Of a DNA stretch of 35,323 nt, positions 1-35,323 are shown one piece after another; within the stretch, counting starts at the first letter, position 1, and every line of letters starts with the position of its first letter. The position numbers and the translations under genes are program-made. The notes under the pieces were generated by a model, which did no database searches, was not told the DNA's origin, and was given only the letters and a program-made list of their open reading frames with translations. Origin of the DNA: Bacteroidota bacterium (lineage in GTDB: Bacteria; Bacteroidota; Ignavibacteria; Ignavibacteriales; Ignavibacteriaceae); the NCBI GenBank assembly GCA_021783875.1, contig JAJXTM010000005.1, positions 1-35,323 on the forward strand. Reading direction: 5' to 3'.

Positions 1-50
1 GCTTTTTGAGCTCCGGGAATATCTAGTGTTTTACGTTGTTCTTTTGCCAT
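1..50 (-). CDS. fliG: Flagellar motor switch protein FliG, N-terminal fragment
   Basis: Only the first 16 codons are in the window, reading MAKEQRKTLDIPGAQK, and the gene continues beyond base 1. The ATG lies two bases after the fliF stop codon, which is the usual fliF-fliG order, and the start resembles the N-terminus of FliG proteins that docks onto the FliF C-terminal tail. FliG is the rotor protein that meets the stator and carries torque. The call rests mainly on gene order, because the fragment is too short for domain evidence. Confidence 0.72.
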   Translation of the reverse strand, partial: MAKEQRKTLDIPGAQK

Positions 51-52
51 AA

Positions 53-1648
53 TTATATAAACTCGTCTTCATGAAGCCAGGCATTTATAAGTTTTGCTGC
101 TTCGACCGGGTTTTTAGAAACGTAATTAGAAATTTTATCTTGTTGTGCTCTTTTTCGGACTGCCTCATCGGATATTTCATCCTCTAAGTCTCCAATCGGA
201 AGCAAGTTTCTTTTTACATTCATTCCCAATTGCTGAGTCTGTTTGACTCCGGCTAACTCAGGTACTCCGAACTGGGAGTTACCTATTCCACCGCTATATG
301 TCCCGATCATTATTTTTTCATTTTTTAATTTTTTCATCAATCCTTTTAACAGAAATAATGCAGCAACAAATGCAGCCAACATCATGATCGGATTCATTAG
401 TTTTTGAGGATCATCGAATATGCCAGGTTTAGATATTTTATCCATAGTGAGATCTTTTGTCTCAAACGGTATATTAACAATTGAAATTTGATCATTTCTG
501 GATGAGTCAACTCCGACAGCACTTTTGATTATATCCTCAAGTTTAAACATATCATTTTGTGACCGCGGTTTATAAACTGTCTGTACATCATTTCCTTTTT
601 TTACTTCCGTCGGTACATCATTAATTACAGCAGCTACGCTTAAACGTTTTATATTTCCTGAACCTTGTATGACTTTTTGAATTGATTTACTAATTTCATA
701 ATTGGTAGTCGAATTCTGCGTTTGCTGCGCTGAAGAATCACCCATGCTTTTCCCGTTATTATCCGTCTTAATCGTTTGTTCACTTATTGCGACTTGTGAA
801 TTAGGATCATATGACTCCATAGTTTTCTCTACCTGATCAAAATCAAGATCAGCATTAATTTCGACCATAGAATTTCCGTAACCAAGTACATTATCCAGCA
901 TACTTTGGGCTTTTTGTGCTAGATAATTTTCAATTGATCTTTTAATTTCATATTGTTTTGAACTTGCAACAGCCAATGGATCATCGTCGTCCTGTTTAGA
1001 AAGAAGTTTTCCCTGTGTATCAATTAAAGTAACTTTACCCGGAGATAATCCTTCAACGCTGCTTGAGACAAGATTTAATATTGCTGATATATTATTCTTT
1101 GAAATTGAGTAGTTGTTTCTTAACTGCAAGACTACAGCGGCGGTTGTCGGTTTTTGTTCATCTTTAAATACAGATTTTTGCGGAATTACAATATGAACCC
1201 GGGCTCCCTGAACTCCATCAATTTCCATTATTGATTTAGCAAGTTCACCTTCAAGCGCTCTTTGATAGTCAAGCTTTTGCATAAAATCACTCATTCCCAT
1301 AGTGTTTTTATCAAAAATTTCATAACCTACGACACCAGAGCTGGGTATACCTTTGGAAGCTAAAGATAATCTAATTTCATAAACTTTATCCTTTGGAACT
1401 GAGATAGTCTTCCCGTTATCTGTAATTTCATATTGAACCTTTTGAGTTGTTAACTGATCGACAATTTTGGAAGCATCATCCTGGGATAGATTAGAATATA
1501 AAGGTGTATAAGTTGGTTGATTCAAAATTGAAAACAAAACAATAAATATTACCGCAGTAATTGCAACAGTAACTCCTATTGCAATTTTCTGCTGAAGAGA
1601 CAATTTGTTGAAAATATTTACAACAGCGCTTAAGGGATTATCTCGCAT
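53..1648 (-). CDS. fliF: Flagellar MS-ring protein FliF
   Basis: FliF forms the MS ring in the inner membrane, the base on which the rod, export gate and C ring are built. The 531 aa protein has the family layout: a first membrane helix at about residues 22-42, a large periplasmic part with the YscJ/FliF-type ring-building domain (LDYQRALEGELAKSI region), and a second membrane helix at about 417-438. The cytoplasmic tail ends in AAKLINAWLHEDEFI, which corresponds to the FliG-binding segment. It sits between fliE (3 bases upstream) and fliG (2 bases downstream) in a tight operon. The length is normal for the family and nothing looks broken. Confidence 0.96.
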   Translation of the reverse strand: MRDNPLSAVVNIFNKLSLQQKIAIGVTVAITAVIFIVLFSILNQPTYTPLYSNLSQDDASKIVDQLTTQKVQYEITDNGKTISVPKDKVYEIRLSLASKGIPSSGVVGYEIFDKNTMGMSDFMQKLDYQRALEGELAKSIMEIDGVQGARVHIVIPQKSVFKDEQKPTTAAVVLQLRNNYSISKNNISAILNLVSSSVEGLSPGKVTLIDTQGKLLSKQDDDDPLAVASSKQYEIKRSIENYLAQKAQSMLDNVLGYGNSMVEINADLDFDQVEKTMESYDPNSQVAISEQTIKTDNNGKSMGDSSAQQTQNSTTNYEISKSIQKVIQGSGNIKRLSVAAVINDVPTEVKKGNDVQTVYKPRSQNDMFKLEDIIKSAVGVDSSRNDQISIVNIPFETKDLTMDKISKPGIFDDPQKLMNPIMMLAAFVAALFLLKGLMKKLKNEKIMIGTYSGGIGNSQFGVPELAGVKQTQQLGMNVKRNLLPIGDLEDEISDEAVRKRAQQDKISNYVSKNPVEAAKLINAWLHEDEFI

Positions 1649-1651
1649 ATT

Positions 1652-1942
1652 TTATACCGGTATTTGTGTCAACTGTTTATACATATCTAATGTTTGATTC
1701 CGAATTTCAATTAGCAAATCAAGACTCGTTTTCGCCTTTTCACCGGCTATCATTACATCCTGAATTTCAACATTGCCTCCTGTAACAAATTGCTTTGTTA
1801 ATTGATCCTCATTCTCTTGATCCTTGTTAACTTGCCCGATTAAACCTGTCAAAATATTTCCAAATCCGGAGTCATCCGTAGGATTTGTCTTATTCGTATT
1901 TATTAATTCAGGTATAGTGTTTTGTATAGAAGTAATTTGCAT
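1652..1942 (-). CDS. fliE: Flagellar hook-basal body complex protein FliE
   Basis: FliE is the small adaptor joining the MS ring to the proximal rod and is one of the first proteins exported by the flagellar type III system. The 96 aa length fits the family. The C-terminal half, with EIQDVMIAGEKAKTSLDLLIEIRNQ then YKQLTQIPV, matches the conserved FliE helix pair. It lies directly before fliF and after an 89 aa unknown gene in the same operon. The N-terminal part is low in complexity and polar, as expected for an exported rod protein. Confidence 0.93.
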   Translation of the reverse strand: MQITSIQNTIPELINTNKTNPTDDSGFGNILTGLIGQVNKDQENEDQLTKQFVTGGNVEIQDVMIAGEKAKTSLDLLIEIRNQTLDMYKQLTQIPV

Positions 1943-1944
1943 AA

Positions 1945-2214
1945 TTATCCTCGCTTGTCGAACATTGAACCAATTTTAACACCGGACATTTTTCCGCTTT
2001 TTTGATAAAAATGATAGTCCGATATTTCACTTTTATTTTGCGGATAAAGATCTATAAAATATTTTTTTTCATCCTGAGATAGATTTATCTCGACTTTATT
2101 ACCGATATTCTTTGATTCAGCTTTCTGAGTATTAGCATTAGTTTTTGCATATTTGACATTACCGGTAGAAACTTGCGGATTATAATTGCCGATCATATTA
2201 GTTGAAATTCTCAT
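1945..2214 (-). CDS. Small unknown protein inside the flgBC-fliE operon
   Basis: I do not recognise this 89 aa protein. It has no signal peptide or membrane segment. The N-terminus (MRISTNMIGNYNP) resembles the polar N-termini of exported flagellar substrates and of FlgM, the middle is rich in Asn, Lys and Gln, and the C-terminus is more ordered (YHFYQKSGKMSGVKIGSMFDKRG). It starts 4 bases after the flgC stop and ends 2 bases before the fliE start, so it is co-transcribed with rod genes. That position suggests a rod-assembly accessory, an export substrate or a chaperone, but this is inference from context only. Confidence 0.75.
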   Translation of the reverse strand: MRISTNMIGNYNPQVSTGNVKYAKTNANTQKAESKNIGNKVEINLSQDEKKYFIDLYPQNKSEISDYHFYQKSGKMSGVKIGSMFDKRG

Positions 2215-2218
2215 TTAA

Positions 2219-2719
2219 TTAAATTCCTAAAGAATCTTTGACCATTTGTTTAGATGAATTTAGAGCGGTTAAATTTGCTTCATAACTTCTTGTAGCAGAG
2301 ATCATGTCAACCATTTCAGTAACAACATTTACATTTGACTGTTGAATATAACCCTGAGAATTTGCATTCGGATTATCGGGCTGGTAAACAAGGTCACCTA
2401 ATTTCTGATCTACTACTTCGCTTGCTACGGGAACTGAATTGCTTCCTGATAAATTATTCTGCATAAGTTCAGGGTTTGCAATTTGATTTTGGCTAGTAGT
2501 TTCAAGCCCAAGTGTAGGAAGTTGGACAGAAGAATTATTTACAAAAGGATTCTTTTGAGCTACTACTTCCAGATATTTTCTTTTATAAGGTTGACCGTCG
2601 GCAGTTTGGGTTACGTCTGCATTTGCAATATTTTCGGCTATAAGATTCATTCTTTTTCTTTGAATACTTAAACCGGCAGCGCTAATATTAAATCCGGGGA
2701 AATTAGTATTTACTTTCAT
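2219..2719 (-). CDS. flgC: Flagellar basal-body rod protein FlgC
   Basis: FlgC is a proximal rod subunit exported through the flagellar type III apparatus. The 166 aa protein has both family signatures: the N-terminal heptad-type segment FNISAAGLSIQRKRMNLIAENIANADVT, and the C-terminal helix NVNVVTEMVDMISATRSYEANLTAL. These two ends form the coiled-coil core shared by rod, hook and filament proteins. It overlaps flgB by 4 bases (ATGA type), showing translational coupling. The length is slightly above the roughly 135-150 aa common for FlgC because of a longer Asn/Gln-rich central loop. Confidence 0.95.
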   Translation of the reverse strand: MKVNTNFPGFNISAAGLSIQRKRMNLIAENIANADVTQTADGQPYKRKYLEVVAQKNPFVNNSSVQLPTLGLETTSQNQIANPELMQNNLSGSNSVPVASEVVDQKLGDLVYQPDNPNANSQGYIQQSNVNVVTEMVDMISATRSYEANLTALNSSKQMVKDSLGI

Positions 2720-3102
2720 GCTGGTGTTCCTTTAATTACACTATCTATATCTTTGAAATAATCACCTATTTTATTTGCTGCAAAACTATAATTGAGTTGA
2801 TTCTGTGCAAGATTCGCCATTTGTTTATCAATATCAACGTTGTTAACCTCGGACACTTTATCGGTGCTATTATCTGTTATTATTTCATAAGGAGGTGTTG
2901 AATTGTTTTCTGATTCTACAGGTTGTAATCCATCTGCAGTTTTGAGATAAGAACTCATATTCTCATTTAGCACATTTTTGAAAACAACATCTTGGCTGCG
3001 GTAATTTTCTGTGCCTATGTTTGCAATGTTCTGAGAAATTATTTTATTTCTTTGAGCACAATAGCTCGCAAAATCCTGTAATAATTTTATTTCACTTGGC
3101 AT
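2716..3102 (-). CDS. flgB: Flagellar basal-body rod protein FlgB
   Basis: FlgB is a proximal rod subunit of the basal body. The 128 aa protein has the N-terminal rod signature RNKIISQNIANIGTENYRSQDVVF and a C-terminal helical segment with VNNVDIDKQMANLAQNQLNYSFAA, as in other FlgB proteins. It is the first gene of the flgB-flgC-fliE-fliF-fliG operon and is separated from the preceding chemotaxis operon by 123 bases, so it probably has its own promoter. Its stop overlaps the flgC start by 4 bases. Confidence 0.94.
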   Translation of the reverse strand: MPSEIKLLQDFASYCAQRNKIISQNIANIGTENYRSQDVVFKNVLNENMSSYLKTADGLQPVESENNSTPPYEIITDNSTDKVSEVNNVDIDKQMANLAQNQLNYSFAANKIGDYFKDIDSVIKGTPA

Positions 3103-3131
3103 AACAGACCTAATAATGTTTATTGAAGTGA

Positions 3132-3149
3132 GGTCAAAATGAATGCCAA
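3132..3149 (-). promoter_or_regulatory. Weak candidate sigma54 promoter for flgB operon
   Basis: On the minus strand the intergenic DNA reads TTGGCATTCATTTTGACC. The -24 half matches the sigma54 consensus TTGGCA, and the spacing to the -12 half is right, but the -12 element reads TTGA instead of TTGC. A start site about 12 bases downstream would leave a 20 base leader before flgB. The two sigma54-type activators in this window make a sigma54-dependent rod operon plausible. The mismatch at the normally conserved C keeps confidence low. Confidence 0.25.
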
Positions 3150-3225
3150 TAAGGAAGCAGTGTTTTATTAAGGTAGAATAGGAATGATATAGAAAGTGTG
3201 GCTAAATTCGGACAGTTGTTAATTA

Positions 3226-3471
3226 TTATTCAGAATAATCCAGGATAATTGATTTTGTTTGACCACATGAACAGACAAACTTTATTTCTTTAATTGAATC
3301 ATTTGCGTCTTTTTTCAAAATAATTTTTACCCCTTCATGGCTCTCTTCTTCGACCGATATTTTTGTTTTGCCAAACATTTGTGCTTTATCTGATTTAATT
3401 AAGTTTCCGTTAAGTTTAGATTTTTCAAAACTAAACTCTCTGTACAATTGTTCTTCAAAATCATTTTTCAT
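3226..3471 (-). CDS. Small unknown protein with CxCG motif after cheB
   Basis: This 81 aa protein starts one base after the cheB stop and is the last gene of the che operon. I do not recognise the family. The visible features are a charged N-terminal half with no signal peptide or membrane helix, a central beta-rich stretch (VEEESHEGVKIILKK), and a single CSCG cysteine pair near residue 70 followed by a hydrophobic strand. One CxC pair could bind a metal only as a dimer or with other ligands. The operon position suggests a role linked to chemotaxis or the switch, but no function can be assigned. Confidence 0.7.
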   Translation of the reverse strand: MKNDFEEQLYREFSFEKSKLNGNLIKSDKAQMFGKTKISVEEESHEGVKIILKKDANDSIKEIKFVCSCGQTKSIILDYSE

Positions 3472-3472
3472 A

Positions 3473-4558
3473 TTAAAACACTTTATTAATTATTTCCGGA
3501 ATTTTTTCAAGCGGCGCAATAACATCGGATAATCCAGCGTCAACTATTGCTTTAGGCATTCCAAAGACAACGCAGCTTTGTTCATCCTGTGCAAGGCTAT
3601 AACCGCCTAAACTTTTTAATTTTTTAATACCTTCAAATCCGTCTTTCCCCATACCCGTCATTATTACACCTAAAGTATATTTACCATAAACATCAATAAC
3701 GGAATCCATCATTACATCCACAGACGGACAATGCAGAGTCGAAGACGGCTCTTTAGAAATAACAATATTAGTTCTTCCAAAAGAGGAATTATTTAATGTC
3801 ATATGGAATCCGCCCGGAGCAATGTATACGAATCCCGGGCGAACTAATTCGCTGTCTTCAGCTTCTTTAACTTCAAGCTCACTTAGACTATTTAATCTTT
3901 CGGCAAGTGATTTTGTAAATTTCGGAGGCATATGCTGCACGATGAAAATCGGACAATTAATTTTTTTTGATAAAAGAGGAATAACTTTTTGCAAAGAGAA
4001 TGGTCCGCCAGTTGAAATACCTAATGCAATCGCCTTATAATTCATCCTTGGTAATTCACCACGCGCAGATATAAGAATCTTTTCTGGAGTTGTTTGAAGA
4101 TTTAATCTATGTATTCGATTTAATCTATTATGTATAACATTATGTTTAACAATCTCCTTAATTTTTGCAACGAGTTCCTCTTTTATCTTAATGATGTTCA
4201 CATTTACAAAAGACAATTCTTTAGGGATAAAATCCACGGCGCCTAATTCTAAAGCCTTGATCGTAATATCAGCGCCTTCCGTAGTAAGAGAAGAAACCAT
4301 TAAAACAGGAGTAGGACAGTCTTTCATAATCTTTGAAAGGGCTGTAAGACCATCCATTTTCGGCATTTCAATATCGAGAGTAACAATATCAGGTTTTAGG
4401 GATTTAACTAAATTATATCCCTCCAGGCCATCTTTCGCAGTTGCAATTACCTGGATATCAGGATCGCTTTCGAGAAGAATAGAAATAGATTTTCGCATAA
4501 AAGCAGAATCGTCAACGACGAGTGCTTTAATTTTATTATTTATAGTGTTAGTTGGCAA
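3473..4558 (-). CDS. cheB: Chemotaxis protein-glutamate methylesterase CheB
   Basis: CheB removes methyl groups from receptors and is activated by phosphotransfer from CheA. The 361 aa protein has an N-terminal receiver (about residues 9-125, acidic pair in VVDDSAF, phospho-acceptor in PDIVTLDIEMPKMDG) and a C-terminal methylesterase domain (about 165-358). All three catalytic elements are visible: Ser in ALGISTGGP, His in IVQHMPPKF and Asp in GVIMTGMGKDG. The start overlaps the end of cheA by 11 bases, so translation is coupled. With cheR in the same operon this supplies a complete methylation-adaptation pair. Confidence 0.97.
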   Translation of the reverse strand: MPTNTINNKIKALVVDDSAFMRKSISILLESDPDIQVIATAKDGLEGYNLVKSLKPDIVTLDIEMPKMDGLTALSKIMKDCPTPVLMVSSLTTEGADITIKALELGAVDFIPKELSFVNVNIIKIKEELVAKIKEIVKHNVIHNRLNRIHRLNLQTTPEKILISARGELPRMNYKAIALGISTGGPFSLQKVIPLLSKKINCPIFIVQHMPPKFTKSLAERLNSLSELEVKEAEDSELVRPGFVYIAPGGFHMTLNNSSFGRTNIVISKEPSSTLHCPSVDVMMDSVIDVYGKYTLGVIMTGMGKDGFEGIKKLKSLGGYSLAQDEQSCVVFGMPKAIVDAGLSDVIAPLEKIPEIINKVF

Positions 4559-6317
4559 GTTTATTAATCAATTCGCTTATATCAACAATCATTACAACAG
4601 TACCGTCGCCCATTATAGTAGAGCCTGCGATTCCTGTAATATTCCCTAAATAGCTGCCCAGTGATTTAATTACCACTTCCTTTTGTCCGCAAAGTTCATC
4701 GACTTTAATACCAAAAATTTTTTCAGCTAAGCCGACAACTACAATATATTGCCAAATTTTATCATTAGCGGATTTGCAATCGCTATAAAGGAGATTATCG
4801 ATTGCAACTAAGGGAATTACATTGTCCCTTCTTCTAATAGCTTCATGTTGGTTTATTGTATATATTTCTTCTATATGAACACGAAGAACTTCAATAACGG
4901 AGTTCAATGGAATTACAACTGTTTCAGAATTTACTTTTACTACCATTCCCGGAATAATTGCTAAAGTTAAGGGAAGTTTGACAATAATTTTTGTACCTTT
5001 TCCAACGACCGACTCAATATTAATTATACCGCGCAATTTGGTAACATTAGTTTTGACAACATCCATTCCAACACCGCGACCCGATACATTTGTGACAACT
5101 TCGGCTGTAGAAAATCCCGGTGCAAATATTAGATTATATGATTCCTGTCTTGTCAATTCTTTTGCCTTTTCCTTGGAAATTATACCCTTGGAAACTGCTT
5201 TTTCTTTAATAAAATCGGGATCTATACCTTTACCATCATCTTCAATAGTAATGATTATTTGATTCCCTTCCTGTTCGGCTGATAATACTACTGTCCCTAT
5301 CGGATTTTTTCCTATATCTTTTCTTTTATTAGGAGATTCAATTCCATGATCAAGAGAGTTGCGAATTAAATGAACTAATGGATCATTAATTTCTTCAATT
5401 AATGTTTTATCAAGTTCAGTATCTTCTCCTTTGATAATAAGATTAACTTCCTTTTCGGTTTCTCTGGCTAAATCTCTGACTAATCTCGGAAAACGGTTAA
5501 AGACTTTCCCAATTTTAACCATTCTAGTTTTCATAACAACTAGCTGAAGCTCATTAGTCATTAAATCTATTTGTTTTGTGGCATCTGCTAAATCTCTTGA
5601 TAATTTAGTCCCTTCATGTTCTAGAGCAACCTCAGAATTAACTTGAGCTAGACGGTTTCTGCCTAGAACTAATTCAGATGCTATATTTAATAATTCATCT
5701 AATCTTTCTACATCAACTCTTATAGAATTATCGACTTTTTTTGCCATTGCAACTGACGAAGGTTCCTTTGAAACAATAATTTTTGCTTCTAGTTCATGAT
5801 TAGTATTAGAATCAGGGTTTTCAATTTTTTGCTCTTTTTCAACCGGGACATCCTTTGTATTGATTGTTTTATCGGGAGCAGAATCAGAAATTTTATTATC
5901 AAGTTTGTCTAGTAATAGAGTAAGTAATTCTACTGTTTCATCAATTGGAGCGTCTTCATTAAAATCTACTTCAATAGATGAAAGAAGTTCTTTTATTTTA
6001 TCGTAGGCGACAAGAATTCCATCCATTAGCTCCGGAGTAAGTACAGCTTCGCCTTTTCGCAGTTTGTTCAATAAATCCTCACAGCGATGCGTCACTTGAG
6101 TTAGCTTGTCTAAACCAAGGAAGCCTGAGGTCCCTTTAATAGTATGAAAAGATCTAAAAACTTCATTGAGAAGATCGCTGTCATTTGGTTTATTCTCGAG
6201 TTCAATAAGATTAAGGTCCAATTTTTCAAGAATCTCTTTTGTCTCGACAATAAAACTATCTACGATTTCCTTCATTTCAGGATCTCGAAGCATCGAATAT
6301 TTGTTATCTTGGCTCAT
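4548..6317 (-). CDS. cheA: Chemotaxis histidine kinase CheA lacking the P2 domain
   Basis: CheA is the central kinase that phosphorylates CheY and CheB under receptor control. The 589 aa protein starts with an Hpt (P1) domain whose phospho-acceptor is His58 in FRSFHTIKGTSGF. A linker of about 75 residues rich in Asp, Lys and Asn follows in place of the CheY/CheB-docking P2 domain. Then come the P3 dimerisation helices (VERLDELLNIASELVLGRNRLAQ), the P4 ATPase with N box HLIRNSLDHGIES and glycine boxes DDGKGID and GRGVGMDVVK, and a CheW-like P5 domain. It is shorter than enterobacterial CheA (about 650 aa) mainly because P2 is missing. It overlaps cheB and follows cheZ by 2 bases. Confidence 0.97.
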   Translation of the reverse strand: MSQDNKYSMLRDPEMKEIVDSFIVETKEILEKLDLNLIELENKPNDSDLLNEVFRSFHTIKGTSGFLGLDKLTQVTHRCEDLLNKLRKGEAVLTPELMDGILVAYDKIKELLSSIEVDFNEDAPIDETVELLTLLLDKLDNKISDSAPDKTINTKDVPVEKEQKIENPDSNTNHELEAKIIVSKEPSSVAMAKKVDNSIRVDVERLDELLNIASELVLGRNRLAQVNSEVALEHEGTKLSRDLADATKQIDLMTNELQLVVMKTRMVKIGKVFNRFPRLVRDLARETEKEVNLIIKGEDTELDKTLIEEINDPLVHLIRNSLDHGIESPNKRKDIGKNPIGTVVLSAEQEGNQIIITIEDDGKGIDPDFIKEKAVSKGIISKEKAKELTRQESYNLIFAPGFSTAEVVTNVSGRGVGMDVVKTNVTKLRGIINIESVVGKGTKIIVKLPLTLAIIPGMVVKVNSETVVIPLNSVIEVLRVHIEEIYTINQHEAIRRRDNVIPLVAIDNLLYSDCKSANDKIWQYIVVVGLAEKIFGIKVDELCGQKEVVIKSLGSYLGNITGIAGSTIMGDGTVVMIVDISELINKLAN

Positions 6318-6319
6318 AA

Positions 6320-7078
6320 TTATGAAAATAATTTATCAATTTCGTCTTGAGTAGTTTTATTTAAACTACTGCTGACTAGAGAATCGGCTACATCCTGTTT
6401 TTCAGTTGACTTTGTATATTCTGCATTTGGATCAAAAGTTGCCCCTTTGGGAATAGAAATATTTAGGATACTCGATTCTTTAGTCTCTGACTCATTTAGG
6501 TTTTGAATTAAAGATGAAAGTTTTTCTCTTACTGATTCAATAAGATGATTAACAGCTGCCAGTTGTTGAGAGGTTATATCCTGGACCTGCAAGGAAAGCG
6601 TTATATTATTTACATCATTGCGTGTTTTTTGAAAAACATTTAATATTTTTGGAATTTCTTCCCGGATCATATCTAACTTTTCATATTTTTCTATTAGCTC
6701 AATTACTTCAGGCGAAGCATTGATAGACTCCTTAATTTGTCCCCAAATCTTTTTCTTTTCATCTTCCATTTTTTGGATCGATTTTACATCTGTTTCAATT
6801 TTTTCAATTTCCAGAGAAATTGAATCTACAATATCTAATATCTCTGTAGTGGCTAACTCAGTTGCACTTGAAACATTATTTATCTGGTCCTTTGCTTTAG
6901 GAATTTTTACAGCAGTATCTGATATAGATGTATTTATAGTTTCAAGCAAAGGAACAGTTTGTTTCATAAAATCAATTATACTTTGAATAATGGGAATATA
7001 TTTTTCCCCATAAGAGAAAGCGACTTTTAAATCGTTTAATCTATTAAAAAGATCCGCCATGCTGTTTAGTTGTTTCAT
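6320..7078 (-). CDS. cheZ: CheZ-like CheY-P phosphatase
   Basis: CheZ speeds dephosphorylation of CheY-P. The 252 aa protein is almost entirely helical. The segment SLQVQDITSQQLAAVNHLIESV matches the CheZ active-site helix, where an Asp and a Gln spaced as D-x-x-x-Q reach into CheY. A long low-complexity linker then leads to an extreme C-terminus TTQDEIDKLFS, which looks like the CheY-binding peptide of CheZ and the FliM N-terminus. I prefer the ATG at 7078, preceded by AGGAAA, over the TTG at 7093 in the ORF track that would overlap cheY. Overall similarity to enterobacterial CheZ is low, so it could be annotated as hypothetical elsewhere. Confidence 0.8.
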   Translation of the reverse strand: MKQLNSMADLFNRLNDLKVAFSYGEKYIPIIQSIIDFMKQTVPLLETINTSISDTAVKIPKAKDQINNVSSATELATTEILDIVDSISLEIEKIETDVKSIQKMEDEKKKIWGQIKESINASPEVIELIEKYEKLDMIREEIPKILNVFQKTRNDVNNITLSLQVQDITSQQLAAVNHLIESVREKLSSLIQNLNESETKESSILNISIPKGATFDPNAEYTKSTEKQDVADSLVSSSLNKTTQDEIDKLFS

Positions 7079-7085
7079 ATATTTC

Positions 7086-7463
7086 CTATACAATCTGAAC
7101 TATTTGATCAATTTTTTCTTTTAATATTTGCGGTGTAAAAGGTTTAACTACATAATTATTAACTCTAGCCTGAAGCGCTTCAAGTATATCTTCTTTTACG
7201 CCCCGGGTAGTGACCATTAAAATCGGAAGTTTGTTAAATGTTTCATTACTTCGAATAGCTTTTACCAATTCCAATCCTGAAAGAACAGGCATATTCCAAT
7301 CCGTGATTACAAAATTTATGGTATTATCAGCTCCCAGCTTTTCAAGCGCTTCTTTACCGTCGCCGGCTTCGACAAAATCACTATAGCTTAAGCTTTTTAA
7401 AGAATTAATAACAATTCTCCGCATTGTAACGGAATCATCAACAACAAGAAATTTTAAATCCAT
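7086..7463 (-). CDS. cheY: Chemotaxis response regulator CheY
   Basis: This single-domain receiver of 125 aa is the likely motor-switch signal. It has the acidic pair VVDDS, the phospho-acceptor in VITDWNMPVLSG (the DWNMP form seen in enterobacterial CheY), the Thr in MVTTRG and the Lys in YVVKPFT. It lies 7 bases before cheZ and 12 bases after a second CheY-like gene. Of the two receivers in this operon, this one is closer to classical CheY in its switch residues and sits directly next to its presumed phosphatase. Confidence 0.92.
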   Translation of the reverse strand: MDLKFLVVDDSVTMRRIVINSLKSLSYSDFVEAGDGKEALEKLGADNTINFVITDWNMPVLSGLELVKAIRSNETFNKLPILMVTTRGVKEDILEALQARVNNYVVKPFTPQILKEKIDQIVQIV

Positions 7464-7475
7464 AATAACTAATCC

Positions 7476-7841
7476 TTAATTTAGATATTTTGAAACTTCA
7501 TATACAACCCTTTTAGGGTCAAAAGGCTTTATTAAGTAAGAATTTGCCCCATATGAGATTCCTTTCTGAATTTCCTCACTACCCCCAAGAGAGGAAAGAA
7601 TTATAATCGGAATTTCTTTCAATTCCTCATTTCCTCTAATTGCTTTAATTAATTCAAATCCATCCATATTAGGCATATTTAAGTCTGTAATCACCAAATT
7701 TATCTTTTCGCTTGGCAATTTTTCTAGAGCTTCCATACCATCGGCACAGGAGATAATTTCAAAACCTTTCATGGTAAGTGCAAAGGAAACAAACTTTCTA
7801 ATAGACGGCGAATCGTCGGCTACAAGAATTACTTTTTTCAT
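7476..7841 (-). CDS. Second single-domain CheY-like response regulator
   Basis: This is a 121 aa stand-alone receiver with all key residues: VADDSPS (acidic pair), VITDLNMPNMDG (phospho-acceptor), Ser in IILSSLGG and Lys in YLIKPFD. It lacks any output domain. It is located between cheR and the other cheY. Having two CheY-like proteins fed by one CheA often means one turns the motor switch and the other acts as a phosphate sink or a receiver for another target. The sequence cannot settle which. It is well conserved and intact. Confidence 0.9.
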   Translation of the reverse strand: MKKVILVADDSPSIRKFVSFALTMKGFEIISCADGMEALEKLPSEKINLVITDLNMPNMDGFELIKAIRGNEELKEIPIIILSSLGGSEEIQKGISYGANSYLIKPFDPKRVVYEVSKYLN

Positions 7842-7850
7842 GTTAAATAT

Positions 7851-8747
7851 TTACTCCTTTTTATAACCAATTGTTTTAGGATAGCTAACAACCGAAAAAG
7901 CCTTTGATATCATGTGTAAAGTTTCAGCATATCCAATAAAGAAATATCCCCCTTTATTCAAAGAGTTATATAAACTAGACACAACCTTCATTTTTGATTT
8001 GATATCAAAATAAATTAAGACATTAGCGCAAAAAATTATATCAAAGTTAATCATAGATTTCATTGCCAAATCATCAAAAAGATTAAGTAATTTAAATGTG
8101 ACAAACTTTCTGATATCGGGATTAACTTCAAATGAATTCCCGGATTGAACAAAATACTTCTTCAAATAATAAATTGGGGAATTTCTAATAGAATATTCCC
8201 GATATTTTCCCTCTTTAGCAGTTTCTATAACTGCATGATTGATATCAGTGCCGATAATTTCAAAATCAAGATCTGGATATTTTGGTTTTATTAAATCCGT
8301 AATGATCATAGCAATAGAGTAAGCTTCTTCACCGCTTGATGAAGCAGCGCTCCATATTCTAATTTTTGGTTTACCCAATTTTCGTTTTGCAGCAATAATT
8401 TCGGGTATAATAGATGAGACAAGTGCATCGAGCTGGGGTTGATTTCTAAAGAAAAAAGTCTCATTTATGGTAATCGCTTCATATAAATATTTTTTTTCGT
8501 TAATTGAACCATTGCTGCTTTTTAGATAGACTAAATAATCATCATAAGAACCTAATGAAAGGAATGTCAATCTTTTCTGTATACGGCTTTCTAAAAGATA
8601 TTTTTTGTTATCTTGAAAATATATTCCGCAATTATCATAAATATATTTTCGTAGATTTTCAAAAGAAGAATCTGAAAGTTTGACACCAACTACTTGTTTA
8701 CCGAAAGATTGTACTTCAGAAGCTAAAGCATTATTTAATTGAGTCAT
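7851..8747 (-). CDS. cheR: Chemotaxis protein methyltransferase CheR
   Basis: CheR transfers methyl groups from S-adenosylmethionine to glutamates of chemoreceptors. The 298 aa protein has the N-terminal helical domain (about residues 25-90, with LLESRIQKRL) and the SAM-binding domain, including RIWSAASSSGEEAYSIAM and the motif FDIIFCANVLIYFD. The latter usually reads FCRNVLIYF, so this copy has Ala where Arg is common. The GEE-A-YS element also has Ala where Pro is usual. It is the second gene of the che operon, after the HEAT-repeat gene. Confidence 0.95.
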   Translation of the reverse strand: MTQLNNALASEVQSFGKQVVGVKLSDSSFENLRKYIYDNCGIYFQDNKKYLLESRIQKRLTFLSLGSYDDYLVYLKSSNGSINEKKYLYEAITINETFFFRNQPQLDALVSSIIPEIIAAKRKLGKPKIRIWSAASSSGEEAYSIAMIITDLIKPKYPDLDFEIIGTDINHAVIETAKEGKYREYSIRNSPIYYLKKYFVQSGNSFEVNPDIRKFVTFKLLNLFDDLAMKSMINFDIIFCANVLIYFDIKSKMKVVSSLYNSLNKGGYFFIGYAETLHMISKAFSVVSYPKTIGYKKE

Positions 8748-8772
8748 ATTAATTTTCTGATTTTTTGGTTAA

Positions 8773-10155
8773 TTACGCCACAGACTTTTGTGAAAGAATA
8801 AACCTAGCCCGTTCGCTTACCATTTCTTCTTTATCAGAAGAAAGCTTTACTATTCCTTGTTCAGCTTCGCTAGAATCAATTGTACTCAGGATATCCAAAA
8901 GGCGCAATTTATTCCATACATTCTCATCTTCTAATATTTTATCAAGGAAAAGGATAGCAATTTTTTGGTCAAATGCGAAAAGAATTTCAGTCGTGAGCTT
9001 TCTTATTTCTTCATCAGGGTTATCAATGCATCTAGTAAATGTATCTGTTAAATTTCTTAATTGAATGCTTGTTAAATAATTCTTAAAAGCACCTTCTTCA
9101 ATTGAAATGATTTCCAGAGATAATTCGAGAAGGCTTTTTAAGTTTGCTGAGTCTTCATTCAGAATCGATATGAGTGCTTCAAAAAAGGTCGAAGGTTTTT
9201 CTAATATTTTTGGCTTAATAATTTCATCTGTTTCAAAATCATTACCATAAATTTTAAGACACGACAGTAATGTATCTTCCCCATCAAACAAAGTAAGAAG
9301 ATTTGCTGCTGCCTTGCGATATTTTTCAGGTGCTTCATCAACTGTTTTCAGCACCATATTCTTCATTCTTTCATCATAAGGGACATTTAATTCAAATTTT
9401 TCTTTAAGACTATTAATTGACTCAACTGCAGGCCAGGTTAGTGGTCCGTCAATTTCATTTAATTCAGATAATAGAAAGAAAAAAGCTTCTTCGTTACCGA
9501 TGAGTCCGAGACTTTCAATCATTGAGAATTTTGTAAGCTCATCTTCTTCATTGTACTTTAGAAAAATAAAATCCAGAGCTTTAGGAGTACCGATTTTCCC
9601 AATTGCTTCAATAATTGTAGGTTTATAAAGTTCATTTCGTTCATAAACTAGTAAGATAGTATCTAATGCTTCTGAATAATTTAAATTTCCGAGAGCCTCG
9701 ATACATGCCATTACGACATTATCATTAAAATTATTTTTCAAGATATCTAAAATAGCCGGAGCTGACTTTATATCCCCAATAAGACCCAGAATATCAATTA
9801 AAAATTTCTTATCATCATTATTCGAAACTAAAAGGGCGTCAGTCATCGGACCAACAGAATTACTTCCGATCTTTAATAAAATCTCACCCGCAAGATTTCT
9901 GGTTGAAATATCATTTGAAGATATATATTGTACTAAACACTTAGATACAAAAGGATTAGAACTAGTTGAAAGCATTAAGTCCACAGAATTTCGCACACCT
10001 TTATCAGTGTCACTCACTAATGAGCAAACAGCTTTAACTGAATCTTCATCTAGATTATCATTCATTAAGGTTTCGACAGCCATACTTCTAATTGCGGGAT
10101 CAGTTGAAATTAATTGGCTTAGCGGATTCCCGTGTAAATTTGCTAATTGATCCAT
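8773..10155 (-). CDS. HEAT-repeat protein, first gene of the che operon
   Basis: This 460 aa soluble protein is built of repeated helix pairs typical of HEAT/PBS-lyase repeats, for example DISTRNLAGEILLKIGSNSV, DNVVMACIEALGNLNYSEAL and KPTIIEAIGKIGTPKALDFI, roughly one every 30 residues across the first half. There is no signal peptide, membrane segment or catalytic motif. Such repeats form scaffolds for protein binding. As it opens the operon carrying cheR, cheY, cheZ, cheA and cheB and lies 25 bases upstream of cheR, it probably works with the chemosensory complex. The partner is unknown. The start ATG is preceded by AGGAAG. Confidence 0.9.
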   Translation of the reverse strand: MDQLANLHGNPLSQLISTDPAIRSMAVETLMNDNLDEDSVKAVCSLVSDTDKGVRNSVDLMLSTSSNPFVSKCLVQYISSNDISTRNLAGEILLKIGSNSVGPMTDALLVSNNDDKKFLIDILGLIGDIKSAPAILDILKNNFNDNVVMACIEALGNLNYSEALDTILLVYERNELYKPTIIEAIGKIGTPKALDFIFLKYNEEDELTKFSMIESLGLIGNEEAFFFLLSELNEIDGPLTWPAVESINSLKEKFELNVPYDERMKNMVLKTVDEAPEKYRKAAANLLTLFDGEDTLLSCLKIYGNDFETDEIIKPKILEKPSTFFEALISILNEDSANLKSLLELSLEIISIEEGAFKNYLTSIQLRNLTDTFTRCIDNPDEEIRKLTTEILFAFDQKIAILFLDKILEDENVWNKLRLLDILSTIDSSEAEQGIVKLSSDKEEMVSERARFILSQKSVA

Positions 10156-10209
10156 TAGTAAAAGCTTCCTAAATATTTATAAAAATTTATCTTTAGCTTT
10201 AACATTTTA

Positions 10210-10236
10210 TTATCATAATTCTTAATAATATATTTA
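10210..10236 (-). promoter_or_regulatory. Possible sigma28 promoter of the che operon
   Basis: The minus strand carries TAAA, 15 bases, then TATGATAA, ending about 55 bases before the start codon of the HEAT-repeat gene. The -35 TAAA, the 15 base spacing and the GATAA half of the -10 match the sigma28 consensus TAAA-N15-GCCGATAA, but the CG expected before ATAA is TG. It is weaker than the four strong sites in this window, and AT-rich DNA can give such matches by chance. Confidence 0.4.
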
Positions 10237-10251
10237 AAATATTCTAGAAAA

Positions 10252-10323
10252 GTTCAAAATTAGTGCCGGAAATTATTCTTTTCTTATTGCAAATCTTCAA
10301 AAAAAGAAAGACTAATTTTGAAC
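10252..10323. repeat. 13-base perfect inverted repeat, possible terminator
   Basis: The arms GTTCAAAATTAGT (10252-10264) and ACTAATTTTGAAC (10311-10323) are exact reverse complements separated by 46 bases. On the minus strand the distal arm is followed by TTTTCTAG, so the structure could end transcripts of the cheW-mcp-hemerythrin operon, which stops about 110 bases upstream. It also lies just upstream of the candidate che promoter, so an operator role is possible. The long loop is atypical for a simple Rho-independent terminator. Confidence 0.5.
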
Positions 10324-10435
10324 ACTATTAGCCAACTGAAAAACTTTATACAATTTAAATTTTAACTTTAGATTAACCTAAGTATGTCTCTAATTTAATC
10401 CATTACAGCCGGAATTTATTTTTATGTCTTATTAT

Positions 10436-10699
10436 TTATAATATTCCATTTGAATTGAGAAACGGAGTATATTTTTTATCTGTCCCAATAATATGATCAA
10501 TCAACCATTTTTTAAGGAATGACTGGATTTCCTGAGAAAGGACAACATTTCCAGAAGTAAGTTTTTTCTTAAATTCCATAACCTGTTTCACTAATTCGAC
10601 ATGCTGAATTTTATGCTGGTACAAATCCGGATAACTATTTTTCTTTATGGCTAAAAATCGGACTATATTGTTTATCGACTCCACCAATATGTTCAACAA
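10436..10699 (-). pseudogene. Truncated second hemerythrin copy (C-terminal half)
   Basis: The reading frame contains the second half of a bacteriohemerythrin: YPDLYQHKIQHVELV supplies the H-x4-H pair, and FLKKWLIDHIIGTDKKY supplies the final H-x4-D ligands. The first half, with its DEQH and HxxxE ligands, is absent. The track ORF begins inside the end of the intact upstream hemerythrin gene in another frame, and the recognisable homology starts only around the upstream stop codon. It therefore looks like the remnant of a tandem duplicate after a deletion. It could be translated, but it lacks half the iron ligands and half the four-helix bundle. Confidence 0.6.
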
Positions 10700-11039
10700 G
10701 CCATTTTAGCAGGAAATTCAACAATTCTTTAGCAACAATATCCTGACCTTCATCAAATCTTTTTACAATTTTGCTCACTTCAAATATTAGGTCATCATGA
10801 ATTGTTTTATGCCATTTATATCCATGGTAGTCATGCTTAATCATCATATTTTCTTCAAATACGAAATGTGATTTGGTATAAGAGATAAGGTCTTTAAGAA
10901 TAATCCCTATCTTTTCTTTTTCATTGTTTTCTTTAATTGCGTTATTAAGATCATTGATCATATTGAATAATTTACGATGCTGTTCATCGATGCTCTGAAT
11001 TTTCACACTAAACGTATCTGACCATTTTATGAGAGACAT
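10635..11039 (-). CDS. Bacteriohemerythrin
   Basis: This is a small di-iron oxygen-binding protein of 134 aa forming a four-helix bundle. All metal-ligand motifs are visible in order: IDEQHRKLF, SHFVFEENMM, WHKTIHDDL and WLVEHIGGVDKQY. I place the start at the ATG at 11039 (MSLIKWSDTF), because proteins of this family usually begin just before the W-S/D-x-x-F segment; the longer track ORF begins with TTG. It lies downstream of the chemoreceptor gene, so it may supply or buffer oxygen for aerotaxis or act as an oxygen sensor. The last few codons (after SPIF) may derive from the truncated second copy. Confidence 0.88.
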   Translation of the reverse strand: MSLIKWSDTFSVKIQSIDEQHRKLFNMINDLNNAIKENNEKEKIGIILKDLISYTKSHFVFEENMMIKHDYHGYKWHKTIHDDLIFEVSKIVKRFDEGQDIVAKELLNFLLKWLVEHIGGVDKQYSPIFSHKEK

Positions 11040-11133
11040 ATTTAACTCATTGAAGCAATTAATAAATACCAATAAATAGTTAAATTCAAAAGATTACAAT
11101 TTATACGCTAGCATTTAGTTACTAGAAGTTAAA

Positions 11134-13209
11134 TCAGGAATTAACATATTGATAATTATGTTTTTCCTTAATTTTAGTATTTCCCGCATTAGATATCTTG
11201 AAATGATCAATAAGTTTTTCAAGATTATTTGTCAAATTACTTAGATCCTCTGCACTTCTTGCAATTTGCTGTGCGCCGGAAGCGCTTTGCTGAGTGACAC
11301 TGCTAATTGATTCAACATTTTTACTAATTTCTTCAGCAGAAGCAGATTGTTCTTCACTAGCTGCAGCGACCAATGCAGCAACATCCGAAACTTTTTGCGC
11401 TTCGGAAATAATATCTCTTAAAACTTCACCGGCTTTATTAGCTAATTCTTTACCCGAATCCACTTCTGATTGACCTTGCTTCATCGAATTTACAGCTTCA
11501 ATAGTATCTTTTTGAATTTGTTTAATCATTCCGGCAATTTCTTTTGTAGCTTTGGTGGTTCTTTCAGCTAATTTTCTGACTTCATCGGCAACAACAGCAA
11601 ATCCTCTTCCTTGTTCGCCTGCACGTGCAGCTTCGATTGCCGCGTTCAGAGCAAGAAGGTTGGTTTGATCTGCAATATCATCGATTACTTGAATTATTTC
11701 ACCTATAGCATCACTGCTTTTGCCAAGTGCTTCAACAGTAACCGCTGATTTTTCGACTACTGTCGCAATTCGCATCATTCCTTGAATTGTATCTTCAACT
11801 ACCTGACCACCGGTAGAAGCTTTATCTCCAGAACTTTTTGCTGTTTCTGCAGCAATTGAAGCATTTTTTGTATTATCAATAATTGTTTTAGTCATTTGTT
11901 CAATAGCTTGTGCGACTTCAACAGTCTGATGGGTTTGTTCGCCGGCTCCTGCTGCCATTTCCTCAACACTAGCAGAGATTTGATTAGATGCGCTAGCAGT
12001 TGCTAGAATTGACTCTTTAACCTTTTGAAGAGCTTCGGAAAGAGATTCGTTCACTGTATTAATGCTATTTTTAATTACCTGATGATCCCCTTTATATGCA
12101 CCACTGACTCTAGCTGTAAAGTCTCCTTTAGCCATAACTTTTAGAACATCAGTAGATTCATTTAGAGGAGCAACAATCGCATCAAGAATTGAGTTTATAC
12201 CATTTATTAATTTCCCCCATTCTCCTTCAAATTTAGAAGAATTTCCACGCAAATTAAGATTTCCATCTTTATTTGCTTTTATTAATATGTCCGCTTCTTG
12301 CAAAATATCACTAATAGTATCAATTTCCTTATTAAATGCGATTGCTAAAGAATCCCTTTCTGACGTGAGTGGAACTTTAATAATTATTCCGGAAGCAATT
12401 TGTTCGGCAACTTTTATTTTTTCGACTTGGGCATTTTGAAGAATTCTTAGTTTATCAGCTAAATCTCCAATTTCATCCTTTGAATTTTCTTGAATTTTTA
12501 ATTCATAATTACCTAATGCAAATTCTTTAACAATATCTCTTAATTTTTCAAGAGGTTTAGTAATTGCGGGAGCTAAGAAAAAAACACTAATTAAAAATAT
12601 TGCAGCACCTACAGCCATTGAGATCAGCATAAATATAATAGAACTATTAACAGAAGCAGTTGAATCCGATTTAATTTGTTCAGCATTTGCAGAAAGGATT
12701 TTTTCAATTTCGTTAAATTTATTTTGAAGCTTCGCACCCACATCCTCACCAGAAGAAGTAGCAATATCGGCTGCCATGTCATAAATTTTTGTAGCTGAAG
12801 CGCTTAATATAGCATCGGCAACCAGACTTTTATAATCACCCCAAATATTCTTAATTTCGGTTAATTCTTTTTTAGTATCCTGATTTAAATTAGATTTTAA
12901 TAAAGAATCTAAATCCCTATCGACTGAAACTTTTAAGCTATTATATTCAGCTGCATTAGTAGAAAATTGCGATGCAAAAGCTGGCATCGATAATTTCATC
13001 ATTAAAAATTGAGTTTTTTGGAAATCAGCGTGAATCTTGTTTATTGAATTTGTAGGATCGATATAATTTTGAAATATTCCGTTTTTAACATTTTCCATTT
13101 TGTTCAACTGTAAAAGACCGATAATTGCTACAAGTGTAGAAACTATTGCAAGAATTGAAAAACCTCCCTGAATTTTTCTCATAAATTTTATGTTGGAAAA
13201 CCACTTCAC
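11134..13209 (-). CDS. Methyl-accepting chemotaxis protein
   Basis: This is a transmembrane chemoreceptor of about 691 aa. It has a first membrane helix (about residues 13-35), a periplasmic helical domain of roughly 150 residues that fits the four-helix-bundle type, and a second membrane helix (about 190-212). A HAMP domain follows, then a second HAMP-like stretch ([15 protein letters not shown]) and the signalling domain with hairpin tip [40 protein letters not shown]. No C-terminal CheR-tether pentapeptide is present. I choose the GTG at 13209 because AGGTGA lies five bases before it; the track start at 13218 would overlap that ribosome site. Neighbours are a TonB-C protein and hemerythrin. 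Confidence 0.95.
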
Positions 13210-13252
13210 TTTGATCACCTAAATGTTAATTAAATTATAATATATTTTTTAT

Positions 13253-13636
13253 TTATCTAAGTTTAAAATCAATGGGCAATGAAAGTTTTACTTTGACCGG
13301 TTGTCCACCTTGTTTACCCGGTGAAAACTTAACCTCTTTAATTCCATTTACTGCAGCTTCATCGCATCCACCACCGATTCCTTTGAGAACTTTTACGTCA
13401 TCTACATGTCCTTGCTGATTTATAAATACTAACACGTAAACTTTCCCTTCTACTCCGGCATTCTTAGCCATCTCAGGATAGCTAATGTGTTTATAAATAG
13501 ATTCCATTCCGCCAACCGGCTGAGGCATTACTTCTGCGAACGGTAAATAACCATCAGATTGAGCACTTACTTTTGAGTATGTGAATAAAATCATCAAGAA
13601 TGCTAATAATGAAATTAAGTTAAGTTTATTCTTCAT
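13253..13636 (-). CDS. Secreted TonB C-terminal domain protein
   Basis: This 127 aa protein has a signal peptide ending near KVSAQ and then a single TonB C-terminal fold (YPEMAKNAGVEGKVYVLVFINQQGHVDDVKVLKGIGGGCDEAAVNGIKEVKFSPGKQGGQPVKVKLSLPIDF). It lacks the membrane anchor and proline-rich linker of true TonB, so it is probably a free periplasmic domain and not an energy transducer. Such proteins are common in Bacteroidota. It lies between cheW and the chemoreceptor gene in the same direction, with gaps of 59 and 43 bases. A role in ligand delivery or envelope contact is possible but unproven. Confidence 0.88.
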   Translation of the reverse strand: MKNKLNLISLLAFLMILFTYSKVSAQSDGYLPFAEVMPQPVGGMESIYKHISYPEMAKNAGVEGKVYVLVFINQQGHVDDVKVLKGIGGGCDEAAVNGIKEVKFSPGKQGGQPVKVKLSLPIDFKLR

Positions 13637-13695
13637 TTTCGTTCCTTATAACAAGTATACTGATTATTAAATTTTTTATAAAATTTATAGGTCAA

Positions 13696-14181
13696 TTATG
13701 CAACCTCCGAAAGGGATTTTTTTTCACTGTTTGAAAGCACCTTTTCAATATCAATAAGAGTAATTAATCTATCTTCAAGCTTACCTACAGCCATTATAAA
13801 CTCTGAATTAATTCCAGTAACCAATTCAGGAGGTGGTTCCGTTATATTCGTCGGAATTCTTAGTACTTCTTTTACCGCGTCAACAATAAAACCAACTGTT
13901 TTATCTTTAACTTCAACTACAACAATTCTAGTATTTTTGTCAAATTCTTTTGTGGATAAACCAAGTTTTGTTCTTAAATCAATTACGGGAATAACTCTAC
14001 CTCGCAGATTTACAACTCCGCTAACAAATGCCGGCGCATTTGGAACTTTTGTGATTTGAAGCATTCTATTAATTTCTTGAACAGACAATATATTTATAGC
14101 GAATTCCTCGCTGCCAATCATAAAGCTCACTAATTGCAGTAATTCCGAAGTCCCCTTTTTAGAATCCTCCAACTTAGACAT
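13696..14181 (-). CDS. cheW: Chemotaxis coupling protein CheW
   Basis: CheW links CheA to receptors in the chemosensory array. The 161 aa protein is a single CheW-like beta-barrel domain, with QLVSFMIGSEEFAINILSVQEI, VVNLRGRVIPVIDLRTKLGL and TVGFIVDAVKEVLRIP in the expected order. The start ATG has a good ribosome site (AGGAGTCAAA). It heads an operon with the TonB-C protein, the receptor and hemerythrin, separate from the main che operon, and has its own strong sigma28-type promoter. Confidence 0.95.
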   Translation of the reverse strand: MSKLEDSKKGTSELLQLVSFMIGSEEFAINILSVQEINRMLQITKVPNAPAFVSGVVNLRGRVIPVIDLRTKLGLSTKEFDKNTRIVVVEVKDKTVGFIVDAVKEVLRIPTNITEPPPELVTGINSEFIMAVGKLEDRLITLIDIEKVLSNSEKKSLSEVA

Positions 14182-14243
14182 TTTGACTCCTAAAACATTT
14201 TATACTAATTAATTACAAATTTATCCGGTTTATCTCTAGGATA

Positions 14244-14270
14244 TTATCGAAAAATATTTAAATTATTTTA
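14244..14270 (-). promoter_or_regulatory. Sigma28 (FliA) promoter of cheW
   Basis: The minus strand reads TAAA, 15 bases, then TTCGATAA, matching the sigma28 consensus TAAA-N15-GCCGATAA in the -35, in the spacing and in six of eight -10 bases. The predicted start site near 14237 gives a leader of about 56 bases before cheW. The same two elements with the same spacing occur on the opposite strand 122 bases away for the divergent kinase gene. Confidence 0.75.
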
Positions 14271-14391
14271 GAGATTTTTAAAGAAATAATTTAGTCATAA
14301 GAATTTTTGGGGGAATAGCGCATTTCTGTAAGCGTAAAGAATTTGGTTCAGGAAGATTTTATACCATTTTTTGAATAAATTTGAGTAAAAT

Positions 14392-14418
14392 TAAAAATAA
14401 TCATTTATTTTTCGATAA
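14392..14418 (+). promoter_or_regulatory. Sigma28 (FliA) promoter of the hybrid kinase gene
   Basis: The plus strand reads TAAA, 15 bases, then TTCGATAA, with the same -35 and -10 elements as the cheW promoter. The predicted start site near 14425 leaves a leader of about 44 bases before the ATG at 14469. This places the receiver-PAS-kinase gene in the late flagellar regulon. Confidence 0.72.
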
Positions 14419-14468
14419 TAAAATGATATTAGCAGAAAAATACAAGAAATAAAAAGTAAGTTTATATA

Positions 14469-16460
14469 ATGGGAAAAATTAAAATTCTAATCGTAGAAGA
14501 TGAAGAAAATATTGCTTTTTCTTTAAAAGAAACATTAGAAGATTTCGGATATCAAGTGGTTTCAATTGTTGATAATGGAGAAGATGCCATTAGTACAGTA
14601 GTTGAAGAAAAAGTAAACCTTATATTGATGGATATTGTTTTAAAAAGTGAAATGAGCGGGACAGAGGCGGCAAAATTAATTTGGGCTAAATTTAATATCC
14701 CTATTATTTTCTTAACCGGATATTTGGATAGAGAACTTGTTGATAAAGCAAAAATATCAGAGCCATTTGGATATATCTTAAAACCATTTAATGAACGCGA
14801 ACTTTTTGCTATTATTGAAATAGCGCTTTATAAATTTCAGATTGAAAGAAAGACTCACCAGTTAAACTCACTATTAAAAATTGCAAGAAATATTAATCAA
14901 ACGATAAATAAAGCTGAAGATTCCCATAAATTGATAAAAAAGGTATGCAAACACTTTATTAGCTCTGACGATATTTTAAGTGCATGGGTAATATTAATAG
15001 ATGATTTAAATAATGTTACATCAATTATTGAAGAGGTTCCTGAAAAAAAATTCCGGCAAATAGAATCGGATTTAAGCAGAATAGAATTTCCACAATGGGT
15101 AAGAAAAGTTTTGACAGAAAAACAGATATTAGAAGTTCCATATTCAAATGCATCCAAAAACAGAATTACTTTTCTAGATACTTCTGAAAAATTTATAAGT
15201 ATAAGGATTGAATCAAGGGAGAAAATTTTTGGAATATTGAATCTGATTTTTAAAGATCGAAATATAGAGAATGAAGAAATATCACTATTGTTAAGTATTT
15301 CTAATGATATTGCTTTCTCGCTAAGTTCTTTTGAGATTCAGGAAAAAGTAAAGTTGACCGAAGAAGCCTTAGTTGAATCTGAGAAGAGATATATTCAATT
15401 CATTAAGACTACTCAAAACGCAATAATTATTCATCAATCTGGAAAAATCATATTTGCTAATGATGCTTGTCTTCAGCTTTTTAAAGCTTTCAATGAAAAT
15501 GATCTATTAAATAAGAAATTATCTGACTTTTTTTTATTTGTAAATGAATCTACTATATTGCAAAAAAATGAGCAAAGGGATTTGCAGAACTTTCTTCAAG
15601 AGCAAAAATTGATACAGTTAGACGGTTCCATAATTGACGTCTCAATAAGTTCAAGCCCAATAGTTTTTCAAAATGTAAATGCGGATCAATTGGTTATAAA
15701 AGATATTTCAGAAAGAATAAAATCAGAAGAAGAAATAAAACGCTATTCAAAAGAATTAGAAGAATCAAATGCAAGTAAAGATAAATTCTTTTCAATTATT
15801 TCTCATGATTTACGCAGCCCATTTCAAGGATTATTGGGATTAGCAAATATAGTTACAGAAGAATTTGATGATTTGACAAAAGAAGAATTAAAAGAATTTC
15901 TCGCCAATATAAACAGATCTTCAAAAAATCTTTTTAATTTAATCGATAATTTGCTTCAGTGGTCAAGACTGCAAAGAAAAAAAATTGATATTGAGCTTAT
16001 TCAAAATAATTTATATTCTGACATTTATTATAATATAAACTTATTAAAACCAAATGCTGATTCAAAATTCCTTAGCATCATTGTTGATGTAAAAAAAGAT
16101 TTGGATGTTTATTCTGATTCAAATGCCTTTAACTCAATTCTACAAAATCTACTTTCAAATGCCATAAAGTTTACAAAACCCGGGGGTAAAATCGAGATTT
16201 CTGCAATAGAGAAAAATGGTTTTATTGAAATTATTATATCTGATACCGGGGTTGGTATTCCTGAAGAAGTAATCCCGTTATTATTTAGAACCGATAACCA
16301 GCATTCCACACAAGGGACAGAAAAAGAGACAGGAACGGGACTTGGATTAGTCATATGCAAAGAATTAGTGGAAATGCAGGGTGGGAAAATCTCTGTAAAA
16401 AGTAAGAAAGACTTTGGAAGCTCCTTTGCTTTTACATTAAAAATGGTAAAACCTACTTAA
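14469..16460 (+). CDS. Hybrid signalling protein: receiver-GAF-PAS-histidine kinase
   Basis: This 663 aa cytoplasmic protein has an N-terminal receiver (about 4-120, IVEDEEN, phospho-acceptor in LILMDIVLK, Lys in YILKPFN), a GAF-like region (about 135-290) and a PAS domain (about 305-415). A HisKA domain follows with the His in FSIISHDLRSPFQGL (about 440), then an HATPase domain with NAIKFTKPGG, SDTGVGIP and GTGLGLVICKEL. It has no membrane segment. Receiver-first kinases usually take input from another kinase and pass it on. No response regulator follows it: the convergent sigma54 regulator on the other strand overlaps its stop by 8 bases. A strong sigma28-type promoter ties it to motility. 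Confidence 0.9.
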   Translation: MGKIKILIVEDEENIAFSLKETLEDFGYQVVSIVDNGEDAISTVVEEKVNLILMDIVLKSEMSGTEAAKLIWAKFNIPIIFLTGYLDRELVDKAKISEPFGYILKPFNERELFAIIEIALYKFQIERKTHQLNSLLKIARNINQTINKAEDSHKLIKKVCKHFISSDDILSAWVILIDDLNNVTSIIEEVPEKKFRQIESDLSRIEFPQWVRKVLTEKQILEVPYSNASKNRITFLDTSEKFISIRIESREKIFGILNLIFKDRNIENEEISLLLSISNDIAFSLSSFEIQEKVKLTEEALVESEKRYIQFIKTTQNAIIIHQSGKIIFANDACLQLFKAFNENDLLNKKLSDFFLFVNESTILQKNEQRDLQNFLQEQKLIQLDGSIIDVSISSSPIVFQNVNADQLVIKDISERIKSEEEIKRYSKELEESNASKDKFFSIISHDLRSPFQGLLGLANIVTEEFDDLTKEELKEFLANINRSSKNLFNLIDNLLQWSRLQRKKIDIELIQNNLYSDIYYNINLLKPNADSKFLSIIVDVKKDLDVYSDSNAFNSILQNLLSNAIKFTKPGGKIEISAIEKNGFIEIIISDTGVGIPEEVIPLLFRTDNQHSTQGTEKETGTGLGLVICKELVEMQGGKISVKSKKDFGSSFAFTLKMVKPT

Positions 16461-17844
16461 TATTTTTTGTTACTTCTATTCCCAATTGTTCCATCCTATA
16501 TCGAAGCTTCGATCTGGAGAGACCTAGAATTTTTGCGGCCTTAACTTGATTCCCGTTTGAGATTTTTAATGTTTTCTGAATTAAAGTCTTAAGAACGACA
16601 TCAATAGCTATACCTTTTGGAGGGATTTGAAGAATAAATTTATTTTCATCTTCTTTTTGAGATTCAGTATTTTTAATAAGAAAACTGAGATGAAAATCTT
16701 TAAGTTCATCATCTTCTATTAAGAGCACTGCTCGCTCAATTACATTTCTTAATTCGCGTACATTTCCTTTCCAATAATATGAAGTTAATAATTCCATTGC
16801 TGAGGAATCAACTCCTCTTATCTTCTTATTAAATTTCGCAGCAAATTCTGTAAGAAATGAAAGTACAAGAATTGGAATATCTTCTTTTCTTTCTCTTAAA
16901 GGAGGAATTAAAATTCGTGCAACATTCAATCGATAAAATAAGTCCGCTCTAAAGTTACCTTTTTCTACTTCTTCTTCAAGGTTGCGATTTGTAGCAGCAA
17001 TTATTCTGACATTAATAGCAATTTCTTTTTCGCCTCCAACTCGATAGAATTTTCTTTCCTGAAGAACTCGTAATAATTTAACTTGAAGATCTAGAGAAAG
17101 CTCTCCGATTTCATCAAGTAAAATTGTGCCTCCATTTGCAAGTTCAAATTTTCCTAGTTTTGTTTTTTGAGCTGCACCAGTAAAAGCTCCCTTCTCATGC
17201 CCAAATAATTCACTTTCAGCTAATTCTTTAGGAATTGCAGAACAATTAATCTGAATAAAAGGACCTTCTTTTCTGGGACTTCTTTGATGTATAAATTTTG
17301 CGTACACTTCTTTACCAGTACCGCTCTCACCTTCCAAAAGAATTGTTGTATCTGGACTCACAGAAAGTTTTTCAACAGAATTAATTAACCTGATAATCTT
17401 AGTACTTTTGCCAAAAAAATCTTTTGTTAATTCATCACTTTTAATTATTTGGTGCAGTTTTTCAACCTCAGCTCGGAGCTGTAATCCTTCTAAAGCTTTA
17501 TTAATAACTAATTGAAGTTGATCTATATCAATCGGCTTTAATAAAAAATCAAAAGCACCAGACTTAATTGCTGTAACTGCAATTTTAACGTCCGAATAAC
17601 CGGTAATCATGATTACGGGGATATGATAAAATTTTTGTTGAAATTGTTTAAGTATGTTTAAACCATTGTGCGTAGTTAAGTAAATATCAAGTAAAATAAT
17701 ATCCGGTTGGAATTCTTCCGTTTTTAAAATGGCTTCTCCTCCCTCTTGACAAGTATCTACATCATATCCAAGTTTTGCCAATAACTTTTTTAGTGAAAGG
17801 CACACTAAATCATCATCATCTACAATAAGAATTCTAAAGCTCAT
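16453..17844 (-). CDS. Sigma54-dependent response regulator, FlgR/FleR-like
   Basis: This NtrC-family activator has a receiver (about residues 3-120, VDDDD, phospho-acceptor in PDIILLDIYL, Lys in FLLKPID), an AAA+ domain and a Fis-type helix-turn-helix (GNQVKAAKILGLSRSKLRYRM). In the AAA+ domain, Walker A is GESGTGKE, the sigma54 contact loop is GAFTGA and Walker B is GGTILLDEIGE. I use the ATG at 17844 (MSFRILIVDDDD), which overlaps the kinase stop by 11 bases; the longer track start adds 31 residues unlike any receiver. Next to flgM and a soluble kinase, it resembles the regulators that switch on sigma54-dependent flagellar genes. The exact targets are inferred. Confidence 0.93.
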   Translation of the reverse strand: MSFRILIVDDDDLVCLSLKKLLAKLGYDVDTCQEGGEAILKTEEFQPDIILLDIYLTTHNGLNILKQFQQKFYHIPVIMITGYSDVKIAVTAIKSGAFDFLLKPIDIDQLQLVINKALEGLQLRAEVEKLHQIIKSDELTKDFFGKSTKIIRLINSVEKLSVSPDTTILLEGESGTGKEVYAKFIHQRSPRKEGPFIQINCSAIPKELAESELFGHEKGAFTGAAQKTKLGKFELANGGTILLDEIGELSLDLQVKLLRVLQERKFYRVGGEKEIAINVRIIAATNRNLEEEVEKGNFRADLFYRLNVARILIPPLRERKEDIPILVLSFLTEFAAKFNKKIRGVDSSAMELLTSYYWKGNVRELRNVIERAVLLIEDDELKDFHLSFLIKNTESQKEDENKFILQIPPKGIAIDVVLKTLIQKTLKISNGNQVKAAKILGLSRSKLRYRMEQLGIEVTKNIK

Positions 17845-18550
17845 TGTTTTTTTGCATAAGATTAGGATTAAATTTGATAAAAAACTTTGTTCCGACCCCA
17901 AGAGTACTTTCAAAATATAGATCGGCTTGATATTCAAGAAGCAGCATTTTACAAACGCTCAATCCGAGACCTGTTCCTTTTTCCTTACTAGTAAAGAAGT
18001 CCTGGAAAATTTTGTCCTTATCATCATCATTGATTCCGACACCAGTATCTTCGATCTCCCAAATAACAAAATCAGTATCTTGGCGGTAAGTTTTTATGGC
18101 AATATTACCTCCAGTTTCGCAAGATTCAATGGCATTACTTATTAAGTTTAGAAAGACTTGTAGAAGTTTACTTTTATCATAGTAACCTAATGGAAGGTTA
18201 TTATCAGGAAATAATTTAATATAGACATTCTTTTTAAGTGCATTGGGAAGCATTATATCTACAGCATTGCGTGTAATTTCATTAATTGAGCATTCATTAT
18301 TATAATTTGAATTTTTTCTGGCAAATGTCAGTACATTATCTATTAAATAATGAATTCGTAAAAATGCATCTGTGCAAACATCAACAGATTCTATTGCCTC
18401 AGACGGTAAATCTTTTTCTATCATTTTTAGATAGTCTAAATTAAGCTTTATGGCGGAAAGTGGATTGCGGATTTCATGCAACAAACTAGCAGTTAATTTA
18501 CCCATTAATTGCAATTTGTTATCCTGAACGTTATCTAAGGTTTGTGACAT
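17834..18550 (-). CDS. Soluble histidine kinase paired with sigma54 regulator (FlgS-like)
   Basis: This compact 238 aa kinase contains only a HisKA domain (phospho-acceptor His in ASLLHEIRNPLSAIKLNL, about residue 26) and an HATPase domain (NAIESCETGG, EDTGVGIN, GTGLGLSVCKMLL). It has no membrane helix or sensor domain, so its input must come from protein contact. This form matches cytoplasmic flagellar-checkpoint kinases such as FlgS, which sense the state of the export apparatus. The downstream regulator overlaps it by 11 bases, so the two form a translationally coupled pair. It lies 129 bases after flgM. Confidence 0.9.
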   Translation of the reverse strand: MSQTLDNVQDNKLQLMGKLTASLLHEIRNPLSAIKLNLDYLKMIEKDLPSEAIESVDVCTDAFLRIHYLIDNVLTFARKNSNYNNECSINEITRNAVDIMLPNALKKNVYIKLFPDNNLPLGYYDKSKLLQVFLNLISNAIESCETGGNIAIKTYRQDTDFVIWEIEDTGVGINDDDKDKIFQDFFTSKEKGTGLGLSVCKMLLLEYQADLYFESTLGVGTKFFIKFNPNLMQKNNEL

Positions 18551-18679
18551 TGGTTTCAGTAAAATGCTATCAGAAATTTAATTTATTTGCTTCCATATAA
18601 TAAAAATTTGCATTCTAATTAGCAAACTATCACAGCATTTTAATTTAGACAAATTTGAATTTCCCCCAAAATAAGCGAA

Positions 18680-18940
18680 TTATAATTTTAAGTCTTTTAT
18701 AATCTTATCAGCAACATTACTAATAACCTGGTCAGAATTGTAAAAATTACTTTGAATTTTTGATTTCACAGCCTCAATTTTAGAATCAGATGATTGAGAA
18801 CTCTGAATATTTTTAGCTTCAGCAGATAATTCCAATTTATCTTTTGATTTTGGCTCTGTGCTTTCCGTGGATTCTTTTGGTTTTGTAGAAGTAGAATCTT
18901 TTGGAAAATATGCTTGATTTCCGAGCGGATTAATTTGCAT
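18680..18940 (-). CDS. flgM: Anti-sigma28 factor FlgM
   Basis: FlgM holds sigma28 inactive until the hook is complete and it is exported. The 86 aa protein has a disordered Ser/Thr/Glu/Lys-rich N-terminal half, then DKLELSAEAKNIQ and the C-terminal helices KIEAVKSKIQSNFYNSDQVISNVADKIIKDL, which match the FlgM sigma28-binding region. It is the last gene of the fliS-fliD-(fliT-like) operon, 3 bases after its neighbour, with a clear AGGTGA ribosome site. The strong sigma28-type promoters in this window are its natural indirect targets. Sequence identity to model FlgM is low, but motif, length and context agree. Confidence 0.85.
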   Translation of the reverse strand: MQINPLGNQAYFPKDSTSTKPKESTESTEPKSKDKLELSAEAKNIQSSQSSDSKIEAVKSKIQSNFYNSDQVISNVADKIIKDLKL

Positions 18941-18943
18941 CGT

Positions 18944-19276
18944 TCACCTATAATAATTAATTAACTTTGCTTTATTTTTTAATATCGCAATTTGTTTGCC
19001 GACTTCGGCAAACTTATTTTTTCTATCTGTGTATAAATTATCGAAAGTTTCCTGAATTTGTTTAGTTAAATCAACCAATAAAGGGTTATAATTTTCTAAT
19101 TGCTGTATAGGATAGGAATTTTTCAACTGTAATTTTAAGAAATTATAACTTTCCATCAAAGTTTTTGCGCTATTAAGATTATCATCAAAGTTCAAATCAT
19201 TTACGCTTTTTAACTTTTCCAATGCTTGTTCTAATAATATTCTTAAGGAATTAATTTCATCAATTAAATTTTTCAT
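18944..19276 (-). CDS. Probable flagellar export chaperone, FliT- or FlgN-like
   Basis: This 110 aa protein is predicted all-helical with heptad-like leucines (LRILLEQALEKLKSVNDL, then LLVDLTKQIQETFDNLY) and no signal peptide or membrane segment. It lies between fliD and flgM with 3 base gaps on both sides. FliT, the chaperone of the FliD cap, typically follows fliD and fliS, whereas FlgN, the chaperone of hook-junction proteins, typically neighbours flgM and flgK. Position fits both. Family similarity is not strong enough for a firm name. Confidence 0.6.
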   Translation of the reverse strand: MKNLIDEINSLRILLEQALEKLKSVNDLNFDDNLNSAKTLMESYNFLKLQLKNSYPIQQLENYNPLLVDLTKQIQETFDNLYTDRKNKFAEVGKQIAILKNKAKLINYYR

Positions 19277-19279
19277 TTC

Positions 19280-21091
19280 TTAAAATAACTGTCCTGTACT
19301 ATTATATATTGATTGCATATTAGTCAAAGTAGTCAATTGTGCTTGAAGTTGCTGATATTGAAGCGTCATATTATTAGCAGACGTGTTTATATTGTTTTGT
19401 GCAGAAGTTATCCGATCATTAAGACTTGATATATTATTTTGATAAGAATTCTGTGTTAAAGTTAAATAACCGCCAGCACCAAGATAAGGAGCTATAAATT
19501 TGTTTAAAGTATTTGCAATTCCATTTGTAGAATTAAATATAGCTTCGACTTGGGAAGCATTATTTGTAATTGCCGTTTGAAGTTCGTTTGTGTTTGAAAC
19601 ACTTAAGCCACTATTTGGATCAAATGAAATTCCTATTTGAGTTAGGTAATTTAGATTTCCCGCAGGAATTCCGCTGACAACTGAATACCCGACAGAACCA
19701 AGACCGCTTAATAATGCACTACCATTTGAATCACCCATGAAAACACCTCGATTGGAGGTTCCGGGTGAAGAATTTGATTTTATATAAGTATATGCGGTAT
19801 TAAATTTAGTTATAAAATTTTGAATTTCAGTTTGGATAGTCTTTGTATCTGTACCAATTGATAAATTTACAGTTGTATCTGTGGGCTGCATTACTGAGTT
19901 AAGGTTGAAGGTAACGCCTGTAACTAAATCGCTTACACTATTGTAATCCCTTTGCAAACTAAGACCATTGTAAGAAAACTTTGCATTAAGAAGGTTGTTT
20001 GCGCTTGTAATATCCGAATACATATATCCGGCTGTGTTAGGAGTAGTAGATTGGCTAAAAGTAGGTCTTGTACTACCTAAATTTAATCCAACAGAAGTTA
20101 GAGCTGTTCCGGTTACATCAGATATATTCATAATTCTGTTGTCCAAACCGGTTTGAGTAGCCGTTAATGATAACTGTGATTCCGAAGAAACAGGAGAAAA
20201 TACAGAAGCAGTCACAGATCCGGCAGCAGATTTTTCTTTGGTTGCGGCAATACCAAGATCCCCAACTATATTATATCCTGAAGTATTAGAAATAGAAATA
20301 TCATTCGAATTATTATTTACTGTCATCTGCAGCATTTCATTTCCCGGAATGTTAGGATCAGCGACAACTTTTGCTGTTACACCGGAAACATTTGAATTTA
20401 CTTGACTAGCAATATCATTTAATACTTGACCATAAGTGGTATCACCGCTATTGAGGGTTATAATGGTGTTTGTTCCAGAAGAACTTGTACTACTTGCACT
20501 GCCTGTAGTATTTAAATTTATTGTAAAAGAAGCCGCACCTCCAGAATAAGTAGCAGTAGCAGATTTTGAACCAGAAGTTATAACAGCTTGATTAGAATTA
20601 ATTGCTGCTGCAATTTTTTGCATAACTGTTTGGTTGGTTTCAGAGGAACCAAAAGTAACATAAACATCACTTTGCGTTTGTCCTCCGTATCCATCTCCGG
20701 TATTTACTAGAAAATGATGAGTACCTGTTATTGCATTTGCCGTTGCCGATGTCATATCGGGAGAAATCACAGTATCGTTTTGAGCCATCTGATTTACTCT
20801 AACACTTGCCACACCAACAGAGGCAGCTCCGGTCGCAGTAGCAGATACAAATGTTGAATTTGATGATGTAGCTAGTTTAGAGGCAAAGACTGATGTATTA
20901 TCATTAACTTGGAGAGTCGCAAGTTCTGTCTGCAAAGCACTAAGGTTAGTACTTAAAGTGCCGTAAGAAGATATAATATTCTGATAATTTTGAACTTGAG
21001 TCTGTAGAGGAGCTACAGAAATATTTGACTGATTTGTAACATAAGATTGAACCAAAGATGATATAGTAGATGAAGATAAAATTCCAGCCAT
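19280..21091 (-). CDS. fliD: Flagellar filament cap protein FliD
   Basis: FliD caps the growing filament and helps flagellin fold at the tip. The 603 aa protein starts with a typical N-terminal helix region (IVSSYGTLSTNL-type segment after QTQVQNYQNI), has a Ser/Thr/Asn-rich beta domain, and ends with the helical C-terminal region (NRITSAQNNINTSANNMTLQYQQLQAQLTTLTNMQS). These ends match the FliD_N and FliD_C domains. The length is somewhat above the enterobacterial protein (about 470 aa) because of a longer middle region. It follows fliS by 8 bases and precedes a chaperone-like gene. Confidence 0.95.
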   Translation of the reverse strand: MAGILSSSTISSLVQSYVTNQSNISVAPLQTQVQNYQNIISSYGTLSTNLSALQTELATLQVNDNTSVFASKLATSSNSTFVSATATGAASVGVASVRVNQMAQNDTVISPDMTSATANAITGTHHFLVNTGDGYGGQTQSDVYVTFGSSETNQTVMQKIAAAINSNQAVITSGSKSATATYSGGAASFTINLNTTGSASSTSSSGTNTIITLNSGDTTYGQVLNDIASQVNSNVSGVTAKVVADPNIPGNEMLQMTVNNNSNDISISNTSGYNIVGDLGIAATKEKSAAGSVTASVFSPVSSESQLSLTATQTGLDNRIMNISDVTGTALTSVGLNLGSTRPTFSQSTTPNTAGYMYSDITSANNLLNAKFSYNGLSLQRDYNSVSDLVTGVTFNLNSVMQPTDTTVNLSIGTDTKTIQTEIQNFITKFNTAYTYIKSNSSPGTSNRGVFMGDSNGSALLSGLGSVGYSVVSGIPAGNLNYLTQIGISFDPNSGLSVSNTNELQTAITNNASQVEAIFNSTNGIANTLNKFIAPYLGAGGYLTLTQNSYQNNISSLNDRITSAQNNINTSANNMTLQYQQLQAQLTTLTNMQSIYNSTGQLF

Positions 21092-21099
21092 AAAAACTC

Positions 21100-21438
21100 C
21101 TACTTCATTTTAAAAGCATTGAGCCAAGTATCGCGTAATTCACTTAATATTTTAAACACAATAGTTGTATTCTTTTTTCTCATTTGTTCCTGGCAATAGT
21201 CATATAATTGAAATAATCCGGTATTGACAGCTTTGCTTTCTTCAGTGTCCCATTTTAAGAAATTGATTAATTCTTTTATAGCACGATTTGTTTTTTCAAG
21301 ATTATTTTTTTGGCAATTTAAGATAGCAAAATCATAAACTTTAATTAGCAGTTGTTCAGGAGTTGCTTCCATAATTTCTTTAACCAGATATTGGTTTAAA
21401 CGATTAGAATTATTTTTTGCTAGAGTTTGGTTATACAT
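21100..21438 (-). CDS. fliS: Flagellin export chaperone FliS
   Basis: FliS binds the C-terminus of flagellin in the cytoplasm and prevents early polymerisation. The 112 aa helical protein shows the family pattern: RLNQYLVKEIMEATPEQLLIKVYDFAILNCQ near the N-terminus, then a helix with LYDYCQEQMRKKN. It is downstream of fliC, separated by an 80 base gap that holds a strong hairpin terminator, and starts the fliS-fliD-chaperone-flgM operon. The start is preceded by GAGAAGAAA. Confidence 0.93.
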   Translation of the reverse strand: MYNQTLAKNNSNRLNQYLVKEIMEATPEQLLIKVYDFAILNCQKNNLEKTNRAIKELINFLKWDTEESKAVNTGLFQLYDYCQEQMRKKNTTIVFKILSELRDTWLNAFKMK

Positions 21439-21470
21439 TTTCTTCTCAATAATAAAAATTTTAATTATAA

Positions 21471-21502
21471 AATCCCTCTTCCGTTTTTGCGAAAGAGGGA
21501 TT
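21471..21502 (-). terminator. Hairpin terminator after fliC
   Basis: A perfect 10 base stem (AATCCCTCTT / AAGAGGGATT) with a 12 base loop lies 17 bases after the fliC stop and is followed on the minus strand by TTATAATTAAAATTTTT. It probably ends most fliC transcripts and leaves limited read-through into fliS, which would make flagellin far more abundant than its chaperone and cap. Confidence 0.8.
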
Positions 21503-21518
21503 AGTTAAGATAATAAGA

Positions 21519-22334
21519 TTATCTAAATAGTGCTAAAAGGTTCTGAGGAGCAGTATTAATATTGTACAACTGAGTAGTTCCAATTTGTTGCTGAATCTGA
21601 CCTTTAGTAGCGTTCAATTGAGCCGATGCCATATCCGCATCAAACAGTCTGCTTACAGTAGAGTTAGCATTAGTAACAGCTGAAGTCAAATAGTCGCTTT
21701 TAACATTTAGTCTTTGTACCCAGTTACCTATGCTGCCGAGTGCATCCTGAACTTCACTTTGTAAACTAGTTACTGTGCCACCAATTGCTGAAACAGTTGC
21801 AGAAGTTGCACCTGTTAATGAAGCAATCTGGGATCCCAAAGTGCTCATAGTTCCAAAATTGATAGTAGATGTTTCACTTACACCCGTCTGAAATACAAAG
21901 TTTGCACCGGTTGGCACACTAGCACCACTAAGAAGATTAGTGTTATTGAATTGTGTATTTGAGAATATTGAGCTAACTTCATTGCCAAGAGCTACAATAT
22001 CATTTGCAAGGGATGTTAGGTTCTTAGTCGGGTCATTAGCATCTGTAACCTTTCCCTGAACTTGTATCAAGAGATCGTTGATACTTGAAAGAGCGGATTC
22101 AGCTGTAGATAAGATATCTTTTGCAGAACCGACGTTATTTTGAGCAGATTGCATAATAGCAATTTTTCCCTGCAAATCTTTACCAACTCTGTAGCCTGAT
22201 GTGTTATCGGCAACTGAATTGATTTGTAAACCCGTAGCAAGCTGCAACTGGGCTTTAGCTGTGTTCTGGGTTGTTAGCGCAAGAGCATTGTAAGCTAATA
22301 ACGCGTTGACGTTTGTGTTGATTTGAAATGACAT
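21519..22334 (-). CDS. fliC: Flagellin (minimal, 271 aa)
   Basis: This is the filament subunit. The N-terminal D0/D1 region is well conserved (INTNVNALLAYNALALTTQNTAKAQLQLATGLQIN, then DNTSGYRVGKDLQGKI). The C-terminal D1/D0 region is also clear (RLNVKSDYLTSAVTNANSTVSRLFDADMASAQLNATKGQIQQQIGTTQLYNINTAPQNLLALFR). Between them lie only about 60 residues, so the surface D2/D3 domains are almost absent and the filament is probably thin and smooth. The start has a strong ribosome site (GGAGGT), and the gene is preceded by a sigma28 promoter and a structured leader and followed by a terminator. Confidence 0.97.
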   Translation of the reverse strand: MSFQINTNVNALLAYNALALTTQNTAKAQLQLATGLQINSVADNTSGYRVGKDLQGKIAIMQSAQNNVGSAKDILSTAESALSSINDLLIQVQGKVTDANDPTKNLTSLANDIVALGNEVSSIFSNTQFNNTNLLSGASVPTGANFVFQTGVSETSTINFGTMSTLGSQIASLTGATSATVSAIGGTVTSLQSEVQDALGSIGNWVQRLNVKSDYLTSAVTNANSTVSRLFDADMASAQLNATKGQIQQQIGTTQLYNINTAPQNLLALFR

Positions 22335-22340
22335 AATATA

Positions 22341-22414
22341 CCTCCGTGTATATTTAATTATTGTTTCCGGGATTCCATTCCCGGTGTTTGTTAATTTGAG
22401 GATTCGTTCCTCAA
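22341..22414 (-). promoter_or_regulatory. fliC structured leader, CsrA-like site arrangement
   Basis: On the minus strand the fliC leader begins with a 7 base hairpin (TTGAGGA-ACGAA-TCCTCAA, 22414-22396), close to the predicted start site. A GC-rich hairpin CCGGGA-ATGGAA-TCCCGG (22384-22367) follows, whose loop contains ATGGA. A second ANGGA, ACGGA, overlaps the Shine-Dalgarno at 22347-22343. CsrA recognises ANGGA, favours it in hairpin loops and commonly bridges to a site over the ribosome binding site, as in Bacillus flagellin mRNA. The structures are visible in the sequence; CsrA control is inference. Confidence 0.5.
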
Positions 22415-22419
22415 CTTCA

Positions 22420-22446
22420 TTATCGGAGGTTGATTTTAAAAGTTTA
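22420..22446 (-). promoter_or_regulatory. Sigma28 (FliA) promoter of fliC
   Basis: The minus strand reads TAAA, 15 bases, TCCGATAA, matching TAAA-N15-GCCGATAA in all positions but one. The predicted start site near 22413 gives a leader of about 80 bases. This is the expected late flagellar promoter for flagellin and serves as the local reference for the other sigma28-like sites in this window. Confidence 0.85.
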
Positions 22447-22684
22447 GTATTTTATTTAAAAATATTTCACCTTAATGATTACTTGATGCACACGACAAAA
22501 GTTTTTTATGCAAGAAATACAATATTGATTATTATGTTGAGGGTCTATATTTTTCTTATTACAAAATGCGGAAAAATGGAAAAATATTACTCTTATCCCC
22601 GCAAGTTTATCTATTATTTATCTAGCCGATCTAATTAGATCGCATTTTTTAATTATTAACAATTTAAGGTTACAGGAGATTTGT
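22447..22684 (+). other. Intergenic region between fliC promoter and TPR gene
   Basis: Together with the fliC promoter and leader this makes a 350 base stretch without a convincing gene. The 84 aa plus-strand ORF in it has no family features. Near its end lies a perfect 16 base palindrome CGATCTAATTAGATCG (22627-22642) followed by CATTTTTT, which could be an operator or a short terminator-like hairpin. An AGGAG ribosome site precedes the TPR gene at 22685. No sigma28 or sigma54 promoter was seen for the plus strand here. Confidence 0.5.
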
Positions 22685-23449
22685 ATGAAGAAACATTCCT
22701 ATTTATTTGCCATTTTGATTTTCTTTCTTTTCATTTCAGGACAGGGATTTAGCCAAACAATGGACTCAGCTGCGGTTAAACCATTTAACGATGGTTTGGT
22801 TAAATCTCAAAAGGCAAATTATAAAGATGCCCTTGTAGATTTTGAAACAGCATTAAAATTCGATAAGGATTATAGGATATATTATCAAATAGGTTTTGCG
22901 CAGCAAAATTTGAATAATGCAGATGAAGCTATTCAAGCATACAAGAATACAATTAAGGCAAAACCAGATTTCGATGCAGCTTATAATAATTTAGGTAATG
23001 TATACTTCAACAAGGGTGATTACCAAGATGCAATTGATAATTTTCAAAAAGTATTGGACATTTCAAAAGATGATACTATTAAAAATGCCGTAAAATATAA
23101 TATGGCACTAGCTTATACCAATCTAGGAATGGCTGCTGAAAAGGCAAAGAATAATAAAAAAGCAGTATCTTATTTTAGCAAGGCAGTCAGTTATTACGAT
23201 TATGATGCGGCATATTCCTTTCTTGCCAGAGATTATTTTTTGCTAAACCAATTTGATAAAGCCATTGAAGCCGGTCAAAAAGCTATTAAATATAAGAAAA
23301 GCATAAGTGAAGGTGCAGCATATTATTGGATGGGAGTTTCATATAGTAAAAAGAAGGACATGAAAAAAGCTAAGGAGTATTTAGAATTAGCTAAAGCAGA
23401 CCCAGTATACAAATCATTTGCCGAGACGGTATTAAAGTCTCTTAAATAA
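22685..23449 (+). CDS. Secreted TPR-repeat protein
   Basis: This 254 aa protein has a signal peptide (hydrophobic stretch ending in QGFSQ, about residues 1-24) followed by tandem tetratricopeptide repeats. Clear repeats read AALKFDKDYRIYYQIGFAQQNLNNADEAIQAYKNTIKAKP and DAAYNNLGNVYFNKGDYQDAIDNFQKVLDI, with about six repeats in all. TPR domains bind other proteins, so it is probably a periplasmic scaffold. It stands alone on the plus strand with a strong terminator after it, and no catalytic motif is visible. Being next to fliC does not by itself show a motility role. Confidence 0.88.
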   Translation: MKKHSYLFAILIFFLFISGQGFSQTMDSAAVKPFNDGLVKSQKANYKDALVDFETALKFDKDYRIYYQIGFAQQNLNNADEAIQAYKNTIKAKPDFDAAYNNLGNVYFNKGDYQDAIDNFQKVLDISKDDTIKNAVKYNMALAYTNLGMAAEKAKNNKKAVSYFSKAVSYYDYDAAYSFLARDYFLLNQFDKAIEAGQKAIKYKKSISEGAAYYWMGVSYSKKKDMKKAKEYLELAKADPVYKSFAETVLKSLK

Positions 23450-23459
23450 TAATTTAGAG

Positions 23460-23482
23460 CCCCCGTAATTCGGGGGTTTTTT
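23460..23482 (+). terminator. Rho-independent terminator after TPR gene
   Basis: The stem CCCCCG-TAATT-CGGGGG is followed at once by TTTTTT and starts 11 bases after the TPR stop codon. It is the clearest intrinsic terminator in the window. Confidence 0.9.
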
Positions 23483-23518
23483 ATTGAAATGCTTTTAGTA
23501 AATCAAGCGAAAAGTGAG

Positions 23519-23542
23519 CAGTTATTATATATTAAATAACTG
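23519..23542. repeat. Inverted repeat upstream of sensor kinase gene
   Basis: CAGTTATT and AATAACTG are perfect 8 base inverted arms separated by ATATATTA, about 80 bases before the kinase start at 23621. The dyad symmetry and place suggest an operator for the kinase-regulator operon. The AT-rich make-up means chance cannot be excluded. Confidence 0.35.
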
Positions 23543-23620
23543 GAATATATGCTCGTTAAAAACTCTACCAGCAAAAGGTTGAATTAAAGTAAAATTCATC
23601 TTATTTTTATATCCATACCA

Positions 23621-25216
23621 ATGCTTAATATTATTAAAAATACTCTTCATATTATTTGTGAATTAACTAACAGCAATTCCGCCTTTTTGTTGGAAAGCAA
23701 TAACGGCATTAATAAAATTATTTCAAGTTACACCCAATCCAAAAGTTTGATATTCCAAAAATCCTTTTTGGAATATCTAAAAAAAGAATGCCCGCAAAAG
23801 TCCGAATTAAAGAGATCATCTAAAATTATAGATATTATGGGAGAATACTTTTTTGAATCTTATTATTCCAAAGATTTGGTTTTGAAACCTAAAAAAATTT
23901 GTCTGCTTCTCTTCGCTTCCAAAAAAAATAATTATACAAAAGATAAAATTAATATCATTAATAATTTAGCAAAGCTTTTAAAAAAGGATTTGGCAACTAT
24001 TTTAGCTGGAATCGATAATTTTCAAAAAAATGATATTTCAAAAATTAATTTCCCTTTTGATGTGATTTTTGAATTGGCATTTGATTCAGTAAATGATTTA
24101 ATTTTTTTTCTCGATAAAGATGGACGTTTCTTAAATATAAATCCTTCTGCGGTATCTCATCTTAATTACAATCTAAACGAAATAAAGTCAAAACATTTCA
24201 TTGATATAGTGTCCACGAAAAAAAGCGGGCAATTGGTAAAATCATTTTCAGAAATAATTAGGCAAAAGTCCAGGGTTACCTTCAGCACAGTTTTGATTTC
24301 AAAATTCTTTAAGGAAATTGAATTAGAGGTAATAGCTACCCCTTTTTTGAATGGCAATAATATTGAAGGGCTAATATTGTACGGTAAAAACATTACAGAG
24401 TTACAATCCTATGCCCAAAAGATGAAAGATTCTGAGACAAAATTAATTGAAGCTCAACGAATAATTTCAATTGAGAGAATGCGATCAAAAAGGCAAAAAG
24501 CTTTCCTTGAAGAGATGAATAAAATGAAAAAGGACTTTATATCTAACATTTCTCATGAACTAAGGACTCCTCTGGCATCAATAATTGGTTTTACAGAGAC
24601 AATTTATTCTGAGCCAAATATGGATAATGAAATGAGGAATGAATTTATTCAAATTATTCTTAATGAGGGTAAAAGACTTGCAAAATTAGTTAATGAACTT
24701 TTGGATATTTCTCATTTTGAAGAAACCTCCATAAAAATCATAAAATCCTCCTTTAATATTAGTAATTTAATGCTGGAAGCAATCAAGAATAATCAAACAA
24801 ATATTAATAAGAAAAAAATTATTCTTTCTCATGAAATTCAAGATGAAAATGTTATTTTAAATGGGGATAAAGAAAAAATTTTCCAAGTAATAGATAGCAT
24901 TTTAAAAAACTCAATAAAATATACAGAAGAAGAAGGGCGCATTTATATAACTTCTCAAAGTTTATTTAGGGAATTCGAAATATCAATTAGTGATACCGGA
25001 ATAGGAATTCCTGAGAATAATTTGAAAACTATCTTTCAAAAATTCCAGCGTATAAATTTTATTGACAAAAATACTGAAGAAACAGGTTTAAGCTTGGTTT
25101 TAATTAAACAAATTGTAGATTTACATAAAGGATTTATATCAATACAGAGTAATGAGAACAAGGGCACATCTGTAATTGTTAAATTTCCGAGGGAATTAAA
25201 TAGTTCAATAAATTGA
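23621..25216 (+). CDS. Cytoplasmic PAS sensor histidine kinase
   Basis: This 531 aa protein has no membrane helix. Residues 1-135 look like a divergent GAF-type domain. A PAS domain follows (about 150-270, LAFDSVNDLIFFLDKDGRFLNINPSAVSHLNY), then a coiled-coil linker, HisKA with the His in DFISNISHELRTPLASIIGFTE (about 310), and an HATPase domain (SILKNSIKYTEEEG, SDTGIGIPENN). The last glycine box reads EETGLSLVLIKQIV, where GTGLGL is usual, so ATP-lid geometry may be altered. It ends 9 bases before an NtrC-type regulator, which is its likely partner. Confidence 0.92.
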   Translation: MLNIIKNTLHIICELTNSNSAFLLESNNGINKIISSYTQSKSLIFQKSFLEYLKKECPQKSELKRSSKIIDIMGEYFFESYYSKDLVLKPKKICLLLFASKKNNYTKDKINIINNLAKLLKKDLATILAGIDNFQKNDISKINFPFDVIFELAFDSVNDLIFFLDKDGRFLNINPSAVSHLNYNLNEIKSKHFIDIVSTKKSGQLVKSFSEIIRQKSRVTFSTVLISKFFKEIELEVIATPFLNGNNIEGLILYGKNITELQSYAQKMKDSETKLIEAQRIISIERMRSKRQKAFLEEMNKMKKDFISNISHELRTPLASIIGFTETIYSEPNMDNEMRNEFIQIILNEGKRLAKLVNELLDISHFEETSIKIIKSSFNISNLMLEAIKNNQTNINKKKIILSHEIQDENVILNGDKEKIFQVIDSILKNSIKYTEEEGRIYITSQSLFREFEISISDTGIGIPENNLKTIFQKFQRINFIDKNTEETGLSLVLIKQIVDLHKGFISIQSNENKGTSVIVKFPRELNSSIN

Positions 25217-25225
25217 GGTAATTTT

Positions 25226-26608
25226 GTGAACAAATTAATTTTTATAGTAGATGATGAAATTGCTATTTCTAAACTTTTAACCTATTGGGTTAAAGACAAA
25301 TGGAAATATGATGTTGAAGTGTTTTCAAACGGGGAGGACCTTTTAAAAAGGATAGGTGCCAGACCTGATTTGATCCTGCTAGACATAATGCTTCCGGGTT
25401 TAAACGGAATTGATATATTAAAAAGAATAAAACAAATTGACGAAAATCTTCCTATTATAATTTTATCAGCTCAAGGGAGTATAGAAGTTGCGGTTGAAGC
25501 ATTAAAATTTGGCGCATTCGATTATTTTTCAAAACCAATAGATACCCAAAGGCTTGAGCCAGCAATCAAAAATGCTATTAAAAATTATGATTTGCTAAAA
25601 GAACTTGAAAACCTGAAAGATAATGTTAAACGAGAATACAGTTTTGATAATATAATTTCGGCTGACGGAAAAATGCAAGATGTATTTAAGTTAGTTTCAA
25701 AAGTATTAAATAACGATATTACAGTATTAATTCATGGAGAAAGCGGTACCGGCAAAGAATTAATCGCAAGGGCAATCCATTATAACGGAAGAAGAAAAAA
25801 TAATCCTTTTATCGTAGTTAACTGTGCATCGATACCGAGAGAACTTTTAGAAAGTGAATTATTTGGACATGAAAGGGGCTCTTTTACTGGTGCACATCAG
25901 CGTAAACTTGGTAAATTTGAGATTGCAAACGGCGGGACATTGTTTTTAGATGAAGTGGGAGAGCTTGAAATGCTTTTACAGGCAAAATTATTAAGAGTTA
26001 TTCAAGAAAGGGAATTCGAAAGAGTTGGTGGAAATGAATTAATAAAATCCGATGTCAGAATTATATCAGCTACTAACCGTGATTTAAAAAAAGCTGTTGA
26101 TGAAAAAAGTTTTAGAGAAGATTTATATTACAGACTAAATTCTTTTCCTATAAATTTACCCCCTTTACGCCAACGAAGGGGCGATATTTTAGTTTTAGCA
26201 CAACATTTTCTTGATACTTTAAATAAAAAATTACAGAAAAACATTAAAGGATTTACAAAAAAAGCAATAAAATTGATCTACGAATATAATTGGCCCGGAA
26301 ATATTCGGGAAATGGAAAATACCATTGAACGATGTATGATTATTGCTGAAAAAGATACTATTGATTTAGATGATCTTCCTGCGCATATTAAAGCTGCCGA
26401 TATTACAGGCTCGTTTGAATCATCCGGAACTTTATTTATTGATGAGAATATAATTCCTTTCGAAAAACTTAAAGAAGAAGCAATTAAACATGCTCTAAGA
26501 GTAACTGACGGTAATATCGTTGAGGCTGCAAAGAAACTGCAACTTGGAAGAGCTACAATTTACCGTTTAATGGAAAAATATAAAATCGAAAATCGATTAA
26601 GCGATTAA
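25226..26608 (+). CDS. NtrC-family sigma54-dependent response regulator
   Basis: This 460 aa regulator has a receiver (IVDDEIA, phospho-acceptor in DLILLDIMLPGLNG, Lys in YFSKPID), an AAA+ domain (Walker A GESGTGKE, Walker B GGTLFLDEVGE, arginine-rich VRIISATNRDLKKAV) and a Fis-type helix-turn-helix (DGNIVEAAKKLQLGRATIYRLM). The sigma54 contact loop reads GSFTGA, not GAFTGA, a change at a position that tolerates few residues. The start is a GTG at 25226 with GAGGT just upstream. It follows its kinase by 9 bases and is followed by STAS and PP2C genes, so its output may include those genes or a shared stress circuit. Confidence 0.93.
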   Translation: MNKLIFIVDDEIAISKLLTYWVKDKWKYDVEVFSNGEDLLKRIGARPDLILLDIMLPGLNGIDILKRIKQIDENLPIIILSAQGSIEVAVEALKFGAFDYFSKPIDTQRLEPAIKNAIKNYDLLKELENLKDNVKREYSFDNIISADGKMQDVFKLVSKVLNNDITVLIHGESGTGKELIARAIHYNGRRKNNPFIVVNCASIPRELLESELFGHERGSFTGAHQRKLGKFEIANGGTLFLDEVGELEMLLQAKLLRVIQEREFERVGGNELIKSDVRIISATNRDLKKAVDEKSFREDLYYRLNSFPINLPPLRQRRGDILVLAQHFLDTLNKKLQKNIKGFTKKAIKLIYEYNWPGNIREMENTIERCMIIAEKDTIDLDDLPAHIKAADITGSFESSGTLFIDENIIPFEKLKEEAIKHALRVTDGNIVEAAKKLQLGRATIYRLMEKYKIENRLSD

Positions 26609-26635
26609 AATTTTTAAATATATTTAGGCTTAAAA

Positions 26636-26974
26636 ATGGACTTTATTAGAGAAAAATATGATGATGTTATTGTAGAATGCGTCAATTTGACAAGAGCTAC
26701 ATTAAAAGAGGCTGAGGAGTTTAAGAAAACGCTAACTCAAGAAATAGAAATGGGGACACTTAAAATTGTCGTTGATTTGACCGAATGTGAATTTATAGAT
26801 TCTACTTTTTTGGGAGCTTTAGTAGTCTCTCTTAAAAAGATTACTGGATTAGGCGGAGACCTGCGCCTAGTCGGGTTTCAACCGGCCGTGCATTCGATGT
26901 TTGAATTAACACGTATGTACAGAGTCTTTGAATCATTCAAGACAAAAGAAGATGCAATTAATAGTTTCAAATAG
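26636..26974 (+). CDS. STAS-domain anti-sigma factor antagonist
   Basis: This 112 aa protein is a single STAS domain of the SpoIIAA/RsbV type. The strand IVVDLTECEFIDSTFLGALVVSLKKI aligns with the SpoIIAA segment holding the regulatory phosphoserine. The Ser follows the Asp as expected (Ser56), but the usual SGLG reads TFLG. Such proteins switch partners: unphosphorylated, they bind an anti-sigma kinase and free its target. No RsbW-type kinase gene is in this window, so the partner is elsewhere. The gene sits 27 bases after the NtrC-type regulator and 105 bases before a receiver-PP2C phosphatase that could dephosphorylate it. Confidence 0.9.
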   Translation: MDFIREKYDDVIVECVNLTRATLKEAEEFKKTLTQEIEMGTLKIVVDLTECEFIDSTFLGALVVSLKKITGLGGDLRLVGFQPAVHSMFELTRMYRVFESFKTKEDAINSFK

Positions 26975-27079
26975 TTTTCACCATTATAATAAATATTGAT
27001 AAATTCTGCCTTTTTAGGTATATGATATTATCTTAATTATTATTGATTTTACAAGTTTTAACCAAAATTTCTGATTGCA

Positions 27080-28648
27080 ATGAGTAATACAAATCCCAAA
27101 ACCATTTTAATTATTGATGATGATGTAACGATACGAAAAATCCTAATCCATAACTTAACCAAGAAACAATATCGAGTCTTCGAAGCAGAAAATGCAAATA
27201 AAGGGTTCGAGCAATTAGCAAATAATAAAATAGATTTGGTCCTTTGTGATGTTACCATGGAAGACATGGATGGATATACGTTTTGCAAAAAAGTTCGGGA
27301 GAATGAAAATTATAGAGTGTTGCCTTTCGTGTTCGTCACAGCTAAAGATTCAATGGAAGACAAATCCAAAGCTATGGATGCTGGTGGTGATGATATTATA
27401 ACAAAACCCTTTAATGTAGATGAATTAACATTAAAAGTTCAAGCATTAATAAGGCGAACCGAAATTTACAAAGTCTATGGCGTAAAAAAGAATCTTGAGC
27501 AATCATTTGCTAGAAATGCGGCAAAAATTTTATTAGTCGACGATGATTCAACTCTTTCTAAACTCTTTCAATATAATCTTAATAAAGCCGGCTTTGAATG
27601 TGAAACAGCCTCCAGTGTAGATGAAGGTTTATATAAAGCAAAAAAAAACACACCGGATTTAATCATTTCCGATATTATGATGCCAAATATTGACGGATAC
27701 CAATTTAGGAAAATGCTTCTTTCAGAACCGGAATTAAGAGCAATTCCTTTTGTATTTCTTTCCTCTAAAAGTGATGAAGAAGATATTCTTGGAGGATATG
27801 ATTTAGATATAACAGATTATGTACTAAAAACTGCCGGACCTCGTGTTGTTGTAGCAAAAGTAACTGCGATAATCCAAAGTCTCGGTAAAGAGAGACAAAA
27901 GATCGTCAGTGAATTGCATAACGCCGCGGACTCATTGCGTATAAAAGTAGTACCGGATAATTTCCCCCAATTTCAAGGCTTTAGTATTCAACATTGGCAT
28001 CAGCCATTTCAAGGCATTCCCGGCGGAGACTTTATTGATTATTATGTACTTGACCAGGAAAATTTAGCTGTAATTCTCGGTGATGTTATGGGGAAAAAAT
28101 GGGGAGCTTGGTATTTCGCTTTCGCTTATGCCGGTTATGTCAGAAGTGCAATAAGAGTAACATTAGAAACGACAAAAGAATTTATACCAAGCCAAATACT
28201 TCAGCAAGTAAATAAATCGGTTTACCAAGATGCTAAAATTTCTGAAGTTTTTGCTACTTTATCAATTGTAATTCTAAATAATAAGACTAAATCTATTAAA
28301 TACAGCGGAGCCGGTGACCTTCCCATTATATACAAAAATCATTTATCAGGAGAAGTAAAAAAACTTCAAGCCAGGGGTCTATTACTAGGATTTGCTGAAC
28401 AGGGAAATTATGAAGATGTGTCATTAAATTTACAGGAAAACGATAAAATATTTTTAGTAACTGATGGGATTATTGAATCTAGGAATTCCACAGGAGAGCA
28501 ATACGGAACATATCAATTAACAAGTGTATTAGAAAATCTTCAAGAAAACCAAGATTCGATACTAGAGTTGAAAAACAATTTTGAAGAATTTACTCAGAAA
28601 AAATTTGAAGATGATATAAGCTTAATAGCTATAGAGTCAATTAAATAA
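27080..28648 (+). CDS. Double-receiver PP2C (SpoIIE/RsbU-type) phosphatase
   Basis: This 522 aa response regulator has a protein phosphatase output. Receiver 1 (about 8-125) has IIDDDVT, VLCDVTMEDMDG and IITKPFN. Receiver 2 (about 148-265) has LLVDDDS and LIISDIMMPNIDG, but its final motif reads YVLKTAG without the usual Pro after Lys. The PP2C domain (about 300-520) shows metal-binding GGDFIDYY, GDVMGKKWGAW, LVTDGIIES and EDDISLIAI. Proteins of this form dephosphorylate STAS antagonists in response to a sensor kinase. The STAS gene lies just upstream. Two receivers would allow two inputs. Confidence 0.93.
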   Translation: MSNTNPKTILIIDDDVTIRKILIHNLTKKQYRVFEAENANKGFEQLANNKIDLVLCDVTMEDMDGYTFCKKVRENENYRVLPFVFVTAKDSMEDKSKAMDAGGDDIITKPFNVDELTLKVQALIRRTEIYKVYGVKKNLEQSFARNAAKILLVDDDSTLSKLFQYNLNKAGFECETASSVDEGLYKAKKNTPDLIISDIMMPNIDGYQFRKMLLSEPELRAIPFVFLSSKSDEEDILGGYDLDITDYVLKTAGPRVVVAKVTAIIQSLGKERQKIVSELHNAADSLRIKVVPDNFPQFQGFSIQHWHQPFQGIPGGDFIDYYVLDQENLAVILGDVMGKKWGAWYFAFAYAGYVRSAIRVTLETTKEFIPSQILQQVNKSVYQDAKISEVFATLSIVILNNKTKSIKYSGAGDLPIIYKNHLSGEVKKLQARGLLLGFAEQGNYEDVSLNLQENDKIFLVTDGIIESRNSTGEQYGTYQLTSVLENLQENQDSILELKNNFEEFTQKKFEDDISLIAIESIK

Positions 28649-28666
28649 AAAATCAATGTGATTTTT
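28648..28666. terminator. Candidate bidirectional terminator between PP2C gene and prfA
   Basis: AAAAATCA-ATG-TGATTTTT is an 8 base stem with a 3 base loop between the converging PP2C and prfA genes, flanked by A and T runs. It overlaps both gene ends. The stem is AT-rich, so its strength is doubtful. Confidence 0.4.
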
Positions 28667-29744
28667 AAATTTCGGCAGTAGTTTGTAATTTCTCTGCTCT
28701 ATCAGCAATTTTTAATTGTTCTATCAACTCCTGTAAATCACCTTCCATTATATTAGATAAGTTATAAAGTGTGAGTCCAATTCTGTGATCGGTAACTCGA
28801 TTCTGTGGATAATTATAAGTTCTTATTTTATCGCTACGGTCCCCGCTTCCTACCATAGATTTTCTCTTAGCAGAAATTTCCGCATTTTGCTCTTTAAGTT
28901 TCGCATCATATAAACGAGCACGCAGAACTTTCATTGCCTTTTGACGATTTTTTAGTTGTGATCTTTCATCCTGGCATTGGACAACTATCCCCGTAGGAAT
29001 GTGAGTCATCCTTACTGCAGTTTCAACCTTATTTACATTTTGGCCTCCTGCTCCTCCGGATCTAAAAATATCTATTCGGAGATCATTTGGGTTAATATCA
29101 ATTTGCACATCCTCCGCTTCAGCTAAGACTGCAATAGATGCCGCAGAAGTATGTACACGTCCATTTGCTTCTGTAGCTGGCACTCTTTGAACTCGATGAA
29201 CTCCGCTTTCGAATTTTAATTCACCGAAAACACCTAAACCTGTAATAGAAAATACTACTTCTTTTATCCCACCTAGCCCGGTATCATTAATATCTATTAG
29301 CTCAATTTTCCAACCTTTGGTTTCAGCAAACCTAGAATACATTCTAAATAATTCTCCAGCAAACAATGCAGCTTCCTCACCCCCTGTTCCTGCCCTAATT
29401 TCCATAATAATACCCTTAGTATCATTTGGATCTCTAGGCAATAATAGATATTTAATTCCTTCTTCAAGCTTTTCTTTTTCGGATTCTAGTTCATCCAATT
29501 CAGATTCTGCAAGTTTGCTTAACTCCTTATCTATTCCTGCTTCTATAATTTCTTTATTCCCTTCAATATTTTTAATAACATTAGAATATTTTTCAAAAGA
29601 GTTTACAATTTCAATTAGATCGCTTCTTTCTTTACTTAATGCAACAATCTTATCTCTTTCATTTAGAAATGCTGGATCTGATAGTTGCTGGTTTATTTTA
29701 TCAAACTTCTCTTTTAACTTGACTAATTTTTCTAACAAATTCAT
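28665..29744 (-). CDS. prfA: Peptide chain release factor 1
   Basis: RF1 reads UAA and UAG stop codons and triggers release of the finished protein. The 359 aa protein has the N-terminal helical domain, the codon-reading PAT tripeptide in [13 protein letters not shown] (which separates RF1 from RF2, which has SPF), and the catalytic GGQ in [14 protein letters not shown]. The length is standard. It lies alone on the minus strand between the signalling genes and the glycosyltransferase. No prmC methyltransferase gene is next to it here. Confidence 0.97.
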
Positions 29745-29790
29745 CTTAAAATATCCATATAAATACTATATTGAATGTCTTCAAAACAAA

Positions 29791-29819
29791 AAGCCCCGGT
29801 AAAATTTTTACAAGGGCTT
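29791..29819 (-). terminator. Hairpin terminator after the glycosyltransferase gene
   Basis: The arms AAGCCC and GGGCTT form a stem with an inner TAAA/TTTA pairing. On the minus strand the stem is followed by TTTGTTTTG. It lies about 90 bases after the stop of the glycosyltransferase gene and before prfA. Confidence 0.65.
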
Positions 29820-29910
29820 AAATCTCTATTCTTAAATTGAAAAATACTCCTTATAAATACAAAATTACTCTGTTTTGATTTAATATCAAAAGCTAAATTT
29901 TATTTCTAAG

Positions 29911-31227
29911 TTAATAATTATTATCAATTTTTGAATTTAACATGCTTTTAGAAATTAATTCGTAAAAAAGAAAAATAATCACAGGTGTATACTCAAGAAA
30001 AAGAATCCATGTATATTCTTTCCATACTCCGGATAATTGAAAGTTCAACACAGTAAAAACTGTTAGACTAATTAGACCTATATAAACAATTCCACTACGG
30101 TATGGGACAATTGGCAATAATATTGTTAGCCAAGTTAAATACCATGGATGAACTATTGGTGAGAAAATAAAGAGAAAAATAACGGAAAAATAAATTTTAT
30201 CTAGAAGATTCTTTTTACTTAAGATGATAGGCAGATAAGTTGAAAGTAGAAGCAAAGAACAAACAATCCTTGTCTTTTGATTATCATGAATAAAAGAATC
30301 AAGAATATTAAAGACTACTCCATTGAAAGCCCAGTTCTCAGTAAACTTAATCAGTGCTTGAAAAGGTGTTCCGGAGAAAATAAAGGGAATATATAACAAT
30401 GCACAAATGCTAATTGGTATTATAACAGATTTAATTCTATTTAATAATATTTTTTCATCAAAGAAATATATCGGAATAAGAATAACCCCAAGCGGTTTAA
30501 TACAAATTGAGAGACCTAGGAAAATGTAGCTTAATAATTTCTTCTTATCGAGATAGAAATATATCGAAAAAAGAAAAAAAGATAACCCAAAGCCATCTAC
30601 ATGCGCGTCAATGAAAAGTTGGAATATAGGTATAGGGGCCAGTAAATAAAGGAATATATTTTTAGACGGCAGATTAAGCTTTTTAAGTATTAATAATAAC
30701 CCAGATAAAGTTAAAATCTCGAATAATAATTGATAAATTTTCAATCCAAGATAACCTTCTTTTGTTGATAAATAAGCAATAAAAAAAATTGCTTGACTCA
30801 AAGGAGGATAAATCGTTTTCATTTTAGGATAATTAACATACTTAGGGAGATCATCCGAGTGCAGATAAGTAAGAGCAGAGTCATCAGGGGCATACCGATA
30901 TGGGTTTATTCCATAAGTCTCAACTTTCCCATCCCATATATATCTATAATAATCATCAGAACCGATGGGTTGTAAAGTTATAAATGCTAATCTTAATATA
31001 ACAGCTAAAAAGATTAATGCAAATATCTCACTTTTAGATAAAAAATTCTTTACAATATAAAAACTTATAAAGATAAAAATAACTGAAGAAAAGAGATAAC
31101 TATAAGTGTAGCCAATGATTGGTTTCCCATGCAGAGATAATAATGGGATAAAAGAAAGTAAAAATAATAGTAGTAATGAATAAAAATATTTTTGGGGAGT
31201 GAATTTCATTTCATTTTTGTATTTCAT
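29911..31227 (-). CDS. Polytopic GT-C type glycosyltransferase
   Basis: This 438 aa protein has about ten to twelve hydrophobic membrane helices. A first loop after the second or third helix reads GSDDYYRYIWDGKVETYGINPYRYAP, with the acidic pair typical of GT-C enzymes that use polyprenyl-phosphate sugars. A second conserved feature is IDAHVDGFGLSFF. This resembles the GT87/DUF2029 and MptB-like mannosyltransferase group, which add sugars outside the cytoplasm to lipids or glycans. The donor and acceptor cannot be read from sequence. A second in-frame ATG six codons in is an alternative start. It is divergent from the 614 aa gene. Confidence 0.8.
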   Translation of the reverse strand: MKYKNEMKFTPQKYFYSLLLLFLLSFIPLLSLHGKPIIGYTYSYLFSSVIFIFISFYIVKNFLSKSEIFALIFLAVILRLAFITLQPIGSDDYYRYIWDGKVETYGINPYRYAPDDSALTYLHSDDLPKYVNYPKMKTIYPPLSQAIFFIAYLSTKEGYLGLKIYQLLFEILTLSGLLLILKKLNLPSKNIFLYLLAPIPIFQLFIDAHVDGFGLSFFLFSIYFYLDKKKLLSYIFLGLSICIKPLGVILIPIYFFDEKILLNRIKSVIIPISICALLYIPFIFSGTPFQALIKFTENWAFNGVVFNILDSFIHDNQKTRIVCSLLLLSTYLPIILSKKNLLDKIYFSVIFLFIFSPIVHPWYLTWLTILLPIVPYRSGIVYIGLISLTVFTVLNFQLSGVWKEYTWILFLEYTPVIIFLFYELISKSMLNSKIDNNY

Positions 31228-31328
31228 AAAAAAATATTCTAAAGATAAATGGATAAATTAAAAAATAATGAATTTAAGCATAAAATTAAAGAATTATCAT
31301 TTGAAGTTATGTCACAATTATAATTAAT

Positions 31329-31355
31329 TAAATATCATCGTTTTTTTTTCGATAA
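31329..31355 (+). promoter_or_regulatory. Sigma28 (FliA)-type promoter of unknown 614 aa gene
   Basis: The plus strand reads TAAA, 15 bases, TTCGATAA, the same elements and spacing as the cheW and hybrid kinase promoters. The predicted start near 31362 gives a leader of about 68 bases before the ATG at 31430. There is no other gene on this strand between it and the 614 aa coding region. Confidence 0.65.
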
Positions 31356-31429
31356 TCAATTAGGAGCATTATGTCCATTTAAAAAATGAATTTGAAAATT
31401 TTAATTAGTTTTAACTAAAAATAACGAGA

Positions 31430-33274
31430 ATGAATAATAAAATAAGCTATAGTGAAGAATTCGAGGACAATGCAATCGGTGCAATTATGTCTTCTAAATT
31501 TAAGAGCTTAGCAAAAGAATTCTTCCAATTGGATATTTCAGAAGGCTTTAACTATGAAAAGATAATTAAGGATAGCTCTCAATTATACAGCTTTAATCTA
31601 CCATTCGAGTTAAATGAGACTTTTATTCGTTTTGAAGACGCTCCAATTTTCTGGATAAAAAGATCCCCGATTATTATTTTATTAGAAAATTTTTACAAAC
31701 TTTCAATAGCCAATTTAAGCGGAAGGAATTACTATAAGACAGTTAGAGATTTTTATACAAAATGGTGGGTCATTAAGTCCGTAGAAGAAAAAAGATACTT
31801 TTCATCTTCAGCAATAAGTTATTTAGAAAAAAAAGCTAATAATAATAATATTCTTTTATTAGTATTTCATGCAATGATATTAGCTTATGATGAGTATATG
31901 TATGATCCTTTGAAATCTTTTGAACTTTTGGAACGTGCAAAGGAGAACATTAACCAATCAAGTATCAATGATGAGTATAAAAATGAAATAATTTATATAC
32001 TCAATATTTGTGAAGGATTTGTTTTTACAATTCAAAATGAATATAAGCTAGCTTATAATTATTTTGAATCAGCCTTAAAAATAAAACCAATAGGAGTGAC
32101 AGGAAAATTTTATTTTGCTTTTATTAACAGTTTAATAGATAATGATCCCATAGCAGAAGACATTTTAAACACTGTATATAGATTCGATTTATCAAGGATA
32201 GAGTATGCGATTGAACAGAACAGCACTGAAATGCTGGATCTTTTATTAAAATATCCTACTTTTAACAACTTCTTTCTATCAGCAGACTTATCATCATCTT
32301 ACGAAGTTATTTCTAACTTTTTAAGAAATATCAAGTCAATGGGCAATTATGATTTGCAAAAAATACGGGCAAACATAAATAATTTTAAAAATTTAAGTAT
32401 AGAAGATTACTACAATGAAGATACGAATTTAAATATAAATTACTTGGAAAAAATATTAAATAATTATTCAAAAAAAGAAAATGCCCTTTTCATAGGAGTA
32501 TCTGAAAAGTTACATACTAGATTCATTCAAACCATCGAGGCAATAATAAATAAAATTAAGGAAAAATATAGTTCAGAGACATTATCCAAACTTCATATAT
32601 ATGATAGTGAAATTCAAAATAAGCTGAATGAAATCCAAGCTTATACAAAAGAAAAAGATGAAGTAAAAAATAGGATTAAAGAACGCACCTCAAAAACAAT
32701 CAGTGCAATTGAAAAAAGAACTGCCGAAAACATAACAATTCTAGAAGAAAAAATTAATAATCTTCAATTTGTTGCAAATTTTGATCCTAAAGCAGCTTTT
32801 CAAAATGCGATGACTTACAATTTGATTTTGTCATTTACAGTTTTTCTGCTAGGAGGTTGTGCAGGATATACAAATAGTTCTTTCGAAGGTATTGGCTCTC
32901 TAAATTCTGCAATGGCAATAATATTAGTTAGCGGGTTAAAATGGGGCATAATAGCTTTTGGAATAGGAGTAGTGATATCTTTAGTGACTGCCGGATTAGC
33001 CGCTTTTGAAGGATCAAATCAAAAGCAAAAACTTTTTCAGAATATAAATAATTTAAAGAAAGAAAAAGATTTTCAAATTGAATATTTTAAAAAAGAAGCC
33101 GAGAACAGTGAAAGATTAAGTGAAGAAAAGATTAACAAGGCAATTGAGGATAAGAAAAAATATATCGATAAGCTGAGAAATGAAAGAGCAAACCAAGAAA
33201 AAAAATATAATGATGAATCAACAATTAAAATGGACAATGAATGCAAACCACTACAAAAGTTAATTGATTTTTAA
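31430..33274 (+). CDS. Unknown 614 aa membrane and coiled-coil protein, sigma28-linked
   Basis: I do not recognise this family. Residues 1-380 are helical and soluble, with a TPR-like section at about 140-240 (for example YKLAYNYFESALKIKP). A coiled coil rich in Lys and Glu covers about 385-450 (AYTKEKDEVKNRIKERTSKTISAIEKRT). Two membrane helices follow (MTYNLILSFTVFLLGGCAGY at about 463-483 and WGIIAFGIGVVISLVTAGLAA at about 500-522), then a second long charged coiled coil to the end. There is no signal peptide, so both soluble parts probably lie in the cytoplasm with a short hairpin across the membrane. A strong sigma28-type promoter upstream suggests co-expression with flagella. Confidence 0.85.
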   Translation: MNNKISYSEEFEDNAIGAIMSSKFKSLAKEFFQLDISEGFNYEKIIKDSSQLYSFNLPFELNETFIRFEDAPIFWIKRSPIIILLENFYKLSIANLSGRNYYKTVRDFYTKWWVIKSVEEKRYFSSSAISYLEKKANNNNILLLVFHAMILAYDEYMYDPLKSFELLERAKENINQSSINDEYKNEIIYILNICEGFVFTIQNEYKLAYNYFESALKIKPIGVTGKFYFAFINSLIDNDPIAEDILNTVYRFDLSRIEYAIEQNSTEMLDLLLKYPTFNNFFLSADLSSSYEVISNFLRNIKSMGNYDLQKIRANINNFKNLSIEDYYNEDTNLNINYLEKILNNYSKKENALFIGVSEKLHTRFIQTIEAIINKIKEKYSSETLSKLHIYDSEIQNKLNEIQAYTKEKDEVKNRIKERTSKTISAIEKRTAENITILEEKINNLQFVANFDPKAAFQNAMTYNLILSFTVFLLGGCAGYTNSSFEGIGSLNSAMAIILVSGLKWGIIAFGIGVVISLVTAGLAAFEGSNQKQKLFQNINNLKKEKDFQIEYFKKEAENSERLSEEKINKAIEDKKKYIDKLRNERANQEKKYNDESTIKMDNECKPLQKLIDF

Positions 33275-33419
33275 TACATTCATGTACCGGTAATTCCCAC
33301 CAACAAAATTTACAATTATTTTTTTATCATATTTAAGCAATTACTAAACTATTTTTATTTTTAAAAATTGATTTTACTCATTAAAAAGAATATTTTTTCA
33401 AAGTAAAAGTGAGGTAATC

Positions 33420-34544
33420 TTGACAACCGAACAAATCATAAGATCAGTTCCAAAAGTTCTTCTTCATGATCATCTCGATGGTGGTTTACGTCCAAAAACT
33501 GTTATTGAATTAGCAAAGGATTTGAAGTATCATAAGCTTCCTACAAAAGATTCGGAAGAATTACAAAACTGGTTTCATATTGGGGCAAATAAAGGTAACT
33601 TAGTAGAATATTTACAAGGATTTGAACATACCTGCGCTGTAATGCAGACTAAAGATGCACTTACTAGGGTAGCTTATGAAATGCTGGAGGATATGAAAAA
33701 TGACGGCGTTTGTTATGTTGAAACAAGATTCGCTCCGATTTTTCATACATCAAAAGGATTATATAACGAGGATGTTGTCAGCGCTGTTTTAGATGGACTA
33801 GAAAAAGGGAAGAAAGATTTTGGTGTAGGCTACGGATTAATCTTATGCGGAATGCGCAATATGAAGAATACGTTAGAAATTGCAGAACTAGCTGTGAATT
33901 TTAGGAATAATGGGGTGGTAGGTTTTGATCTGGCAGGTGAAGAAGGCGGATATCCGCCAAAAAAGCACATTGAAGCCTTTCAATTTATACAACGTTCAAA
34001 TTTTAATATTACTATTCATGCGGGTGAAGCTTTCGGTAAAGAGTCTATTTGGCAAGCAATTCAGTGGTGCGGCGCTCATAGAATTGGTCATGCAACTCAC
34101 CTTAAAGAAGACTTTACTTTTGATAAAGAAGGAAATATTGTTGGCTTCGGTGACTTGGCACAATATGTTTTGGATAAAAGAATTCCGCTTGAAATTTGCC
34201 TACTGAGTAATGTCCATACAGGAGCAGTTGATAGAATAGAAAATCATCCTTTTGGAATTCTATTTAAAGAGAAATTTAGAGTTACAATAAACACAGATGA
34301 CCGGCTTATGAGTGATACAACAATGACAAAAGAATTCATTACTGCTATTGATCATTTTAATTTAAACATAGATGATATTGAAAAAATTACTATAAATTCC
34401 ATGAAATCGGCATTTATTCCATATAAAGAAAGATTAAAGTATATATATAATATTATTAAACCGGGCTTCCAATCAATTAAAGATAAATTACTTTCACTAA
34501 AAACTTATTCAGGACAAAATGAAGAAACTATTCACAAATTATAA
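33420..34544 (+). CDS. add: Adenosine deaminase family protein
   Basis: This enzyme hydrolyses adenosine, or a related amino-purine nucleoside, to inosine and ammonia. The 374 aa protein has the zinc and catalytic motifs in order: HDHLDGGLRP, FDLAGEEGG, ITIHAGEAFG, RIGHATHL, ICLLSNVHTG and VTINTDDRLMS. The start is a TTG at 33420, preceded by GAGGT; no in-frame ATG lies close enough upstream, and the HxH motif sits at about residue 16 as expected. The last 26 bases overlap the next small gene. The context with urocanate hydratase suggests nucleoside and amino acid salvage, apart from the motility cluster. Exact substrate is not proven. Confidence 0.93.
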   Translation: MTTEQIIRSVPKVLLHDHLDGGLRPKTVIELAKDLKYHKLPTKDSEELQNWFHIGANKGNLVEYLQGFEHTCAVMQTKDALTRVAYEMLEDMKNDGVCYVETRFAPIFHTSKGLYNEDVVSAVLDGLEKGKKDFGVGYGLILCGMRNMKNTLEIAELAVNFRNNGVVGFDLAGEEGGYPPKKHIEAFQFIQRSNFNITIHAGEAFGKESIWQAIQWCGAHRIGHATHLKEDFTFDKEGNIVGFGDLAQYVLDKRIPLEICLLSNVHTGAVDRIENHPFGILFKEKFRVTINTDDRLMSDTTMTKEFITAIDHFNLNIDDIEKITINSMKSAFIPYKERLKYIYNIIKPGFQSIKDKLLSLKTYSGQNEETIHKL

Positions 34545-34854
34545 TTTCGAATTCGATAAAAATGAAAAAAAGATTCTAAAAACATTTTGTAACCAAAATC
34601 TAAAGCAAATAGAAGGCGATAATAAATATTTTGCTGAGATTAAAGTTTTTAGATCTTTATTGGAAAAACTTGCAAGTGATGTTGAAGTTATAAAATTAAC
34701 AAAAGATGAACGCACTAGAATAAAATTCTCAATTGAAAAAAATATTGAACATATCAATAAAGAGATTAAAAAAAGTTGGTTTTTCAAAAAATGGCTTTAT
34801 AGGTCAATGTTAGTTCAATATGAAAGAATTATAAATAATCATTTTACAGATTAA
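34519..34854 (+). CDS. Small helical unknown protein after adenosine deaminase
   Basis: This 111 aa protein starts inside the end of the adenosine deaminase gene (26 base overlap), so the two are translationally coupled. It is rich in Lys, Ile and Glu, predicted helical, and has no signal peptide or clear membrane helix, though the FFKKWLYRSML segment near the C-terminus could lie on a membrane. I do not recognise a family. The good coupling and the absence of a better frame support a real gene. Confidence 0.7.
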   Translation: MKKLFTNYNFEFDKNEKKILKTFCNQNLKQIEGDNKYFAEIKVFRSLLEKLASDVEVIKLTKDERTRIKFSIEKNIEHINKEIKKSWFFKKWLYRSMLVQYERIINNHFTD

Positions 34855-34915
34855 CCTTATTACCGCATAAAAAGTAAATGACTCTTTATAATAAATAATT
34901 ATATAGGGAGAAAAG

Positions 34916-35323
34916 ATGATTTCTGAGAAAGATAAGATAAATATTAAAGCTCCCCACGGTTCTTCTTTGTCTTGCAAGGGGTGGATACAGGAAGCAGCGA
35001 TGCGAATGTTAATGAATAATCTTGATCCTGAAGTAGCAGAAAAACCCGAAGAGCTAATCGTTTATGGAGGAAGCGGGAAAGCTGCCCGCAACTGGGATGC
35101 ATACGAAGCTATAATAAAATCTCTGAAAAATCTTGAAAATGATGAAACACTTTTAGTACAATCAGGTAAACCAGTTGGAGTTTTTAAAACCCATTTAAAT
35201 GCACCAAGAGTTATCATATCTAATGCAATGCTAGTACCCAAATGGGCTACATGGGAAGAATTCAGGAAATTAGAACAATTAGGTCTAACTATGTTTGGAC
35301 AAATGACAGCGGGAAGTTGGATT
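34916..35323 (+). CDS. hutU: Urocanate hydratase, N-terminal part
   Basis: The first 136 codons are present and the gene runs off the window, which is why it is absent from the ORF track. Urocanate hydratase converts urocanate to imidazolonepropionate in histidine breakdown, using bound NAD. The visible part has the family N-terminus: [59 protein letters not shown]-type [18 protein letters not shown] and GQMTAGSWI. The ATG is preceded by a good AGGGAG ribosome site. Confidence 0.95.

Follow-up and report, generated by a model that had tools for sequence, protein, structure and literature searches.

Sigma-28-type promoters pair cheW with a putative receiver-controlled sensor kinase in an Ignavibacteriaceae flagellar locus

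In a flagellar and chemotaxis locus from an uncultured member of the Ignavibacteriaceae, the gap between cheW and a divergently oriented sensor kinase gene holds two outward-facing sigma-28-type promoters, and its setting makes the kinase a well-supported candidate for a late flagellar (class III) gene. The window, that is, the whole stretch of 35,323 nucleotides analyzed, is a contig of a 2.8-Mb genome bin (80% complete), and Pfam annotation of its open reading frames (ORFs) identified it as a flagellar and chemotaxis locus. The gene run on the cheW side comprises fliF, a flgC-like gene, cheB, cheA, cheZ, two single receivers, cheR, a HEAT-repeat gene, a hemerythrin, an MCP, a TonB-C protein, and cheW, while beyond the kinase lie an NtrC-type regulator and a small kinase (FlrC/FlrB-like), an 86-aa FlgM-like ORF, orf110, fliD, fliS, and fliC. 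The reading that we favor overall, with moderate confidence, is that two sigma-28 late promoters act here and that one of them makes a soluble kinase, controlled by its receiver, which takes a CheA-type input, gives a CheY-type output, and tunes swimming.

The gap between cheW (161 aa; 13696 to 14181, minus strand; Pfam CheW 1.3e-41) and the kinase gene (14469 to 16460, plus strand) is 287 bases long, and a sequence scan showed TAAA-N15-TTCGATAAT facing outward on both strands. The cheW-side site (14243 to 14270, minus strand) reads TAAAATAATTTAAATATTTTTCGATAA from 14270 to 14244, and the kinase-side site (14392 to 14419, plus strand) reads TAAAAATAATCATTTATTTTTCGATAA from 14392 to 14418; the spacer is N15 and the next base T in both cases. 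Both sites are exact for a TAAA -35 and a CGATAA -10 element at canonical spacing (15 bases, then two free bases). An earlier, sequence-only reading of this DNA had described twin divergent sigma-28 motifs with the same elements and spacing in a gap of 287 bases, and we found both motifs in place and the length correct. It had also set the sites 44 to 56 bases before the start codons, which holds for the predicted transcription starts, about 7 bases downstream of each -10 end, but not for the -10 ends themselves, which lie 50 bases upstream for the kinase and 62 for cheW. When spacings of 13 to 17 were allowed, the window contained four motif matches compared to 0.26 expected from shuffles. 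With a promoter profile whose training set was confined to 16 flagellin promoters, all from outside the genus, we obtained p of ~0.002 for each side of the gap against shuffles of the gap. A search of the gap for sigma-70-like sites gave none that was better, and a sigma-70 reading of the kinase promoter was rejected because its sole match coincides with the sigma-28 sequence. Every available sequence test agrees, and the assignment of both sites as sigma-28 promoters is well supported; the promoters themselves are ordinary.

The reference promoter in this genome is that of the flagellin gene fliC (21519 to 22334, minus strand; Pfam Flagellin_N and Flagellin_C), which reads TAAACTTTTAAAATCAACCTCCGATAAT at 22419 to 22446 on the minus strand, and the same motif precedes flagellin in most of the order genomes examined. 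In the order, most of the 30 regions upstream of flagellin that we compared had TAAA-N15-NNCGATAA about 75 to 180 bases before the start codon, and most of 30 cheW upstream regions carried the same motif, nearer the gene. The gap sites are identical in motif and spacing to the flagellin promoters of the genome and of the order. A FliA-type sigma gene was found at positions 3603 to 4232 of locus L063, directly after flhA-flhF-flhG, as expected for fliA, and with HDOD and flg genes after it; it scores below the NCBIfam curated cut-offs, with FliA/WhiG as its best families, and the same split FliA/WhiG match was seen in other genus members. FliA sites mapped in E. coli have the same form and include one bound CGATTAT site (PMC4183435). 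The class III promoters of E. coli and Salmonella share the TAAA and CGATAA elements and their spacing with those described here, as well as the placing of flagellin, chemotaxis genes, and probably flgM under one motif. Here, however, TT or other bases replace GC before CGATAA and T is preferred after it, the locus encodes a sigma-54/NtrC-type pair rather than FlhDC, and a sensor kinase would belong to the regulon.

The 663-aa product of the kinase gene can be described, from Pfam matches, the invariant Asp55 and His446, and a fold model, as a probable receiver-controlled sensor histidine kinase, with a receiver at residues 6 to 116 (Asp55), a GAF-like region at ~130 to 290, a PAS domain at 318 to 415, HisKA at 437 to 502 (His446), and HATPase_c at 550 to 659. 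The receiver-GAF-PAS-kinase order proposed earlier was upheld for the receiver, PAS, HisKA, and HATPase_c domains, which exceed the Pfam cut-offs; the GAF domain was sub-threshold in this protein and is backed by its relatives, among two of which GAF_2 reaches 4e-5, and by the fold model, which has a GAF-like order of helices and strands at ~130 to 290 (pLDDT ~65 to 90 there; mean 68.6, a moderate confidence overall). The receiver pocket is intact, with D11, E12, D55, T83, and K105 invariant in nine orthologues, as are H446 and the N- and G-box residues of the ATP site. An NCBIfam search placed the kinase in no named function.

LvrB structures were among the fold matches of the kinase model, and in LvrB of Leptospira phosphorylation of the N-terminal receiver frees the catalytic domains and activates the kinase (PMC13269768). 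The two are alike in having an N-terminal receiver that controls, or here would control, a C-terminal kinase; unlike the kinase described here, LvrB has only ~378 residues, which leaves no room for GAF and PAS domains in its middle part, and its role is a different one, with a downstream partner that is known. A second precedent is CheS3 of Rhodospirillum centenum, a REC-REC-PAS-kinase that is phosphorylated on its receiver by CheA3 and itself phosphorylates CheY3 (PMC3868531). CheS3 resembles our kinase in its N-terminal receiver, PAS domain, and kinase encoded beside che genes, with CheA as candidate input and CheY as candidate output, but it has two receivers and an HWE kinase, whereas the protein described here carries a single receiver plus a GAF-like domain, has a kinase of the HisKA type, and is encoded in a flagellar locus that includes CheZ. 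With this domain set (one receiver, GAF-like, PAS, and HisKA), the kinase does not belong to the CheS3 kind, although its mode of action may be similar. On the strength of the LvrB and CheS3 precedents we therefore favored an input through the receiver from CheA or another kinase, sensing by the GAF and PAS domains, and a CheY-like output.

The favored working of the kinase would be as follows. The two outward class III promoters would be read by sigma-28 (FliA), the minus-strand promoter giving CheW and whatever is co-transcribed and the plus-strand promoter giving a soluble sensor kinase with its own N-terminal receiver. In model species, FlgM holds sigma-28 until the hook-basal body is complete, so that the kinase should appear with flagellin and the chemotaxis proteins; FliA freed after that stage would transcribe cheW, fliC, and the kinase gene together. 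Another kinase, for which CheA is the obvious candidate, would then phosphorylate Asp55, and a ligand or a redox or energy signal on the GAF and PAS domains, together with the Asp55 phosphate, would set autophosphorylation at His446. The phosphate would pass to a stand-alone receiver, for instance one of the two CheY-like proteins, and the kinase would tune swimming once flagella exist. The sigma-28 dependence, the timing, the CheA input, and the CheY output are what we infer; a tie of the kinase to the flagellar and chemotaxis system is plausible, and its promoter, position, and co-occurrence point to a chemotaxis- or motor-linked role.

FliF and a kinase orthologue occurred together in 10 of 13 genus genomes (in one, G002, the kinase gene lies in pieces at contig ends), and the three genomes without FliF also lacked the kinase, a co-occurrence that is confounded by physical linkage, since loss of the locus removes the kinase. 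Scored with the flagellin-trained profile across orthologous gaps, the cheW-side site was retained in nine of nine genus genomes, all the flagellated ones open to this check. The kinase-side site was likewise found in 9/9, with the exact 15-base spacing (five CGATAAT and four CGATTAT), where the count includes the region directly upstream of the orthologue in L049 and the remaining eight sites lie within the gap; three of these eight, all CGATTAT forms, had individual p of only 0.04 to 0.09. The L049 site, TAAATAATTTCCAATATTCTTCGATTAT, falls outside the cheW-adjacent gap because another kinase gene entered between cheW and the orthologue, and it stands directly before the orthologue, not before the intruder. 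Among the kinase orthologues, the distance from site to start codon ranged from 49 to 339 bases. That the site stays with the kinase in all nine genomes despite rearrangement suggests selection for co-expression with flagella. The motif, whose absence from orthologous gaps the sequence-only reading had named as evidence against itself, was thus present in them, and its proposal that this promoter makes the kinase a late flagellar gene is well supported by motif, spacing, conservation, and the FliA gene.

The kinase shared 57 to 60% identity with its nearest relatives compared to 80 to 88% for neighboring genes, and in some relatives the kinase has gained one or two PAS domains or occurs as tandem copies; its sensor part evolves fast. 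From the retained promoters we conclude that this rapidly evolving kinase is very probably produced only once flagella are complete. Two or three tandem PAS kinases lie between cheW and the NtrC-type gene in L049 (6009 to 11990), L050 (6270 to 11325), and L053 (7943 to 11842); several of them have their own N-terminal receiver, and such receiver-bearing kinases could form a kinase-to-receiver chain. No orthologue outside the genus was accepted among the order relatives examined; the best candidate, beside cheW in L186 (37% over the full length), was rejected because another kinase of this genome matches it first. In L189, cheW directly adjoins the NtrC-type gene with no kinase between them, and in five other genera (L184, L185, L190, L191, and L200) unrelated sensor kinases without a sigma-28 site stand beside cheW. 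The cheW site itself is retained in other families of the order. As this site is kept outside the genus while the slot is empty or filled by siteless kinases, we take the cheW promoter to be old and the kinase with its promoter to be a genus-level addition.

The recurrence of unrelated kinases beside cheW, the low identity of the kinase relative to its neighbors, its gains of PAS domains and tandem copies, and its absence from L189 would all fit a tentative alternative, in which the promoters are real and the kinase is a passenger, a general energy, redox, or nutrient sensor that sits beside cheW, is expressed in motile cells, and has its output to a non-motility regulator elsewhere; what speaks against a passenger is the 9/9 retention of the sigma-28 site with the kinase through rearrangement.

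The neighboring regulator offers a different output. An NtrC/FlrC-type flagellar sigma-54 activator (16453 to 17937, minus strand; Pfam receiver, Sigma54_activat, and HTH_8; gene order kept in the genus) is convergent with the kinase gene and overlaps its 3' end by 8 bases, so that the earlier statement that no partner regulator lies beside the kinase did not hold. This regulator has its own tandem small kinase, an FlrB-type protein of 238 aa without a sensor domain (17834 to 18550, minus strand; Pfam HisKA and HATPase_c), which gene order marks as its presumed partner, and the 663-aa kinase is thus still without an assigned one. The pair is of the FlrB/FlrC and FleS/FleR kind; unlike FlrB and FleS, the 663-aa kinase has a receiver and a late promoter and is not the kinase of the pair. 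It is nonetheless conceivable, if improbable, that the 663-aa kinase feeds the NtrC-type regulator and thereby provides feedback from late sigma-28 expression to the sigma-54-dependent middle genes, as the genes overlap, the regulator's own kinase lacks a sensor domain, and even in model species no signal is known for kinases of the FlrB and FleS types (PMC3930126). However, the two genes are convergent and not an operon, the closest NCBIfam families of the 238-aa kinase are NtrB-like ones, AtoS and ZraS among them, as expected of an NtrC partner, and the 663-aa kinase belongs instead to the SHDLRSPF class, which is usual in hybrid and orphan kinases. Beyond fliC, the window also holds, at 22685 to 28648, a second sigma-54 activator with a PAS kinase, a STAS protein, and a double-receiver SpoIIE-type phosphatase, which suggests a partner-switching branch adjoining the flagellar locus.

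We also counted the bare pattern TAAA-N15-NNCGATWA alongside seven control patterns (reversed, base-swapped, or wrongly spaced). The nine orthologous gaps (4,000 bases) gave 17 matches compared to 0 for each of the seven controls, and all 165 kb of these loci gave 36 compared to 0 to 3. Genome-wide, density was ~5 to 9 sites per Mb in flagellated genus members and ~5 to 6 in non-flagellated ones; with flagellated genomes only modestly richer, such counts were rejected as proof of function, and the argument therefore rests on place and conservation. It is very improbable that one or both motifs are chance matches or relics, with housekeeping promoters in use, for although the gap is AT-rich and the bare motif is not rare genome-wide, the controls in the orthologous gaps and the sigma-70 search both argue against it.

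Further sigma-28-type sites were noted in the window and in related loci. A perfect site at 19064 to 19037 (minus strand) lies inside orf110 (18944 to 19276, minus strand), 96 bases before the 86-aa FlgM-like ORF (18940 to 18680, minus strand; Pfam FlgM 3.5e-4, sub-threshold). We saw this intragenic site in every one of 15 loci, which span at least two families, and the Phe/Tyr codon that it contains ended in C in 14/14, while in the window genes TTT/TAT codons number 135 and TTC/TAC codons 22; the conservation and the C-ending codon point to selection on the DNA for an intragenic promoter driving the anti-sigma factor. Sense-strand sites inside flagellar genes were also seen at 1501 to 1528 in L115 (C258) and in L119 and L120 (C343), located in motA, ahead of a fliK-like gene, and ahead of a flagellar-operon ORF of 124 aa. 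G005, G007, and G009 have almost the same sequences, and intragenic sigma-28 promoters may thus be a habit of the genus. Another site (31329 to 31356, plus strand) precedes orf614 (31430 to 33274, plus strand), whose 614-aa product matched no Pfam or NCBIfam family. Relatives stand next to flagellin or close to it in L189 and L196 and within a che locus in L195; the L189 relative (28% identity) has a CGATTA-type site 124 bases ahead of the matching region, and orf614 is a probable uncharacterized late flagellar gene. Finally, an intergenic site at 1501 to 1528 in L005 (C32) lies 164 bases before a PAS-containing sensor protein (410 aa, open-ended), possibly a second sigma-28-controlled sensor.

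In the open-access literature on sigma-28 with orphan or hybrid kinases and on flagella of the Ignavibacteria, we found no prior description of this arrangement. Together, the results extend the sigma-28 regulon and its promoter rules to an almost unstudied group of flagellated bacteria and put forward a sensor kinase there as one of the late flagellar genes, the pairing of such a kinase with a sigma-28 promoter being modestly new. The kinase becomes a concrete candidate for an input to swimming other than chemoreceptors, and the place beside cheW a recurrent landing site for sensor kinases. More speculatively, and we would not press the point, the genus-specific kinase may have joined the sigma-28 regulon to give the motor a second input through GAF and PAS domains (CheA to receiver, kinase to CheY-like protein), allowing chemoreceptor-free sensing of energy or a ligand only after the flagellum is built, in a slot that relatives have refilled repeatedly with other sensors.
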